Origin: Alphaproteobacteria bacterium | GTDB taxonomy: Bacteria; Pseudomonadota; Alphaproteobacteria; UBA828 | DNA length: 64,000 nt | Direction of reading: 5' to 3' | NCBI GenBank assembly: GCA_022826665.1 | Contig: JAJDUK010000024.1 | Span: 1-64,000, forward strand | Shown here: positions 1 to 64,000 of the stretch, one piece after another | How the letters are laid out: each line of letters begins with the position of its first letter | Position numbering within the stretch: the stretch's first letter is position 1 | Position numbers and translations under genes: made by a program | The notes under the pieces: generated by a model | What the model was told of the DNA's origin: nothing | Database searches by the model: none | Seen by the model: the letters and a program-made list of their open reading frames with translations, nothing else

Positions 1-1
1 G

Positions 2-961
2 GCCGCGAACCCCGACATCAACATCATCAATGACGACAACGCCGCCGAAGGGCTGGCCAAGGTTCGGGCACAGGTGGAGTCGAACAACGTCACTTGGGAC
101 ATCGTCGACATGGTCGCAGCCGATGCGATTACCGCGTGCGACGAAGGCCTGATCATGGAAATCGATCCCGACACGTGGCTGGCGCCCGCGCCGGACGGGA
201 CTCCTGCGTCGGAGGATTTCTTCGCCGGCACGCTGTCACCGGGCGGGACCAACTGCTTCATCCCGCAGATCGTCTATTCCACGACCTTCGGTTATCGCAC
301 CGATGTCTTCGAGGGTGATCAGCCGTCGACAATTGCCGACGTGTTCGACCTGGAGAAGTTCCCCGGCAAGCGCTCGCTGGAGAGGCGGCCCATCAACAAT
401 CTCGAATGGGCGCTGCTCGCCGATGGCGTGGCACCTGCAGATGTCTACGGCATGCTCAGCACGTCCGAGGGCGTGAGCCGTGCCTTGGCAAAGCTGGACA
501 CCATCAAGGATCAGGTGGTCTGGTGGACCAAGGGAGCCCAGCCGCCGCAGCTGCTGGCGGACGGCGAGGTCGTGATAGCCTCGGCCTATAATGGTCGCCT
601 CTTCTCGGCCATCGCGGAGAAGAACCAGCCCATCGCCATGATGTGGGATCGGCAGGTGTTCGATCTCGACGGCTGGGTCGTGCCGGTTGGCGTCAAGGAT
701 CTCGATGCGGTGAAGGCGTATCTCCACTTTGCCACCGATACGCAGCGTCTGGCGGACCAGGCGAAGTTCATTTCCTACGGTCCGGCCCGCTACTCGTCGG
801 CGCCGCTCGTGGGCAACCATGCCGATCTCGGCATCGACATGAAGCCCCACATGCCGACCGATCCCAACAACGCCGCGACCCTCTTCGACTTCGACTACGT
901 CTGGTGGGCCGATCACCGGGCGGAGCTCGACGAGGTGTTCAACACCTGGCTCGCGAAGTAG
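2..961 (+). CDS. ABC transporter substrate-binding protein, polyamine type (5' partial)
   Basis: The reading frame is open from the first bases of the window, so the N-terminus and signal peptide lie upstream; 319 residues are visible. The protein resembles the spermidine/putrescine (PotD) class of periplasmic binding proteins. It shows the family's TNCFIPQIVYSTTFGYRTD-like strand, a KFPGKRSLERRP segment and the WADHRAELDEVFNTWLAK C-terminus. It would capture a polyamine or related cation in the periplasm and pass it to a permease. No permease follows; the partner genes are probably upstream. A GC hairpin lies just after the stop. The class is clear, but the substrate is inferred from the family only. 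Confidence 0.85.
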   Translation, partial: AANPDINIINDDNAAEGLAKVRAQVESNNVTWDIVDMVAADAITACDEGLIMEIDPDTWLAPAPDGTPASEDFFAGTLSPGGTNCFIPQIVYSTTFGYRTDVFEGDQPSTIADVFDLEKFPGKRSLERRPINNLEWALLADGVAPADVYGMLSTSEGVSRALAKLDTIKDQVVWWTKGAQPPQLLADGEVVIASAYNGRLFSAIAEKNQPIAMMWDRQVFDLDGWVVPVGVKDLDAVKAYLHFATDTQRLADQAKFISYGPARYSSAPLVGNHADLGIDMKPHMPTDPNNAATLFDFDYVWWADHRAELDEVFNTWLAK

Positions 962-969
962 CCTCCCTT

Positions 970-1007
970 GCGCAGGGCGGGGTGCCCTGACGCGCCCTGC
1001 CCTGCGC
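970..1007 (+). terminator. GC-rich hairpin after the binding-protein gene
   Basis: Nine-base arms GCGCAGGGC (970-978) and GCCCTGCGC (999-1007) pair perfectly a few bases after the stop codon at 961. There is no T-run, so it is either a weak intrinsic terminator or an mRNA 3' end stabiliser. The other binding-protein genes in this window also have a hairpin in the same place. Confidence 0.45.
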
Positions 1008-1155
1008 GCCTTGTGCTGGGTTGCGCCGTGCTCGGCATCGAGGTCGACGAGGGCGTCGCCCACGTCCCCTTCAACGACTGAGGATGTCAGGCGGTCGCCC
1101 GCAGCGGGCCAGCAGGGACGATGCGGGGATTGCCGGCTTCTCCGTTCCTGCCGGT

Positions 1156-1536
1156 TCACGCAACGTGCCGCGGGGCCGAAGTCAAGGACACGTCTAGGCT
1201 CACCTGATCGTACGGGACCCGCGGGATCAGAGTACCGCGCCGTCCCCGCTTCAATTCCACAAGCCCATATTGCGACATGGTCTTCAGCGTGCGCGACAGG
1301 TTCGACTTGTTTCGTCCGGCGAGCGACGCCAACTCTGTCAACGAGCCCGGCTTCTCTTGCGCAATCATCGCCAGAAGCTCGCGATTGCGTTGCGAGAGCA
1401 CCTTCGCAAAGCTCTCAACAGAGGTGAACCAGACTGTCGGCTCGCCTCGCGCGGGCTTGTGCTCGCCTCGCGCGATCGCCATGGTACGTGCCTTCATCAG
1501 GCCGTAACCGGCAATGCCGATCCTCAACGTCTTCAT
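1156..1536 (-). CDS. winged-helix antitoxin, TumA / HVO_A0114-like
   Basis: A 126-residue DNA-binding protein. A helix-turn-helix spans about residues 65-92 (TELASLAGRNKSNLSRTL) and is followed by a basic wing (VELKRGRRG). This layout matches the HVO_A0114-like family, whose members pair with TumE/DUF6516 toxins. Its ATG overlaps the stop of the upstream toxin gene by four bases (ATGA at 1533-1536), so the two are translationally coupled, with the toxin first. It should neutralise the toxin and repress its own operon, probably through the AT-rich palindrome at 1913-1931. An ordinary MarR/ArsR-type regulator is the alternative, but the partner argues for an antitoxin. Confidence 0.75.
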   Translation of the reverse strand: MKTLRIGIAGYGLMKARTMAIARGEHKPARGEPTVWFTSVESFAKVLSQRNRELLAMIAQEKPGSLTELASLAGRNKSNLSRTLKTMSQYGLVELKRGRRGTLIPRVPYDQVSLDVSLTSAPRHVA

Positions 1537-1904
1537 GGGGTCGCCCCCCTTTCCTTCAGAACGCCATCAACCTCTTTCCAGAAATCCTCAAGCAGGGTGG
1601 CGGCGTCTTGGTATTCGTAGGGCTGGATCGTCCGCAGTCGGTGGCGGTGATCGCTTTCCCCGCGCCTCTGCGTTCCCGGACTTCGCCGCTGCCTCACCGC
1701 ATGTGCGTTATCGAACCCGACCAGCCTGGCACCATCCGGCGCATGCAGCGTTAGCGAATAACTCAGTCCGTGTGGCCGCTCCCGAGTGACCTCAGTTCGC
1801 ACCACGACGAACTTCACCCAGTGTCCGGCCTTGTCCACAAACAGCGTCTGACCGTGAAGATCGAGCAGCGTGTCAAGACCCCGATCACGGTCAGGAAGTG
1901 ACAT
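1533..1904 (-). CDS. TumE / DUF6516 family toxin
   Basis: A 123-residue protein with the DUF6516 layout: an N-terminal beta segment (FVDKAGHWVKFVV), a central LSYSLTLHAPDGARLVGFDNAH strand pair, and a C-terminal YEYQDAATLLEDFWKEVD helix. TumE proteins are the toxin half of TumAE-type modules. The downstream antitoxin gene overlaps the stop by four bases, and toxin-first order is usual for this type. There is no clear Shine-Dalgarno before the ATG; an AT-rich palindrome starts eight bases upstream of it. The molecular target is not evident from the sequence. Confidence 0.75.
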   Translation of the reverse strand: MSLPDRDRGLDTLLDLHGQTLFVDKAGHWVKFVVVRTEVTRERPHGLSYSLTLHAPDGARLVGFDNAHAVRQRRSPGTQRRGESDHRHRLRTIQPYEYQDAATLLEDFWKEVDGVLKERGATP

Positions 1905-1912
1905 GGCAACAA

Positions 1913-1931
1913 GTTATCACTTTATGATAAC
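1913..1931 (-). promoter_or_regulatory. AT-rich palindrome, likely operator of the TumE/TumA operon
   Basis: A perfect inverted repeat GTTATCA-N5-TGATAAC sits 8 bases upstream of the toxin ATG. It stands out as strongly AT-rich against the surrounding GC-rich DNA. The position, overlapping the likely core promoter, fits autoregulation by the downstream winged-helix protein. This is inferred from position and symmetry. Confidence 0.55.
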
Positions 1932-2007
1932 CGTACAAGGGACCATGCCGGGAAACCCGGCCACCGCAATCGTCTGTAAAGGTGCCCCGCCAATGGCGAA
2001 TGGAGCA

Positions 2008-4200
2008 CTACTCCGCCGCGTCGGGCAGCGGCGTGGCTTCGGTCACCGCACGAAGGCCTGCGATCACGTCGTCTTCCTGCGCGAGCGCTGCCGTCTCCAG
2101 CACCTTGGAGACGACCGGCGCCGCCTGCGAGCCGGAGACCCGCAGAATCTCGTGGTCGAGCCAGTCGAACAGCCGCTCCTGCGCCTCCTGGGCGATGCGG
2201 GCGCCGAGCGAGGGCCCGCGCGCGGTCTGCTCGACAATCAGCAGCCGATTGGTGCGCTGCACGCTGGTCCCGATAGTTTCCCAGTCCATGCCGAGCGGGT
2301 CGAGGGTGCGCAGGTCGATCACCTCGGCGTCGATGCCCGAAGCGTCCGCGGCGGCGACGCTGACCGGCACCATGTTGGCGCAGGTCACCACCGTACACGC
2401 GCTGCCGGGGCGCACGATGCGCGCCTTGCCGAAGGGGATGCAGTAGTCGAGGTCCTCCGGCACCAGGCCCTTCTCTTGATAGAGCGCCTGGCACTCGATG
2501 ATCGCCACCGGGTCGTTGCAGCGCACCGCGCTGTTGAAGAGCCCCACGTAATCGAAGGGCGTGGTCGGCGCGATGATGCGCCAGCCCGGCCAGAGCGCGA
2601 AGACGCCCGACGGGTCCATGGAGTGCTGCGAGCCGTAGCCCCCGCCTGCCGCCACGCGGGCACGCAGGATCAGCGGCGCGTCGTGGCCGCCGCCGAACAT
2701 GTGCCGCACCTTGGCGGCCTGGTTGAAGAGCTGGTCGGCTGCGACCAGGCAGAAGTCCGCGTACATGATCTCGACGATGGGACGCAGCCCGTTGACCGCC
2801 GCGCCCAGCCCCATGCCGCAAAATCCGTTCTCCGCGATGGGCGTCCCGATCAGGCGCTCGGGGTACGCCTCGCCGATCCCCTTGGTGGCGCCCACCGTGC
2901 CGCCCTTGAGCCGATGCACGTCCTCGCCCAGCACGATCACGCTCTCGTCCCGCTCCATGGCGTGAAACTGTGCGGCGGCGATCGATTCGATGTAGGTCAT
3001 CTCCTGCGCCGCGTCGGGGTCCACGTCCTCGGGCTCCATGCGCGGCACGCCGTCGAGCTCCGAGAGGTCGCCGCGGATGCCGATGTCGATCTCCGCCGTG
3101 TCGGGCCAGAGCGCCGGCACGACGCGGAGGAGATTGGAGCCGGGCTCGGTCTCGGTCAGCGCTTGAGCGGCACTCTCCACGGCCGTGCGGGCGCGCTGCT
3201 CCAGCGCCACGATACCGGCCTCGTCCATGACGCCGGCCTCGATCAGCCGCTTCGGCATGGTCGTCACCGGGTCGCGGGCGTGCCAGGCCTCCTCCTCGTC
3301 CTTGTCGCGATAGCCGAAGGCGCTGCCCTTTATCGGCCCGTGCTGGTGGAAGTAGCGGTAGGTGAGGGATTCGACCAGCGCCGGCCCTTTGATCTCGATC
3401 TGGCCGCGCGCCCACTGCATCGCCTTGCGCACCGCCATCACGTCCATGCCGTCGACCTCGACCGAGGGCACCGCAAGCCCCTGCCCCCGCGCCGAGAGCC
3501 GCGTCTCCCGCGTGGTCTCGGAGACATGGGTCGAGACGCCGTAGAGGTTGTTCTCGACGAAGAAGATGATGGGCAGGTCGTAGAGCGCGGCCATGTTGAG
3601 GGATTCGTAGGCCGCGCCGTTCTGCATCGCGCCGTCACCGAAGAAGGTGACGGTCAGGTTGCCGCTCCGCTTCAGCTTCTCGGCCAGCGCGTAGCCCACC
3701 GCCTGCGGCGGGTTGCCGCCGACGATCGCGTTGGTGCCGAGCACGCCGGCCTCGTCCCAGCGCATGTGCATCGAGCCGCCGCGCCCGCCGCAATAGCCGG
3801 GCGAGAGGCCCATGATCTCGGCCATCGAGCGGTGCACGACCTCCTGCATCGCCTCGGGCCAATCGTCCTCACGCGGGTCGTAGTCCGACGGCGCCGCGTG
3901 GTTTAGGAACTTGGCAAGAAACTGGTGATGCGCGCGGTGGGTGGCGTTGATCTTGTCGACATCCGTCAAGGTCGACATGGCGCCGACCGCGCCGCCTTCC
4001 TGGCCGATGCTCGCGTGCGCCGGCCCGTGCACGCAGCCCGCCTTGAAGAGTTCGAGAATTCGCTCCTCGAAGCGGCGGATGAGCAGAAGCTGCTCCAGCA
4101 GATAGGCCAGGACCTGCGGGTCCTCGCTCCGCCAGTCGTCCTCGTCCGCCGCGAGGCGATGCCACGGAGTCTCGGAGATCAACGGTTCCATCGTCGGCAT
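2008..4200 (-). CDS. 2-oxoacid dehydrogenase E1, fused alpha and beta subunits
   Basis: A 730-residue thiamine-diphosphate enzyme that joins E1-alpha (about residues 1-350) to E1-beta (about 395-730). The ThDP/Mg motif runs from GDG at 188-190 to NN at 217-218. The beta half opens with a SIAAAQFHAMERDESVIVLGED segment. Such E1s decarboxylate a 2-oxo acid and pass the acyl group to a lipoyl E2. No E2 or E3 lies nearby, so partners must be encoded elsewhere. The start is supported by a GGGGGGA ribosome site. It is divergent from the carboxyltransferase operon at 4363. Candidate substrates are branched-chain 2-oxo acids, pyruvate or acetoin; the sequence alone does not choose between them. Confidence 0.88.
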   Translation of the reverse strand: MPTMEPLISETPWHRLAADEDDWRSEDPQVLAYLLEQLLLIRRFEERILELFKAGCVHGPAHASIGQEGGAVGAMSTLTDVDKINATHRAHHQFLAKFLNHAAPSDYDPREDDWPEAMQEVVHRSMAEIMGLSPGYCGGRGGSMHMRWDEAGVLGTNAIVGGNPPQAVGYALAEKLKRSGNLTVTFFGDGAMQNGAAYESLNMAALYDLPIIFFVENNLYGVSTHVSETTRETRLSARGQGLAVPSVEVDGMDVMAVRKAMQWARGQIEIKGPALVESLTYRYFHQHGPIKGSAFGYRDKDEEEAWHARDPVTTMPKRLIEAGVMDEAGIVALEQRARTAVESAAQALTETEPGSNLLRVVPALWPDTAEIDIGIRGDLSELDGVPRMEPEDVDPDAAQEMTYIESIAAAQFHAMERDESVIVLGEDVHRLKGGTVGATKGIGEAYPERLIGTPIAENGFCGMGLGAAVNGLRPIVEIMYADFCLVAADQLFNQAAKVRHMFGGGHDAPLILRARVAAGGGYGSQHSMDPSGVFALWPGWRIIAPTTPFDYVGLFNSAVRCNDPVAIIECQALYQEKGLVPEDLDYCIPFGKARIVRPGSACTVVTCANMVPVSVAAADASGIDAEVIDLRTLDPLGMDWETIGTSVQRTNRLLIVEQTARGPSLGARIAQEAQERLFDWLDHEILRVSGSQAAPVVSKVLETAALAQEDDVIAGLRAVTEATPLPDAAE

Positions 4201-4362
4201 GGCGTCCCCCCTGCACGCTCCGGCGTGCCAGGCCCGTTATAGCAGAGCCGGCGATCCGGGCGGGAGAGGCGGCACGCTTGGCGCCTGACCGCCGATCGCG
4301 CTAGAACCCAACGCACCGGCATCTCGGCCGGGAGGACGACGCGGCGGAGGCCGGCGCGCACG

Positions 4363-5232
4363 ATGATCTACGACGAGCCGCGATTCACGCCGGGCGGCGA
4401 CCGCTTCATCGAGATGGAGCTCGGCGACGAGCTCAATTTCGACCTCAACTTCCTGGTCCACGCGCTGACCGCACGCGTGCGCGAGGCCGACTTCGACGGC
4501 ATCATCGAGCTCCTGCCCAATATGGCTTCCATCGTCATCAGCTACGATCCGGACCGAATCGGCTACGACGATGTGGTACGCAAGATCGGCGGAATCTTCG
4601 CCTCCCTCGGTTCGCTGGAGGACGTGGAGCTGCCGAGCCCGCTCTACACCTTCCCCGTGCTCTACTTCGACCACGTCACCCGCGCCTGTTGGGAGGACTA
4701 CTGCGCCCGCATCGTCGAGAAGGAGTACGACCCCGACCTCATGGTGCGGCTCAACAAGCTGGAGAGCCGCGCGCAGCTCGCGCGCATCCACTCGGGCACC
4801 GAGTACTGGGTGGCGGCCTTGGGCTTCTATCCGGGCCTCGCCTCGCTCATCGCGCTGGACCCGCGCTGCCGCCTGACGGCGCCGAAGTACAACCCGCCCC
4901 GCACCTGGACGCCCAAGGGCACCCTCGGCTACGGCGGCTCGGTCACCTGCCTCTATCCGGCCCGCACGCCGGGCGGATACCAGATCATCGGTCACTCGCC
5001 AGTGCCGGTGGTCGACCTGGAGCAGCGCTTGCGCGCCTTCCGCGATCGCCTCGCCCTGCTCAAGCCCGGCGACCGCGTGCGCTTCGTCCCCGTGGGCCGC
5101 GAGGAATACGACCACGTGGAGGCCCAGGTGGAGAGCGGCGAATACGAGCACCAGGTCGCGGCCTACGCCAAGTTCTCGATCCGGGCCTATCACGCGTGGC
5201 TCGAGACCCTCGACATGAGCATCAGGTTTTGA
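4363..5232 (+). CDS. PxpB-like carboxyltransferase subunit 1 (first copy)
   Basis: A 289-residue protein of the KipI/PxpB family (carboxyltransferase domain, subdomains C and D, as in 5-oxoprolinase subunit B and the urea carboxylase C-terminal region). The signature segments are HSGTEYWVAALGFYPGL, LDPRCRLTAPKYNPPRTW and GGYQIIGHSPVPV. It is longer than a typical PxpB, with an extra C-terminal stretch of roughly 50 residues. It begins MIYDEPRFTPGGD, nearly the same as the second copy at 6433. It should pair with the PxpC-like protein encoded 220 bp downstream. No PxpA (LamB/YcsF) gene is present, so 5-oxoproline is only one possible substrate. Confidence 0.85.
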   Translation: MIYDEPRFTPGGDRFIEMELGDELNFDLNFLVHALTARVREADFDGIIELLPNMASIVISYDPDRIGYDDVVRKIGGIFASLGSLEDVELPSPLYTFPVLYFDHVTRACWEDYCARIVEKEYDPDLMVRLNKLESRAQLARIHSGTEYWVAALGFYPGLASLIALDPRCRLTAPKYNPPRTWTPKGTLGYGGSVTCLYPARTPGGYQIIGHSPVPVVDLEQRLRAFRDRLALLKPGDRVRFVPVGREEYDHVEAQVESGEYEHQVAAYAKFSIRAYHAWLETLDMSIRF

Positions 5233-5262
5233 TGCGGCCCGTCCCTCCCCACCTCCCCCTGT

Positions 5263-5341
5263 CCCCCTCCCCCCAAGGGCGGAGGGGGAACGCAGGCGGC
5301 TCCGTCGAATCCCCCTCTCCTCCCCCACGGGGAGGAGAGGG
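5263..5341. repeat. GC-rich palindromic intergenic element
   Basis: The 220-bp gap between the first pxpB-like and pxpC-like genes holds two strong inverted repeats. One has 8-base arms CCCCCTCC/GGAGGGGG (5263-5270 and 5281-5288). The other has perfect 13-base arms (5313-5325 and 5329-5341) around a CAC loop. The composition resembles dispersed GC-rich intergenic palindromes common in alphaproteobacteria. It could act as an mRNA processing or stability site between the two genes. The rest of 5233-5452 shows no gene. Confidence 0.55.
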
Positions 5342-5452
5342 CCGGGGTGAGGAGGGGGCGCTCGACCGTACTCTCGGTGATCGAAAAGTCTCACCCTGCT
5401 TTTTCCACAGTTCGCAAGCCATGTTGCAAGCCGAGCAACTTGGGGGGCAACC

Positions 5453-6436
5453 ATGATCGAGGTGGTCAAGGCCGGGCTGGAGACCAGCGTGCAGGACTTT
5501 CCCGGCCGCTACGGCTTCTGGGAGCAGGGCTTCCCGCCCTCCGGCCCCTTCGACATGTGGTCCTTCCGTCTTGCCAACCTGCTGGTGGGCAATGCGCCGG
5601 ACGTGGCGGGGCTGGAGATCCAGTTCCTCGGCCCAACGCTCCGCTTCGAGCGTGAGACGGTGATCGCGCTCACCGGCGCCACCATGGCCCCAAAACTCGA
5701 CGGCGCCCCGATACCCCAGTGGGAGAGCGTCGCCGTCCCCGCCGGCGCGGTGCTGGAGACCGGCTTCGCGCGTATCGGCGCCCGCGCCTACCTTGCTGTC
5801 GCCGGCGGCATCGAGACGGCGCCGGTTCTGGGCTCGCGCTCCACCTTCCACATGGCCGGCGTCGGCGGCATGGAGGGACATGCGATCGAGGACGGCCAGC
5901 ACCTGCCTCTCGGCGCCTGCGCCAAGGACGGCACACCCGGCCGGCGCGTGAAGGAGGACTGCCGCCCGCCTATCCCGAAGGAAAACAGCTGGCAGATCGA
6001 GGTCGTGGCCGGCCCCAACGACGACTGGATCGACGAGGCAGGCCAGCGCATGTTCCTGGAGAGCGACTGGACGCTCCAGGCCCGCAGCAACCGCACCGGC
6101 TTCCGCCTCACCGGTCCCGAGTGGACCTTCGCCGCCCGCGCCACCGACAAGGGACCGGAGCACGGCGAGCATCCCTCCAACATCCTGGACCACGGTTATC
6201 CCGTGGGCGCCGTGAACCTCTGCGGCCAGACACCGATCATCCTGGTGAACGACGGGCCGTCGGCCGGCGGCTTCATCAACCCCTACACGGTGCCCTCGGC
6301 GGCGTTCTGGAAGCTCGCCCAGTCGAAGCCCAACGACACCTACCGCTTCCACCTCGTCTCGGTGACGGAGGCCCAGGCCGCACGCCGCGCCATCGACGCG
6401 CTCTGCACCGAGTCGAGCCTGGAGGACGCGCGGTGA
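5453..6436 (+). CDS. PxpC-like biotin-dependent carboxyltransferase subunit 2 (first copy)
   Basis: A 327-residue member of the KipA/PxpC family (carboxyltransferase domain, subdomains A and B). It opens with MIEVVKAGLETSVQDFPGR and contains GGIETAPVLGSRSTF and HGYPVGAVNLCGQTPIIL, all typical of the family. It should form a heteromer with the PxpB-like protein upstream and act on a lactam, amide or urea-like substrate. The start follows a GGGGGGCAACC ribosome site. Its stop overlaps the GTG of the second PxpB copy (GTGA at 6433-6436), which indicates coupled translation. The intact LGSRSTF motif contrasts with the altered motif in copy 2. Confidence 0.87.
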   Translation: MIEVVKAGLETSVQDFPGRYGFWEQGFPPSGPFDMWSFRLANLLVGNAPDVAGLEIQFLGPTLRFERETVIALTGATMAPKLDGAPIPQWESVAVPAGAVLETGFARIGARAYLAVAGGIETAPVLGSRSTFHMAGVGGMEGHAIEDGQHLPLGACAKDGTPGRRVKEDCRPPIPKENSWQIEVVAGPNDDWIDEAGQRMFLESDWTLQARSNRTGFRLTGPEWTFAARATDKGPEHGEHPSNILDHGYPVGAVNLCGQTPIILVNDGPSAGGFINPYTVPSAAFWKLAQSKPNDTYRFHLVSVTEAQAARRAIDALCTESSLEDAR

Positions 6437-7302
6437 TCTACGACGAGCCGCGCGTCCTGCCCGGCGGCGATACTTTCGTGCTGGTGCAGTTCGGCGACGA
6501 CGCGCGCATCGACCTCAACTTCATGGCGCTCGGCCTCACCGCGGCGTTGCGCGAGGACCGCACGAAGGGCGTCATCGACACCAACCCCTCCTACAACTCG
6601 GTGGTTGTCGAATACGACCCGGACCTGATCGGCGCGGACGACCTCGCGCAGGAGCTTCGCCGCCTGATCGAAGGCCTCGGCTCGGTCGAGGACCTGGAGC
6701 TTGAGAGCCGCCTTGCCTACCTGCCCGTGATGTACCGCGACCCCTGGACCAAGGCCTGCGTCGAGGACTACGCCCAGCGCATCGCGCCGCGCGACGGCGA
6801 CCCCGAGTTCGTGGCCCGCATCAACGGGCTGGAGGACGCCGCCCAGCTCGCCCGCGTCCATTCGGGCACCGAGCACTGGGTGGTCGCCGTCTGCTCGACG
6901 CCGGGCCTGCCGCTGATGGTGGCGCTCGATCCGCGTTGCGCCATCACCTCGCCCAAGTACAACCCGCCGCGCACCTGGACCACGCTCGGCGCCATCGGCG
7001 TCGGCGGCCTCTCCACCTCGATCTACACGACGCCGGGGCCCGGCGGCTACAACCTGATCGGCCGCACCCCGGTGCCGCTCTGGGACACGCAGGCGAGGCT
7101 CCCCGCCTACCGCGACCGCGTGGTGCTGCTGGACGCCGCCGACCGGGTGAAGTTCGTGCCCGTCGAGCTGGAGGAGTTCGAATACATCGAGCGCCGCGTG
7201 GCAGACGGCACCTACGCCTTCAACATCACCGGCTACCAGCGCTTCTCGGTCCGGGCCTACAAAGATTGGGTCGCCTCCCTCGACCCGAGCGAGCGGTTCT
7301 GA
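6433..7302 (+). CDS. PxpB-like carboxyltransferase subunit 1 (second copy)
   Basis: A 289-residue paralogue of the protein at 4363, of exactly the same length and with the same opening (xIYDEPR..PGGD) and closing sequences. The frame is open further upstream, but the GTG at 6433 is chosen because it overlaps the preceding stop by four bases and aligns with the first copy's start. Shared segments are HSGTEHWVVAV, LDPRCAITSPKYNPPRTW and GGYNLIGRTPVPL. Many surface and pocket residues differ from copy 1, suggesting divergence after tandem duplication. It pairs with the PxpC-like gene at 7334. The substrate is unknown. Confidence 0.85.
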   Translation: MIYDEPRVLPGGDTFVLVQFGDDARIDLNFMALGLTAALREDRTKGVIDTNPSYNSVVVEYDPDLIGADDLAQELRRLIEGLGSVEDLELESRLAYLPVMYRDPWTKACVEDYAQRIAPRDGDPEFVARINGLEDAAQLARVHSGTEHWVVAVCSTPGLPLMVALDPRCAITSPKYNPPRTWTTLGAIGVGGLSTSIYTTPGPGGYNLIGRTPVPLWDTQARLPAYRDRVVLLDAADRVKFVPVELEEFEYIERRVADGTYAFNITGYQRFSVRAYKDWVASLDPSERF

Positions 7303-7333
7303 GTCGCGCGGAACGCGCGCGGGAGCACATGTC

Positions 7334-8323
7334 ATGGCGATCACGGTTATCAAGGGCGGGCTCGAGACCACGGTGCAGGACTATCCCGGCCGCAAGGGCG
7401 CCTTCGGCATGGGCTTCCCGCCCTCCGGTCCCATCGACCACTGGTCATTCCGCCTCGCAAACGTCCTGGTCGGCAACGCGCCCGGCGCGGCGGCGCTGGA
7501 ATGCGCCTTCATCGGCCCGACGCTCCGCTTCGAGCGCGACGCCGTGATCGCGCTTACCGGCGCCGACATGAAGGCCACCCTGGACGGAGACCCCGTGCCA
7601 CTCTGGCAGAGCATCGGCGCGCGCGCCGGGCAAACGCTCGCGTTGGCATCCGCCGTCACCGGCGCCCGCACCTACATCGCCTTCGCTGGCGGCATCGACG
7701 TGCCCCTCTTCCTCGACTCCCGCGCGACCTTCGTCATCGGCGCCTGCGGCGGTCTCGACGGCGTCGCGCTGAAGGAGGGGCAGACCATCCCGCTCGGGTC
7801 GGCCGACAACGCCGCGCCCGGCCGCAGGCTGAAGGAGGGCACGCGCCCCCCTGCCCCCGCCGGCGGCATCTGGGAGATCGAGGTTGTGGCCGGCCCCAAC
7901 GACGACTGGATCGACGCAGCCGGCCAGCGCCGCTTCCTGGAGAGCGACTGGAAACTCTCGCCCAAGAGCAACCGCGTCGGCTTCCGCCTCGAAGGGCCGG
8001 AGTGGACCTTCACCGAGAAGGCGACCAACAAGGCGCCGGAGAACGGCGAGCATCCCTCCAACGTGATCGACCACGGCTACCCCATCGGCGCCATCAACCT
8101 CTGCGGCCAGACGCCGATCATCCTGATGGTGGACACACTCACCCTCGGCGGCTTCATCAACCCCTACACGGTGCCCACCTGCGCCTGGTGGAAGCTCGGC
8201 CAGTCGCGCCCCAACGAGACCTACCGCTTCCGCCAGGTCTCCGTGGCCGAGGCACAAGCCGAACGCCGCCGCATCGCCGCCCTTTGCACCGCGGCTTCGC
8301 TCGCCCCCGAAGGACCGCCATGA
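7334..8323 (+). CDS. PxpC-like biotin-dependent carboxyltransferase subunit 2 (second copy)
   Basis: A 329-residue paralogue of the protein at 5453. It keeps the family frame (VIKGGLETTVQDYPGRKG, then HGYPIGAINLCGQTPIIL). The motif read as LGSRSTF in copy 1 is LDSRATF here, so the active-site surroundings may differ. It is preceded by the second PxpB-like gene with a 31-bp gap. Its stop overlaps the ATG of the enolase-superfamily gene (ATGA at 8320-8323), tying both carboxyltransferase pairs and the dehydratase into one operon. The start was chosen for its match to copy 1. Confidence 0.86.
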   Translation: MAITVIKGGLETTVQDYPGRKGAFGMGFPPSGPIDHWSFRLANVLVGNAPGAAALECAFIGPTLRFERDAVIALTGADMKATLDGDPVPLWQSIGARAGQTLALASAVTGARTYIAFAGGIDVPLFLDSRATFVIGACGGLDGVALKEGQTIPLGSADNAAPGRRLKEGTRPPAPAGGIWEIEVVAGPNDDWIDAAGQRRFLESDWKLSPKSNRVGFRLEGPEWTFTEKATNKAPENGEHPSNVIDHGYPIGAINLCGQTPIILMVDTLTLGGFINPYTVPTCAWWKLGQSRPNETYRFRQVSVAEAQAERRRIAALCTAASLAPEGPP

Positions 8324-9483
8324 GGATCGTCGAGATTCGGGACATTGCCGTGCCCATGGGCGCGCCGATGCGGAACGCCGTCATCGACTTCAGCAAGATG
8401 ACCGTGAGCGCGGTCGCCGTCGTCACCGACGTGGTGCGCGACGGTAAGCCGGTCGTGGGCTTCGGCTTCAACGCCAACGGCCGCTATGCCCAAAGCGCCG
8501 TGATCCGCGAGCGGCTCGCGCCGCGCGTTCTGGAAGCGCCGGAGGAGCACGCGAGCGCCGACGGCACCACCCTCGACCCGCGCGCCGTCCGCCGCCTGAT
8601 GATGCGGAACGAGAAGCCCGGCGGCCACGGCGAGCGCGCGGTCGCGGTCGCAGCAATCGACATCGCGGTCTGGGATGCCGCAGCCAAGCTCCGCGACATG
8701 CCGCTCTGGGCCATGATCGCCGAAGACGCCGGCAACCCATCGCCGGAGCGCCACATCCCCGTCTACGCCGCCGGCGGCTACTACGACCCGGACAAGGGGA
8801 CGGATGGCCTCGTCGCCGAGATGCGGCGCTACCTCGATGAGGGCTACACCCAGGTCAAGATGAAGATCGGCGGCGCCACCATCGACGAGGACCGCGATCG
8901 GATCGAGGCGGTGCTCGCGCTGCTCGGCGGCGACGGTTCGCGGCTCGCGGTGGATGCCAACGGCCGCTTCGAAGAGCGGACCGCGCGCCGCTACGCGGGC
9001 GCCCTCGTTCCTTACGGCCTCGCCTGGTACGAGGAGCCGGGCGACCCGCTGGATTTCTCGCTCAACGCGGCGGTGGTGGCCACCTACCCCGACCCCATCG
9101 CGACCGGCGAGAACCTGCTCTCGCTGCAGGACGCGCGCAACCTGCTCCGCTTCGGCGGGATGCGGCCCGAAATCGACTACGTCCAGTTCGATCCGGCGTT
9201 GGCCTATGGCGTGGGCGAGACCATCGACATCGTGGCCATGATGGCGGAGGAAGGCTGGTCGCCGCGCCGCTTCCTGCCCCACGGCGGCAACCTGTTGGCG
9301 CTCGCCGTGGCCGGCGGCCTCTCCCTCGGCGGCTGCGAATCCTATCCGGGCGTGTTTCAGCCCTTCGGCGGCTTCGCCGACGAGACCCCGGTCGAGGACG
9401 GCCGAGTCCGCCTCGGCGACACGCCCGGCGCCGGCTTCGAGCGCAAGGCGGCGCTCCACGAGCTGTTGCGCACCCTGCTCTAA
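8320..9483 (+). CDS. tarD: D(-)-tartrate dehydratase-like enolase-superfamily enzyme
   Basis: A 387-residue protein that matches, from memory, the Bradyrhizobium D(-)-tartrate dehydratase along its whole length (RNAVIDFSKMT near the start, NEKPGGHGERAVAV, YAAGGYYDPDKG). The enolase-superfamily machinery is present: a KMK motif with K180 and K182, metal ligands near D212, E238/E239 and E264, and the general base H321 in LPHGG. Tartrate dehydratase removes water from tartrate to give oxaloacetate. Where the Bradyrhizobium enzyme, as I recall it, reads PHGGHQ, this one reads PHGGNL, so a different hydroxy diacid remains possible. The ATG overlaps the preceding stop (ATGA). Confidence 0.78.
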   Translation: MRIVEIRDIAVPMGAPMRNAVIDFSKMTVSAVAVVTDVVRDGKPVVGFGFNANGRYAQSAVIRERLAPRVLEAPEEHASADGTTLDPRAVRRLMMRNEKPGGHGERAVAVAAIDIAVWDAAAKLRDMPLWAMIAEDAGNPSPERHIPVYAAGGYYDPDKGTDGLVAEMRRYLDEGYTQVKMKIGGATIDEDRDRIEAVLALLGGDGSRLAVDANGRFEERTARRYAGALVPYGLAWYEEPGDPLDFSLNAAVVATYPDPIATGENLLSLQDARNLLRFGGMRPEIDYVQFDPALAYGVGETIDIVAMMAEEGWSPRRFLPHGGNLLALAVAGGLSLGGCESYPGVFQPFGGFADETPVEDGRVRLGDTPGAGFERKAALHELLRTLL

Positions 9484-9576
9484 ACCGCGCTTGTCGAGGC
9501 GGGCGCCCGGCGGGTAGAACCGCCTGAGCCGCCGGCACGGCGCGGCGCGGCGAACACGAGCGGGAGGCCACGGGCC

Positions 9577-10503
9577 ATGAGCAAAGTCATCATCACCTGC
9601 GCGGTCACGGGGTCGATCCATACCCCCACCATGTCGCCGCACCTGCCTGTCACGCCGGACGAGATTGCGGCCGACGGCGTGGCGGCGGCCGAGGCCGGCG
9701 CCTCGATCCTCCATCTCCACGCCCGAGACCCGAACGACGGCCGCCCGACGCCCGATCCGGACGTGTTCATGGCCTTCCTGCCACGCATCAAGCAGCAGTC
9801 GGACGCGGTCATCAACATCACCACCGGCGGCGGCCTCGGCATGACCCTCGACGAGCGCCTCGCCGCGCCGCGCCGCGCAAGCCCGGAGATGACCTCGCTC
9901 AACATGGGCTCCATGAACTTCGGCATCTACCCGATGCTGAACCGCTACAAGGAGTTCAAGTACGACTGGGAAAGGCCCCACCTGGAGGGCACGAAGGACT
10001 TCATTTTTCGCAACACCTTCAAAGATATAGAATACATTATGAAGGATTTAGGTGAGGGCCACGGCGTGCGCTTCGAGTTCGAGTGCTACGACGTGGGCCA
10101 CCTCTACAACCTGGCCCATTTCGTCGACCGCGGCCTGGTCAAGCCGCCGCTCTTCGTGCAGACCATCTTCGGCATCCTGGGCGGCATCGGCGCCGACCAC
10201 GAGAACCTGATGCACATGCGCCGTATCGCCAACAAGCTGTTCGGCAACGACTACCGCTGGTCGATCCTGGCCGCCGGCCGCCATCAGATGAGCTTCGTCA
10301 CCATGGGCGCGATGATGGGCGGCAACATCCGCGTCGGGCTGGAAGACAGCCTCTTCCTCGGCAAGGGCGAGCTCGCGCCCTCTAACGCCGCCCAGGTGGC
10401 CAAGGCGAGGCGCATCGTCGAAGAGCTCTCTCTGGAGGTGGCGACGCCCGCCGAGGCGCGCGAGATGCTGGGCCTCAAGGGCGGCGATCAGGTCGACTTC
10501 TGA
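9577..10503 (+). CDS. BKACE-family beta-keto acid cleavage enzyme (DUF849)
   Basis: A 308-residue TIM-barrel protein of the 3-keto-5-aminohexanoate cleavage (Kce/BKACE) family. These enzymes condense a beta-keto acid with acetyl-CoA and split it to acetoacetate and a new acyl-CoA. The zinc ligands H46 and H48 sit in ILHLHARDP, and an acidic residue near E256 (VGLED) is a likely third ligand. NMGSMNFG and the AAGRHQM loop are also typical. It follows the tartrate-dehydratase-like gene by 93 bp on the same strand. A patch around 10003-10052 is AT-rich and uses the rare codons ATA and TTA. The exact keto acid cannot be read from the sequence. Confidence 0.88.
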   Translation: MSKVIITCAVTGSIHTPTMSPHLPVTPDEIAADGVAAAEAGASILHLHARDPNDGRPTPDPDVFMAFLPRIKQQSDAVINITTGGGLGMTLDERLAAPRRASPEMTSLNMGSMNFGIYPMLNRYKEFKYDWERPHLEGTKDFIFRNTFKDIEYIMKDLGEGHGVRFEFECYDVGHLYNLAHFVDRGLVKPPLFVQTIFGILGGIGADHENLMHMRRIANKLFGNDYRWSILAAGRHQMSFVTMGAMMGGNIRVGLEDSLFLGKGELAPSNAAQVAKARRIVEELSLEVATPAEAREMLGLKGGDQVDF

Positions 10504-10531
10504 GCTTGGCGCGACCGAACCCGAATCGCGC

Positions 10532-11356
10532 ATGAGCACCGCGGACACCGGCATCGATAGCGCCACCGCCGAGCGCTTCCAGCGGGACGGCGTCGTCCAT
10601 CTCGCAGGCGCGTTCGCGGACTGGCTCGATCCCCTCCGCGCCGGGGTCGAGCGCAACATGCGCACTCCCGGCCCCTACACGCGCGAATACGAGCCGGAGG
10701 GCTCGAAGGGCTACTTCTTCGGCGACTACTGCAACTGGGCGCGTGTGCCGGAGTATCGGGACTTCGTGTACCACTCCCACGCGGCTGCGCTGGCCGCCCG
10801 GCTCATGGGCTCGGGCACGGCGCGCTTCTTCCACGAGCACGTGCTGGTGAAGGAACCGCGTACCGAATCGCGCACGCCCTGGCACCACGACCTGCCCTAC
10901 TACTGCATCGACGGGACCCAGTGCGTGAGCTTCTGGACCGCGCTCGATCCCGTCCCCCGCGCGATGTGCCTGGAGCTCGTCGTGGACTCGCACCGCTGGG
11001 GCAAGTCGTTCATGCCGAGGAAGTTCATCGGCGTGGACTACCAGCGCGAGGGCGAGGCGCTCGATACCATGCCGGACATCGACGCACGCCGGGACGACTA
11101 CGAGATCGCGTCCTTCGACATGGCGCCGGGCGACGCCATCGCCTTCCACTTCCTCACCGTCCACGGGGCGGCGGGCAACGAATCGGCGTCGGCGCGGCGC
11201 CGCGCCTTCGTTCACCGCTGGGTCGGGGACGACATGCGCTTCAAGGTGCGCCCCGGCGAGGTTTCGCCGCCGTTCCCCGAGGTGCACCGGCGACTACGCG
11301 ACGGCGATCCCCTCGACGACCCCGAATTTCCCCTCGTCTGGCCCTCAGGCACCTAA
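10532..11356 (+). CDS. phytanoyl-CoA dioxygenase (PhyH) family oxygenase
   Basis: A 274-residue Fe(II)/2-oxoglutarate dioxygenase of the PhyH family. The iron facial triad is visible as H118-x-D120 in TPWHHDLPY and H211 in TVHGAAGN. An arginine-rich stretch (SARRRAFVHRW) supplies the 2-oxoglutarate-binding arginine. It would hydroxylate a small organic substrate in the cytoplasm. It is the last gene of the carboxyltransferase/BKACE operon, 28 bp after the BKACE gene. It converges with the cytochrome c' gene, with only a 20-bp gap and no clear terminator. The substrate is unknown. Confidence 0.85.
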   Translation: MSTADTGIDSATAERFQRDGVVHLAGAFADWLDPLRAGVERNMRTPGPYTREYEPEGSKGYFFGDYCNWARVPEYRDFVYHSHAAALAARLMGSGTARFFHEHVLVKEPRTESRTPWHHDLPYYCIDGTQCVSFWTALDPVPRAMCLELVVDSHRWGKSFMPRKFIGVDYQREGEALDTMPDIDARRDDYEIASFDMAPGDAIAFHFLTVHGAAGNESASARRRAFVHRWVGDDMRFKVRPGEVSPPFPEVHRRLRDGDPLDDPEFPLVWPSGT

Positions 11357-11376
11357 CGGGTAAGAAAAACCCCGCC

Positions 11377-11862
11377 TTAGAATTTCTCGGCGCGGAAGCT
11401 CCGATGACAGCCGCCGCAGCCCGCGCCGACCGGACCGAAGGCACCCTGTAGGCTGGCGAGATCGGTCCCGGCCGCCACGACCATCGCCTCCAGCGCCACG
11501 GTGAGAGCGTTGGCCTTCTCCATCACCGCCGGGAAGGTGGTCCAGATCTCGGGCAAGGCCCGGGTCTTGCCTGGAACGGCCTGGTTGTCGGAGCCGGGCG
11601 GCCACATCGCGCCCGCGTCCATGGTCGAAAGCGCGAGCAGGCTCTTGGCAACCCCGGTCGCCTGCGCCGGTTCGTAAGGCACTTGCCCCTTCGCGATCGC
11701 TGCGAGTTGGCCCATGAAGAAGCCGTTGAGCTGCATGTATGCGATGCGGGCCTTGATTGCGCCCGAGTGATCCTCCTGGGCGCTTGCGACGCCCGAGCCG
11801 GCGAATACCGACAGCGCCATCGCCACCGCTACTGCGCCCGCGATCCACGTTCGTCTTCTCAT
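11377..11862 (-). CDS. cytochrome c' (class II c-type cytochrome)
   Basis: A 161-residue exported haem protein. Residues 1-28 form a signal peptide ending VASA before QEDHSG. The haem-binding CGGCH (C149, C152, H153) lies close to the C-terminus, which is the hallmark of class II four-helix-bundle cytochromes c'. These periplasmic proteins bind NO or act in redox transfer. The frame is open upstream, but the start at 11862 has an AAGGGGGG ribosome site and yields the proper signal peptide. It is divergent from hyuA. Confidence 0.85.
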   Translation of the reverse strand: MRRRTWIAGAVAVAMALSVFAGSGVASAQEDHSGAIKARIAYMQLNGFFMGQLAAIAKGQVPYEPAQATGVAKSLLALSTMDAGAMWPPGSDNQAVPGKTRALPEIWTTFPAVMEKANALTVALEAMVVAAGTDLASLQGAFGPVGAGCGGCHRSFRAEKF

Positions 11863-12035
11863 TGGTGCCCCCCTTGCCCGAGCCTTGCGGGCCTTATTCC
11901 CTGCGTGAATGCTACCCCTCCCCGCCGCCCGCCGCCATCGCCAATTGCCGTCTGAGACTTCCTGATCGCACCGACGCCCGCTTGCGTTCGCCTGCCTGCC
12001 GCGCAAGATGGCGGCCGGCAGACGAAAGGCACGGG

Positions 12036-14156
12036 ATGAGCGAGCGAAGCGGCACACGCTACGTGGTCGCGACCGACGTCGGCGGCACATGCACCGACGC
12101 GGTGCTGTTCGCCGCGGGCGAGCCGGTGCGTCTCGGCAAGGCGCTCTCCACCCCGCCCGACTTTGCCGACGGCGTGCTCGCCGCCGTGGGCACCGCGGCG
12201 GACGACATCGGCCTCGCCACGGACGCGCTGCTGGCGCGGACGGCGCTCTTCATGCACGGCTCGACGGTCGTGGACAACACACTGTTCACCCGCTCGGGCG
12301 CGCGGACCGGCCTGATCACCACCGAAGGCTTCGAGGACACGCTGGTCATCACCCGCGGCGCCTACGGCCGCTGGGCCGGCCTCACCGAGGACGGCATCAA
12401 GCACCCGGTGGCGACCGACCGCGCCCCGCCGCTGGTGCCCCGCGCAAAGACCAGGGGCGTGCCGGAGCGGGTGGACTACAAGGGCGCCGTGCTGCGCGCG
12501 CTGGACGAGGACGCGGTGCGTCAGGCGATCCGCTCGCTGGTCGAGGACGAGGAGATCGAGGCTCTCGCGGTCTCCTTCCTCTGGTCCTTCTACAACGCCA
12601 GCCACGAGCAGCGGGTGGGCGATTTGATCCGCGAGGTCGCGCCCGATGTCTACGTCACACTCTCGAGCGAAATCGCGCCGGTGCCGGGCGAGTACGAGCG
12701 CGCGTCGACCACCGTCATCAACGCCTACGCCGGGCGCATCGCGAGCGATTACATCACCAGCCTGCAGGCACTGCTGCGGGGGCGGGGCTACGGCGGGCCG
12801 CTGCTGGTGATGCAGGGCTATGGCGGGCTGCTGCCGGCGGAGGAGGCAGCGGAACGGGCCGTGGGCATGCTCGAATGCGGGCCCGCCGCCGGCGTCATCG
12901 GCAGCCGCCATCTCGGCCGGCTCATGGAAGACGACGACATCATCGCCTGCGACATGGGCGGCACCACCTTCAAGGTGGGCGTGATCCAGGGCGGCGCCAT
13001 CGACTACGCCCGCGAGCCCATGGTCGACCGCTACCACTACGTGGCGCCCAAGATCGAAGTCGTCTCCATCGGCGCCGGCGGCGGCAGCATCGTCGCGCTG
13101 GACCCGGCCACCGGCGTGCCCGGCGTGGGCCCAGCGAGCGCCGGCGCCCGGCCCGGCCCGGTCTGCTACGGTCTCGGCGGCGCGGAGCCCACGCTCACCG
13201 ATGTCATGCTGCTGGTGGGCTACATGGACCCCGGCACCTTCCTCGGCGGCACCATCGCCCTCGACGCCGAAGCGGCCCGGCGGGTCTTCGTGGAGAAGGT
13301 CGCACAGCCTCTTGGCATGAGCGTGGAGGAGGCCGCCATCGGCATCTACCGCATCGCCGCGGCCCAGATCACCGACCTGATTCACGAGATCACGGTCGAG
13401 CGCGGGCTCGATCCAAGAGACTTCGTGCTGCACGCCTTCGGCGGCACCTGCGGTCTGCTCTGCGGTGTGTTCGGTGCCGAGCTCGGCGTCAGGCGGATCG
13501 TGGTTCCCTACACCGCCTCGGTGAACGCCGCCTTCGGCCTGCTCTCGGCCGATATCGTGCACGAGTACACTGTCACCAAGACGCTCCCCATGCCGAGCCC
13601 GGCTGCAGAAATCAACGAGATCTATGCACCCATGGTGGCCCGCGCCCGCGATCAGCTTGCCGCCGAAGGCTTCGCCGACGATGCGATCGCCCTCGACTGG
13701 TCGATCGACCTGCGCTACGGACGCCAGGTGCACGAGGTGACGACGCCGGTCGCGGGCGGCGGGCCGATGGACGACGATGCCGTCGGCCGCCTCGCCGCGG
13801 ACTTCGAGGCGCTCTACGAGCGCAAGTTCGGCAAGGGCTCCGCCTACCGCGCCGCCGGCATGGAGATGACGATGTTCCGGCTCACCGCGCGGGGCATGGT
13901 GGAACGGCCCCGCATCGAGCGGGCGGCGCTGGACGGTTCCGATCCCGGCGCGGCGCAAATCGGCAAGCGCGACATCTTCGTGGAGGCGGAAGGCGGCTTC
14001 GCGCCAGCCGACATCTATGACTTCGAACGGCTTAGCCCCGGCAACGTCATCGCCGGTCCCGCCGTGATCCACACCCCGATCACGACCATCGTCGTCCAGG
14101 CCGGCCAGTCCGGCCGGATGGACGCCTACCGCAACATCTCCATCGAGCTCGGCTGA
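12036..14156 (+). CDS. hyuA: hydantoinase/oxoprolinase subunit A
   Basis: A 706-residue ATP-grasping HyuA-type protein. The actin-like fold is shown by VVATDVGGTCTDAVLF at the N-terminus, HGSTVVDNTLFTRSGA, CDMGGTTFKVG and SIGAGGGSI in the middle. It would use ATP to activate and open a hydantoin, lactam or related carbonyl compound together with HyuB. The start was set at 12036, where the conserved N-terminal motif begins eight residues in. The longer upstream frame encodes low-complexity sequence and overlaps the cytochrome gene. The stop is 8 bp before hyuB. N-methylhydantoinase, 5-oxoprolinase and acetone carboxylase beta-type activities are all possible. Confidence 0.88.
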   Translation: MSERSGTRYVVATDVGGTCTDAVLFAAGEPVRLGKALSTPPDFADGVLAAVGTAADDIGLATDALLARTALFMHGSTVVDNTLFTRSGARTGLITTEGFEDTLVITRGAYGRWAGLTEDGIKHPVATDRAPPLVPRAKTRGVPERVDYKGAVLRALDEDAVRQAIRSLVEDEEIEALAVSFLWSFYNASHEQRVGDLIREVAPDVYVTLSSEIAPVPGEYERASTTVINAYAGRIASDYITSLQALLRGRGYGGPLLVMQGYGGLLPAEEAAERAVGMLECGPAAGVIGSRHLGRLMEDDDIIACDMGGTTFKVGVIQGGAIDYAREPMVDRYHYVAPKIEVVSIGAGGGSIVALDPATGVPGVGPASAGARPGPVCYGLGGAEPTLTDVMLLVGYMDPGTFLGGTIALDAEAARRVFVEKVAQPLGMSVEEAAIGIYRIAAAQITDLIHEITVERGLDPRDFVLHAFGGTCGLLCGVFGAELGVRRIVVPYTASVNAAFGLLSADIVHEYTVTKTLPMPSPAAEINEIYAPMVARARDQLAAEGFADDAIALDWSIDLRYGRQVHEVTTPVAGGGPMDDDAVGRLAADFEALYERKFGKGSAYRAAGMEMTMFRLTARGMVERPRIERAALDGSDPGAAQIGKRDIFVEAEGGFAPADIYDFERLSPGNVIAGPAVIHTPITTIVVQAGQSGRMDAYRNISIELG

Positions 14157-14164
14157 GGCCCGCC

Positions 14165-16000
14165 ATGGACCCGATCACCTTCTCCATCATCCGCCATCGG
14201 CTGTTCCGCGTCATCGACGAGGCGGTGATTACGCTCAAGCACGTCTCGGGCAGCGCGATCACCAACGAGGGCCACGACCTCATGGTCTCCCTCTACCGCG
14301 CGGACGGCTCGCTGCTCATGGGGGGCGTCGGCTTCCTCCACCACCTGACCAGCGCCGCCGAGGCGTGCAAGGCCGTCATCCGCCGCTTCGAGGGCGATAT
14401 CGGCGAAGGCGACGTGTTCCTCACCAACTGCCCCTACACGGCGGCGCTCCACACCTCGGACATCTACCTCGTGGCGCCGATCCACCACGAGGGCCGGCTG
14501 GTGGCCTGGAGCGCCTGCTTCGTCCACGTCTACGACATCGGCGCCATGGTGCCCGGCGGCTTCAGCCCGGATTCGCGCGACATCTTCACCGAGGGCTTCA
14601 GCTCGCCCGGCATCAAGCTGGTGGAAGGCGGCGAAATGCGCCGCGACGTCATGGACACGCTGCTCAACATGGTGCGCGCGCCGGAGATGGTGGCGCTCGA
14701 CCTCTCCTCCATGATCGCGGCCAACAACGTGGCGCGGGAGCGCATGGGCGCGCTGATCGAGAAGTACGGCGCGGACGCGGTGGACGAGGCCTGCGGCGCC
14801 CTGGTCGACCAGTCGGAGACGCTGCTCCGCAAGCGCCTGCGGGAACTGCCGGACGGCCGCTGGGAGGCGCGGCAGTATTTCGACATTGAGGGCGAGACCT
14901 GCCGGGTGCTGCTCGCCATGACCAAGGAGGGCGATGAGCTCACCTTCGACTTCACCGGCTCCAGCCCGCAGTCGCACTACGGCATCAACTGCACCTACTG
15001 GGCCTCGTGGGGCGGCTTCTTCGCCCCCCTCTTCCCGCTGCTTTGCTACGACATCACCTGGAACGACGGCGTGCTCAGGCCGATCAGGATGATCGCGCCC
15101 GAAGGCTCGGTCGTGAACTGCACGCGCCCGGCGCCGGTCTCGCTCGCGACCGTGGGCACCATCCAGTCGGTCAACAACGCCGCCTGCACATGTATCGCCA
15201 AGATGCTGTCGGCGAGCGAAAAGTACGCCGAGGAGGCGACGGCGGTCTGGCACGGCAGCCACTTCGCCATCTTCATGTTCGGCCTCAACCAGCGCCGGCA
15301 GGAGGCCATCGGCATCCTGACCGAGACGTTCGGCGGCGCCGGCGGGGCGCGCACCTGGGCCGACGGCATCGATGTCGGCGGCGAGATTCCCAACCCCATC
15401 GGCCGCATGGCCAACGTCGAGACCACCGAGGCGACCTTCCCGGTGCGCTACCTCTTCCGTCGCGCGCGGCCGGATACCGGCGGGCCGGGGCGCTGGCGCG
15501 GCGGCAACGCCCTCGAGTTCGCCCTGGTGCAGCACGATTCGCCCGAAGGCGGCATCAATTACGTGGTCTCCGGCAAGGGCACCGAGTTTTCCATGAGCGA
15601 GGGCTTGGGCGGCGGCTACGCCGGCGCGCCCTGCGCCTACCGCTGGGTGCACAACAACCGCGCAAGCGAGGCCGGGCGCAACGTCAACCCCTTCCCCACC
15701 TCCCTCGACGAGATGACCGGCGAGGCGGAGACGATTTCGTGGGGCGTCTTCCCGCTCAAGGGCGAGGACGCGCTCTACGTCCGCTCGGACGGCGGCGGCG
15801 GTTTCGGCGACCCGCTGGAGCGCGAGCCCGCGCGGGTGCAGGCGGATGTCGAGGCCGGCATGGTCTCGGCGGAAGTGGCCGCCGCGGTCTACGGCGTGGT
15901 GATGGCAAACGGCACGGTGGATGAGGGAGCGACCGCCGCGCGCCGCGAGACCCTGCGCGCCGCCCGCCTCGCAGCTCCTGTCGCGGCGGCCGCGGAATGA
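14165..16000 (+). CDS. hyuB: hydantoinase/oxoprolinase subunit B
   Basis: A 611-residue HyuB family protein. It begins MDPITFSIIRHRLFRVIDEA, typical of the family, and carries NEGHDLMVSLY, FLTNCPYTAALHTSD and the SDGGGGFGDPLERE C-terminal box. It forms a heteromer with HyuA and contributes the hydrolytic or carboxylating site. The coding end overlaps the next gene (ATGA at 15997-16000), so all three proteins are likely made in fixed ratio. Substrate assignment rests on the family, and the third subunit hints at an acetone-carboxylase-like arrangement. Confidence 0.88.
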   Translation: MDPITFSIIRHRLFRVIDEAVITLKHVSGSAITNEGHDLMVSLYRADGSLLMGGVGFLHHLTSAAEACKAVIRRFEGDIGEGDVFLTNCPYTAALHTSDIYLVAPIHHEGRLVAWSACFVHVYDIGAMVPGGFSPDSRDIFTEGFSSPGIKLVEGGEMRRDVMDTLLNMVRAPEMVALDLSSMIAANNVARERMGALIEKYGADAVDEACGALVDQSETLLRKRLRELPDGRWEARQYFDIEGETCRVLLAMTKEGDELTFDFTGSSPQSHYGINCTYWASWGGFFAPLFPLLCYDITWNDGVLRPIRMIAPEGSVVNCTRPAPVSLATVGTIQSVNNAACTCIAKMLSASEKYAEEATAVWHGSHFAIFMFGLNQRRQEAIGILTETFGGAGGARTWADGIDVGGEIPNPIGRMANVETTEATFPVRYLFRRARPDTGGPGRWRGGNALEFALVQHDSPEGGINYVVSGKGTEFSMSEGLGGGYAGAPCAYRWVHNNRASEAGRNVNPFPTSLDEMTGEAETISWGVFPLKGEDALYVRSDGGGGFGDPLEREPARVQADVEAGMVSAEVAAAVYGVVMANGTVDEGATAARRETLRAARLAAPVAAAAE

Positions 16001-16272
16001 GTGGGAAGCGTATCTCCGCCACGCTCGTGGTGAACGAAGACCGTGCCATCGCGTGTGCGGCCTGCGGCCACACCCTCGGTCCAGCCGGAGCGCCCTGGAA
16101 GGACCACGCACGGCTCGACGAGCAGCCGATGCAGGGCGCCGGCGGCAATCCCTACACCAATGCCGAGCGGGTCCTGCTGCGGCGTTTCTTCTGCCCCGGC
16201 TGCGGCGCCCTGCTCGACACCGAATCGGCGCTCGCGGACGACCCCTTCCTCACCGACATCGTGCGGGTGTAG
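15997..16272 (+). CDS. small zinc-binding protein, acetone carboxylase gamma-like
   Basis: A 91-residue protein with two CxxC pairs, C20/C23 (CAACG) and C66/C69 (CPGCG), which probably bind one zinc ion. The layout resembles the acetone carboxylase gamma subunit, but at 91 residues it is much shorter than the classical subunit. It overlaps the hyuB stop by four bases. This supports a three-subunit HyuA-HyuB-gamma enzyme. It could help bind a metal or the second substrate. The family link is by eye, so I keep the assignment tentative. Confidence 0.7.
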   Translation: MSGKRISATLVVNEDRAIACAACGHTLGPAGAPWKDHARLDEQPMQGAGGNPYTNAERVLLRRFFCPGCGALLDTESALADDPFLTDIVRV

Positions 16273-16321
16273 GCTTTCTGGGGCCGAGAGTGCGCTGCGT
16301 TCTGGTGGTCCCGACTGATAC

Positions 16322-16342
16322 GCTTCGCAAGACCGGCGAAGC
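16322..16342. promoter_or_regulatory. inverted repeat upstream of the vapC-type operon
   Basis: Arms GCTTCGC and GCGAAGC (16322-16328 and 16336-16342) flank a 7-base spacer, 29 bp before the antitoxin ATG. The position suits an autoregulatory operator of the toxin-antitoxin pair. It could equally be a weak terminator for the hyu operon. No convincing promoter hexamers are visible nearby. Confidence 0.35.
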
Positions 16343-16371
16343 AGCAGCTTGTCTAGTTCGTGGAGGGCACA

Positions 16372-16599
16372 ATGGGCATACGACGGTCGCAGGTTGACGC
16401 AGTCGGACCCCAGCCGAATCGGCGGACCGACCTGAGCGGTCGCGAGAGTGGCGAGCCGTCCACGCCGAGCCGCCAAGGCTTCGTCGCGGCATATCGGAAC
16501 TTCACGGACGAAATTGACCTGGCGACCCTCGCGCTCGACCCGGGCGAGCTATTCGGGAGCATCCGCAAAGAAACACAAGGGCGCGATGTTCGGTTGTAA
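16372..16599 (+). CDS. probable antitoxin partner of the PIN toxin
   Basis: A 75-residue protein starting at the ATG preceded by TGGAGGGCACA, a strong ribosome site. A GTG 12 bases upstream lies before that site and was rejected. I do not recognise a standard VapB fold (AbrB, MetJ-type or PHD). The N-terminal half is polar and likely disordered (MGIRRSQVDAVGPQPNRR). The C-terminal half is acidic and helical (NFTDEIDLATLALDPGELFG), as expected for a toxin-neutralising tail. It ends 5 bp before the PIN toxin. The role is inferred from size and position. Confidence 0.6.
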   Translation: MGIRRSQVDAVGPQPNRRTDLSGRESGEPSTPSRQGFVAAYRNFTDEIDLATLALDPGELFGSIRKETQGRDVRL

Positions 16600-16604
16600 C
16601 GCCG

Positions 16605-17015
16605 GTGCTTTACTTGCTCGACACCAACGTCGTGTCGGAGCCGCTGCGACCCCAACCGGCCGCCAGCATCATGCGCCGACTGCGGCAGTACGACGGAGAG
16701 ATCGCAATTCCGTCTCCGGTCTGGCACGAGTTGCGGTTCGGGTGCGACAGGCTGCCGCCCTCGCGCCGCCGGGATGCGGTCGAGCGCTACATCGAGACCG
16801 TGGTGCTGCAAACTTTCCCGGTGCTCGACTATGACCGTGAGGCAGCCGACTGGCACGCCAGGGAGCGCGCGAGGCTCGTCGCGGCGGGCAAGACACCGCC
16901 GTTCGTCGATAGCCAGATTGCAGCGATCGCGTGCGTCAACGGTTTGACGCTGGTCACCTCGAACATGGACGATTTCCGCGAGTTCGAGGAATTGACGGTA
17001 CAAAGTTGGGTGTAA
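16605..17015 (+). CDS. VapC-family PIN-domain toxin
   Basis: A 136-residue PIN-domain ribonuclease. The acidic active site is visible as D6 in LLDTNVVSE, a glutamate in VWHELRFG, and the aspartates in PPFVDSQIAAIA and NMDDFREFE. VapC toxins cleave tRNA or rRNA when released from their antitoxin. It starts with GTG five bases after the stop of the antitoxin gene, which is standard operon spacing. It is of normal length and looks intact. Confidence 0.88.
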   Translation: MLYLLDTNVVSEPLRPQPAASIMRRLRQYDGEIAIPSPVWHELRFGCDRLPPSRRRDAVERYIETVVLQTFPVLDYDREAADWHARERARLVAAGKTPPFVDSQIAAIACVNGLTLVTSNMDDFREFEELTVQSWV

Positions 17016-17085
17016 GTCGGATTCGGGACAAGGTAGTGCGGCCTACCGGCGATTCGCCGTGTAGGCCCGGCAGGTAAGCAATCAC

Positions 17086-17772
17086 ATGCACGACATCGCC
17101 ATCCGTCAGGAGATCGTCGAACGGGTCGTGAAGCGACGCGGGCGGATGCGCCTCTTTGAACGCCTCGATCCCACGCGCACCGCGGCGGTCTACATCGACA
17201 TGCAGGTCACCTTCCTCGCACCGGGTGCGCCGGTGGAGGTGCCGATGGCGCGCGCCATCGTGCCGCAAATCAACGCGCTCAACGCGCGGCTCAGGGCGCT
17301 GGGCGTCCCCATCTACTGGGTGGCCCACGCGAATACGAGCCGCCACGGCGCGTCGGACTGGCCGGGCTTCTTCGACCATTTCGTCTCCGACGAAGCGCGG
17401 GCACGCACCATCGCCGGACTCGCCCCCGGTGCCGACGGCCAACAGCTCTGGCCGGAGCTGGAGATCGCAGACGATGACACGGTCCTCTTCAAGAACCGCT
17501 ACAGCGCGCTGATCGCGGGCTCCTCGTCGCTGGAGACAATGGTGCGCGGCCGCAGCATCGACACGCTGCTCATCGGCGGCACCAAGACCGATGTCTGCTG
17601 CGAATCCACCGCGCGCGACGCCATGATGCTCGACTTCAAGACCGTGATGCTCGCCGACTGCTGCGCCGCACTCTCCGACGAGGAGCACCGCAACGCGCTG
17701 GAGACCATCATCCAGCAGTTCGGAGACGTGATGACCGCGGACGAAGTCGTTGCGGCCCTCGGCTCCCGCTAA
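17086..17772 (+). CDS. isochorismatase-family cysteine hydrolase
   Basis: A 228-residue hydrolase with the isochorismatase-like fold. The catalytic triad is readable: D38 in VYIDMQVTFL, a lysine in VLFKNRYSAL, and the nucleophilic cysteine in GGTKTDVCCEST. The family includes N-carbamoylsarcosine amidase, nicotinamidase, ureidoacrylate and biuret hydrolases. The nearby hyu genes make a carbamoyl-amide hydrolase plausible (hydantoin opening followed by loss of the carbamoyl group). It follows the vapC-type module on the same strand. The substrate remains an inference. Confidence 0.83.
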   Translation: MHDIAIRQEIVERVVKRRGRMRLFERLDPTRTAAVYIDMQVTFLAPGAPVEVPMARAIVPQINALNARLRALGVPIYWVAHANTSRHGASDWPGFFDHFVSDEARARTIAGLAPGADGQQLWPELEIADDDTVLFKNRYSALIAGSSSLETMVRGRSIDTLLIGGTKTDVCCESTARDAMMLDFKTVMLADCCAALSDEEHRNALETIIQQFGDVMTADEVVAALGSR

Positions 17773-17835
17773 CCCCTCACACGAGAGAGGCGATTGAGTC
17801 CAACGTTAACCAGCAAGATTGACAGATCGTGGCTC

Positions 17836-18582
17836 TCAATCCTCGGGTCGTGGAAGCCTGTCCTGGTAAATCAAGGACGCTGGTATTCCGATCAACAGTA
17901 ACGGGCATGGGTTGCCAACGCCCCGTTCAATTCGCTCGATCAGCTTGTTCCAATGCGTGGTCGCACTGCCGAACTTATCCTGCACGAACCGGCGCGCCCA
18001 ATCTTCCACGAACCCGTCACCTTCCGCCCTGACCATGCGGCGCTGGCGATCCGTCGGTCGCAAGTCGAATTGCTCAAGGTCGCCAAAGCCTCTCACGCCA
18101 TGATTGATCGCGGATGCCTCAACGATCTGAACCATGCGATCTTGCAGGGCCTCTCCGCGTGTCACGATGATCCCGACGCTGATCGCGCCTTCGCTATGGA
18201 GCCTCTGAAAATTCTCAAGGTCGCGATCGAAGAACGGATCCTTGTTGTTCCACTCGATTTCCAGGGCAATGGCGCCCTTGTCGGTTCTACGCACATGGTC
18301 GATTTCATGCGAGATCGCGGCCCGCTCAATATCGTCGACAGTCTTCCTGATAACGATATTGCGTTTGATCCACTTCTGTTCCGTCAGGGATCGTCGGAGC
18401 CGTTGCGTCGATTCAGCTTCTCCTCCCCCACCCCTTATCAGCTCCGTATCGGCGATTTGGAAATCCAGCAATACGCCACACAACTCTCCAAGCGGCTCAG
18501 CGAAATCGCTGGTGAGAACGGCCGCCGCGTGGTTCACCGTCCGAACGTCGAACCCTGCCCCTTCGAGATCGGACAGGCTCAA
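17836..18582 (-). CDS. BglII/BstYI-like type II restriction endonuclease
   Basis: A 248-residue protein whose core matches the BglII/BstYI endonuclease family: HEIDHVR at about 92-98 and ALEIEWNNKDPFFDRDL at about 106-122, followed by SVGIIVTR. The probable metal-binding acids are D95 and E108/E110. It should cut a GATC-centred palindrome in unmethylated DNA; that specificity is from the family only. It begins with a TTG that overlaps the methyltransferase stop (TTGA), so it is translated after its protective partner. The whole pair is less GC-rich than neighbours, which suggests horizontal acquisition. Confidence 0.78.
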   Translation of the reverse strand: MSLSDLEGAGFDVRTVNHAAAVLTSDFAEPLGELCGVLLDFQIADTELIRGGGGEAESTQRLRRSLTEQKWIKRNIVIRKTVDDIERAAISHEIDHVRRTDKGAIALEIEWNNKDPFFDRDLENFQRLHSEGAISVGIIVTRGEALQDRMVQIVEASAINHGVRGFGDLEQFDLRPTDRQRRMVRAEGDGFVEDWARRFVQDKFGSATTHWNKLIERIERGVGNPCPLLLIGIPASLIYQDRLPRPED

Positions 18583-19211
18583 GGCAATGCCGTCGCGGAA
18601 TGGTTGCTATAGGTGGGCCAGTCGGGCTCGTAGCCGGCATCCGCCTGATTCCCCCACACCGTCCAATTCTCGCGTGCACCCCGACCGAATAGTTCGAGGT
18701 ACGGCCCCCAACTGCAACGTTCGATCAAATCGTACTGCTCGTCGGGCTTCCGTGAGTGTTCACGCTTACGACTCGCAATGAGGTTTACCTGACTGCGCCC
18801 AGGCGGAAGCGTGCGCACATCCTTTCCGCGCACGCCAAATAAAACAATTTCTGTAACATTACGGAAATAGAAGCCAACACCACGACCGTCTGACCCGCCA
18901 TCTTTTCTAACTTTATGCCAAATCAGATTGGTTTTGTACTTGAAACCCCAAGAATTGAGCACATGCAGTCCTTCAGGGAGCAGTGCATTCGGAACCCATA
19001 GATAGCAGTGCGCCCGCTCAGCAACGAAGTCGGCCACTGGAAGCGCCGCGATTTCCTCAAGGGAAAGAGTGCCATAGCGAGATAATCGCCGATGCTCAGG
19101 CGCCACTTTCCCTGTCCGGTTGGCAAAGCGCCAAGGTGGATCAGCCAGGACCGTACCGAACCTCTCGCTGCCCAGGCATTTGCTTAGATCACTCGCTGGC
19201 GACTCCACCAT
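18579..19211 (-). CDS. MT-A70-type DNA adenine methyltransferase
   Basis: A 210-residue N6-adenine methyltransferase of the MT-A70 class. The catalytic DPPW is at residues 24-27 (VLADPPWRFA) and the rest follows the compact MunI-like arrangement (YLWVPNALLPEG, GRGVGFYFRN, EHSRKPDEQYDLIE). It should methylate the site cut by the downstream endonuclease and so protect the host. A promoter with a 17-bp spacer lies about 75 bp upstream. The gene is intact and its stop overlaps the endonuclease's TTG start. Confidence 0.86.
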   Translation of the reverse strand: MVESPASDLSKCLGSERFGTVLADPPWRFANRTGKVAPEHRRLSRYGTLSLEEIAALPVADFVAERAHCYLWVPNALLPEGLHVLNSWGFKYKTNLIWHKVRKDGGSDGRGVGFYFRNVTEIVLFGVRGKDVRTLPPGRSQVNLIASRKREHSRKPDEQYDLIERCSWGPYLELFGRGARENWTVWGNQADAGYEPDWPTYSNHSATALP

Positions 19212-19284
19212 TAGGTCAATATGTCCCTACACATAAGCCACTTCCCGACCTTGCAGCGCGCACCATCTCGACTCGACAGAAGAG

Positions 19285-19313
19285 AATATAACAGGAACAT
19301 CCGCAAAATGCAA
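19285..19313 (-). promoter_or_regulatory. promoter of the restriction-modification operon
   Basis: On the minus strand a TTGCAT -35 (19308-19313) and a TATATT -10 (19285-19290) are separated by exactly 17 bp, in an AT-rich stretch. Transcription would start near 19278, giving a leader of about 65 bases before the methyltransferase ATG. The remainder of 19212-19429 shows no gene. Confidence 0.5.
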
Positions 19314-19429
19314 GGTCGTTGCTGACAGGCTGCGTTTCTCGCTTCTGCGTTGCGCTCCCGTGGGCTGATTGGGGCCATCCCCAAAGACAGGAACGTTGTC
19401 AGAAGCCGACCGAGCCGACCGCGCCACGC

Positions 19430-20491
19430 CTATCGCCCTGCGTCCGGTTCCCGGCCGGCGCTGAAGAACCCGTTGAAGATCTGCTCGGGCGTCGTTGCGG
19501 TCGCGTCGCGATGGCCGCGCAGCACGCCGCCCACCTCCTCACCGGCGGGGCCGTAGAACTCGCCCAGCATGGTTCCCGTGAACCCACCAACACTGTGTTC
19601 GGCAGGCGTACCGCCGCCATCGTGGCCTTCCCAATCGGCGGCAAAGCGCCCATCCATGATGCTGCCCGTAATTTCGATCACGTTCGTATCGGAGAGAGGC
19701 TGCCTGCCCAAGTGGGTCGCGTCTCGGTCGAACCGAGTAAAGTCGGTGACTTGTCCGCCAATGTCGCCGCTGTCCAAGTCCGCACTAAGGGATAATCTTC
19801 CTTCCAATAGCTCACTACCGGTACGGCGGTTGGGGTCTCCCGTATCCCAAACGTTACCCAGGATGTTGCCTTCATAGCTGGCGCTGCCGAGGGCCGACAG
19901 AGGCTCAGACGGAGTCCTCACACCGTAGGTGCCGAAAAACTCGTAAACTATTCCATCATAAGGCGACACACCGGGTCGCTGCTCGAACGTGTACCACCGG
20001 GCGGTGGCTACGTAATCCCTCGGAGCGGGAGCATCGGCGGTGCCAAGATCGGTGTAGAGCTGCACGGCATACCGATGGCCGTCATGGGTCGTCTCGCCGA
20101 AAACGCTGTCGAATGCCGTGATCTCACTCGTGTCGAAATCAATACTCGCTCTCTCGCCCTCCAAGACATAACTGACCACGATCTTTCCCGTGCTGGTTCT
20201 CACGATGGACTCGATATAGGCGCTGTCGTCCTCCGGCGACGACACACCTCTCGCATCCGCCGCGTAGTTTCGTCTGACATGAACGGAGAGCGGCGAGAAC
20301 GCCAGGCCCTCCAGATTTGCCAGCGTGTCCTGACCGCCTTCCGCATACCAGGAGCCCAACGGGCTGGCGACGAAGCCGCCAACGACGATGGAATCGCCCT
20401 CGGGCGCCGGATCGCTGCAGGCCGAGAGAACGCCCCCCAGCAGAGCGGCGGTCGTAATGATCGTCATCACTCGTCTGGCTGAAGCGGCCAT
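19430..20491 (-). CDS. TbpB-like surface lipoprotein
   Basis: A 353-residue lipoprotein. The signal peptide ends in a lipobox LSAC with lipidated C25. The C-terminal part has the eight-stranded-barrel signature of transferrin-binding-protein-B-like lipoproteins (GGFTGTMLGEFYGPAGEEVG, then GGVLRGHRDA and IFNGFFSAGR). Such proteins sit on the cell surface and bind host or environmental ligands, often exported by a Slam translocon and paired with a TonB receptor. Neither partner is in the window. A GGGAG ribosome site supports the start. Confidence 0.8.
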   Translation of the reverse strand: MAASARRVMTIITTAALLGGVLSACSDPAPEGDSIVVGGFVASPLGSWYAEGGQDTLANLEGLAFSPLSVHVRRNYAADARGVSSPEDDSAYIESIVRTSTGKIVVSYVLEGERASIDFDTSEITAFDSVFGETTHDGHRYAVQLYTDLGTADAPAPRDYVATARWYTFEQRPGVSPYDGIVYEFFGTYGVRTPSEPLSALGSASYEGNILGNVWDTGDPNRRTGSELLEGRLSLSADLDSGDIGGQVTDFTRFDRDATHLGRQPLSDTNVIEITGSIMDGRFAADWEGHDGGGTPAEHSVGGFTGTMLGEFYGPAGEEVGGVLRGHRDATATTPEQIFNGFFSAGREPDAGR

Positions 20492-20778
20492 GGCGCTCTC
20501 CCTGTCTGAGCTACCCGGACGTTATGAAAACTGTGAAGAAATTGTTATGGAAGCATCAGAAAAATGAACAGACTGTTACTTTCTTCAATCTCCATATGAG
20601 CCCACCCGCGTCGCGCACGCCACCCGGCACCGATAACAAACAAGCGACCCCGAGCGTATCGTAAGGCCACGTTCCTATACCGATTCGGCGGACCGCGCCA
20701 TTGCTGCTAACATGCGGCCCGCGCTGGCGGAATCGCGTGCCGACCGGCGTGACGCACGAGCCGGAGCGGAGACTGCGG
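20492..20778. other. divergent intergenic region, AT-rich, no gene
   Basis: This 287-bp gap separates the lipoprotein from the aldolase pair. The half next to the lipoprotein (about 20518-20600) is clearly AT-rich and probably contains the lipoprotein promoter. I could not assign convincing -35/-10 pairs. Nothing that looks like an RNA gene is seen. Confidence 0.4.
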
Positions 20779-21570
20779 GTGGCGTTGAGCACGTTGAAGG
20801 AGATGGCGGGGACGCGGCGGGCCAAGTTCGGCACGCTCGTCATCGAGCTGGCCTCGCCCGGCATTGGCTACATCCTCAAGGCCGCTGGCGCCCAGTTCGT
20901 CTTCCTCGACATGGAGCATTCCGGCTTCGGCTTCGACACGGTGAAGCAGGTCCTGCGCTACATGGAGGCTGCGGAGCTGCCGACCATCGTGCGCCCGCCG
21001 TCCCGCCACTATCACCACATCGCCCGTGCCCTCGACATGGGCGCCGAAGCGATTCTGCTGCCGATGGTGGGCTCGGGTGAGGAGGCCGCGCGCATCGTGG
21101 CGCACGCGAAGTATCCGCCGCACGGGCATCGCGGGGTGGCGCTCGGCGTCGCCCATGACCGCTACGCGCCCGGCGCGCCGGTGACCAAGCTCCGCGCCGC
21201 CAACCGCCGGGTTGCCGTGTTCCTGATCGTCGAAACCCGGCAGGGCGTTGAAAACGTGGAAGCAATCGCCGCCACAGACGGAGTCGACGGCATCTGGATC
21301 GGACATTCCGACCTCAGCACCTCCCTCGGCGTTCCCGGCCAGCTCGACCACCCCGATGTCATCGCGGCGGAGGAGCGGGTCGCGCGCGCCTGCGTCAAGA
21401 ACAGGAAGTCCTTCGGCTGCCTTGTCATGAACGTCGAGAGCGGCGTCACCGCCTACCACAAGGGCTACGACATGATCTGCTACTCCGGCGACGTCTGGCT
21501 GATGCGGGAGACGCTGCGCCACGGCATCGACGATCTGAAGGCCGCGCTCGCCGGCCGGCGGAAGGGATAG
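20779..21570 (+). CDS. HpcH/HpaI-family aldolase (first copy)
   Basis: A 263-residue class II pyruvate aldolase family protein. It reads FLDMEHSGFGFDTVKQVLRY, GAEAILLPMVGS, a metal-binding glutamate in IVETRQGVENV and WIGHSDLS, as in HpaI/GarL enzymes that split or form 4-hydroxy-2-oxo acids. The frame is open upstream, but the GTG at 20779 has a CGGAG ribosome site seven bases away and gives the same N-terminal length as the second copy. It lies 4 bp before that copy, so both are co-transcribed. The aldehyde partner is unknown. Confidence 0.85.
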   Translation: MALSTLKEMAGTRRAKFGTLVIELASPGIGYILKAAGAQFVFLDMEHSGFGFDTVKQVLRYMEAAELPTIVRPPSRHYHHIARALDMGAEAILLPMVGSGEEAARIVAHAKYPPHGHRGVALGVAHDRYAPGAPVTKLRAANRRVAVFLIVETRQGVENVEAIAATDGVDGIWIGHSDLSTSLGVPGQLDHPDVIAAEERVARACVKNRKSFGCLVMNVESGVTAYHKGYDMICYSGDVWLMRETLRHGIDDLKAALAGRRKG

Positions 21571-21574
21571 GCGG

Positions 21575-22381
21575 ATGCCGAGTCCCGCGCTGCGCGCCAT
21601 GATGGGCATCAAGCGGCCCAAATTCGGCACGTTCGTGATCGAGTTCGACAGCCCCGGCATGGGGCAGATCCTCAAGGCCGCCGGCTGCGAGTATGCGCTC
21701 CTCGACCTGGAACACTCCGGTTTCGGCTACGACCAGCTCAAGCGAATGCTGCGCTACTATCAGGCGGCCGACCTGCCGGTGATCGTCTCCACCGTTGGCG
21801 GCGACTACGACATGGTCGCGCGTGCGCTCGACATGGGGGCGGACGGCATCCAGCCCGCCAAGGTCGGCAGTGCCGCCGAAGCCAGCGCCATCGTCGATCA
21901 CGTGCGTTACGCGCCGAAGGGCGCGCGGGGGGTGGCAGTCGGCATCGCCCACGACCGCTACCATCAGCGCCCGGCGGCGCCCGCGCTCCGCGCCGCCAAC
22001 CGGGACGTGGTCTTTTTCCCAAAGGTAGAAACGCCTGAAGCAATTGACGACATCGAGGCGATTGCCGCGCTCAAGGGAGTCGACGGCATCTGGATCGGCC
22101 ATTTCGACCTGTCGGTCGCCATGGGCATCCCGGCGAAGTTCGACCACCCGAGATTCCAGGCGGCGATGCAGCAGGTCGCTGCGGCCTGCGCGCGACACGG
22201 CAAGTCGCTCGGCCGCATCTACGACGATACCGAGACCGGCCTGGCGCTGCATGATCTGGGCTTCGATTTCCTATGCTATTCTGGTGACAGCTGGCTCGTG
22301 CAGCGCGGTGTCGCGGAGGGCATTGCCGCGCTGCGCAAGGCCTGCCGCGGACCGCGTACAGGCGTCGCTGGCCAGCGTTAG
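21575..22381 (+). CDS. HpcH/HpaI-family aldolase (second copy)
   Basis: A 268-residue paralogue of the preceding aldolase. It shares LDLEHSGFGYDQLKRMLRYY, a GADGIQPAKVGS loop where copy 1 reads GAEAILLPMVGS, and the acidic metal ligand in FPKVETPEAIDD. The loop difference next to the active site suggests another substrate. It starts 4 bp after the first copy and is followed 48 bp later by the tandem binding-protein genes. Together they form an uptake and cleavage unit for an unidentified hydroxy-oxo acid. Confidence 0.85.
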   Translation: MPSPALRAMMGIKRPKFGTFVIEFDSPGMGQILKAAGCEYALLDLEHSGFGYDQLKRMLRYYQAADLPVIVSTVGGDYDMVARALDMGADGIQPAKVGSAAEASAIVDHVRYAPKGARGVAVGIAHDRYHQRPAAPALRAANRDVVFFPKVETPEAIDDIEAIAALKGVDGIWIGHFDLSVAMGIPAKFDHPRFQAAMQQVAAACARHGKSLGRIYDDTETGLALHDLGFDFLCYSGDSWLVQRGVAEGIAALRKACRGPRTGVAGQR

Positions 22382-22429
22382 TTTGGAGGAGAGCGCGGCG
22401 CCGCCGCGCTGAACAAGGGGAGGCCATCA

Positions 22430-23845
22430 ATGGCAACCATGTCCATACGGTCCGCAATTGGCGGGATCGCCGCGCTCGCACTACTCGGCGTGGGGTCAAG
22501 CGCCGCCTGGGCGGAAAGCGCTGCCGAGATCGCAGTGCGCGAGGCCCAGAAATACTCCGGCACCACCATCAACGTCTTCTGGGAAGCCGGGTTGCAGGCG
22601 CTGGGCCCGCAGAACTTCTCCGGCCCGAAGTGGGAGGAGCTCACCGGGATCAAGGTGAACATCATCGAAGCACAGCATGACGAGATGTTCCCCAAGATGA
22701 TGCAGGAGCACCGGGGCGGCACCGGCGCCTATGACGTCCTGAACGTCGTTCCCGCCTGGATGGGTGACATGGTGCGTGCCGGCGCGGTCGAGCCGCTCGA
22801 CGAGTACGTCGACAAGTACGGCTATCGGGCGGAGCTCGACGATATCGGCGACGTCTACCGCGAGAACCAGATGCGGATCGGCGACACTATCTACGGCTTC
22901 CCGGATGATGGCGACGTGTTCATCCTCTATTACCGCAAGGATGTCTTCGAGGAGATGGGCCTCTCCGTGCCGACCACGTGGGACGAGTTCTACGAGGTCA
23001 GCAAGGCGATCACCGACGCCAAGGCGCCGGACATGTACGGTTCCGCCTTCATGCGCGCGCGCGGCCTCCTGCAGTACTTCTATCAGGAGCGGGCGCGGGT
23101 CGAGGGCTGCAGGTTCTTCGACGCCGAGACCATGAAGGCGACGATCAACGGCCCCGGCTGCGTCAAGGCGCTCGCCGGCATGGTTAAGGACAACACGACC
23201 ATGCCGCCAGGCATCGAGGTGTGGGGCTTCGTCGAGACGCTGGCCGCCTTCAACGCCGGCCAGTCCGCCATGCTCCAGTCGTGGCCGCCGGTCGGCCGCT
23301 GGTCGGCGGGCTACGGCACCGACGACATCGCCATGCAGTGGGTGCCGCCGTCGGTGGTCGCAGGCAAGGTCGGCTATGCACTGCCCCCAGGCGGCCATCC
23401 GCAGCTCGCTGCCGGCTTCGCCATGGCGGTCTCGTCCAGCAGCAAGAACAAGGATGCGGCCTACCTCTACATCCAGTGGATCAACAGCATCGACATCAGC
23501 CACCAGCGGGTACAGCTGCCCTACGCGCTGCGTGATCCCTTCCGCAAGTCGCACTTCTCGTCTCCGGAGTACCAATCGCGCTGGCCGGACGCGAAGTACT
23601 ATCTCGAAGCGGCTGAGAAGGGCGCGGTCTCGGGCCTGCTCGATCTGTCGATCATCAACACCTTCGCGTATATCGACGCGCTCGCGGCCGGGCTGCAGTC
23701 GGTGATGTCCGGTGGCGATCCGCAAGAGGAGCTCGACGGCGTCGCTGCCAAGTGGGACGCGCTCACCGAGAAGGTGGGCGTCGATGCGCAGCGCGAGGCC
23801 TACATGGAGTGGGCCTCCAAGCCTGCGGCTTATCCGGGCGACTGA
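22430..23845 (+). CDS. extracellular solute-binding protein, family 1 (first copy)
   Basis: A 471-residue periplasmic binding protein with a signal peptide (residues 1-28, ending AAWA before ESAAEI). Its layout fits family 1 sugar-type binding proteins: FWEAGLQALGPQ, KWEELTGIKVNII, DDGDVFILYYRKDVFEEMGL. It should deliver a sugar, polyol or related ligand to an ABC permease. No permease or ATPase is adjacent, so the partner is elsewhere. A strong AAGGGGAGG site precedes the ATG. A terminator follows the stop. It has a near-identical tandem copy starting exactly 1500 bp later. Confidence 0.87.
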   Translation: MATMSIRSAIGGIAALALLGVGSSAAWAESAAEIAVREAQKYSGTTINVFWEAGLQALGPQNFSGPKWEELTGIKVNIIEAQHDEMFPKMMQEHRGGTGAYDVLNVVPAWMGDMVRAGAVEPLDEYVDKYGYRAELDDIGDVYRENQMRIGDTIYGFPDDGDVFILYYRKDVFEEMGLSVPTTWDEFYEVSKAITDAKAPDMYGSAFMRARGLLQYFYQERARVEGCRFFDAETMKATINGPGCVKALAGMVKDNTTMPPGIEVWGFVETLAAFNAGQSAMLQSWPPVGRWSAGYGTDDIAMQWVPPSVVAGKVGYALPPGGHPQLAAGFAMAVSSSSKNKDAAYLYIQWINSIDISHQRVQLPYALRDPFRKSHFSSPEYQSRWPDAKYYLEAAEKGAVSGLLDLSIINTFAYIDALAAGLQSVMSGGDPQEELDGVAAKWDALTEKVGVDAQREAYMEWASKPAAYPGD

Positions 23846-23858
23846 TCCGGGTTTTCTT

Positions 23859-23891
23859 GGGGAGGGGCATCGTCCCCTCCCCTTTCTCTTT
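23859..23891 (+). terminator. rho-independent terminator between the tandem binding-protein genes
   Basis: A 9-bp perfect stem GGGGAGGGG/CCCCTCCCC (23859-23867 and 23874-23882) with a 6-base loop is followed by TTTCTCTTT. It lies 14 bp after the stop codon and would separate the two copies' transcripts, at least partly. Confidence 0.75.
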
Positions 23892-23929
23892 GAACTGGCG
23901 CCGTCGCGCCGAACCAGGGGAGGTAAGCA

Positions 23930-25345
23930 ATGGCAATCGGAACGATGCGGTCGATGATTGGCGGGCTCGCCGCGCTCGCTCTCCTTGGAGCGGGAACAGG
24001 CGCCGCCTGGGCCGAAAGCGCTGCCGAGATCGCGGTGCGCGAGGCCAAGCAATACGCCGGTACCGAGATCAACGTGATCTGGGAGGCCGGGCTCCAGTCG
24101 CTCGGCCCGCAGAACTTCTCTGGCCCGAAGTGGGAGGAGCTCACCGGCATCAAGGTCAACGTGATCGAATCCCAGGTGAACGAGATGTTCCCGAAGATGC
24201 TGCAAGAGCATCGCGCGGGAACCGGCGCCTATGACGTGCTGAGCGTGGTGCCCGCCTGGATGGGCGACATGGTGCGCGCCGGCGCGGTCGAGCCCCTCGA
24301 CGAATACGTCGACAAGTACGGCTATCGCGAGGAACTCGAGGACATCGGCGACGTCTACCGCGAGAACCAGATGCGGATCGGCGACACCATCTACGGCTTC
24401 CCGGATGATGGCGACGTGCTGATTCTTTACTACCGCAAGGACATCTTCGAGGAGATGGGCCTCTCGGTACCGACCACATGGGATGAGTTCTACGAGGTCA
24501 GCAAGGCGATCACCGACGCGAAGGCGCCGGAGGTCTACGGCGCGGGCTTCATGCGGGTGCGCGGTCTGCTCCACTACTTCTATCAGGAGCGCGCACGCAA
24601 CGAGGGCTGCAAGTTCTTCGATGCCGAGACCATGAAGGCGACGATCAACGGCCCCGGCTGCGTCAAGGCGCTCGCCGGCATGGTCAAGGACAACACCACC
24701 ATGCCGCCCGGTGTGGAGCAGTGGGGCGCGATCGAGTCGCTCGCCGCCTTCAACGCCGGCCAGATCGCCATGACCCAGTGGTGGCCGCCGGTCGGCCGCT
24801 GGTCGGCGGGCTACGGCACCGACGACATCGCGATGCAGTGGGTGCCGCCGTCGGTGGTCGCGGGCAATGTGGGCTATGCGCTGCCGCCGGGCGGCCATCC
24901 GCAGCTTGCCGCCGGGTTCTCGATGGCGGTCTCGTCCGACAGCAAGAACAAGGACGCGGCCTACCTCTACATCCAGTGGATCAACAGCATCGACATCAGC
25001 GGCCAGCGGGTGCAGCTGCCCTATACGCTGCGCGATCCCTTCCGCAAGTCGCACTTCTCGTCGCCGGAGTACCAGTCGCTCTGGCCGGATGCGAAGGAGT
25101 ACCTCGACGCGCTGCAGGCAGGCGCGGTCTCGGGCCTGCTCGATCTCTCGATCATCAACACCTTCGCCTACGAGGATGCGCTGGCGATCGGGCTTCAGGC
25201 GGTGATGGGCGGTGCCGACCCGCAGGAGGAGCTCGACGGCGTGGCCGCAGCCTGGGACGCGCTCACCGAGAAGGTGGGCGTCGACAATCAGCGCGAGGCC
25301 TACATGCAGTGGTCCTCGAAGCCGGCGGCTTATCCGTTCGACTGA
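23930..25345 (+). CDS. extracellular solute-binding protein, family 1 (second copy)
   Basis: A 471-residue paralogue of the preceding gene with its own signal peptide and AGGGGAGG ribosome site. Differences cluster in the signal peptide and at a few possible ligand-contact sites: copy 1 has VWGFVETLAAFNAGQSAMLQS where copy 2 has QWGAIESLAAFNAGQIAMTQW. That pattern suggests the copies bind related but distinct ligands. It is followed by its own terminator and then a barrel protein. No permease is adjacent. The fold is clear, but the ligand is not. Confidence 0.87.
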   Translation: MAIGTMRSMIGGLAALALLGAGTGAAWAESAAEIAVREAKQYAGTEINVIWEAGLQSLGPQNFSGPKWEELTGIKVNVIESQVNEMFPKMLQEHRAGTGAYDVLSVVPAWMGDMVRAGAVEPLDEYVDKYGYREELEDIGDVYRENQMRIGDTIYGFPDDGDVLILYYRKDIFEEMGLSVPTTWDEFYEVSKAITDAKAPEVYGAGFMRVRGLLHYFYQERARNEGCKFFDAETMKATINGPGCVKALAGMVKDNTTMPPGVEQWGAIESLAAFNAGQIAMTQWWPPVGRWSAGYGTDDIAMQWVPPSVVAGNVGYALPPGGHPQLAAGFSMAVSSDSKNKDAAYLYIQWINSIDISGQRVQLPYTLRDPFRKSHFSSPEYQSLWPDAKEYLDALQAGAVSGLLDLSIINTFAYEDALAIGLQAVMGGADPQEELDGVAAAWDALTEKVGVDNQREAYMQWSSKPAAYPFD

Positions 25346-25356
25346 TCCGGTACTTT

Positions 25357-25392
25357 GAGGGGGCGCGGCCAGCGCCCCCTCCCCTTCTTTCC
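25357..25392 (+). terminator. rho-independent terminator after the second binding-protein gene
   Basis: A perfect 10-bp stem GAGGGGGCGC/GCGCCCCCTC (25357-25366 and 25372-25381) with a GGCCA loop is followed by CCCTTCTTT. It sits 11 bp after the stop codon. Confidence 0.75.
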
Positions 25393-25512
25393 CCCTCTTG
25401 CCGGCGTCTCGGCAGACGACCGTATTGACGCGCGTGCCGCGCGCGTGGAACGTCGGGGCGCTGTCTTCCGCCGAGTCGCAATCGCTCGGCCCGCTGCACG
25501 AGGGGAATCGGA

Positions 25513-26163
25513 ATGAGAGCAATTCTGTCAGCCGTGGCCGGGAGCGCCTTCGTGGCCCTGGCAGCGTTGTCCGCCCCAAGCCAGGCCGAACAGGCCGGTC
25601 TCTACTTCGGCATCGATGTTGGGCTGTTCGACTTCGATCTGCCCGGCAAGCTGTCGGAGTTCGAAGGGTGTAACAACGGCAGCTGCGACGACATCGCGTC
25701 TCCGAGCTACAACGACACCAATTTTCGCGTCAGTGGCGTCGTGGGCATGGGGCTCACCGAGATGCTTCGGGCCGAGGCCGAGGTGTTTTTCGACATCGAC
25801 ACGGCCTCGGGGAGCGAGCAGCAGGAGCAGGCGATCAGCGCCTCGATCTCCGGCGACGTCCGCACCTATGGGGTGATGCTGAACGCCTGGGTGGACCTCG
25901 GAGCCGGCACGACATGGGGCATCTATGGCGGTGGCGGCGCCGGCATGCTGTTCGCCGACACCAGCCACCGAATTGTCGATAGAGCGCAAAACGCTCTCCA
26001 AGGCAGTGGCGACGGGACGGACACGGAGTTCGCCTATCAGCTGGGCGTGGGCGTTCACTTCCAGGGCTGGCATGTCGGCTACCGCTACCTCAAGACCGGC
26101 GACCTCAACGACTACGGCGATATGACCCAGCACGTCTTGCTGCTGGGCCTGCGCATGTGGTGA
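25513..26163 (+). CDS. outer-membrane beta-barrel protein
   Basis: A 216-residue exported protein. A signal peptide ends near PSQA before EQAGLYFG. The rest alternates glycine and aromatic residues (GLYFGIDVGLFDF, YGGGGAGMLFAD, GWHVGYRYLKTGD) and closes with a strand ending in an aromatic residue (LLGLRMW), as in small outer-membrane barrels of the OmpW/Omp25 kind. It probably forms an 8-stranded pore or anchor in the outer membrane. GAGGGGAA precedes the ATG. It is alone between the binding-protein pair and ribF, and its ligand is unknown. Confidence 0.7.
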   Translation: MRAILSAVAGSAFVALAALSAPSQAEQAGLYFGIDVGLFDFDLPGKLSEFEGCNNGSCDDIASPSYNDTNFRVSGVVGMGLTEMLRAEAEVFFDIDTASGSEQQEQAISASISGDVRTYGVMLNAWVDLGAGTTWGIYGGGGAGMLFADTSHRIVDRAQNALQGSGDGTDTEFAYQLGVGVHFQGWHVGYRYLKTGDLNDYGDMTQHVLLLGLRMW

Positions 26164-26254
26164 GGCGCCCCGCCCCAAATTGACTCAACAGTCATCGACG
26201 CGCCTGAGCGCCGCGGCTATTCTCCCGCCCGCTCGGATTGGGGTAAACGCGCCC

Positions 26255-27241
26255 ATGCGCATCGTTCGACATTGGCAAAGCACGCCCGCGGAGGCGCGGG
26301 GCGCGGTGGTCGCCATCGGCAATTTCGATGGCGTCCATCTGGGCCATCGCGCGGTCATCGAGGAAGGCCGGCGCATCGCGCGTGCCCTCGGCGCACCGCT
26401 CGCCGTGCTCACCTTCGAGCCCCACCCGCGTCAGGTGCTCGCCGCCCCGGAAGAACCCTTCAGGCTCACGCCGTTCCGGGTCAAGGCCCGCCGACTCGAC
26501 GCCCTCGGTATCGAGTTTCTCTACGTCGCACGCTTCAACCGCGCCTTCGCGGCGCGCGAGCCCGCGTCGTTCGTCGCGGACGTGGTGGCGGCGGGCATCG
26601 GCGCGCGCCACGTCGTGGTCGGCCACGACTTCGCCTTCGGCCGCGGGCGCGCCGGCACAGTGGAACTGCTCACCGAGGTGGGCGGGTCGCTCAGGGTCGG
26701 CGTGACCAGCATCGAGGCCGCCGGCACGGGCACCACGATCCATTCGGCGAGCCGAGCCCGGCGCCTGCTGGCTGACGGCGAGGTCGCCGCGCTGCCCGAG
26801 GTGCTCGGACGCTATTGGGAGATTGACGGCCACGTCATCGCAGGCGACCGCCGCGGCCGCACCATCGGCTTCCCCACCGCCAACCTGCGCTGCGCCAGCA
26901 TCCTGCACCCGGCGCGCGGGGTCTACGCGCTCTGGGCCCAGCCCGACGGCGACGAACACTGGTACCCGGCGGTGGCCAATCTCGGCCGCCGGCCGACCTT
27001 CGACAAGACGGAGGACTTGCTCGAGGTGCACATCTTCGATTATGCCGCCGATCTTTACGGCAAGCGGCTGCGTGCCGCGTTCGCCGACCGTGTGCGGCCC
27101 GAGCGCCGCTTCGACGGCATCGAGGCGCTCAAGGCGCAGATTGCCGACGACTGCGACACCGCCCGCGCCATTCTCGCCCGCTTGCCCGCGCCGGACGCCG
27201 ACGAGTCCGCCGCCCTGCCCCGCCGCCAGGCCAGCTCATGA
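26255..27241 (+). CDS. ribF: bifunctional riboflavin kinase / FAD synthetase
   Basis: A 328-residue RibF that phosphorylates riboflavin to FMN and adenylates FMN to FAD. The nucleotidyltransferase half opens with IGNFDGVHLGHRAVI and contains FEPHPRQVL. The kinase half has GDRRGRTIGFPTANL and the LEVHIFDYAADLYGKRL end. The frame is open upstream, but the ATG at 26255 matches the family start. Its stop overlaps the ileS ATG (27238-27241), the usual order in alphaproteobacteria. Confidence 0.95.
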   Translation: MRIVRHWQSTPAEARGAVVAIGNFDGVHLGHRAVIEEGRRIARALGAPLAVLTFEPHPRQVLAAPEEPFRLTPFRVKARRLDALGIEFLYVARFNRAFAAREPASFVADVVAAGIGARHVVVGHDFAFGRGRAGTVELLTEVGGSLRVGVTSIEAAGTGTTIHSASRARRLLADGEVAALPEVLGRYWEIDGHVIAGDRRGRTIGFPTANLRCASILHPARGVYALWAQPDGDEHWYPAVANLGRRPTFDKTEDLLEVHIFDYAADLYGKRLRAAFADRVRPERRFDGIEALKAQIADDCDTARAILARLPAPDADESAALPRRQASS

Positions 27242-30108
27242 CCGCCGACTACCGCGATACCGTCCTCATGCCGCGCACCGCCTTCCCCATGAAGGCGCGG
27301 CTGCCCGAACGCGAGCCGGCGATGGCCGCGCGCTGGGAGGAGATCGGTCTCTACCGGCTTCTCAGGGAGGATTCGGCCAGGCGCCCCAAGTTCGTGCTGC
27401 ACGATGGCCCGCCCTACGCCAACGGCCACCTCCACCTCGGCACCGCGCTCAACAAGATCCTGAAGGATGTCGTCGTCCGCTCCCAGCAGATGCTGGGCAA
27501 GGATTCCGTCTACGTACCGGGCTGGGATTGTCATGGCTTGCCCATCGAGTGGCAGGTGGAGCAGGCCTACCGCAAGGAAGGGCGCGACAAGGACTCCGTC
27601 CCGGTCAGCGAGTTCCGCGCCGATTGCCGCGCTTTCGCCGAGCACTGGATCGACGTGCAGCGCAGCGAGTTCAAGCGTCTGGGCGTGATCGGCGACTGGG
27701 ACGATCCCTATACCACCATGAATTACGCGGCCGAGGCGCAGATCGTGCGCGAGCTCGGGCGCTTCCTGGTCGACGGCAGCCTCTACCTGGGCGCCCGACC
27801 GGTCATGTGGTCGCCGGTTGAGAAGACGGCGCTGGCCGAGGCCGAGATCGAGTACCACGATCACAAATCGGTGGTGATCACCGTCGCCTTCCCGGTGATC
27901 GAGAGCCCGCTGGAGGCCCTCGACGGCGCCGCCATCGTTATCTGGACGACGACGCCCTGGACCATCCCGGGCAACCGCTGCATCGCCTACGGCGAGGCGG
28001 TGCGCTACGTGGTGTTGGAAGTGACCGAGGTCGCGGACGGCGCGGCAGTGACACCCGGCGCCCGCATCGCCGCCGCCGAGGCGCTGGCGCCCACCCTTTG
28101 CTCGGAAAGCGGCATCACCGGCCACCGGGTGATCGCCTCCGATCTCCCCGGCACCGCCTTCGCCGGCACCGTCTGCGCCCACCCCCTGCGCGGCAGGGGC
28201 TACGACTTCCCGGTGCCGCTGATCCCGGCCGATCACGTCACCACCGAGCAGGGCACCGGCTTCGTCCACATCGCGCCGGGCCACGGCGCCGAGGATTTCG
28301 AGGCGGTCGCGCTCCATAACGTGGGCTTGGCCGCAGGCGGCGGCGATCGCAAACCGATCGAGACTCCCGCGACGGTGGACGACGACGGCTGCTTCTACGA
28401 TCACGTGCCGGAGTTCGCCGGCAAGCACGTCTACAAGGTGAACGGCGAGATCGCCGACGCGCTGGCCGATGCCGACCACCTGCTCGCGCGCGGCGAAGTG
28501 GTCCACTCCTACCCCCACTCCTGGCGCTCCAAGGCGCCGCTGATCTTCCGCAACACGAGCCAGTGGTTCATCAGCATGGAGACGACCGGCCTCCGCACCA
28601 CCGCGCTCGACGCCATCGATAACGTGCGCTGGGTGCCGCCGACCGGCCGCGCGCGCATCCGCTCGATGATCGAGACCCGGCCGGACTGGGTGCTCTCGCG
28701 CCAGCGCGTCTGGGGCGTGCCGATCACGGTCTTCGTCTCACGCGAGGACGGCGCGCCGCTGCGCGATGCGCAGGTGGTCGAGCGCATCGCCACCGTGGTC
28801 GAGCAGGAAGGCGCCGACGCCTGGTTCACCAGTGACAAGGCGCGCTTCCTCTCGCCGGGGTACGACCCGGAGGCCTACGACAAGGTCACCGACATCCTCG
28901 ACGTCTGGTTCGAGAGCGGCACCACCCACAGCTTCGTCCTGGAGCAGCGGCCGGAGCTGATGTGGCCGGCATCGCTCTACCTCGAAGGCTCGGACCAGCA
29001 CCGGGGCTGGTTCCACAGCTCGCTGCTCGAATCCTGCGGCACCCGCGGCCGCGCGCCCTACGACGCCGTGCTCACTCACGGCTTCGTGGTCGACGGCGAT
29101 GGGCGCAAGATGTCGAAGTCGCTCGGCAACGTCATCGCACCGCAGCAGGTGAACGAACGCTACGGCGCCGACATACTGCGGCTCTGGGTGGTGAGCACGG
29201 ACTACGCCGAAGATCTCAGGATCAGCGACGAGATCCTGCGGCATCAGGTCGATTCCTACCGGCGGCTGCGCAACACGCTGCGCTACCTGTTGGGCAACCT
29301 CGCCGATTTCCACGCCGCAGAGCGCCTGCCGGCATCCGAGCTGCCCGCGCTGGAGCGCTGGGTACTGCACCGGCTCCACGGCCTCGACCGCGACGTTCGA
29401 CGCTGGTGCGAGGACTTCGCCTTCCACGAGATGTTCGTGGCGCTGCATCACTTCTGCGCGGTCGATCTCTCGGCCTTCTACTTCGACGTCCGCAAGGATT
29501 CGCTCTATTGCGATCCGGCGCATTCGACCCGCCGGCGCGCCGTGCGCACCGTGCTCGATCGGCTGTTCGACTGCCTGACCGCCTGGCTCGCGCCCTTCAT
29601 CTGCTTCACCGCCGAGGAGGCCTGGCTCGCCCGCTACCCGGACGACACGAGCGTGCACCTGCGCGTCTTCCCCACGCTGCCGGCCGACTGGCAGGACGAC
29701 GCGCTGGCCGAGCGCATCGAGCGCATGCGCACGGTGCGCCGCGTCGTCACCAAGGCGCTGGAAGAGGCTCGCGCCGCCAAGATCATCGGCTCCTCGCTGG
29801 AGGCGGCGCCCGCGGTGTTCGTGCACGAACGCTACCGCGACGCGCTCGCCTTCGAGGACGACGACTGCGCGACGCTCTTTATCACCTCCGAGGCGACCAT
29901 CGCGCCGTGGAGCGAGGCGCCCGATGGGAACGGTCTCGTCACGCTGCCCGAGGTGCCCGAAGTCGGCGTGCTGTTCGCGCCGGCGGCGCACAAAAAATGC
30001 GCGCGCTGCTGGCGGCTCCTGCCCGATGTCGGTCGCGACGAGCGCTATCCGGACATTTGCGGGCGCTGCATCGGCGCCGTCGAGGCTGCCCGCCCGGCAG
30101 CCGCCTAG
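27238..30108 (+). CDS. ileS: isoleucyl-tRNA synthetase
   Basis: A 956-residue class I synthetase that charges tRNA-Ile. The HIGH motif is present as HLHLG ([13 protein letters not shown]), the KMSKS loop as [11 protein letters not shown], and a C-terminal zinc site is formed by CARCWR and CGRC near the end. The central editing domain ([16 protein letters not shown]) is present. It is full length and overlaps the ribF stop by four bases. Confidence 0.97.
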
Positions 30109-30143
30109 CCGGCTGCGCGGCGCCGGGCTCGGGAACGGCGGCC

Positions 30144-30623
30144 GTGCTCCGCCTCGGACTGGCAGTCGCGGCCGCCGCCATTGCCGCCGATCAGCTCACC
30201 AAGTGGGCCGCGCGCGATGCGCTGTGGGATCCGCCCCGGCGCATCGAGGTGACCTCGTTCTTCAATCTCGTTCCTGCCGAGAACAAGGGCATCAGCTTCG
30301 GCCTGTTCCAGAGCGAGGGCGCCGGCATGCTGCTGATCGTGGGCCTCGCACTTGCGATATCTGTCGGGCTCGGTGTCTGGCTGCACCGCAGCCGCTCCCG
30401 CTGGCAGGCGTGCGCGCTCGGTCTCGTCATCGGGGGCGCGATCGGCAACGTGGTCGATCGCCTCCGCCTCGGCTGGGTCATCGACTTCCTCGACTTTCAC
30501 GGCGGCGGCTATCACTGGCCGGCCTTCAACCTTGCGGATTCCGCGATCAGCGTGGGCGTCGTCATGCTGATCGTCCACGGCTTCTTGATGAAGCCGCGGA
30601 AAGCGCCTAGAAGTGAGTCATGA
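30144..30623 (+). CDS. lspA: lipoprotein signal peptidase II
   Basis: A 159-residue inner-membrane aspartic protease that removes signal peptides from diacylglyceryl-modified prolipoproteins. The two catalytic aspartates lie in GNVVDRLR and FNLADS, and four membrane segments are visible. The GTG at 30144 gives the standard N-terminus ([20 protein letters not shown]). The open frame extends upstream inside ileS and is not coding there. The stop overlaps the next lipoprotein gene (ATGA). Confidence 0.94.
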
Positions 30624-31216
30624 GGCATGGGGCACACCAAACGATCCGGCGTTGGGGCGTTGGCCGCGGCGTTGCGGCGGGCCTCGGCGCTCTGGCGCTG
30701 GTGGCGTCGCTTTCAGCCTGCGACAACATCGGCAGCGCCTTCGGCCTGGGCAAGAACGCGCCGGACGAGTTCGCGGTCGTGCGCAGCGCGCCGCTCACGC
30801 TGCCGCCCGACCTCACCTTGCGCCCGCCCCGGCCCGGCGCGCCCAACGCCAACGAGGCCTCGGTGCGCGAGCAGGCCGAGAGTGTCCTGTTGCAAGAGTC
30901 CGGCACCGGTTCTGCCGAGAGCGCGACCGCGACGAGCGGCGAGACCGCCTTCATCGAGCGAGCGGGCGCGGCCGACGTGGACCCGAACATCCGGCGGATC
31001 GTCGACCGCGAGTTCTCGGGCTACGCCTCCGAGGACGAAAGCTTCGTCGAATCCCTCATGTTCTGGCGGGAAGAGCAGCCACCGGGCGAGGTGGTCGACG
31101 CGGAGGCCGAGGCCGAGCGGCTGCGCGAGAACATCGAAGCGGGCGAGCCCGTGACGGCGGGTGAGACGCCGACGATCAAGCGGCGCGAGAAGGCGCTTCT
31201 CGAAGACCTCTTCTAA
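30620..31216 (+). CDS. DUF3035 lipoprotein, BamF-like
   Basis: A 198-residue lipoprotein with a lipobox LSAC (C34) directly after lspA. The body shows the DUF3035 pattern ([26 protein letters not shown], then a glutamate-rich tail ending KALLEDLF). This family is described as the BamF accessory subunit of the outer-membrane protein assembly complex in alphaproteobacteria. It is co-translated with lspA, whose product would process it. The BamF role is from family knowledge, not from a visible motif. Confidence 0.82.
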
Positions 31217-32515
31217 ATGACCCGGCAGGGCTGCGAGGGAGCGCCGTCCACCGTCGCGCCGGCCGTGCATCAGGACATCACGACTTGCCTCGCCGAGGCC
31301 GTTGGGCCCGGTGGGATCGCGCGAGACGCGCTCGAGGGACTGTTGCCCGAGGCGGGGCGTGTGCTTGCCGACTTGCGGCGGGCCCGCGCGGCCGGGACGC
31401 AGTCCTTCCTCACATACGCCGATGAACGTGACGACCTCGCCGCGCTGGTAACGTTGGCCGGCGAGTGGCGCAGGCGCTTTCGCCGCCTCGTCGTACTCGG
31501 CACCGGCGGCGCCAACCTGGGCGGTCAGGCACTCGCCGCCACCGGGCCGGAGAGCGAGCGGCTGCTGTTTCTGGATAACGGCGACGGCGACCGCCTCGAC
31601 CGCGTGCTGAGCGGGCCGGATCTCGACAGCACCGGGTTCCTGGTCATCTCGAAATCGGGCGCCACCGCCGAGACTCTCGCGCAGGCGCTGCTCGTGCTGG
31701 GCGGCACGGAGCCCGCCAACGTGGCTGCGATCATCACCCAGCCCGGCGAGAGTCCCCTGCGCCGCCTCGCTTCGCGGTTCGGGCTCACGGTCCTCGATCA
31801 CGACCCGGCGCTCGGCGGCCGGTTCTCGGCACTCTCCCTGGTCGGACTTCTGCCCGCGATGTTCGCCGGGGCGGACGGCACGGCCGCCCGCGACGGCGCC
31901 CAGGCGGTGCTCGCGGCGGCGCTGGGGGTGCCTGCACCCCAAGACTCGGCGCCGGCGATGGGCGCCGCGCTCGCGGTCGCCGCCATGCAAGCCTGGCCGG
32001 CGGCCAACATGGTGCTGATGCCCTATGGCCCAAACCTCTATCACTTTGGACTGTGGTATCGGCAGCTCTGGGCCGAATCCCTCGGCAAGGACGGGCTGGG
32101 CTCCACCCCGATCTTGGCCCCCGGCCCGGTGGACCAGCACAGCCAGCTGCAACTCTTCCTGGACGGCCCCGGCGGCAACCTCTTCACCATCCTCGAAGCG
32201 CCGGAGACCGCGCCCCGCAGGGTGGACGCCGCCTTGGCCGACGCGATCGGGGCCGGCTACCTGGGCGGACATCGCCTGGGCGATTTGATCGCGGCCCAGG
32301 CGCGGGCCACGGCCACGATGTTGACCGGCGCCGGCCGGCCAGTGCGCCGCCTCAGCGTCCCGGCGGCCGACGCACGCGCCGTCGGTGCCCTGATGATGCA
32401 CTTCATGCTAGAGACGGTGGTGGCCGCGCACCTGCTCGGCGTCGATCCCTTCGACCAGCCGGCGGTGGAACGGGGCAAGGAACTGGCGCGCCGCGACCTG
32501 GAGTCCGAGCCATGA
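31217..32515 (+). CDS. pgi: glucose-6-phosphate isomerase
   Basis: A 432-residue Pgi that interconverts glucose 6-phosphate and fructose 6-phosphate. The motifs are [39 protein letters not shown] and [14 protein letters not shown], the last containing the active-site lysine. It is shorter than the roughly 550-residue enterobacterial enzyme, as seen in other alphaproteobacteria. It starts directly after the lipoprotein stop and overlaps mutL by four bases. Confidence 0.93.
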
Positions 32516-34344
32516 CGATCCGTCTCCTGCCCGAAGGCGTGATCAACCGCATCGCGGCCGGCGAGGTGATCGAGCGGCCGGCCTCGGTGGTGAAGGAGCT
32601 GGTCGAGAACGCCATCGACGCGGGCGCACGCTCCATCGAGATCACGCTGGAGGAGAGCGGCCGTCGCTTGATCCGGGTCGCCGACGACGGCCGCGGCATG
32701 GCCCGCGATGAGCTGCCGCTGGCGCTCGCCCGCCACGCCACCTCCAAGCTCGCCGAGGACGGCGATCTCTGGTCCATCGCCACGCTCGGCTTCCGCGGCG
32801 AGGCGCTGCCCTCCATCGCCGCGGTGAGCCGGCTCACGCTCGCGAGCCGCGCAGCCGGGTCGGACAACGCCTGGTCCATCGAAGCCGCCGGCAGCGAGCC
32901 GGGCGCCCCCACGCCCGCCGCCCGCCCGCAGGGGACCACCGTCACGGTGGCAGACCTCTTCTATGCGACGCCGGCACGACTCAAGTTCCTCAAGGCGCCG
33001 CGCACCGAATCGGGCCACGTCGCTGATGTCGTCAACCGCCTCGCCATGTGCCATCCCGCCATCGGCTTCACCCTCAACGACGGCAGCCGCACGCTGCTCC
33101 GCGACGGGCCCCACGAAGATGCGCCGGCCGGGCGCCTCGCGCGCCTCGCGCTGGTCATGGGCCGCGAGTTCGCCCAGAACGCGCTCCCCATCGATGCAGA
33201 GCGCGAAGGCGTGCGGCTCACCGGCTACGCGGCGCTGCCCACCCTCAACCGCGCCAGTGCGCAGCATCAGTATCTCTTCGTCAACGGCCGGCCGGTGCGC
33301 GATCGCCTGCTGCACGGCGCCGTGCGCGCGGCCTACGCCGACCTGCTGCATCGTGGGCGTCACCCCATGGCGGCGCTCTTCGTCGATCTCCCGCCCGACA
33401 TGGTCGACGTCAACGTCCACCCGACCAAGGCCGAGGTTCGCTTCCGCGACGCGGCGCCGGTGCGCGGCCTCATCGTTGGTGCGCTCAAGCGGGCGCTCGC
33501 CGCCGCCGGCCATCACGCCGCAACCACGGTCGCCGACGACACCCTCGCCGCCATGAGGCCACAGGGTAGCGGCGCCGCTCGCGGGGGCCCTGCGGCGAAT
33601 CGCGGGTATGGCGCGCCGCCGCCCTCACACGCACCGTTGCTCGCCGAGGCCCAGACCCGTTACCAGGCGCCGCTGGACGCGCCCTCTGCCCGGATCGAGA
33701 GCCCGCCGCCGGCCGACGAGGCCATCCCGCCAGCGGTCGAGGCTGGGGACGGCCCACCCGTCGCCTATCCCCTGGGCGTCGCCCGCGGGCAGGTGCACGG
33801 CACCTACGTCGTGGCCCAGACCGATGACGGCATCGTGATCGTCGACCAGCACGCGGCCCACGAGCGCATCGTCTACGAGCGCATGAAGGCCGCCCTCGCT
33901 GACACTGGCATCCAGCGCCAGATCCTGCTGATCCCGGAGGTGATCGAGCTCGACGAGACGGCGGTCGGCAGGCTGGAAGCGCGAGCGAGCGAGTTCGCCG
34001 ATCTCGGCCTGGTGCTGGAGCGCTTCGGGCCGGGCGCCGTGGTGGTGCGCGAGGTGCCGGCGCTCATCGGCAACGGCAATACGCAAGGCCTAGTGCGCGA
34101 CCTCGCCGACGAGCTCGCGGACTGGGACGACGCGACGACGCTGCGCCAGCGGCTCGGCGACGTGTGCAGCACCCTCGCCTGCCACGGCAGCGTCCGCGCC
34201 GGCCGCCGGCTCAATGCCGACGAGATGAACGCGCTCCTGCGCCAGATGGAGGCGACACCTCACGCGGGCCAGTGCAACCACGGCCGGCCCACCTACGTGG
34301 AGCTCAAGCTCGCCGATATCGAGCGCCTCTTCGGCCGCCGTTAG
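32512..34344 (+). CDS. mutL: DNA mismatch repair protein MutL
   Basis: A 610-residue MutL. The GHKL ATPase domain begins [21 protein letters not shown] and includes VADDGRGM and [10 protein letters not shown]. The C-terminal domain has [12 protein letters not shown], the metal-binding motif of endonuclease-type MutL, and QCNHGRPT near the end. It would nick the error strand after MutS recognition. The frame is open upstream inside pgi; the start was set at the ATG overlapping the pgi stop. Confidence 0.95.
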
Positions 34345-34421
34345 AGGGGCGTTTAACAACGCAGATTTTAACGACCTGAGCGCCGTGTACGACTGTACGA
34401 ACGGGATTAAGGGAGCACCCC

Positions 34422-35012
34422 ATGGAACGGGAAGCGCGCTATCCGGATTACATCGGCATCTCGGACGTGAGCACGAAATCCTTCGAGCACATGCGCGTGG
34501 AGGGCTACTTCGACGGCCAGCCTTCCATCATGTTCGACGAGCCCGAGGGCTTCGACATCGGCGATCCACCCGATCTTCAGGGAAAATCACGCGGCTGGAC
34601 CCCCGTCCACGCTCAGCTCTGTGCTCTCGCCTCCTGCACCTCGATCACCATCACCGTGGTGGCCCGCGATCAGGGCTTCAAGTATCAGGACCTGAGGACG
34701 GATATCCGTTCTCTCATCGATATCCGCGGCTTCTTCTTCGATCTTCATCTGCAGCCCAAGTACGAGCAGATCAATTTCGACCTCCATGTGAAGACCCGCG
34801 AGAAGACGGAGCGGTTCAAGGAGCTCGCCAGGGAGACCGATCGCCGCTGCCCTCAGATCGGCCTGTTCAGGATGGCAGGCGTGCCGATGGTGATGAGCTG
34901 GTACCGGGAGGGGTCAAAGAGGCCCTTATTCGTCGACAGATTTCATATCGGGCGAGGCAGAACGCCCGAAGAAAAACTGATCGCCAAGCAGAAGAAATCC
35001 GACGCCAAATAA
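34422..35012 (+). CDS. OsmC-family protein
   Basis: A 196-residue member of the OsmC/Ohr superfamily. The central helix HAQLCALASCTSITITVVARDQG carries the conserved cysteine of thiol-peroxidase-type OsmC proteins. The N-terminal part (MRVEGYFDGQPSIMFDEPEGFDIG) is the beta-rich half. OsmC proteins reduce organic hydroperoxides in the cytoplasm. AAGGGAG precedes the ATG. It converges with livF, with only 36 bp between. Confidence 0.8.
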   Translation: MEREARYPDYIGISDVSTKSFEHMRVEGYFDGQPSIMFDEPEGFDIGDPPDLQGKSRGWTPVHAQLCALASCTSITITVVARDQGFKYQDLRTDIRSLIDIRGFFFDLHLQPKYEQINFDLHVKTREKTERFKELARETDRRCPQIGLFRMAGVPMVMSWYREGSKRPLFVDRFHIGRGRTPEEKLIAKQKKSDAK

Positions 35013-35048
35013 GCGGCCCATCGGGTTATTCTTGCCGCAGCCCGGCCT

Positions 35049-35753
<705 letters not shown>

Positions 35754-35774
35754 GGTCGTCTCCCCTCCCCGCCC

Positions 35775-36518
35775 CTATTGCCCCAGGTAGGCGTCGCGCA
35801 CCGCCTCGTCGCGCACCACGTCGTCGAAGGTGCCCTCCGCGATGATCTCGCCGAAGGACATCACGATGACCCGGTCCACCAGCGGCGCGAGTGCGCGCAG
35901 GTCGTGGCTCACGATGATGTAGGTGAGCCCGTCCTTTCGTTTCTTCTCGACCAGAAGCTCGGAAATCTGGCCGATCTCGCGCAGCGTCAGGCCGGCGAAG
36001 ACCTCGTCCAGCAGCAGCAGCGTGGGCGAGACGGCGACGTTGCGCGCCATCTCCAGCCGGCGCAGGTCGCCCATTGCGAGCTCGCTCGGCAGCATGTCGA
36101 TCTGCTCGTCCGAGAAGCCGACGCTGCGGCCGATGTCCGCCTCGGCCGCGTGGTCCGCCCCCTCGCTGACCAGCTTCCAGATGTCGTCCGGCGCCATGCC
36201 GACGCGGATGTTGGCGCCCACCGACATCTCGCCGAATGGCTGAGGCACCTGATAGGTGCGCGCGATGCCGCGCTTGACCCGCTCGTAAGTGGGCACGCGG
36301 GTGATGTTCTCGCCCCTGAACCAGATCTCGCCGCTGGTGGGCCTGAGCTCCGCCATGATCATGTTGAAGACGGTGGTCTTGCCGGCGCCGTTGGGGCCGA
36401 TCAGGCCGAGCGTCTCACCCTCCGCCACCTGGAAGGAGATTCCCTGCACGGCGCGGATGCCGCCGAAGGTCATGTGGAGGTCGCGCACCTCCAGCAGCGG
36501 GCCCGCCGTCGCAGTCAT
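35775..36518 (-). CDS. livG: Liv-type ABC transporter ATPase LivG
   Basis: A 247-residue ATPase starting MTATAGPLLEVRDLHMTFGG. Walker A is GPNGAGKTT and Walker B LLLLDEVFAGL. The usual LSGGQ-type signature is replaced by LAMGDLRRLEMARN, as in some Liv-type LivG variants. The ATG overlaps the livM stop (36515-36518). Upstream open sequence in the same frame is non-coding overlap with livM. Confidence 0.9.
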   Translation of the reverse strand: MTATAGPLLEVRDLHMTFGGIRAVQGISFQVAEGETLGLIGPNGAGKTTVFNMIMAELRPTSGEIWFRGENITRVPTYERVKRGIARTYQVPQPFGEMSVGANIRVGMAPDDIWKLVSEGADHAAEADIGRSVGFSDEQIDMLPSELAMGDLRRLEMARNVAVSPTLLLLDEVFAGLTLREIGQISELLVEKKRKDGLTYIIVSHDLRALAPLVDRVIVMSFGEIIAEGTFDDVVRDEAVRDAYLGQ

Positions 36519-37468
36519 CGGCGCCACTCCTGCACCTTGCGGCCGGCGTCGGCGATGATGCTGTAGATGCCCTCGGGCCGGACCACGTAGAGCACCAGCG
36601 CGATCGCGCCGTAGAGCAGGTAGCGTTCCATGCCGGGCATCACCGGCCTGAGATACTCGAGCAGGACGGTCAGGAAGTAGGCGCCCATGATCGGGCCGAT
36701 GATGGTCTCCGCCCCGCCCAGCAGCGCGGCGACCAGGATGGTGAAGAGGAAGTTGATCTCGAACATGCCGCGCGGCGCGATCGAGCCGATGTAGTGGACG
36801 TAGAAGGCGCCGCCGATGCCGGAGACCGCTGCGCTCACCGTGAAGGCGAAGAGCTTGAGCTTGGTGGTGTTGTGGCCGGTGCTGCGGACCGCCTCCTCGT
36901 TCATCCTGATGGCGCTCAGCGCGATTCCGAGCCGCGTGCGGATGAGCAGCCAGAGCACCACGCCGGTCACGAACATGATGCCGAAGCTCAGGTAATAGTT
37001 GTTGACCGCGCCGGTGACGATGGACTCGAGGCCCGACATGCCCCGCGTGCCGCCGGTGATCTTGGGCGCCACCACCTTGGTGAGCTGGTAGAGGATCTCC
37101 ATGAAGGCGAGCGTCACCAGTGCGAAATAGGTGCCGCGGATGCGCAGCGCCGGCAGGAAGAAGAGCGTGCCGCCCACCATGGTGGCCACAATCGCCGCCG
37201 GAATGCTGTAGTAGATCGGCACGTCGAAGCGGAAGCTCAGGATCGCCGTGGTGTAGCCGGCGATGCCGATCAGGAAGGGGTGGCCGAAGCTGATGTAGCC
37301 CGTCCGGCCGGAGAGAAAATCCCAGCTCATGGCGAACATCGCCAGGAAGTGGGCGAAGATCAGGATGCGCAGCGTGCCGGTGCCGACCACAAAAGGCAGC
37401 AGGCACATGAGCACGCCGAAGGCGAGCCACCAGCCCAGATAGCGCAGCGTCTCGCGGTCGATCGCCAC
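36515..37468 (-). CDS. livM: Liv-type ABC transporter permease LivM
   Basis: A 317-residue inner-membrane permease with about eight to ten hydrophobic segments and the family's TGYISFGHPFLIGIAGYT and GGAGTFYV-like SGIGGAFYVHYIG segments. It forms the channel with LivH. It starts three bases after the livH stop and overlaps livG. This tight spacing marks one operon. Confidence 0.92.
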   Translation of the reverse strand: MAIDRETLRYLGWWLAFGVLMCLLPFVVGTGTLRILIFAHFLAMFAMSWDFLSGRTGYISFGHPFLIGIAGYTTAILSFRFDVPIYYSIPAAIVATMVGGTLFFLPALRIRGTYFALVTLAFMEILYQLTKVVAPKITGGTRGMSGLESIVTGAVNNYYLSFGIMFVTGVVLWLLIRTRLGIALSAIRMNEEAVRSTGHNTTKLKLFAFTVSAAVSGIGGAFYVHYIGSIAPRGMFEINFLFTILVAALLGGAETIIGPIMGAYFLTVLLEYLRPVMPGMERYLLYGAIALVLYVVRPEGIYSIIADAGRKVQEWRR

Positions 37469-37471
37469 GGC

Positions 37472-38326
37472 TCAGAGCTCCGCCCTGCCGAACAGGCCCT
37501 TGGGCCGGATCAGCAGCACCAGGATGATGAGCAGCATGGTGGAGACGCCGCGCAGCTCGGCCGCGATCATCGTGGTCGTGATGGTCTCCACGAAGCCGAT
37601 GATGTGCGCCGCGATCAGGCTGCCCACGATGCTGCCGATGCCGCCGACGATCACCACGGCGACCGAGATGATGAGCGGGAACACCCACATGTGGGAGTCG
37701 AGCTGGGTGAAGGTCGCGAAGAAGACCCCGGCGATGGCGCCGAAGGCGCCGGAGAGCGCCCAGGTCACCATGCTGATGAAGCTCGGCTCGATGCCCGAGA
37801 TCACCGCGCCCTTGCGGTCCATGGAGACCGCGCGGATCGCGCGGCCGAGGTGGGTGTAGCGCACGAAGGCCATCAGGCCGCCGAGCACGACCCAGCTCAC
37901 GCCCGTGGCGAGCAGGATGTTCATGGTGACCGAGATGCCCTCGAACCGGAGCACGCCCCTGATCACCGGCCACATGGTCTTGGGCGCGGCGCCGAAGATC
38001 ACCACGATCAGCGCCTGCATGACGACGGCGAGAATCAGCGTCGATATCTCGACCGCGATCGGGTTGTCTTCCAGCCGGCGGACCAGGAGCAGGTAGGTGA
38101 GCAGGCCGAAGGTCACGCCCGCCAGTATCGCCAGAATGAAGCTCGCGAAGACCGGCAGCCCCGCCCCCTGGAGGGCCGCGTAGTAGATGTAGCCGCCGAG
38201 CATGATGTAGACGCCGTAGGCGAGGTTCAGCACCCGGCCCACGCTGAAGATCATGGTGAAACCGACGGCGATCAGTGCATAAAGGCCGCTGAGTACAAAC
38301 CCCTGGATCAGGATCTGGAGCGCCAT
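37472..38326 (-). CDS. livH: Liv-type ABC transporter permease LivH
   Basis: A 284-residue permease beginning MALQILIQGFVLSGLYALIA, typical of LivH, with GRVLNLAYGVYIMLGGY and GGIGSIVGSLIAAHIIG. It pairs with LivM in the inner membrane. It is separated from the binding-protein gene upstream by 148 bp that hold a terminator-like hairpin. That spacing would let the binding protein be made in excess. Confidence 0.92.
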   Translation of the reverse strand: MALQILIQGFVLSGLYALIAVGFTMIFSVGRVLNLAYGVYIMLGGYIYYAALQGAGLPVFASFILAILAGVTFGLLTYLLLVRRLEDNPIAVEISTLILAVVMQALIVVIFGAAPKTMWPVIRGVLRFEGISVTMNILLATGVSWVVLGGLMAFVRYTHLGRAIRAVSMDRKGAVISGIEPSFISMVTWALSGAFGAIAGVFFATFTQLDSHMWVFPLIISVAVVIVGGIGSIVGSLIAAHIIGFVETITTTMIAAELRGVSTMLLIILVLLIRPKGLFGRAEL

Positions 38327-38426
38327 CCGGGTCGGCTCACCCGCCGTCGAATCGACATTCGTGTAGCGGCCGAAGCAGTGCGATCACGCTTTGCTCCGGC
38401 CGGCTACAGACAGGCTACAGACAAAT

Positions 38427-38459
38427 TAGACCGGGCGCGACCCGTGAGGCCGCGCCCGG
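38427..38459 (-). terminator. terminator-like hairpin between livK and livH
   Basis: Perfect 9-bp arms CGCGCCCGG and CCGGGCGCG (38451-38459 and 38431-38439) form a stem that reads on the minus strand into TCTAATTTGT. It lies 15 bp after the binding-protein stop and before the permease genes, so it probably attenuates rather than fully ends transcription. Confidence 0.6.
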
Positions 38460-38474
38460 AAACAATAACGTCGC

Positions 38475-39779
38475 CTACTTCAGCCAGTCCGGCACCTCGA
38501 ACTCGCCGTTGGCGTATTTCGGCGGATACACCACCTTGGTCGTGCCATCCGAGTACCACTGGATGACCACCATCGACGGCGCCCCTTCGTCATAGGGCGG
38601 ATTGATGTCGAACTTGATGTTGTGGGTGTACTCCCGCTGGGTCCGGGGCTCGATCTCGCCCGGCTTCCAGAAGGCGTAGCGGAGCCAGATCTCACCGTCC
38701 TTCTCGATGACGATGTCGTCGTTCTCCATTTCGCGGACCCAGTCGTCGAGCGGCGCGAAGCCGCCGGCGCGCTCGGCCGCGGCGAAGGCGTTGAGCATCC
38801 CGTAGTAGGCGTTGAAGCCGTTGAAGTGCGGGAAGACCGGCCGCGAATCGCCGTACTTGGCGGCGTACCTGTCGAGGAAGTCCTGCGTGCGCGGGTCGAT
38901 TTCCGAGCCGATCGAGGGCACCGGGCTCAGCGTCGAGATGCCGCCGCCGAGGCCGCCGGTGTCGTCCCAGAACTCCCGGGCGAAGGCCGAGACGTTGATC
39001 CCGGTCATCGGCACCGGCACCTCGAGCTTCACGTACTGCGAGGCCGGCACCTGGCTGCGCACCGCCGCGATCGAGTAGATGAAGTCGGGCTCCGCCGCCA
39101 CTGCCTTGTTGTAGATCGGCCCGAAGTCGACCGTGTTGGTGTCGTAGACGGTGTGACCGATGATCTCGATGCCGGCCTCCGGCGCGAGCACCTGCTCGAT
39201 CAGCTCGTACACGCCGCCGCCGAACGCGGTGTCCTCCTGCAGCACGTACACGGTCTTCCAGCCCATCTTCTTGGCGAGCACGTCCTTGCCGAAGTCGACA
39301 TAGAGGATGGCCAGCGCGTAGTCGTTGGACACGTTCATGAAGTACATCTTGTACTTCTCGTACTCCTCGACGACCTTGTCGATGATGCCGACGTAAGAGG
39401 TCCAGGTATCGAGGGTCGGCGTCCGGTACTCTGCCATGCGCTCGAGCCAGCCCAGCGACACGTCGTCGATGCAGCCCGAGATGATGAAGTCCACGTTCTC
39501 GACTTCGTTGAGATACTCGTAGGCCCGGATGCCCTCCTGCACGTCCTCGCGCGTATCGGCCATGACCAGCTCGATCATGCGCCCGCCGAGCACGCCGCCG
39601 GCGGCATTGAGCTCCTCGATGGCGATCTCGGTGCCCCGGATCGTGCTCTTTCCGGTGTCGGTATCGAAGGAACCGATGTAACCGACTTTGATTGGGTCGG
39701 CAGCGGGCGCTGCCGTCGTAAGCGACCAGACCGCCACCGCTGCCGCGGCGACTCCGATCAACAGATGACGAATTCTCAT
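38475..39779 (-). CDS. ABC transporter substrate-binding protein, Liv type
   Basis: A 434-residue periplasmic binding protein of the branched-chain amino acid type 1 fold. The signal peptide ends TAAPA before ADPIKVGYIGSFDTDTG. Internal ligand-fold segments are LNAAGGVLGGRMIELV and FIISGCIDDVSLG. The frame is open further upstream, but the ATG at 39779 has a GGGAGGG ribosome site and a proper signal peptide. It is the first gene of a five-gene Liv-type operon. The ligand may be an amide, urea or branched amino acid; the sequence alone does not decide. Confidence 0.9.
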   Translation of the reverse strand: MRIRHLLIGVAAAAVAVWSLTTAAPAADPIKVGYIGSFDTDTGKSTIRGTEIAIEELNAAGGVLGGRMIELVMADTREDVQEGIRAYEYLNEVENVDFIISGCIDDVSLGWLERMAEYRTPTLDTWTSYVGIIDKVVEEYEKYKMYFMNVSNDYALAILYVDFGKDVLAKKMGWKTVYVLQEDTAFGGGVYELIEQVLAPEAGIEIIGHTVYDTNTVDFGPIYNKAVAAEPDFIYSIAAVRSQVPASQYVKLEVPVPMTGINVSAFAREFWDDTGGLGGGISTLSPVPSIGSEIDPRTQDFLDRYAAKYGDSRPVFPHFNGFNAYYGMLNAFAAAERAGGFAPLDDWVREMENDDIVIEKDGEIWLRYAFWKPGEIEPRTQREYTHNIKFDINPPYDEGAPSMVVIQWYSDGTTKVVYPPKYANGEFEVPDWLK

Positions 39780-39954
39780 GACCACCCTCCCTTTTCTGTC
39801 ATTGGCCTCGCGCCCATAACACTCTAGAGCGGTTCCCGAGAGAGGAAAACCGCGTCCGTCGCAGGCCACCGATGCGTTTGGTGCATCCCTCAAACGCCGC
39901 CCTTCCACCGGCGCACTTTGCAAATCGGCGCGGCGGATGGGACAAGGGCGTCCG

Positions 39955-40824
39955 ATGACGATTCCAATCGTTCCCGGCCTGGCCGCGCTCGCGGCGGATT
40001 ATGACGGCTATATCCTCGATGTCTGGGGCGTGATGCACCAAGGTGGACCGGCCTACCCCGAGGCGGTCGCCTGCGTTCGTCGGCTGCGCGAGGCCGGCAA
40101 GCGGGTGGTGTTCCTCTCCAACGCGCCGCGGCTCGCTCATCAGGTCGAAGCCGTGCTCAACGGCAAGGGGGTCGATGGGATGCTCTACGACGCCGTGGTC
40201 GCTTCGGGCGATGCCACGCGGCAGGCGCTCGCCGACCGCTCGCACCCCGCTGCTGACGGGCTCGGTACCCGCTACCACCTGCTCGGACCACCCTGGTCCG
40301 ACGACGTGATCGACGGTCTGGGCTATGCCCCCGTCGGCGACATCGCTGAGGCGGAATTTCTGCTGGGCATCGGCCTCGACGACGGTTGCAACACGGTGGA
40401 AGCCCACGAGCCGGTCCTGCAGGCCGCAGCCGCGCGCGACCTGCCCATGATTTGCGTCAATCCCGACCTTGTCGTGATCCGACTCGGCGTGCAGGAACCT
40501 TGCGCCGGTGCGCTTGCCGCCCGCTACGAAGATCTTGGCGGCCGCGTGCGCTACTTCGGCAAGCCCTATCCGGACGTCTACGACCTGACGCTGGACAAGC
40601 TCGGGCTCCCGCCCGCCCGCGTGCTTGCGGTCGGCGACGGCCTCGCCACCGATATCGCCGGCGCTGCCGCCGCCGGCCTCGATTCGCTCCTGATTACCGG
40701 CGGCCTGCTGGCCGACGCACTCGACCTCGCACCGGGAGAGGCGCCGAGCGCCCGCGCCTTGGAGGAGGCCTGTCGGGCGGCGGGAGTCAGGCCGAGTAAG
40801 GCGCTTTCGACGTTCGTTTGGTAA
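39955..40824 (+). CDS. HAD-superfamily hydrolase, TIGR01459 type
   Basis: A 289-residue HAD phosphatase. The DxxG-like motif I is in YILDVWGVMHQGG, a loop serine/asparagine motif in VVFLSNAPR, and the late acid cluster in VLAVGDGLATDIAGA. This is the TIGR01459/NagD-like class, which hydrolyses a small phosphate. The ATG at 39955 was preferred over one 18 bases upstream because AAGGG precedes it; the longer start stays possible. It is divergent from the binding-protein gene. Confidence 0.82.
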   Translation: MTIPIVPGLAALAADYDGYILDVWGVMHQGGPAYPEAVACVRRLREAGKRVVFLSNAPRLAHQVEAVLNGKGVDGMLYDAVVASGDATRQALADRSHPAADGLGTRYHLLGPPWSDDVIDGLGYAPVGDIAEAEFLLGIGLDDGCNTVEAHEPVLQAAAARDLPMICVNPDLVVIRLGVQEPCAGALAARYEDLGGRVRYFGKPYPDVYDLTLDKLGLPPARVLAVGDGLATDIAGAAAAGLDSLLITGGLLADALDLAPGEAPSARALEEACRAAGVRPSKALSTFVW

Positions 40825-40883
40825 TAGCACCCTCAAGATAATGTTATTGGCGCGCGCCCGGCACGCGCCCAATAGTCAATTCT

Positions 40884-42119
40884 ATGAGCACCGCCATGCC
40901 AACGGCCGCCGCTATGCCCTCAACACGACCGCAGGTTGCGGTCGTGGCTGTGGCGGGGGCGCTGATCGCGGCCGGCGTCGTCGCGCTCGCGATCACGGTG
41001 GACGGCCGCTTGGCGGCGTTGCTGATCGTGGGTGGGCTGGCGGGGCTCGCGCTCCACCACGCGCTCTTCGGCTTCGCCTCATCGACCCGCCGGCTTCTGT
41101 TGGAGCGCCGTGGCGCGGGCGTCCGGGCGCAACTCCTGATGATCGCCGCAGCAAGCATCGCGTTCGCACCCCTGCTCGCCGGCGGTAGCGCGTTCGGCCA
41201 GGGCCTGGGCGGCGCGCTGGCGCCCGTCGGAGTCTCCGTTGCGCTCGGGGCCTTCCTGTTCGGCATCGGCATGCAGCTCGGCGGCGGCTGCGCCTCCGGC
41301 ACCCTGAGCGGCGCCGGCACCGGCAGCCTCCGCATGGCGATCACGCTTGGCGCCTTCATCGCAGGCTCGGTGATCGGCACGGCGCACCTGCCCTGGTGGC
41401 TCGATCAGCCCCGACTCGCCGCCCTCTCGATCCCGAACACACTCGGCTGGCCGGCGGGCCTCGTCGTTCAACTTGCCGCCATCGGCCTCCTCGTGCTGGG
41501 TGCGCTCCATCTGGAGCGGCGGCGCCACGGCGCCCACGAGCCGCTGGTATGGGGCGGTGGCGGCGACTGGCGCGAGCGTCTGCTGCATGGCGGCTGGCCG
41601 CTCGCCTGGGGCGCGCTCGCCCTGGCGCTCCTCAACATTGCGACACTGCTGATCGCGGGCCATCCGTGGAGCGTCACCTGGGGCTTCGCGCTCTGGGGCG
41701 CCTCGCTGGCCGATGCCTTGGGCTTCGGTATCGCCGACTGGACCTTCTGGCAGTGGCCGGGCCCAGCGCGGAAGCTCGCCGCCGGAGTCGAGCAAGACAC
41801 CGTGTCGGTGATGAACGTGGGCCTGATCCTGGGTGCGCTGCTGGGTGCTGCGCTTGCGGGTCGCTTCGCCTCCCGCAGCCGGCTCACCCTCGGCGCCGTG
41901 GCGAGCGCAGTGATCGGCGGCCTGCTGCTCGGCTACGGTGCGCGACTGGCCTTCGGCTGCAACATCGGCGCCCTCTTCAGCGGCATCGCCTCAGGCAGCG
42001 TGCACGGCTGGCTCTGGCTGCTGGCCGCCCTTCCCGGCGCGGCGCTCGGCGCGCGTCTGCGCCCCCTGTTCGGTCTCGATCGCGCTGCGGCACCGGCCGC
42101 AGAAGGAGTTCGCGCATGA
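40884..42119 (+). CDS. YeeE/YedE-family sulfur-compound transporter
   Basis: A 411-residue membrane protein with about ten hydrophobic segments. The paired motifs GIGMQLGGGCASGTLSGAGTG and AFGCNIGALFSGIASGS hold the conserved cysteines of the YeeE/TsuA family, which import thiosulfate or another reduced sulfur species. The two halves are related by internal duplication. Its stop overlaps the ATG of the next gene (ATGA). Related YeeE proteins usually sit beside a TusA-like protein, which is not seen here. Confidence 0.85.
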   Translation: MSTAMPTAAAMPSTRPQVAVVAVAGALIAAGVVALAITVDGRLAALLIVGGLAGLALHHALFGFASSTRRLLLERRGAGVRAQLLMIAAASIAFAPLLAGGSAFGQGLGGALAPVGVSVALGAFLFGIGMQLGGGCASGTLSGAGTGSLRMAITLGAFIAGSVIGTAHLPWWLDQPRLAALSIPNTLGWPAGLVVQLAAIGLLVLGALHLERRRHGAHEPLVWGGGGDWRERLLHGGWPLAWGALALALLNIATLLIAGHPWSVTWGFALWGASLADALGFGIADWTFWQWPGPARKLAAGVEQDTVSVMNVGLILGALLGAALAGRFASRSRLTLGAVASAVIGGLLLGYGARLAFGCNIGALFSGIASGSVHGWLWLLAALPGAALGARLRPLFGLDRAAAPAAEGVRA

Positions 42120-42880
42120 CCACGACTGTGAGCACTTCCCCCCAAATCCCCCGCCTCCAGCGCCTGCGCAAGGCGCTGCCGCGCCTCCTGCTGCTGGCCG
42201 TCGTCATCGTCGGCATCGTTCTGGCCGTGCTGAATCGGGACAGCATCGATTCGGCCGCGCTCGAGGCCTGGATCACCGGCTTCGGCCCCTGGGCGCCCGT
42301 CGTCTTCTTCTGCGCCTATGTGCTCGCCACGGTGCTCTTCCTGCCCGGCCTGCTATTCACGCTCGCGGCCGGCGCCCTCTTCGGCCCCTACGTCGGCACG
42401 CTCATCGCCCTGATCGGCGCGACGGTGGGCGCGACCATCGCATTCCTCGTGGCCCGCTACGTGCTGGCCGACTGGATCGCCGCGCGCACGCCGGCGCGGG
42501 TGCAGCGGGTCATCGAAGGCGTCGAGGACGAAGGCTGGCGCTTCGTCGCCATGACCCGGCTGATCCCCTTCATCCCCTTCAACGCGCTCAACTACGCGCT
42601 GGGGCTCACGCGCATCCGCCTCGTGGCCTATGCGTTGGCGTCGGTCGTCTTCATGGCGCCGGGCGCGGCGGCATACGCCTACCTCGGCCACGCCGGGCGC
42701 TCGCTCGCCACCGGCGACGGCGATCTGGTTCAGAACGCCCTGCTCGGCCTCGCCGTGCTCGGCTTGATCGGCTTCATGCCACGACTGATCAAGCGCTTCG
42801 TCAAGGGCCGGAAGGCGGCGCAGGAGGCGGAGTCGCCCGCACCGGATACAGCAGGCGAAGCGCGACCAGGATCGCCGTGA
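42116..42880 (+). CDS. TVP38/TMEM64-family membrane protein (DedA-like)
   Basis: A 254-residue inner-membrane protein of the VTT/DedA superfamily. It shows FFCAYVLATVLFLPGLLFTL, a helical hairpin with AGALFGPYVGTL, and the R-x-I-PFIPFN segment (MTRLIPFIPFNALNYALG) of the family. Relatives are lipid scramblase-like or involved in membrane homeostasis. It overlaps the upstream transporter by four bases and converges with ctaA over 80 bp of shared coding sequence. Confidence 0.85.
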   Translation: MTTTVSTSPQIPRLQRLRKALPRLLLLAVVIVGIVLAVLNRDSIDSAALEAWITGFGPWAPVVFFCAYVLATVLFLPGLLFTLAAGALFGPYVGTLIALIGATVGATIAFLVARYVLADWIAARTPARVQRVIEGVEDEGWRFVAMTRLIPFIPFNALNYALGLTRIRLVAYALASVVFMAPGAAAYAYLGHAGRSLATGDGDLVQNALLGLAVLGLIGFMPRLIKRFVKGRKAAQEAESPAPDTAGEARPGSP

Positions 42881-43913
42881 ACACCACCATCGCGCCCACC
42901 TGATGCGCTGCGCCGAGCGGCACGGGCACGAAGGTGAGCAAAGTCGCAATCCCGAGCACGAACTGGCCGAGCACTGCCCCTGCCGCCACGTGAAACGCGA
43001 CTCGGGCCGGCGTCGGCCCCAGCCAGCGCAGCGCGGCGGCCCAGAGCAGGATCACGACCAGAGCGGTGAGCATCGCCAGCAGGCGGTGATCGAGCTGCAC
43101 CAGCGGGACGTTCTCGAAGAAGTTCCGCCACAGCGGCTCGATCAGGAATATGTCCGGCGGCACGATGGCGTCTGCCATGAGCGGGAAGGTGTTGTAGGCG
43201 AGGCCCGCGTCGTTGCCGGCAACGAAGGCGCCCGAGAGGATCGTGACGAAGATCAGCCCGGTGGCTCCCCACACGGCGCCGCGCCATCGGCCCAGGCGAG
43301 CAACGCCCTCGCTCGCGCCGTTCATCAAGAGCCCCAGCGCGACCCAGATCAGGCAGCCGTAGATTGCCACGGCGAGTCCGAGATGAGCGGCAAGCCGGTA
43401 GGGGCTCACGTCGGGCCGGTCCACCAGCCCGCTCTGGACCATGTACCAGCCGAGCAGCCCCTGGAGCCCGCCGAGGATTCCGATGGCGAGCACCTTCACC
43501 CCGAGCGCACGGTCGAACGCCCGCCGGATCAGGAACCAGAGGAAGGGCAGCGCGAAAGCGATGCCGACGATGCGCCCGAGCAGACGATGCGCGTACTCCA
43601 GCCAGAAGATGTCCTTGAACTCGCCGAGGGTCATGCCCCGGTTGATTTCCTGATACTCGGGGAAGCGCTGGTAGTCGGCGAAGAGCGCCTGCCACGCCTC
43701 CTCGCCGAATGGCGGCAGCACGCCCACCAGCGGCCGCCAGTCCACAATCGAAAGTCCGGCGTGGTGGAGGCGCGTGATCCCGCCGAGCACCACCATCGCG
43801 AGCACGAGGGCGGCCAAGGCCAGCAGCCAGCGGGCGACGGCGCGGCGGCTGCGCGCGATCCGTTCGGGCGCGATGCCGCCGCGGCGGGCAGGCCGGAGGG
43901 CCGCGGCGTCCAC
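42801..43913 (-). CDS. ctaA: heme A synthase
   Basis: A 370-residue membrane enzyme that oxidises haem O to haem A for cytochrome oxidase. Eight membrane segments and the haem-ligand histidines are visible in GGITRLHHAGLSI, EYAHRLLGRIVG, LDHRLLAM and AAHQVGAM. The start at 43913 is a GTG with a weak ribosome site, and an in-frame upstream start is not seen. The last 26 codons overlap the convergent TVP38 gene on the other strand. Both proteins look intact, so the overlap is probably real. Confidence 0.93.
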   Translation of the reverse strand: MDAAALRPARRGGIAPERIARSRRAVARWLLALAALVLAMVVLGGITRLHHAGLSIVDWRPLVGVLPPFGEEAWQALFADYQRFPEYQEINRGMTLGEFKDIFWLEYAHRLLGRIVGIAFALPFLWFLIRRAFDRALGVKVLAIGILGGLQGLLGWYMVQSGLVDRPDVSPYRLAAHLGLAVAIYGCLIWVALGLLMNGASEGVARLGRWRGAVWGATGLIFVTILSGAFVAGNDAGLAYNTFPLMADAIVPPDIFLIEPLWRNFFENVPLVQLDHRLLAMLTALVVILLWAAALRWLGPTPARVAFHVAAGAVLGQFVLGIATLLTFVPVPLGAAHQVGAMVVFTAILVALRLLYPVRATPPPAPPSGP

Positions 43914-43954
43914 GCTGGCGTCGGAAGGAGGCAGCGAGAGCGGCGGCGGGCGCG

Positions 43955-45259
43955 TTAGGCGCCGGGACGTTGGGCGGAGCGGTCGCTGTCCCCTGCCCCG
44001 CCCGCGTCACCCACACCGCCCGCTTCGGCGCGACGTGGATAGCGGCTCGCCACGTAGTCGGCGACGATCTTCTGAAATTCCTCGGCGATGCCCGCGCCCC
44101 GCAGCGTCACCGCCTTCTTGCCGTCGATGAAGACCGGCGCCGCCGGTGCCTCGCCGGTTCCCGGCAGGCTGATGCCGATATCGGCGTGCTTGCTCTCGCC
44201 GGGCCCATTGACGATGCAGCCCATGACCGCGAGCTGCATGGATTCGACCCCCTCATAGGTCTCGCGCCAGATCGGCATTTGCCGGCGCACGTAGTCCTGA
44301 ATGCGCTCCGCCAGCTCCTGGAACACCGTGCTCGTGGTGCGCCCGCAGCCGGGGCACGCCGCCACCAGCGGCACGAAGGAGCGGAAGCCCATGGTCTGCA
44401 AGATTTCCTGCGCGACAATCACCTCCTGGGTGCGGTCGCCGCCGGGCTCCGGCGTGAGCGAGATACGGATGGTGTCGCCGATGCCCCGCTGCAGCAGTAC
44501 CGAGAGCGCGGCGGTGGACGCGACGATGCCCTTGGAGCCCATCCCCGCCTCGGTGAGCCCGAGATGGAGCGCATAGTCGCTGCGTGCGCCGAGCTCGCCG
44601 TAGACTGCGATCAGGTCCTGCACTTGCGAGACCTTGGCCGAGATCACGATCTTCTCCCGCGCGAGCCCGATCTCCTCGGCCAGCGCCGCGCTGCGCAGGC
44701 CCGACTCGACCAGCGCCTCGCGCATGACCCCGGCGGCGTCCTTGGGCTCGGGTCGGGCTGCGTTCTCGTCCATAAGCTGCGCCAGCAGGTCCTGGTCGAG
44801 GCTGCCCCAGTTGACCCCGATGCGCACCGGCCGGTCGTACTTGAGCGCGACCTCGATCATGGTCTGGAACTGCCGGTCGCGCTTCTCGCGGAAGCCCACG
44901 TTGCCCGGATTGATCCGGTACTTGGCTAGAGCCTCGGCACAGGCCGGGTACTCGGTGAGCAGCCGGTGGCCGTTGTAGTGAAAGTCGCCGACCAGCGGCA
45001 CGTGGCAGCCCTTCGCCTCCAGCCGCTCGCGAATGTCTGGCACCGCGGCAGCGGCCTCCGGCGTGTTGACCGTGATGCGCACGATCTCGGAGCCCGCGTC
45101 GGCCAGCGCCCTGACCTGCTCAGCCGTGGCGCGGGCGTCTTCGGTATCGGTGTTGGTCATGGACTGGACGACGACCGGCGCGCCGCCGCCGATCGTAACG
45201 CTGCCGACCCTGACACCGACGCTCTCGCGTCGTCCCTCACCGGAGCCGTTCGTCGCCAT
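43955..45259 (-). CDS. ispG: 4-hydroxy-3-methylbut-2-en-1-yl diphosphate synthase (IspG)
   Basis: A 434-residue iron-sulfur enzyme of the non-mevalonate isoprenoid pathway. It reduces MEcPP to HMBPP. The N-terminal [19 protein letters not shown] and the C-terminal cluster site [11 protein letters not shown] with [17 protein letters not shown] are diagnostic. The start at 45259 has a GGAGGAG ribosome site; the longer frame upstream was rejected. It lies 41 bp upstream of ctaA on the same strand. Confidence 0.96.
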
Positions 45260-45335
45260 ATCCGCTCCTCCAGCCGGCCGGGGACTCCATCGGCCGCTGT
45301 CTACCACAGCCCGCCTACGCCAGCCACCGGACCGG

Positions 45336-45722
45336 TCATCTCGGGTCGATCCGAACGATACGTTCCCTAAACCAAGCAGTCAGTTCTTCGTATCCCACTT
45401 CGCCCCTGGCAACAGCGAGAATTGTTTCGACGACTTCTTCGTCAGTTTCGACGAATTCATAACCGCTGCGTTGCACCAATAGCTCGACCAAATACAAAGC
45501 CGTGCGCTTGTTCGCATCTATGAAACCGTGATTGCAGACGACGCCGTGAAGCAGAGCGGCCGCCTTTTCGTGTATCCGTCGATGGTAGCCGTCATAAGGG
45601 CGGGCGAGCGCGGATAGAATGCCGTGTTCGTTCAGAAGGCCAGGTCTGCCGCCATCCTTCAGCGCCTCCTCGTGGCCATAAACCGCATCGGCCCACGTTA
45701 CCCGGTAATGCCTCTTACCGAT
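45336..45722 (-). CDS. Doc-family (Fic fold) toxin, no standard start codon
   Basis: The frame encodes a complete Doc-type toxin. The Fic signature [13 protein letters not shown] is intact, and the core runs from [17 protein letters not shown] to [13 protein letters not shown]. No ATG, GTG or TTG occurs in this frame between the upstream in-frame stop (45735-45737) and the Doc core. Counting from the ATC at 45722 puts the motif histidine at residue 65, close to H66 in phage P1 Doc. An AAGAGG lies within 45713-45716. Doc phosphorylates elongation factor EF-Tu. The most likely explanations are an ATC start, a +1 shift from the antitoxin frame, start-codon loss or a sequencing error. The antitoxin stop at 45715 overlaps by eight bases. 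Confidence 0.75.
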
Positions 45723-45912
45723 TTGCCAGCGCCTTCATGGCCTCTCTCCGCTTGACCGAGGTCTTCTCGATCACACGCTGGGAAGTCGACGAAACACGGA
45801 GCGCCTTGGACTTGGTTGATGTGCTTCCCTTGTTCGCGAGCGCCGGAGAGGCCTTGCTGTGACAACTGGACCTCGGGCCTCCAGGCCCTGATGCGTTCAG
45901 CTTCTTTTGCAT
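45715..45912 (-). CDS. antitoxin partner of the Doc-type toxin
   Basis: A 65-residue basic protein, MQKKLNASGPGG at the start and a C-terminal [15 protein letters not shown] recognise it only as the small partner that sits before alphaproteobacterial Doc toxins; it has no phage P1 Phd-like fold that I can see. Its last codons overlap the toxin frame. The central region (KGSTSTKSKALRV) is lysine- and serine-rich, which would suit DNA or toxin binding. An alternative overlapping frame starting at 45961 was rejected because it has no family resemblance. Confidence 0.6.
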   Translation of the reverse strand: MQKKLNASGPGGPRSSCHSKASPALANKGSTSTKSKALRVSSTSQRVIEKTSVKRREAMKALANR

Positions 45913-46015
45913 GGCATTTCCCCTCTGGCCGAAACATGCACATCGTGGCGCATCGCATCAAGCGCGGGAAAGCGCAGTTGTGACCGCAGCCGGTATCGGC
46001 GCCGCGCCTCCGCCC

Positions 46016-46846
46016 CTACCCCAGCACCGTCTCCTTCGCGCGGTGGAGGAAGGCGGTGGCCGACGCGATGGTCTTCTCGGGGCACTCCACCAGGTCGGCG
46101 TGGCCGATGTCCTCGTAGACGATCGCCTCGCAGCCGGGCACGTTGTCCACCACCCATTGCGCGCCGGCGCCGTCGGGCCCCGTCACCATGGGGGTCAGCA
46201 TGTCCTTGGCGGCGGTAATCACCAGCGTCGGGTTCTTGATCTTCTTGCAGTCCTCGCGCAGGTCCATCTCCTCCATGGCGATGCAGGCCTGCACCACGGT
46301 CTCCACCGCGTTCAGCCCCACGATGGTGCGCACCATCTCGATCAGGGGCTGGCCGTTGGGGCCGTCGAGGAAGTCCGCGCCGACCGCCTGGGTCACCACG
46401 TGATCGGCGAATTCCGGGCCGCAGCCCCAGGTCTGCGCCATGTGGCGCCAGGTGCGGAACATGATCCGGCGCATGGTGTCGCACTTGGCAAACGCGCAGT
46501 CGCTGACCACGCCAATGCAGCGGTCGGGATACTTCGCCGCGAACTTCAGCGCGATCATGCCGCCGGCCGAGGTGCCCATCACATGCGCACGTTCGATCTG
46601 AAGCTCGTCGAGCAGTGCCGCCAGATCGTCGGCCCAGATATCGAGGTCGTAGCGCATCAGGGGGCGGTCGGTCTGGCCGTAGCCCCGCTGGTCGTAGCTG
46701 ATGAGCTGGAACTCCTCGGCCAGCCCCTCCCACACCATCGCGAAGTTCTGCCGGCCGAAAAGCGAGCCGCCGATCAGCGCCAACGGGTCGCCTTTGCCCA
46801 TCAGCTCGTAGTACATATTAATTCCGTTGGCCATGACCTTCGGCAT
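46016..46846 (-). CDS. alpha/beta hydrolase
   Basis: A 276-residue alpha/beta-fold hydrolase. The nucleophile elbow is GTSAGG with S93, the acid is probably in NPTLVITAAKDMLTPM, and the histidine is in YEDIGHADLV. The oxyanion region is the GGSLFGRQNF loop. It resembles esterase or enol-lactonase-type members (similar to 3-oxoadipate enol-lactonase). GGGGAG precedes the ATG. It is divergent from glnE with 68 bp between. The substrate is unknown. Confidence 0.85.
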   Translation of the reverse strand: MPKVMANGINMYYELMGKGDPLALIGGSLFGRQNFAMVWEGLAEEFQLISYDQRGYGQTDRPLMRYDLDIWADDLAALLDELQIERAHVMGTSAGGMIALKFAAKYPDRCIGVVSDCAFAKCDTMRRIMFRTWRHMAQTWGCGPEFADHVVTQAVGADFLDGPNGQPLIEMVRTIVGLNAVETVVQACIAMEEMDLREDCKKIKNPTLVITAAKDMLTPMVTGPDGAGAQWVVDNVPGCEAIVYEDIGHADLVECPEKTIASATAFLHRAKETVLG

Positions 46847-46914
46847 GTCGAATTTCTCCCCCTCACCAGCCCCCGTCCTCCGGGGCGCAAACCCATGATG
46901 GCCCGAGAGCGCCC

Positions 46915-49900
46915 GTGAACATAGCGCCTGAATGGAAGGAGGCGACCCGGCCTCCCCTGCCTGCGGACGAAGCGGCACTCGCGCTCTGCTGGGAGCGCTG
47001 GCGCGAGAACGCGGCCCGGAGCGAGGACGAGGACCTCATCGCCTTCGCCGAGGCGTGCGAGGACGATGCCACCGCCAACGCACTGCTCGCAGCGCTCTTC
47101 GGCAACAGCCGCTACCTCAGCCATTGCGTCACCGCCGATCAGGAGTTCGCGCGCTTGCTGATCGAGCAGGGGGCGGAGGCCGCCTACGCCGCCGCCCGCG
47201 CGCTGGCGGCGGATACCAGCGACCTCGGCGAGGAATCGCGCCAGCAGGTGATGAAGCGCCTGCGGGTGGCGAAGCGCCGCGCGAGCCTCGCCATCGGCTT
47301 GGGCGACATTGCCGGGGTCTGGCCGCTTGAGCGGGTGACCGGCGCGCTCTCGGATATCGCCTCGGTCACGCTCAGCGCCGTCTGTGCCCACCTGCTGCGG
47401 AACCTGCACGATCGCGGCAAGCTCGCGCTCCCGGACCCCGATGTGCCTGAGCAGGGCTCCGGCCTCATCATCCTCGGCATGGGCAAGCTCGGCGCAGGCG
47501 AGCTCAACTATTCGAGCGACGTGGACATCATCGTCCTCTTCGACGAGGAGGTCGCGTCCGATCCGAGCGGCGACGGGCTACAGCAGATCTTCGCCCGCCT
47601 CGCCCGCCACCTGGTCACGATCATGGACGAGCGGACCGCGGACGGTTACGTCTTCCGCACCGACCTCCGCCTCCGCCCCGACCCCGCCTCGACCGCCGCC
47701 GCCCTCTCGGTCCGCGCCGCCGAGGCCTATTACGCCACCACCGGCGAGAACTGGGAGCGGGCCGCCATGATCAAGGCGAAGCCGGTGGCCGGCGACATCG
47801 AGGCCGGCAACGGCTTCCTCGACCGCCTGCAACCCTTCGTCTGGCGCCGCCATCTCGACTTCGCCGCAATCCAGAACATCCGCGCGATCAAGCGCCAGAT
47901 CGACGCCCACCGCGGCATCGGCCAGATCGCCGTGGTCGGCCACAACGTCAAGCTCGGGCGCGGCGGTGTCCGCGAGATCGAGTTCCTGGCCCAGACCCAG
48001 CAGCTCATCTGGGGCGGACGCAACCCGGCGCTCCGCGTGCGCGGCACGCGCGAGGCCTTCGACCTCTTGGTGGAAGCCGGCCACATGCGCCGCCAGGCGG
48101 TGGAAGAGCTGATGGAAGCCTACACCTTCCACCGCACCGTCGAGCACCGGCTGCAGATGGCGGACGACCGTCAGACTCACAGCCTGCCGGACGACGAGGA
48201 CGGCGTGGCCCAGGTCGCCACGTTCCTCGGCTACGACACGGTCGATGCGTTCTCCGAGGTGCTGCTCGGCCATCTGCGGACCGTGGAACGCCACTACATG
48301 TCGCTCTTCGAGGACGAGCCCGCGCTGACCACGGAAGGCACCCTCGACCTCAGCGACGAGGGCGACGGCGACGCCACGCTGGAGACGCTGGCAGCCATGG
48401 GCTACGCCCATCCCGAGCGCGCCTTCGAGACCCTCAAGGCCTGGCGCGAGGGGCGCTACCGTGCCGTGCGCGGCGAGGAAGCCCGCGAGCGGCTGGCCGA
48501 GCTGCTGCCCACGATCCTGGACGTCTTCTCCGCCTGGCCGGACCCCGATTCGGCGCTGGCGCTGTTCGACGGCTTCCTCGCCCGCCTGCCCGCCGGCTCC
48601 CACCTTTTCTCCATGTTCGCGGCGCACCCCGAGCTGTTCGACCTGATCACGGAGATCATGGGCTCCGCGCCCCGACTCGCCGGCTGGCTTGAGCACCGGC
48701 CCATGCTGCTCGACAGCGTGCTGAGCCGCGAGTTCTCCGATCTGGACGTGCCGGACGCCGACGACCTAGGGCCGGAACTCGCCACCATCGCCCGGCGGGG
48801 CCTCGTCCGCGTGTTCTACCAGCGCGAGTTCGGCACCGAGGAAATGAAGGCCGAGCTCGGCGACATCGCGCTGCGGGAGCGGGACCTGCAGGACTTCCTC
48901 GATGCCGAGCGGCGCTGGGCCAACGACAAGATCTTCCACATCGGCGTGCACATGCTGCGCGGGCTGCTCTTCCCAGTCGAAGCCGCCACACCACTCTCCG
49001 ACATCGCGGACGCCTGCCTCGGCGCGACGTGGCCCGTGGTCGCCAAGGCCTTCGCAGCCACCCACGGCCGCGTTCCCGGCGGCCAACTCGCGGTGGTGGC
49101 GTTGGGCCGCCTCGGCAGTCGGGAAATGACGGTGACTTCGCCGCTCGACCTCATGCTGGTCTACGACCACCCGCCGAAGGCGGCGGAGTCAGATGGACGC
49201 AAGGCCTTGGCACCCGATCGCTATTACGGGCAGCTGAGCCGGCGCTACGTCGCGGCGATCAGGGCAGCGACAGCCGAGGGCACGCTCTACGACGTGGACA
49301 TGCGCCCGCGCCCGTCCGGCAACGCCGGGCCCATCGTCACCTCGCTCAAGGCCTTCGTCGAGCACTTCGGCGCGGTCGTTCCGGCCTGGCAGCACCAGGC
49401 GCTCGCGCGCGCGCGGGTGGTCTGGGCGGAGGGCGATCTGGGAGAGCGTTTCGAGGACGCGCGCCGCGCCGCGCTCGCGAACGCGCTTCCGCCGGAAGAT
49501 CTCGCCGCCCAGCTCGCGACCTTGCGCGAGGAGGTGCGGGGCGAGAGTGCCGACGAAGATATCTGGGCGATCGAACAGAAGCGTGGCGGCCTGCTCGATA
49601 CGGAATTCGTCGCGCAGTACCTGCAACTGTCGCATGCCGCGGAGACCGACGGCGCTCTCGCTGGCGACTCGGCCGCGGTCTTCGAGGCTGCGGGCAGCCA
49701 CGGCTTGATCGAGCCCGAGGCCGCGCAGGAGCTCGCCGATGCGGCGACGCTATGGCGCAACCTGCACGGCATCCTGAGCCTGACGGTGGAAGAGGGCTTC
49801 GTCGAAGCGACCGCACCGCCGGCGCTGCTCGCCGTGATCGAGCGCGCCTGCGACGTGACCAACATCGATTCGCTCAAGGAGGCGATGCGCGAGACTGCGG

Positions 49901-49950
49901 CCCGCACCGCCGGGCACTACGATCGTTTTCTAGGGAACGGCGGAGCCTGA
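46915..49950 (+). CDS. glnE: glutamine synthetase adenylyltransferase GlnE, altered C-terminal site
   Basis: A 1011-residue two-domain enzyme that removes and adds AMP on glutamine synthetase. The N-terminal (deadenylylation) domain has an intact GMGKLGAGELNYSSDVD with D202 and D204. In the C-terminal (adenylylation) domain the matching site reads GRLGSREMTVTSPLDLMLVYD. The expected SDLD is SPLD, so P743 replaces one of the two metal-binding aspartates while D745 remains. A nearby strand reads VDMRPRPSGN instead of the common RLRPSGN. The reading frame is otherwise complete. A GTG start at 46915 is used. Confidence 0.93.
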   Translation: MNIAPEWKEATRPPLPADEAALALCWERWRENAARSEDEDLIAFAEACEDDATANALLAALFGNSRYLSHCVTADQEFARLLIEQGAEAAYAAARALAADTSDLGEESRQQVMKRLRVAKRRASLAIGLGDIAGVWPLERVTGALSDIASVTLSAVCAHLLRNLHDRGKLALPDPDVPEQGSGLIILGMGKLGAGELNYSSDVDIIVLFDEEVASDPSGDGLQQIFARLARHLVTIMDERTADGYVFRTDLRLRPDPASTAAALSVRAAEAYYATTGENWERAAMIKAKPVAGDIEAGNGFLDRLQPFVWRRHLDFAAIQNIRAIKRQIDAHRGIGQIAVVGHNVKLGRGGVREIEFLAQTQQLIWGGRNPALRVRGTREAFDLLVEAGHMRRQAVEELMEAYTFHRTVEHRLQMADDRQTHSLPDDEDGVAQVATFLGYDTVDAFSEVLLGHLRTVERHYMSLFEDEPALTTEGTLDLSDEGDGDATLETLAAMGYAHPERAFETLKAWREGRYRAVRGEEARERLAELLPTILDVFSAWPDPDSALALFDGFLARLPAGSHLFSMFAAHPELFDLITEIMGSAPRLAGWLEHRPMLLDSVLSREFSDLDVPDADDLGPELATIARRGLVRVFYQREFGTEEMKAELGDIALRERDLQDFLDAERRWANDKIFHIGVHMLRGLLFPVEAATPLSDIADACLGATWPVVAKAFAATHGRVPGGQLAVVALGRLGSREMTVTSPLDLMLVYDHPPKAAESDGRKALAPDRYYGQLSRRYVAAIRAATAEGTLYDVDMRPRPSGNAGPIVTSLKAFVEHFGAVVPAWQHQALARARVVWAEGDLGERFEDARRAALANALPPEDLAAQLATLREEVRGESADEDIWAIEQKRGGLLDTEFVAQYLQLSHAAETDGALAGDSAAVFEAAGSHGLIEPEAAQELADAATLWRNLHGILSLTVEEGFVEATAPPALLAVIERACDVTNIDSLKEAMRETAARTAGHYDRFLGNGGA

Positions 49951-49984
49951 TCGGCGTCGTCGAGGCCCCTACGAGAATTACTGG

Positions 49985-51235
49985 CTAGAATCGATCCGGC
50001 GAGAGGCCCGCTAGGTCGATGCCAGGCTCGCGGCCCGAGACGATGTCCGCGATAATCCGGCCCGAGCCCGACGAGTAGGTCCAGCCGGTGCTGCCGTGGC
50101 CGGTGTCCAGGTAGAGCCCCGGCACCCGCGTCTTGCCGATGATCGGCAGGCAGTCCGGTGTCATCGGTCGGAAGCCGATCCAGCGCTCGGCCTTGGTGCG
50201 GTCGCCGCAGCTCGGGAACACCGCCATCGCCGCGTCCAGCGTCGCCGTCGCCCGGTCGGCGCGGATGGTCGTGTTGTGGCCGTCGAGCTCTGCGGTGCCG
50301 GCGCAGCGCAGCCGGTCGCCCAGCCGGCTCATCACGATGCGTCGGTGACCGTCGTGGATGGCGCGGGTGGGCGCGCCGTTGTAGCCCTCCGTCGGGATCG
50401 TCACGGAGTAGCCCTTGAGCGGATAGATCGGCACCCGAAGCCCGAGGCGCTTGAGGAAGCGCGGGCTGTAGCTCGCGAGGCTCATCACCACCGCGTCGGC
50501 CTCGATGGCGCCCTTGTCGGTCTCCGCCCCGGTCACGCGCCGGCGGTCGCCGATCAGCCGCCGCACCGTCTCGCCGAAGCGAAACGTCACACCGTTCGCG
50601 GCCGCGGCCGCAGCAAGCCCCGCCGTGAACTTGTGCGCGTCCCCCGATTCGTCGTTCCGAAAGAATGTGGCGCCCGCGAACTGATCCGCCGTCTGTTGCA
50701 GCGCGGGCTCGGCTGCGAGCATCTGTTCCCGGTCCAGCCGCTCCGGGTGGAAGCGCGCGTCCGCCATCCGCGTTTCGTAAGCGTAGGACGCATCCAGCGA
50801 TGCAGTGTCGCGGTAGAGGTGCAGCACCCCTTCCGCCCGCTGATCGTAGGCGATCCCCTCCTTCTCGCGCAGCGCCTTCAGGCAGTCGTAGCTGTAGGTG
50901 GACAGTCTGAGCGAGACCTGCTGGGAGCGCTCGAACTGCGCCCGCGTGCAATGGCGCAGGAAGCTCACGGCCCATCGCCACTGGGCGAGGTCGGGGCGCA
51001 GGCGGAACAGGTAGGGCGCATCCTCTCGCCCGAACCACTTGATCAGCATGCGGGGCACTTCGGGGTGTGCCCAGGGCCGCGAGCTGTAGGCGCCGACGAT
51101 GCCGCCGTTGGCGAAGCTGGTTTCGAGCCCTGCGCCGGCCTGGCGCTCGACCACGGTGACCTCGTGGCCGGCCTCGTTCAGGAAGTAGGCCGCGGCGGTG
51201 CCGACCACACCGGCGCCGAGCACCAGGACCCGCAT
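49985..51235 (-). CDS. dadA: D-amino acid dehydrogenase (DadA type)
   Basis: A 416-residue FAD-dependent membrane-associated dehydrogenase. The N-terminal Rossmann motif VLGAGVVGTAAAYFLNEAG is followed by VVERQAGAGLETSFANGG. The C-terminal part reads DTGHGSTGWTYSSGSG. It oxidises D-amino acids to 2-oxo acids and feeds electrons to quinone. It lies 40 bp downstream of the biotin carrier on the same strand, so it joins a carboxyltransferase and an aminotransferase gene in one putative operon. Confidence 0.88.
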   Translation of the reverse strand: MRVLVLGAGVVGTAAAYFLNEAGHEVTVVERQAGAGLETSFANGGIVGAYSSRPWAHPEVPRMLIKWFGREDAPYLFRLRPDLAQWRWAVSFLRHCTRAQFERSQQVSLRLSTYSYDCLKALREKEGIAYDQRAEGVLHLYRDTASLDASYAYETRMADARFHPERLDREQMLAAEPALQQTADQFAGATFFRNDESGDAHKFTAGLAAAAAANGVTFRFGETVRRLIGDRRRVTGAETDKGAIEADAVVMSLASYSPRFLKRLGLRVPIYPLKGYSVTIPTEGYNGAPTRAIHDGHRRIVMSRLGDRLRCAGTAELDGHNTTIRADRATATLDAAMAVFPSCGDRTKAERWIGFRPMTPDCLPIIGKTRVPGLYLDTGHGSTGWTYSSGSGRIIADIVSGREPGIDLAGLSPDRF

Positions 51236-51275
51236 GCCCCTGCCCCGGCCGCCGGCGAAACCGCTCGCGCGCGGT

Positions 51276-51491
51276 CTATTCGATCACCACCGCGAGTTGG
51301 CCCACGTCGACGGCGTCCTCCTCCTTGACGTGGAGCGCCTTGACCGTGCCGTCGCCCTCGGCGTCGTGGGGCACCTCGGTCTTCATCACCTCGAGGATGA
51401 ACAGGGTGTCGCCGGCCTTGACCGAATCGCCCTCCTTCACCAGGACCTTCCACACGTTGCCCGGCGCCTGGGTCAGAACCTCTTCCGCCAT
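51276..51491 (-). CDS. small biotin carboxyl carrier protein
   Basis: A 71-residue stand-alone biotin carrier. Biotin attaches at K37 in the motif EVMKTEV, and the surrounding GDTLFILEV and GDGTVKALHV form the beta-barrel hairpins. AAGAGGAG precedes the ATG. It would carry carboxybiotin to a carboxyltransferase, here probably the PxpC-like protein encoded 14 bp upstream. A biotin carboxylase (AccC) is absent from the window. Confidence 0.88.
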   Translation of the reverse strand: MAEEVLTQAPGNVWKVLVKEGDSVKAGDTLFILEVMKTEVPHDAEGDGTVKALHVKEEDAVDVGQLAVVIE

Positions 51492-51505
51492 CGACCGATC
51501 TCCTC

Positions 51506-52474
51506 TTATTCGATGCTGTCGTGCGTGCAGGTCTCGTCGAGGGCCAGGCGCAGCTTCTGCGCCTCCCCCACCGAGACCTCGCGAAACTTGATGTACTCGT
51601 TGGGCTTCATCTGACCGAGCTTCCAGAAGCCGGCGGACGGCACCGTGTAGGGGCAGATGAAGCCGCCCATGCTGGGGCCGTCGTTCATCAGGATGATCGG
51701 CGTCTGGCCGCCCAGGTTGACTGCGCCCAGCGGATAGCCCTGATCGATGATGTTGGAGGGGAAGTCGCCGTGCTCCGGCGCCTTGTTCGTGGCCTTCTCG
51801 GTGAAGGTCCAGTCCGGCCCGGTCAGGCGATAGCCCGTGCGGTCGCTCCTGGCCTCCAGCATCCAAGCCGTCTCGATGAAGCGCTCGTGGCCCGCGTCGT
51901 CGATCCAGTCGTCGTTCGGCCCCCGCACCGCCTGGATCTCCCAGGTCTTGCCGCCTGGGAAGGTCGGCCGCGCGCGATCGGCGACCCGCCGCCCCGGCGT
52001 GCCTGCGGCCTCCTTCACCGGGAGCACCTGCCCCGCCCGCACCGCGTGGCCGTCGAGCCCGCCGACCCCGGCCTTGTGGAAGGTGGACGCCGAGCCCAGC
52101 CACTCCGGCGCATCGATGCCGCCCGCCACCGCGAGATAGCCGCGCGCGCCCGCGACTGCCGGCCCCATCAGGAGCGTCTGCCCGGCGCCCACCGCCACGC
52201 TCTCCCACATCGGGATCGGCTGCCCGTCGAGGATCGGGCGCATGTTGGCGCCGGTCATGGCGATCACGCTGTCGCGCTGGAACTTGATCGTCGGCCCCAT
52301 GAACTGGGCCTCCAGCCCCGGCGCGCCCTCGTCGTTGCCGACCACGAGGTTGGCGAGGCGGAACGACCACATGTCCATCGGGCCCGACGGCGGGAAGCCC
52401 TGGTTCCAGTAGCCGACACGGCCGGGGAAATCCTGAATGCTGGTCTCGAGTCCCGGCTTGACGATCTCAAGCAT
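51506..52474 (-). CDS. PxpC-like biotin-dependent carboxyltransferase subunit 2 (third copy)
   Basis: A 322-residue KipA/PxpC family protein similar in frame to the copies at 5453 and 7334: MLEIVKPGLETSIQDFPGR and GYPLGAVNLGGQTPIIL. The motif read as LGSRSTF in copy 1 is LGSASTF here. No PxpB partner lies next to it. It sits between a class IV aminotransferase gene and the biotin carrier, and DadA follows. It may form a complex with a PxpB-like subunit from the 4-8 kb operon or one encoded elsewhere. Confidence 0.86.
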   Translation of the reverse strand: MLEIVKPGLETSIQDFPGRVGYWNQGFPPSGPMDMWSFRLANLVVGNDEGAPGLEAQFMGPTIKFQRDSVIAMTGANMRPILDGQPIPMWESVAVGAGQTLLMGPAVAGARGYLAVAGGIDAPEWLGSASTFHKAGVGGLDGHAVRAGQVLPVKEAAGTPGRRVADRARPTFPGGKTWEIQAVRGPNDDWIDDAGHERFIETAWMLEARSDRTGYRLTGPDWTFTEKATNKAPEHGDFPSNIIDQGYPLGAVNLGGQTPIILMNDGPSMGGFICPYTVPSAGFWKLGQMKPNEYIKFREVSVGEAQKLRLALDETCTHDSIE

Positions 52475-52494
52475 GGTCGAGGTCTCCTAACGCA

Positions 52495-53424
52495 CTAGTG
52501 AAGGTGCTTGAGGTACTGGCCCACGAAATCGAAGCCGAGCAGCTTGCAGTAGAGCCCCATCAGACGCTCCGTCACCGGGCCGGGGATGTTCCGCTCGCCG
52601 AAGGGCACCCCGTTGATGGTCGAAACCGGGCAGATGCAGTAGCTGGTCGACGTGATAAAGGCTTCGTCGGCGCCGTGTGCGTCGAACAGATCGAGGTCGC
52701 ACTTCGCCACCTCGATGTCCGCCTCTGCCGCAAGCTCCAGCACGGTCTCGCGGCTGATGCCGTTGAGCACGTAGCGGTCCTGCGGGGTGTAGAGCACATC
52801 GTCGGTGACGAGGAAGATGTTGGAGCCGACGCCCTCGCTGAGATTGCCGTTGTGATCGAGGAACAACGCCAGGGCATTGGGATCGATGCGGCGCACCTCG
52901 TCGTTGCCGACGAAAAGGCTCAGGTAGTTGTGGGTCTTCGCCCTGGGGGAGAGCGAATCCGGCGCCGCGCGGCGATTCGAGGGCACCATCAACGGGATCC
53001 CGTCGCGGAAATAGTGGGCGCGTTGGGGGATGGGCAGCGGCGTGCAGTCGATGATGAGAACCGGGTCGGTCGAGCCGTGGAAATCGCCGCCCGCCGGCTC
53101 GAGACCGCGCGAGATGCGCTGGAACACCCAGTAGTCCTCGTCCGGCCCGAGCAGGTGGAGGTTGCGGGCGAGCACCTCCTCGGTGTGGCGCTTCATCTCC
53201 GAGGGCGCCATGCCGGGGTCGATCCTGAGATACCGCAGCGTCTTGTAGAAGCGCACGATGTGCTCTTCCAGCTTGAACAGGCGGTGTCCGAAGGTGCGGG
53301 TGGTATCGAAGGCGCCGTCGCCATAACGGAAACTTCTGTCGCGGAAGGAGACCAGGGCCCGGCTCTCCGGGACGATCTCCCCGTTGAAGTAGCAGACCCG
53401 CTCGTTCGCGCGCTCAACGACCAT
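52495..53424 (-). CDS. class IV (branched-chain or D-amino acid) aminotransferase
   Basis: A 309-residue PLP enzyme of fold type IV. The lysine that binds PLP is K163 in SPRAKTHNYLSL. The N-terminal VCYFNGEIVPESRALVSFRDRSF and the SEGVGSNIFLVTDDVLYTP segment fit branched-chain (IlvE) or D-amino acid aminotransferases. It converts a 2-oxo acid to an amino acid or the reverse. It is the first gene of the putative operon with pxpC-like, biotin carrier and dadA. The D-amino acid reading is favoured by DadA but not proven. Confidence 0.85.
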   Translation of the reverse strand: MVVERANERVCYFNGEIVPESRALVSFRDRSFRYGDGAFDTTRTFGHRLFKLEEHIVRFYKTLRYLRIDPGMAPSEMKRHTEEVLARNLHLLGPDEDYWVFQRISRGLEPAGGDFHGSTDPVLIIDCTPLPIPQRAHYFRDGIPLMVPSNRRAAPDSLSPRAKTHNYLSLFVGNDEVRRIDPNALALFLDHNGNLSEGVGSNIFLVTDDVLYTPQDRYVLNGISRETVLELAAEADIEVAKCDLDLFDAHGADEAFITSTSYCICPVSTINGVPFGERNIPGPVTERLMGLYCKLLGFDFVGQYLKHLH

Positions 53425-53516
53425 GTCTTCGCCCCCTGCCCCCGGCGACTCCTCCGCTCACCGGCGCGCGATCATGGCGCAAAAGCCCGGCGGGTGCGAG
53501 TGCCCTCCGCGCGTCC

Positions 53517-54056
53517 TTATATGACACGCGGCGGCCGGCGCACCACCAGGCAGCGCGCCAGCATGTCGTGCAGGCCCTGCTTGCGGCGGGTGAAGGCGAC
53601 CGCGATACAGGCGGCGATGGCGGCAAATCCGACGACGTAATTCAGGCCCTCGACCATGCTGATAAGGCCGGGGAGCCAGAGCGGCCAGCAGCGGTAGATC
53701 GCCGTGAACTGCGAGATGCGCCCACCGTCGAGCCCCATCACTCGAAGGCCCAGCATGCGCTTGCCGACGGTCGCCTGCGCCCGGCTGCTCTCCTGCAGCG
53801 CCGTGTAGATGCCGAGCGCGATGCCGAAGACCACGGAGCCAAGCCAGGAGAGCGCGTAGCTCACCACTTCCAGCCGCGCGCCATCGCTCTCCGAGACGCG
53901 CGTCGTGGTCTCCACCAGGTCGGGCCACAGGAACGAGCCGACGAGGTAGACGCCCACCAGCACGATGATCGTGTCAATGACCCACGCCGCGACCCGCCGC
54001 CAGAATCCGGCGGGGATGACGCCGAGTGTGGCGCCCTCCGGAGTCTCGTCAGTCAT
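53517..54056 (-). CDS. RDD-family membrane protein
   Basis: A 179-residue inner-membrane protein with the RDD domain: FWRRVAAWVIDTIIVLVG near the start, QATVGKRMLGLRV and a second membrane pair before RKQGLHDMLARCLVV. The function is unknown, though RDD proteins have been linked to ion or sodium transport. The ATG has no obvious Shine-Dalgarno. A strong hairpin and a short leader ORF lie just upstream (54071-54101 and 54138-54212), which suggests leader-controlled expression. Confidence 0.85.
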   Translation of the reverse strand: MTDETPEGATLGVIPAGFWRRVAAWVIDTIIVLVGVYLVGSFLWPDLVETTTRVSESDGARLEVVSYALSWLGSVVFGIALGIYTALQESSRAQATVGKRMLGLRVMGLDGGRISQFTAIYRCWPLWLPGLISMVEGLNYVVGFAAIAACIAVAFTRRKQGLHDMLARCLVVRRPPRVI

Positions 54057-54070
54057 GGGCTCGGAACGTT

Positions 54071-54101
54071 GGAAGGGCCGCCCGGCTGGGGCGGCCCTTC
54101 C
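54071..54101 (-). promoter_or_regulatory. strong hairpin directly upstream of the RDD gene
   Basis: Perfect 12-bp arms GGAAGGGCCGCC and GGCGGCCCTTCC (54071-54082 and 54090-54101) around a 7-base loop end 15 bp before the RDD ATG. No T-run follows in the minus direction. A 6-bp hairpin GCGATC/GATCGC lies at about 54113-54128. The position suggests control of RDD translation or an RNA 3' end. Confidence 0.55.
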
Positions 54102-54137
54102 CCGTCAATCCGCGATCCGCAGATCGCGTCGTCACCG

Positions 54138-54212
54138 TCAGCCGTGGGCCCCATCGCAGGGGGAGACCCAGCTCGCGATGACCGCCGATCGCGGTTTAGG
54201 ACAGTCTGACAC
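54138..54212 (-). CDS. 24-codon leader ORF with near-perfect Shine-Dalgarno
   Basis: Reads GTG, then SDCPKPRSAVIASWVSPCDG AHG in short, ending TGA at 54138. The Shine-Dalgarno GAAAGGAGGTGATCC (about 54214-54228) is complementary over about 15 bases to the 3' tail of 16S rRNA, which is exceptional, with seven bases from GGAGG to the start. It may be a true small protein or a ribosome-capturing leader for the RDD gene. It has two cysteines. The family is not recognised. Confidence 0.45.
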   Translation of the reverse strand: MSDCPKPRSAVIASWVSPCDGAHG

Positions 54213-54246
54213 TGGATCACCTCCTTTCGTTGTTGACGACACTTCG

Positions 54247-54275
54247 TATATGGCGCGACCGTTCCAGCGGTGCAA
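54247..54275 (-). promoter_or_regulatory. predicted promoter of the RDD leader transcript
   Basis: On the minus strand a TTGCAC -35 (54270-54275) and a CATATA -10 (54247-54252) are separated by 17 bp. The start site would lie near 54240, about 12 bases before the Shine-Dalgarno of the leader ORF. It sits six bases below the stop region of the deaminase gene. The -10 is not canonical. Confidence 0.45.
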
Positions 54276-54281
54276 GCGCCA

Positions 54282-54752
54282 TCAAATTGTCGTGCGATCC
54301 CCGCTGTCCCACCACGCTCTGAACATGGCGTAGGTCTCGTCGCCCAGCAGGCGCCGGTAGGGCCGGCCACGTTGCTCGCTCGGAGTCGCGACCTCGCTAT
54401 CCAGCCCGTCGAGGTCGATGCCAAGGTCGGCCGCGTGGGAGAGGAGATTGCCGTAGAACACTTGGTCAATCCGCGCCCACCAGATCGCCGCCGCGCACAT
54501 GACGCAGGGCTCCCAGGTCGTGTAGAGGGTCGAGCCGGAGAGGTCCCAATTGCGTGTACGCTTGCCCGCATCGCGGATGGCGTTGATCTCGCAATGGCCG
54601 GTGGCGTCGCAGTTCTCGGCCACGTTGTTCCAGCCCTCGCCGATCACCTCGTCGTCCCGCACGATGAGCGTCGCGCAGTAGCCGCCTTCCCCCGTCGCCA
54701 TCTTCTCTTCGCAGAGCGCGATGGCACGCCGCATGTAGCCTTCGTGATCCAT
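54282..54752 (-). CDS. zinc-dependent nucleoside/nucleobase deaminase family protein
   Basis: A 156-residue CMP/dCMP-type deaminase fold protein. The zinc site is HCE in GHCEINAIRDAG and PCVMC in WEPCVMCAAAIWWARID, which together coordinate the catalytic zinc and proton shuttle. Family members include guanine, cytosine and tRNA adenosine deaminases. The ATG at 54752 has a GGAGGGG ribosome site; the longer frame is glycine-rich and rejected. It ends a catabolic gene series with an agmatinase-like and a creatininase-like enzyme. Confidence 0.82.
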   Translation of the reverse strand: MDHEGYMRRAIALCEEKMATGEGGYCATLIVRDDEVIGEGWNNVAENCDATGHCEINAIRDAGKRTRNWDLSGSTLYTTWEPCVMCAAAIWWARIDQVFYGNLLSHAADLGIDLDGLDSEVATPSEQRGRPYRRLLGDETYAMFRAWWDSGDRTTI

Positions 54753-54766
54753 GGTCCCCTCCCACG

Positions 54767-55726
54767 TCAGCGTTTGGCCTCGGCCACCGCCTCCGCCAGC
54801 ACGCACAGGATTTCGAACATCATGGTAGCCCCCACCAGCGCCGTGTTGCCGCTGGGGTCGAAGGGCGGCGCGACCTCCACCACGTCGCCGCCCACCAGGT
54901 TAAGCCCGCGCGTGGCGCGCAGCATCCGTTGCGCCTCGTGGGTGGAGAAGCCGCCGATCTCGGGCGTGCCGGTGCCGGGCGCATAGACCGGATCGAGCCC
55001 GTCCACGTCGAAGCTGATGTAGGTCGGGCCGTCGCCGACCACGGTGCGGGCCTCGGCAATCACCTTCTCCCAGCCGACATCGAAATACTCCTCGATGGTG
55101 ACGACGCGCATCCCCGAGTCGCGCGCGAAGTCCAGGTCGTGGAGGTCGTAGACCGAGCCGCGAATGCCGATCTGAATGGTGCGTTTCGGGTCCAGCAGCC
55201 CTTCCTCCACCGCACGGCGGAAGAGCGTGCCGTGGGTGATGGTGTAGCCGCCGAAGTAGCTGTCCCAGGTATCGGAATGGGCGTCGAAATGGATCATGCC
55301 GACCGGCCGGTCCCTGGCGATGGCGCGCATGATCGGCAGCGTGATCAGGTGGTCGCCGCCGGCCGAGAGCGGCACCGCGCCGGCCGCGTGCAGGTCAGTG
55401 AAAAACCGCTCGATGCGCCCGATCGTATCGTGCAGGTCGATTGGGTTGATGCTGGCGTCGCCGCAGTCGGCGACCCGGCAAAGCTCGTAGGGGCAAATGC
55501 CGAGGGTGTGATGGGTGCGCCGCATCAGGCTCGACATGTTGCGGATCTCGCGCGGGCCGTGGCGGGCGCCGGCGCGGTTGGTGGTGCCGTTGTCCCAGGG
55601 CACGCCCACCAGCGCGATGTCCACGACCGAGAAGTCCGTGACATGAGGCAGCCGCATGAAGGTCGGCATCGCGCTGAAGCGTGGCATGTCCATGCCGCTG
55701 ACCGGCTCGTAGAAGCCCTCGCTCAT
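54767..55726 (-). CDS. ureohydrolase family protein (agmatinase-like)
   Basis: A 319-residue manganese-type ureohydrolase. The metal-binding motifs are GGDHLITLP, HFDAHSDTWD and SFDVDGLDPVYAPG, present in full. The family splits urea or a guanidino group from agmatine, guanidinobutyrate, arginine or other guanidino acids. It lies 15 bp below the creatininase-like gene stop and 14 bp above the deaminase, so the three are one operon. The choice of guanidine substrate cannot be read from sequence. Confidence 0.88.
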   Translation of the reverse strand: MSEGFYEPVSGMDMPRFSAMPTFMRLPHVTDFSVVDIALVGVPWDNGTTNRAGARHGPREIRNMSSLMRRTHHTLGICPYELCRVADCGDASINPIDLHDTIGRIERFFTDLHAAGAVPLSAGGDHLITLPIMRAIARDRPVGMIHFDAHSDTWDSYFGGYTITHGTLFRRAVEEGLLDPKRTIQIGIRGSVYDLHDLDFARDSGMRVVTIEEYFDVGWEKVIAEARTVVGDGPTYISFDVDGLDPVYAPGTGTPEIGGFSTHEAQRMLRATRGLNLVGGDVVEVAPPFDPSGNTALVGATMMFEILCVLAEAVAEAKR

Positions 55727-55741
55727 GGCTGGCGTCCCCTT

Positions 55742-56542
55742 CTATTCGGCCGCGATGTCCTGGCGCCTCGACCCGAAGATCTCGATCAGCGCGTCGGTCA
55801 TGCCGTCCACGTAGTCGGCGACGAAGCGCTCGCCCTTCTCCGCCGTCGCGGCGACGGAGGGCGAGAGCGCGCCGGTCCAGGGCACCCGTGAGGTGTCCGT
55901 CGGATAGATGTCGTAGAGCGGAAAGTCGGCGGGTGGATGGTCGGGCGCCTTCGTCATGTCCACGAGCTCCGGGTAGAGGTGCAGCATGACCGAGGTTTCC
56001 ATCAGGCCGGCATGTTCGAGCGGCCATCCGGGGAAGCCCTCGGGCCAGGCGGCGTCCATGGTTTCCTGGGTGACGTACTCCCAGTACGGAATCTTGGCGA
56101 TCCTCATGTCGTCGATGCCGTCACGCCGGAGCCCGCGCAGGGCGAGATCGATGCCCTCCACCAGGAACATGTTGTTCTCGTAGTGGCCGTCCACCACCGC
56201 CATGCGGCGCACGCCGTGACGGGCGAACTCGCTGACGATATCGCGGACGACGTGGATCAGGGTCTCGCCGTCGAGGCTGGTGGTGCCGGGAAAGTGATTG
56301 CCGCCACCGGACTTCGGCTGCGATTTGTAGCCGTAGCAGAGGGTGGGCGCGACCAAGTCGCCGGTGCGGGCCGCGACCCGCTCGGCGAGCGCGGTCGGGA
56401 TCGCGGCGTCGCAGTTCATGGGTAGATGTGGGCCGTGCTGCTCCAGTGAGCCCACCGGCAGGATCACCACCGGCTGCTCCTCCCGCACCCGCCGGTCGTA
56501 CTCGGTCCAGTCGATCTCCGCGACACGCACGGGGCGGGTCAT
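55742..56542 (-). CDS. creatininase-family amide hydrolase
   Basis: A 266-residue creatininase-fold hydrolase. Metal and catalytic motifs are visible: VILPVGSLEQHGPHLPMNCDA, VVDGHYENN and LEHAGLMETS. The fold includes creatininase (creatinine to creatine), FAPy deformylase-like and related amide hydrolases. The ATG at 56542 is preferred; the open frame upstream overlaps the amidohydrolase gene in another phase. It is followed by the ureohydrolase gene, which makes a guanidino compound cycle attractive but unproven. Confidence 0.86.
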   Translation of the reverse strand: MTRPVRVAEIDWTEYDRRVREEQPVVILPVGSLEQHGPHLPMNCDAAIPTALAERVAARTGDLVAPTLCYGYKSQPKSGGGNHFPGTTSLDGETLIHVVRDIVSEFARHGVRRMAVVDGHYENNMFLVEGIDLALRGLRRDGIDDMRIAKIPYWEYVTQETMDAAWPEGFPGWPLEHAGLMETSVMLHLYPELVDMTKAPDHPPADFPLYDIYPTDTSRVPWTGALSPSVAATAEKGERFVADYVDGMTDALIEIFGSRRQDIAAE

Positions 56543-56574
56543 GACGGCCTCCTCTTCGCGCTCGGCCGGCGCCC

Positions 56575-58101
56575 CTACCGGTTGGTCGGCCAGCGCGGCT
56601 GATTGTCGCTGCCCCAGCGGTTGATGCCGATATCGGTCTCGGCACAGCGGCGCCAGACCTCGGCGAGCGGCGGGATGAATGCCTTGTTCTTGGCCTCCAG
56701 CCGCTCCTGGTCGGCCTGAATGGTCGGCATCATGTCGCGCAGCTCGTCCATCAGCGCCTGTTCGTCGACCCGTGTGAGCTCGCCGTCCTCCACCATGATC
56801 TCGCCATTGACGATCACCGTCTCCACCGAGGAGCCGTTCTCGCAATAGACCAGGTGGTTGCGCACGTCGTTGAGCGGCGTGAAGTTGGCCGTCCGCATGT
56901 CGAGGATTGACAGGTCGGCGCGCTTGCCGGGCTCCAGGGAGCCGATCTCGTCCTCCAAGAGCACGCTGTAGGCCCCGCCGAGGGTCGCCGCGTGCAGCAC
57001 CTCGTGGGCGTCGAGCCAGTACGCGTTGTCGGGCGAGGAGATGTTGTGCATCAGGCCTGCGCACTGCATCACGCTGAACATGCGCGGCGTGTCGCTGGTG
57101 GATAACCCGTCGGAGCCCAACGCGAGATTGACGCCCGCATCGAGCAGCCGGCGCACCGCGCAGATGCCGGAGCCGAGCTTAAGGTTGGAGAGCGCGTTGT
57201 GGACCACCGAGCAGCGCGCCTCGCCCATCAACGCGATGTCGTCGTCCGTGAGCCAGATGCCGTGCGCGATGGTCGTGTTGCGGGTGAGCAGGCCGAGGTC
57301 GTGCATGTACTGGATCAGGGTCTTGCCGTAGAGCTCGCGGCCGGTGACCGCCTGCACTTTCGATTCGAGGATGTGGGTGTGGAAGGGCAGCCCGTTCGCA
57401 CGGGCGAATTCGTCGGCCGCGTGCATCAGGGGCTCGGTGCAGCGCTGCGGGCCGGAGGGCGCCGGCATGAAGCGAAGCCTGCCGGCGCGGTTGTGATAAA
57501 GCTCCAGCGCTTCCTCGCAAAACGCGGTGAACTCGTCTGCCGTCGGCGGCACCATCTCGTCGATCTCGTCCTTGAGATCGCCCGGCAGAAGGTCATTCAG
57601 ATAGACGATCGTGTCGGGCAGCTTGCGGTTGATCACGTGGCCCGAGATCGAGGCGCGTAAGCCCACGTCCTCGTAGGCCTGGAACACCGCGCCGATGGTC
57701 TCCATCGACTGCAGCGGGAATTCGAGAATGTCGTCGGAGAAGAACGTGACGCCCGTCTTGATCGCATCCATGGCGCAGAGCGCGGAGCGCAGGTAGATCA
57801 TGCGCGGCGTAAGCTCGGCCGCGCCCAGGATGCCGTAGGCGAGCGTCATCCAGAGCTCCAGCGGCATGTTGTCGTAGCGCCCCTTGGCGAAGGCCTCCGG
57901 CGTGTGGATGTGGCCGTTGATGAGGCCGGGGATCACCAGCTTGCCCGCGCCGGGAATCACCCGTTCGGCCTCGACGTCGGGCGCGGTCTCGCCGATGGCG
58001 GCGATGCGCTCGCCCTCGATCAGGATGTTGCCCTGAAACGGCTCGCTCCCGTGCTCCGGATCCATCGAGACGATGGTGGCCCCCTCAATCAGTATCGACA
58101 T
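56575..58101 (-). CDS. amidohydrolase, TrzA/AtzA-like metal-dependent deaminase
   Basis: A 508-residue amidohydrolase superfamily enzyme. The metal ligands are HIH in INGHIHTPEAF, HTHILES, TIAHGIW and the aspartate in GSDGLSTSD. VVHNALSNLKLGSGI is the AtzA/TrzA-type loop. Relatives deaminate or dehalogenate nitrogen rings such as s-triazines, cytosine or thioadenosine. It precedes the creatininase-like gene and follows the transport ATPase (34 bp). The ring substrate is not evident. Confidence 0.87.
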   Translation of the reverse strand: MSILIEGATIVSMDPEHGSEPFQGNILIEGERIAAIGETAPDVEAERVIPGAGKLVIPGLINGHIHTPEAFAKGRYDNMPLELWMTLAYGILGAAELTPRMIYLRSALCAMDAIKTGVTFFSDDILEFPLQSMETIGAVFQAYEDVGLRASISGHVINRKLPDTIVYLNDLLPGDLKDEIDEMVPPTADEFTAFCEEALELYHNRAGRLRFMPAPSGPQRCTEPLMHAADEFARANGLPFHTHILESKVQAVTGRELYGKTLIQYMHDLGLLTRNTTIAHGIWLTDDDIALMGEARCSVVHNALSNLKLGSGICAVRRLLDAGVNLALGSDGLSTSDTPRMFSVMQCAGLMHNISSPDNAYWLDAHEVLHAATLGGAYSVLLEDEIGSLEPGKRADLSILDMRTANFTPLNDVRNHLVYCENGSSVETVIVNGEIMVEDGELTRVDEQALMDELRDMMPTIQADQERLEAKNKAFIPPLAEVWRRCAETDIGINRWGSDNQPRWPTNR

Positions 58102-58134
58102 GCACTCCTCTCCCCTGTTTCCGGCGCCGCCCGG

Positions 58135-59220
58135 TCACGCCGGCAGTACATATGTGTCCTCCGCCCGCCAGGACGCACGAAAGGTCTGGCCCGGCGTGAT
58201 GTCCACCGTGTCGAGCTCGTGCGCCTGTTTCTGGACGCGAAACACCGCGCCGCCGCCGACATCGAGGTGCAGCGTCACCACCGAGCCGATGAACTCCTCG
58301 CTGATTACGGTGCCGGTGACGGCGTTGTTATGCGCCTCCGTCTCTGCGTTCAGTGCGACCCGGTCGCCGCTCACCACCAGATTGACCGAATCGCCCACGG
58401 CCGGCGCGCGCGCCGACGGCACGGTGGCCTGGATGTCACCGTGGACCGACTCCACGCCGATGCGCCCGCCCTCGGCCGTCCGCACGCGCCCCTCGATGAT
58501 GTTGTTGGTGCCGACGAACTCGGCGACGAAGCGGTTGGCTGGCGCACGATAGACCTCGCGCGGCGCGCCGATCTGCTGGATGCGGCCCGCGTCCATGATG
58601 ACGACGCGGCTCGCCATGGCGAAGGCCTCGGACTGGTTATGGGTGACGTAGACGAAGGTGATGCCGAGCCGGCGCTGAAGCTCGGTGATCTCCGCCTGCA
58701 TGCGCACCCTGAGATGGGCGTCGAGCGCGCTCAGCGGCTCGTCGAGCAGCAGGATGCGCGGCTCGGTCACCAGCGCGCGGGCGAGCGCCACCCGCTGCCG
58801 CTCGCCGCCGGAGAGCTGCGCGATATTGCGGTTCGCGTAATCGGCGATGCCCACCTGCTCCAGCCATTTGAGCGCCCGCGCGCGGCGTTCCCTGGCCGGT
58901 ATGCTGCGCATCTTGAGGCCGAACTCCACGTTCCCGCGTACGCTGAGGTAGGGGAAGAGCGCGAGGCTCTGCCACACCATGGGCGTGTCGCGCTCCCACG
59001 GTTTGTGCTCGTTGACCCGCTCCCCGTCGAGCCTCACCTCACCGCTGGTGGGCTCCTCCAGGCCCGCGATCATGCGCAGCGTCGTGGTCTTGCCGCAGCC
59101 AGACGGCCCCATGAGCGCGACGAACTCGCCCTCCGCGATTTCCAGGTCGATCCCGCTCACGGCCTCATGCTCGCCGAAGCGCTTGGTCAGGCCATCGAGC
59201 TCCAGCAGGGGTTCAGCCAT
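58135..59220 (-). CDS. potA: polyamine-type ABC transporter ATPase (PotA-like)
   Basis: A 361-residue ATPase. Walker A is GPSGCGKTT, signature LSGGERQRVALARAL, and Walker B ILLLDEPLSALDAHLR, followed by a C-terminal TOBE domain. It powers a putrescine/spermidine-like importer. The start at 59220 gives MAEPLLELDGLTKRFG after a GAGG site; an in-frame start 27 bases upstream is less supported. A VapBC module separates it from its permease genes by about 720 bp. Confidence 0.92.
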   Translation of the reverse strand: MAEPLLELDGLTKRFGEHEAVSGIDLEIAEGEFVALMGPSGCGKTTTLRMIAGLEEPTSGEVRLDGERVNEHKPWERDTPMVWQSLALFPYLSVRGNVEFGLKMRSIPARERRARALKWLEQVGIADYANRNIAQLSGGERQRVALARALVTEPRILLLDEPLSALDAHLRVRMQAEITELQRRLGITFVYVTHNQSEAFAMASRVVIMDAGRIQQIGAPREVYRAPANRFVAEFVGTNNIIEGRVRTAEGGRIGVESVHGDIQATVPSARAPAVGDSVNLVVSGDRVALNAETEAHNNAVTGTVISEEFIGSVVTLHLDVGGGAVFRVQKQAHELDTVDITPGQTFRASWRAEDTYVLPA

Positions 59221-59243
59221 CGCGCACGCCTCGGCAGACGCCG

Positions 59244-59642
59244 TCACAGAAGCCGAGCATCGGGAAGGCCCGCCATCTTTCGATCGAGTGTAAGGACATC
59301 AAGTCCGGCCCTGGCATAGCCCGCGGCGATAAGGCGATCGAGCAAACCGGCGCCGCCGGTTTGACCAAGGATCTCCAGCGTCGCGTCACCGCCGAGCGGG
59401 GCCACGAGGCCACTCCGCAGCACGGCCGCGAGGCCGGAGCGGCTGTCCGCCTTGGAGACACCGTAGTGATGCTGCACCGCTATGTAGGCCTCGCCGATCA
59501 CCTGATTGGACGCAAAGACTTCAGCGCCGTCATCTTCGATCATATTGGTCAGCCGTTGTTTGCAGCGCGCGAATTCGAGTTCGGGATCACCCGTAAGCAG
59601 TCGCACGAGGATCGAGGTATCAATCCCGAAGCGCTGGGTCAT
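59244..59642 (-). CDS. vapC: VapC-family PIN-domain toxin inside the transporter operon
   Basis: A 132-residue PIN toxin. Acidic sites are visible in FGIDTSILVRLLTGD, VIGEAYIAV and the DLLTLDRK-like LDVLTLDRK end. VapC toxins cleave RNA. Its ATG at 59642 overlaps the 3' end of the antitoxin by 23 bases. The frame extends six codons upstream to an unlikely start. It is inserted between the potC and potA genes. Confidence 0.83.
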   Translation of the reverse strand: MTQRFGIDTSILVRLLTGDPELEFARCKQRLTNMIEDDGAEVFASNQVIGEAYIAVQHHYGVSKADSRSGLAAVLRSGLVAPLGGDATLEILGQTGGAGLLDRLIAAGYARAGLDVLTLDRKMAGLPDARLL

Positions 59643-59862
59643 GAGCCTCCTCGCGAACACGTTCGATGTCGAAGGAGCCTCGTCCGCGCCGAAGTTTGCC
59701 GCGCAGTGGCGCGAGGCGATCGGAATCGATGCGCCGAGGGCGCAGCAGGAAGCCGCTCGGGCTCTCCTGCAACTCCAGCTGGTCGCCAGGTTTTACGCCC
59801 AGCGCCTCCAACACGCGGGCTGGAAATGTGACTTGGCGCTTCGACGTGATCTTCACGTACAT
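59620..59862 (-). CDS. vapB: AbrB-fold VapB antitoxin
   Basis: An 80-residue antitoxin with the AbrB/MazE-type swapped-hairpin: MYVKITSKRQVTFPARVLEALG, then GDQLELQESPSGFLLRPRR. It would bind the downstream PIN toxin and repress its own promoter. The arginine-rich tail (GKLRRGRGSFD) reaches the toxin. A GGAG ribosome site and a promoter with an overlapping inverted repeat lie upstream. Confidence 0.85.
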   Translation of the reverse strand: MYVKITSKRQVTFPARVLEALGVKPGDQLELQESPSGFLLRPRRIDSDRLAPLRGKLRRGRGSFDIERVREEAHDPALRD

Positions 59863-59882
59863 GTCGTATCTCCGCCTGCTTC

Positions 59883-59921
59883 CTTACCACAATAGTAATA
59901 CAGTAAGGTAGCAGGATCAAG
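59883..59921 (-). promoter_or_regulatory. vapB promoter with overlapping inverted repeat
   Basis: On the minus strand a TTGATC -35 (59916-59921) and a TACTAT -10 (59893-59898) lie exactly 17 bp apart. The arms CCTTAC/GTAAGG (59883-59888 and 59904-59909) bracket the -10 region and suit binding of an AbrB-type dimer. This would let the antitoxin control both the toxin and, by read-through, potA. Confidence 0.55.
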
Positions 59922-59944
59922 CGGACCATACATGACCGTTCCTC

Positions 59945-60754
59945 CTACACCGGCGCCTTGAGACGACCGGTGCCGCGACGGGTCAGCAGAAAGACCTGCG
60001 CCAGAATAACGAGCGTGATCGATACCGCGAAGACGACGCTGCCGACCGCGTTGATCCGGGGGCTCACCTGCCCCTGCATCATGTTGAGCACGCGCACCGG
60101 CAGGGTCTCGTTCACGCCGCCGACGAAGAACGCGATCATGAACTCGTCGAACGACACCGCCGCCGTGAGGAACAGCGCCGCGAAGATCGACGGCATGGTG
60201 AAGGGCAGGATTACGAACAGCATCCCCCGCCAGTTGTTGGCGCCGAGGTTCCACGCGGCCCGCTCCAGGTCCGGGTCCATCTGCGAGAGCCTGAGCCGGA
60301 TCAGCGCCATGGCGAAGGGCGTGCAGTAGACGACGTGAGAGAAGATCACCGAGTGCAGCTCGCCGACCAGGCTCACGCGGCCGAGGAACATCAGCATGAC
60401 GAGCCCGAGGATCAGCACCGGGATCGTCGGCGGCAGCAGGGCGAGCGCGAGGTAGACGTTCTTGCCGAAGAAGCGGTAGCGGAAGTCGGTGTACGCGGTC
60501 GCGAAGCCGATGAAGGTGGAGATGGCCGCGACCGAGAGGCCGACGATGATGCTGAAGCGGAAGGCGCGCGGCACCGGCGCCTCGTTCCAGATCGCCTCGT
60601 ACCAGACCGTAGAGAAGTTCTCGATCGGCAGGACCGGGAAGCGCCCCTCGTTGAAGGAGAAGATGAAGCTGATCACGATCGGCACGAACACGAAGCCGAG
60701 CGCCAGGAAGACGTAGCCCAGCAGCGAGCCGCGGATGATGCGGTCGAGCCTCAT
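59945..60754 (-). CDS. potC: polyamine-type ABC transporter permease (PotC-like)
   Basis: A 269-residue permease with six hydrophobic segments and the EAA loop ERAAWNLGANNWRGMLFVILP typical of binding-protein-dependent permeases. It starts at the ATG overlapping the PotB stop by four bases. It forms the channel with PotB. A VapBC pair sits immediately downstream. Confidence 0.92.
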   Translation of the reverse strand: MRLDRIIRGSLLGYVFLALGFVFVPIVISFIFSFNEGRFPVLPIENFSTVWYEAIWNEAPVPRAFRFSIIVGLSVAAISTFIGFATAYTDFRYRFFGKNVYLALALLPPTIPVLILGLVMLMFLGRVSLVGELHSVIFSHVVYCTPFAMALIRLRLSQMDPDLERAAWNLGANNWRGMLFVILPFTMPSIFAALFLTAAVSFDEFMIAFFVGGVNETLPVRVLNMMQGQVSPRINAVGSVVFAVSITLVILAQVFLLTRRGTGRLKAPV

Positions 60755-61647
60755 CGCCGCGCCCGTCCGTGGCCGTAGGCGAAGTAGAGCGCTGTGAAGG
60801 CGACCACGATCAGGGTCACCACCATGGTGACCGCCACCACCGCAGCGCGCGGCCAGTGGTTGCCCTGCTTCACCGTGTCCACGATCAGGATGCTCAGCGT
60901 CGGCGGCTTGCTCCCACCCAGGCTCACCGGGCTCACGAAGTCGCCGAAGCAGAGGATGAAGGTGAAGGTCGCAGCCAGGATCAGGCCTACCTTGGCCGAA
61001 GGAATGATCACCAGGAAGATGGTCCTGATCCGCCCACAGCCCAAATTGTGGGCGGCCTCGATCAGGCTGCGGTCGACGTTCGCCAGGCTGAAGAGTTGAA
61101 GCAGGATCACCAACGGCAGGCAGAGCGTCATGTAGCCGATCACGGTGCCGAACAGGGTGTTCAGCATCTCCACCGGGCCGAAGCCGAGGAAAGCAAAGAC
61201 CGTGTTCAGGATGCCGTTGTCGGAGATCACCGCCTGCCACGAATAGACGCGCACCACGTAGCTGGTGAAGAAGGGCGTAATGAGCAGGAATACCCCGAGG
61301 CGCCGGATCGCGGGCGAGACCTTGAAGGCGAGCGCGTAGGCCGCAGGAAACGCCAGCACGCTGCACACCACCGCCGCGAGCACGGCGTAGCCGAGCGTGC
61401 GCAGGTAGGTGTCCACGACATAGCCCTTGCTCCACATCTTGACCCAGTTGACGGTGTCGAAGTCCGGCTCGAGCCGAAAATTCTTCACCGACCAGAAGGT
61501 CATCACGACGAGGAAGGCGAGCGGGGCGAGGAAGAACATCCCCTGCCAGAGCGCGAGCGGCAGGCCCCAGAAGAGCGCGTAACCGTCGGGCCGAGGGGCG
61601 TTGCGGCCGGCGGAGGCCGTTACGCCTTCAGTCTCGGCGACAGCCAT
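60751..61647 (-). CDS. potB: polyamine-type ABC transporter permease (PotB-like)
   Basis: A 298-residue permease with an N-terminal polar stretch, then six hydrophobic segments and the EAA loop IEAAHNLGCGRIRTIFLVIIP. It pairs with the PotC-like protein. It is 64 bp downstream of the binding-protein gene, a gap that contains a hairpin. Confidence 0.92.
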   Translation of the reverse strand: MAVAETEGVTASAGRNAPRPDGYALFWGLPLALWQGMFFLAPLAFLVVMTFWSVKNFRLEPDFDTVNWVKMWSKGYVVDTYLRTLGYAVLAAVVCSVLAFPAAYALAFKVSPAIRRLGVFLLITPFFTSYVVRVYSWQAVISDNGILNTVFAFLGFGPVEMLNTLFGTVIGYMTLCLPLVILLQLFSLANVDRSLIEAAHNLGCGRIRTIFLVIIPSAKVGLILAATFTFILCFGDFVSPVSLGGSKPPTLSILIVDTVKQGNHWPRAAVVAVTMVVTLIVVAFTALYFAYGHGRARR

Positions 61648-61679
61648 GAATTAGGTCGTGTACGGGCACCCGAAAGTTA

Positions 61680-61703
61680 GGGGGCCGCAAACCCGCGGCC
61701 CCC
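61680..61703 (-). terminator. hairpin between the binding-protein and permease genes
   Basis: A perfect 9-bp stem GGGGGCCGC/GCGGCCCCC (61680-61688 and 61695-61703) lies 8 bp after the binding-protein stop and is followed on the minus strand by TAACTTT. It probably attenuates transcription, so the binding protein exceeds the permeases. Confidence 0.6.
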
Positions 61704-61711
61704 GCTTGACG

Positions 61712-62860
61712 CTAAATGTTCTTGTACTCGTTCCAGACCTCGGTCCAGTCGTCGATCGACTGCTGCACCGGTGTCTTGCGAAGCTGAATCTTGCCGTCCT
61801 TGTACTCGTCCATGACGTTCCGCTTGTCGAAGCGGTGCCGCAGCAGCTCGGACAACTCGGGATCGTTCTCGTTGAGCGCCTCCCAGCCCTTCTTGTTCGG
61901 GATCGAGGCGTTATAGGACGGCTTGGCGGCGACGCGCCACTGCCCTTCGGGGCTCACAAGATACTGGATGAATTTCTTGGCCAGCTCCTGATTCTCTGAT
62001 CCCTTGCCGATCGAGCACGACTCGGTCCACTGGATGCCGCCCTCGTCCGGGATGGTGGTGGTGATCGGCAGCCCGCCCCGATGCAGGATGATCGAGATCC
62101 ACTCGCCGATGCCGGGCATGACCCAGGCGTCCTGGTTGGTCATCGAGGTGAACACGTCGGCCATGGCGTAGAAGCCGGCAAGCTGCGGCGCCAGCGAGAA
62201 GGTGGTGTCGCGCAACTTGTCGAACGCCGCGTCGTCGATGTTGAACGGGTCCTTGTTGCCGTTGTAGAGGCTGAGGCAGCCCATGGTCGGCAGATACCAA
62301 TCGAAATGGCCGACCTTGCCCTTCACCCTGTCTTCCCACATCACGCCGTAGCTGCTGCAGTCCGCCTCGCTGAGGTGGTCGGTGTTGTGGACCAAGCCGA
62401 GATAACCGAAGGACTGCATGACCGAGTAGAGGTCGCCGTCTAGCCAGTGGCCCTCGAGATTCTGGAATTCGGGCCAGAACTCGTCGAAGGGGTAGTCGGC
62501 CGGGTCCATCTTGTCGATGAAGCCGGCGTCCCGCAGTTGCACGATATACTCGCGATCCGAGAGAATGACGTCGTAGGTGCCGGGCGGCGACTGGTTGACG
62601 AGCGCGAGCATCTGCTCGCCGCCCACATACTCCTTGCCGACAACCTTGACGCCGTGCTCCTGCTCGAATGGCTCGACGATGAACGGGTCAGCATGGCCCG
62701 GCCAACTCAGATAAGTGAGCGTATTTTCCTGCGCTCCGGCATTTCGGCCCGCGAAGGTGCTGGAGAGCGCTGCCGTGCCGGCGAGCGCGGTCGCACCCTT
62801 CATGAATCCGCGCCGTGACAGGCGCCAGCCGCGCGGGTCGCTGTTCCACATGTTGCCCAT
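61712..62860 (-). CDS. potD: polyamine-type ABC transporter substrate-binding protein (PotD-like)
   Basis: A 382-residue binding protein with a twin-arginine signal (SRRGFMKGATALAG, then GAQENTLTYLSWPG). The body fits PotD-like spermidine/putrescine binding proteins. Export by the Tat system indicates folding before transport. The start at 62860 has a GGAGGAG site; a longer frame lies upstream but is unsupported. It is the first gene of an operon that continues into PotB, PotC, the VapBC pair, PotA and the amide/guanidine hydrolases. Confidence 0.9.
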   Translation of the reverse strand: MGNMWNSDPRGWRLSRRGFMKGATALAGTAALSSTFAGRNAGAQENTLTYLSWPGHADPFIVEPFEQEHGVKVVGKEYVGGEQMLALVNQSPPGTYDVILSDREYIVQLRDAGFIDKMDPADYPFDEFWPEFQNLEGHWLDGDLYSVMQSFGYLGLVHNTDHLSEADCSSYGVMWEDRVKGKVGHFDWYLPTMGCLSLYNGNKDPFNIDDAAFDKLRDTTFSLAPQLAGFYAMADVFTSMTNQDAWVMPGIGEWISIILHRGGLPITTTIPDEGGIQWTESCSIGKGSENQELAKKFIQYLVSPEGQWRVAAKPSYNASIPNKKGWEALNENDPELSELLRHRFDKRNVMDEYKDGKIQLRKTPVQQSIDDWTEVWNEYKNI

Positions 62861-62962
62861 GATCTCCTCCCCTTTTTGTTCACTGGCCATTGTAGCAGAA
62901 CTGGCCTATCTCCCCACAGTCACGGCGCGGCTTCCCTCGCCGCGCGCCACAGGAGAAGAGCA

Positions 62963-64000
62963 GTGCTGCAACTCGGGCTCGTGCTCGGCTATTCGGGCCG
63001 GAACTTCGCCATCGACATCGACCTGATCCGCGAGGCGGAGACTCTCGGCTACCAGTCGATCTGGACTTCCGAAGCCTATGGCTCGGACGCGGTGACTCCG
63101 GCCGCCTGGATCCTGGCCCAGACCGAGCGAATGACGGTGGGCACCGCGCTCATGCAGATGCCGGCGCGCACGCCCGCCTGCGCCGCCATGACCGCGATGA
63201 CCCTACAGGCGCTCTCGGGCGGCCGCTTCGTCCTCGGCGTCGGGCCGTCCGGGCCGCAGGTGATCGAGGGCTGGCACGGAGTCCCCTACGGCAAGCCCCA
63301 CGAGCGGCTGCGGGAATACGTCTCGATCGTGCGCCGCATCGTCGCGCGAGAGGAGCCGGTCGTCCACGAAGGCATGCACTACGCCATGCCCTATCGCGGC
63401 CCGAATTCCACCGGGCTCGGCAAGCCGCTGAAGAGCATCATCCACGCCAGCCATCCGCTGCCGATCTACACCGGCTCGGTCTCGCCTGCGGGGCTTCGGC
63501 TGGCAGGGGAGATCACCGACGGCCTGTTCCCGCTCTTCATGATGCCGGAGCGCGCCCACGTCTATCGCGAGCCGCTGGTCGAGGGCTTCCGCCGGGGCGG
63601 CCACGGTGAGCGGCGGGAGGGCTTCGCCATCGCCCCCTTCGTCAACGTGAAGATCGACGACGACCACGCCCGCGCCCTGCTCGCGGTCAAGCAATCGCTC
63701 GCGCTCTACGTAGGCGGCATGGGCGCAAAGGGCCGCAACTTCTACAACGACTATGCGCGCCGGCTCGGCTTCGGCGAGGCCGCCGAAATCATCCAGGACC
63801 GCTTCCTCTCCGGCGACAAGCAGGGCGCGGTGGAGGCAGTCCCCGACGAGTTCGCGGACGGCATCGCCCTGGTCGGGCCGAAGGCGCACATTCGGGAGCG
63901 CCTCGCGGCATGGAAGCAGGCGGAGGCCGAGGGCTCGGTGACGGCGCTTCTGCTCGCCGGCGCCGGGCGAGACGAAATCCGCTTCCTCGCCGAGGAGCTG
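62963..64000 (+). CDS. luciferase-like (LLM class) flavin oxidoreductase (3' partial)
   Basis: 346 residues are visible; the frame runs to the window end without a stop. It begins with a GTG after AGGAGAAG, giving LQLGLVLGYSGRNFAIDIDLI. Typical LLM segments are YQSIWTSEAYGSDAVTPAAW, GRFVLGVGPSGPQVIEGWHG and PLPIYTGSVSPAGLRLAGEI. Family members use F420 or FMN. The size suggests only a few residues are missing. It is divergent from the PotD-like gene. A ring-oxidising role beside the nitrogen-compound genes is possible but unproven. Confidence 0.88.
   Translation, partial: MLQLGLVLGYSGRNFAIDIDLIREAETLGYQSIWTSEAYGSDAVTPAAWILAQTERMTVGTALMQMPARTPACAAMTAMTLQALSGGRFVLGVGPSGPQVIEGWHGVPYGKPHERLREYVSIVRRIVAREEPVVHEGMHYAMPYRGPNSTGLGKPLKSIIHASHPLPIYTGSVSPAGLRLAGEITDGLFPLFMMPERAHVYREPLVEGFRRGGHGERREGFAIAPFVNVKIDDDHARALLAVKQSLALYVGGMGAKGRNFYNDYARRLGFGEAAEIIQDRFLSGDKQGAVEAVPDEFADGIALVGPKAHIRERLAAWKQAEAEGSVTALLLAGAGRDEIRFLAEEL

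Follow-up and report, generated by a model that had tools for sequence, protein, structure and literature searches.

The locus considered here lies within a window of 64,000 nucleotides (the whole stretch of DNA that was analysed), and the question that it raises is what occupies the minus strand between the stop of a deaminase gene (54282) and the start of an RDD gene (54056). The first-pass annotation had described at this place a promoter, an unusually complementary Shine-Dalgarno (SD) sequence, a short ORF and two hairpins, and had read them as a designed leader and not a stray ORF, which could control the RDD membrane protein or encode a microprotein. The individual parts were all recovered and are listed below, each with the evidence on which it stands.

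54282-54767, minus strand: upstream gene, TadA/guanine-deaminase-type cytidine deaminase family protein; its end directly abuts the promoter of the RNA
54270..54275, minus strand: -35-like hexamer TTGCAC (sequence; TTGN peak in relatives)
54247..54252, minus strand: -10-like hexamer CATATA (sequence; ATATA retained in congeners)
54074..54235, minus strand: match to Rfam RF01867 (CC2171), model positions 1-159 (65.6 bits, E 5.4e-13)
54213..54227, minus strand: SD sequence AAAGGAGGTGATCCA (15 nt complementary to the 16S 3' tail)
54138..54212, minus strand: 24-codon ORF VSDCPKPRSAVIASWVSPCDGAHG (GTG at 54212, TGA at 54140-54138)
54167..54194, minus strand: 5' arm of the long hairpin, within the ORF (predicted fold; pairing in congeners; basal helix in relatives)
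54149..54162, minus strand: apical hairpin near the end of the ORF (predicted fold; pairing in congeners)
54117..54147, minus strand: 3' arm of the long hairpin, across the stop codon and the stretch beyond (predicted fold; congeners; relatives)
54071..54101, minus strand: 13-bp GC hairpin GGAAGGGCCGCCC-CAGCC-GGGCGGCCCTTCC, without a U-tract (sequence; terminator at the equivalent place elsewhere)
53517..54056, minus strand: RDD family gene, downstream neighbour outside the RNA (PF06271, E 5.7e-24)

A predicted free-standing unit with changing neighbours

The two promoter hexamers are separated by a spacer of 17 nt, and the transcript is predicted to start near 54240. A strict consensus scan of the window reported neither a promoter nor a terminator for the element, because the -10 hexamer ends in A (T is absent at position 6) and the hairpin has no U-tract; the reality of this putative promoter and terminator rests on their conservation. 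In a DNA search of 60 relatives the block of the element was 83-93% identical in congeners and the SD core was also found in other families of the class, where the matches carry the SD, a start codon, TC and a short ORF, with the exception of one that is antisense to a 16S gene. A scan of GTDB genomes gave at least 117 stretches, nearly all of them from Alphaproteobacteria by record title, and the exact motif is present in 25 of 47 alphaproteobacterial genomes versus 4 of the 103 genomes from elsewhere in the phylum. In the set collapsed to 71 lineages, the positions of a -35-like TTGN motif peak at 49-54 nt before the SD, a fixed distance kept in independent lineages that bears out the annotated promoter, and TATAAT-like hexamers occur near -28. 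Strict terminators about 165 nt on were detected in 54 of 157 elements, versus 0.7 in shuffled sequences, and the genus of the window retains the terminator hairpin without the U-tract. Judged from these signals, the element is a predicted free-standing transcript of about 160-165 nt that has a promoter and a terminator hairpin of its own, and the hairpin before the RDD gene, annotated earlier as 12 bp long, is the terminator hairpin of this RNA.

Two sets of records deserve mention beside this distribution. One genome (G033) carries two copies of the element, at C1:805104-805255 (+) and 2921849-2922077 (-). TTG-start versions with similar peptides occur in MAGs labelled Gemmatimonadetes (L046:7824-7981 (+) and L081); the first of these matches RF01867 at E 4e-4 and the second did not reach E 0.5, and it is possible that they are members outside Alphaproteobacteria or mis-binned contigs.

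The genes around the element differ between orders, and no single regulated gene was found to follow it throughout, as would be expected of a leader peptide or an attenuator. In Rhodobacterales arfB follows and a queuosine-precursor transporter precedes the element; in Sphingomonadales ilvE follows it, and in Rhizobiaceae and relatives acs precedes it (both genes named from their sequences). The Rhodobacterales position is a translation-related neighbourhood, with arfB, an alternative ribosome rescue factor (NF006718), about 200 nt past the SD (L039, L044, L056 and others). RDD adjoins the element only in the genus of the window; in the window, the RDD ATG at 54056 has no SD, as the annotation had pointed out. 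In this genus, a leader that allows ribosome-dependent read-through of the U-less hairpin into RDD could be envisaged: the element is always directly upstream of RDD in congeners that have this junction, and the hairpin lacks a U-tract. Against this, the distance to the RDD start varies from 171 to 201 nt, and the RNA occurs far more widely than the pair that it forms with RDD. Even within this genus such a role is very improbable, and as a general function it is not supported, given the restriction of the RDD linkage to one genus. From the earlier reading, the conserved transcript unit and the class-wide conservation of the start, frame and stop of its ORF stand, and the RDD leader role does not.

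Relationship to the CC2171 RNA family

The annotation had also suggested folding the leader with a covariance model, and this comparison identified the RNA: it matches Rfam RF01867 over the full length of the model. The family was named by a permissive Rfam scan of eight related loci and then of the window, and the element of the window is almost certainly a divergent homologue in this alphaproteobacterial family. An Rfam scan of the window with default thresholds returned no match, since the 65.6 bits of the element fall below the curated gathering score of 75 bits. This score is reached in 6 of 193 genomes of the class, versus 53 of 193 that have matches at E <= 0.01 in a search with the strict filter of the model, the weakest of which may be chance; the 75-bit cut-off therefore misses most clear homologues, and for this reason the copy in the window is called a divergent homologue and not a curated member. 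It is single-copy in its genome, where the next-best place for RF01867 scores 17 bits.

The window RNA resembles CC2171 in its overall layout, in the 5' block CAACAA..GAAAGGAGGUGAUCCAGUGUC present in its alignment, and in the 3' terminator hairpin. It differs in its score, in the missing U-tract, and in the closing helix CAUUGUC:GACAAUG, where two of the seven pairs are non-standard in the model alignment and which is absent in that form from the minimum-energy fold. The copy in the window is an ordinary, divergent member.

CC2171 is reportedly a Caulobacter sRNA from the work of Landt et al. in 2008, which PMC4117421 cites. Rfam classes it as an sRNA, and the Rfam entry as displayed contains no constraint on an ORF. 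Our search of the literature on the motif, CC2171 or RF01867 found no functional study. According to the main text of a Caulobacter study (PMC4117421), which does not give their names, two ncRNAs from tiling arrays are translated, and the other non-coding RNAs that it lists have no footprints, those two earlier predictions excepted. For Mesorhizobium, RNA-seq products were reported for 34 of 35 predicted non-riboswitch sRNAs, the missing one being MH_s6; the CC2171 member of that set is MH_s33 (PMC5596092).

The Shine-Dalgarno sequence, the reading frame and the hairpin

The usual 3' tail of 16S rRNA is UGGAUCACCUCCUUU; the assembly itself holds no 16S 3' end. Complementarity to this tail extends over the 15 nt of the SD, as the annotation had estimated, with a predicted duplex energy of -29.9 kcal/mol. 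The 14-mer AAAGGAGGTGATCC has one occurrence in the 4.6-Mb genome. Among 2390 large ORFs drawn from the related loci and the window, none has an SD with 14 or more matching bases; the maximum is 13 and nearly all have 8 or fewer. Across Alphaproteobacteria an SD of 13-15 complementary bases is retained, followed by a start codon; the loci were selected by SD plus TGTC, so these letters are conserved by construction, and no selection was made on frame or stop. In the window RNA the SD has a predicted accessibility of only about 0.5. Masking of the SD by an anti-SD within the RNA was considered and discarded, given that an anti-SD of at least 8 nt occurs in just 6 of 157 elements, yet this is above the 0.4% found in shuffles. 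One locus (L116:2580-2768, minus strand) has in its 3' arm GGATCACCTCC, which reproduces 11 nt of the 16S tail and could base-pair with the SD of the same RNA. In L036 and L037, from two species that share a genus, the sequence is AAGGAGGTGATCCATGTC, in which the gap from SD to start is one base shorter, possibly a variant spacing.

The GTG-start ORF of 24 codons that had been annotated belongs to a constrained class of reading frames. A stop within 14-36 codons is found in frame 0 in 97% of the 157 elements, versus 36% and 35% for the two remaining frames; for the 71 lineages, a set that excludes three loci judged to be false matches, the values are 99% versus 37% and 24%. In Rhodobacterales every one of the 19 ORFs is 18 codons long, and the stop site, beside highly variable codons, interchanges TAG, TGA and TAA at one position. 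In these 19 loci AGA arginine stands at codon 3 in 18 and at codon 8 in 13; AGA is a rare codon in Rhodobacterales-type genomes. The comparison of these elements shows a near-maximal SD near the 5' end followed by a putative ORF of 14-36 codons that is constrained in frame and stop and whose peptide is not conserved. An antisense-type sRNA in which the ORF is incidental would agree with the Rfam classification and with the CACCTCC-like stretches in some Rhodobacterales 3' arms; it leaves unexplained why a correctly spaced SD precedes a start codon and why different stop codons interchange at a single position, and is quite improbable. On these features the ORF of CC2171 is probably translated.

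Synonymous-site conservation, which the annotation had proposed as a check, gave no consistent excess in Rhodobacterales or Sphingomonadales; the dN/dS-like values of 0.63 and 1.13 are no better than those of other frames. Peptides are unrelated between orders and partially similar within them. The absence of a consistent synonymous excess indicates that the peptide is not conserved, and a microprotein with a conserved sequence is not supported, given also the unrelated peptides between orders. A related possibility is that the RNA is a small mRNA whose role is to produce, in high yield, a microprotein of 14-36 residues that evolves fast. The maximal SD, the conserved start, frame and stop and the within-order similarity of the peptides would speak for it; apart from the missing synonymous excess and the divergence between orders, the conservation within orders coincides with paired bases, and we regard this reading as unlikely. 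Constraint on frame and stop without a synonymous excess suggests instead that what evolution retains seems to be translation to a set length and not the sequence of the peptide.

The paired bases belong to a long hairpin: comparison among relatives shows that the ORF is its predicted 5' arm, the other arm lying between the region of the stop codon and the terminator. In Sphingomonadales the whole ORF is predicted to pair with the stretch from its stop to the terminator, and in an alignment of 16 species 91% of cells pair, with two-sided changes in 15 of 46 pairs, 8 of them in the ORF-3' helix and 7 in the terminator stem. The two-sided cells number 42, versus 14.5 in shuffled and 3-10 in slid alignments. 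The window RNA folds into a similar layout (fold z -2.2), which includes the small hairpin noted in the annotation. In its genus 95.9% of cells are paired, versus 34-47% when slid, with almost no variation, and helix 1 has 93.5% of cells paired (7 congeners); the covariation there was matched by 76 of 500 shuffles, the variation being too little for a test. In the wider group a basal helix is found again, built from other sequences, CCGCGATC:GATCGCGG in the window and CCGCGGTC:GACCGCGG in several other lineages; these come from a list of the single best duplex for each sequence, with no shuffled control. Against shuffles, the ORF-3' duplex has a mean z of -1.4 across 149 elements, strong in some lineages and weak in many. 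RNAalifold recovered little structure from whole-group alignments because MAFFT splits the 3' arm.

A possible mechanism and known systems

From this architecture we tentatively propose, with somewhat less than even confidence, that CC2171 is a regulatory RNA whose state is controlled by ribosomes translating it. The 15-nt SD would load 30S subunits almost whenever these are free; the ribosome would ascend the 5' arm, open the hairpin and halt near its tip. Ribosome traffic would then toggle the RNA between two forms, one closed and one open, the 3' arm being free in the latter. This switch could govern how stable the RNA is, through the access of double-strand nucleases, or whether its 3' arm pairs with other RNAs, or both. 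The broader proposal, in which CC2171 is a class-wide riboregulator that reads the supply of free ribosomes, with a near-perfect SD, an ORF hairpin that is melted, a 3' arm that is released or protected and a peptide that is irrelevant, is more doubtful. The length and the energy of the SD duplex would also suit a decoy that holds 30S subunits and lowers general initiation in some condition, the ORF serving merely for clearance; a set ORF length would be unneeded for this, yet the stop is constrained, and an abundance like that of rRNA would be required, which makes a decoy improbable.

The RNA family itself was already known; what appears to be new, from the comparison of its members, is that the ORF is constrained and situated in a hairpin arm. 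A family classed as small (non-coding) RNA appears to carry an exceptionally long conserved SD and a conserved frame without a conserved peptide; this bears on how alphaproteobacteria may sense the availability of ribosomes, and simple tests are feasible in laboratory strains of Caulobacter, Rhodobacter or Sphingomonas.

Among known systems, the dual-function or coding sRNAs rnTrpL of S. meliloti (PMC10117765) and Pos19 of Rhodobacter (PMC5036791) are likewise short RNAs with an SD and a small ORF; compared by layout alone, the RNA of the window type differs from them in that it does not conserve its peptide and uses the ORF itself as a hairpin arm. As in translation attenuators and leader peptides, the choice between hairpins would depend on a ribosome that occupies a short ORF; unlike them, the CC2171 RNA is not followed by a constant gene, and it commonly has a terminator of its own at its end.
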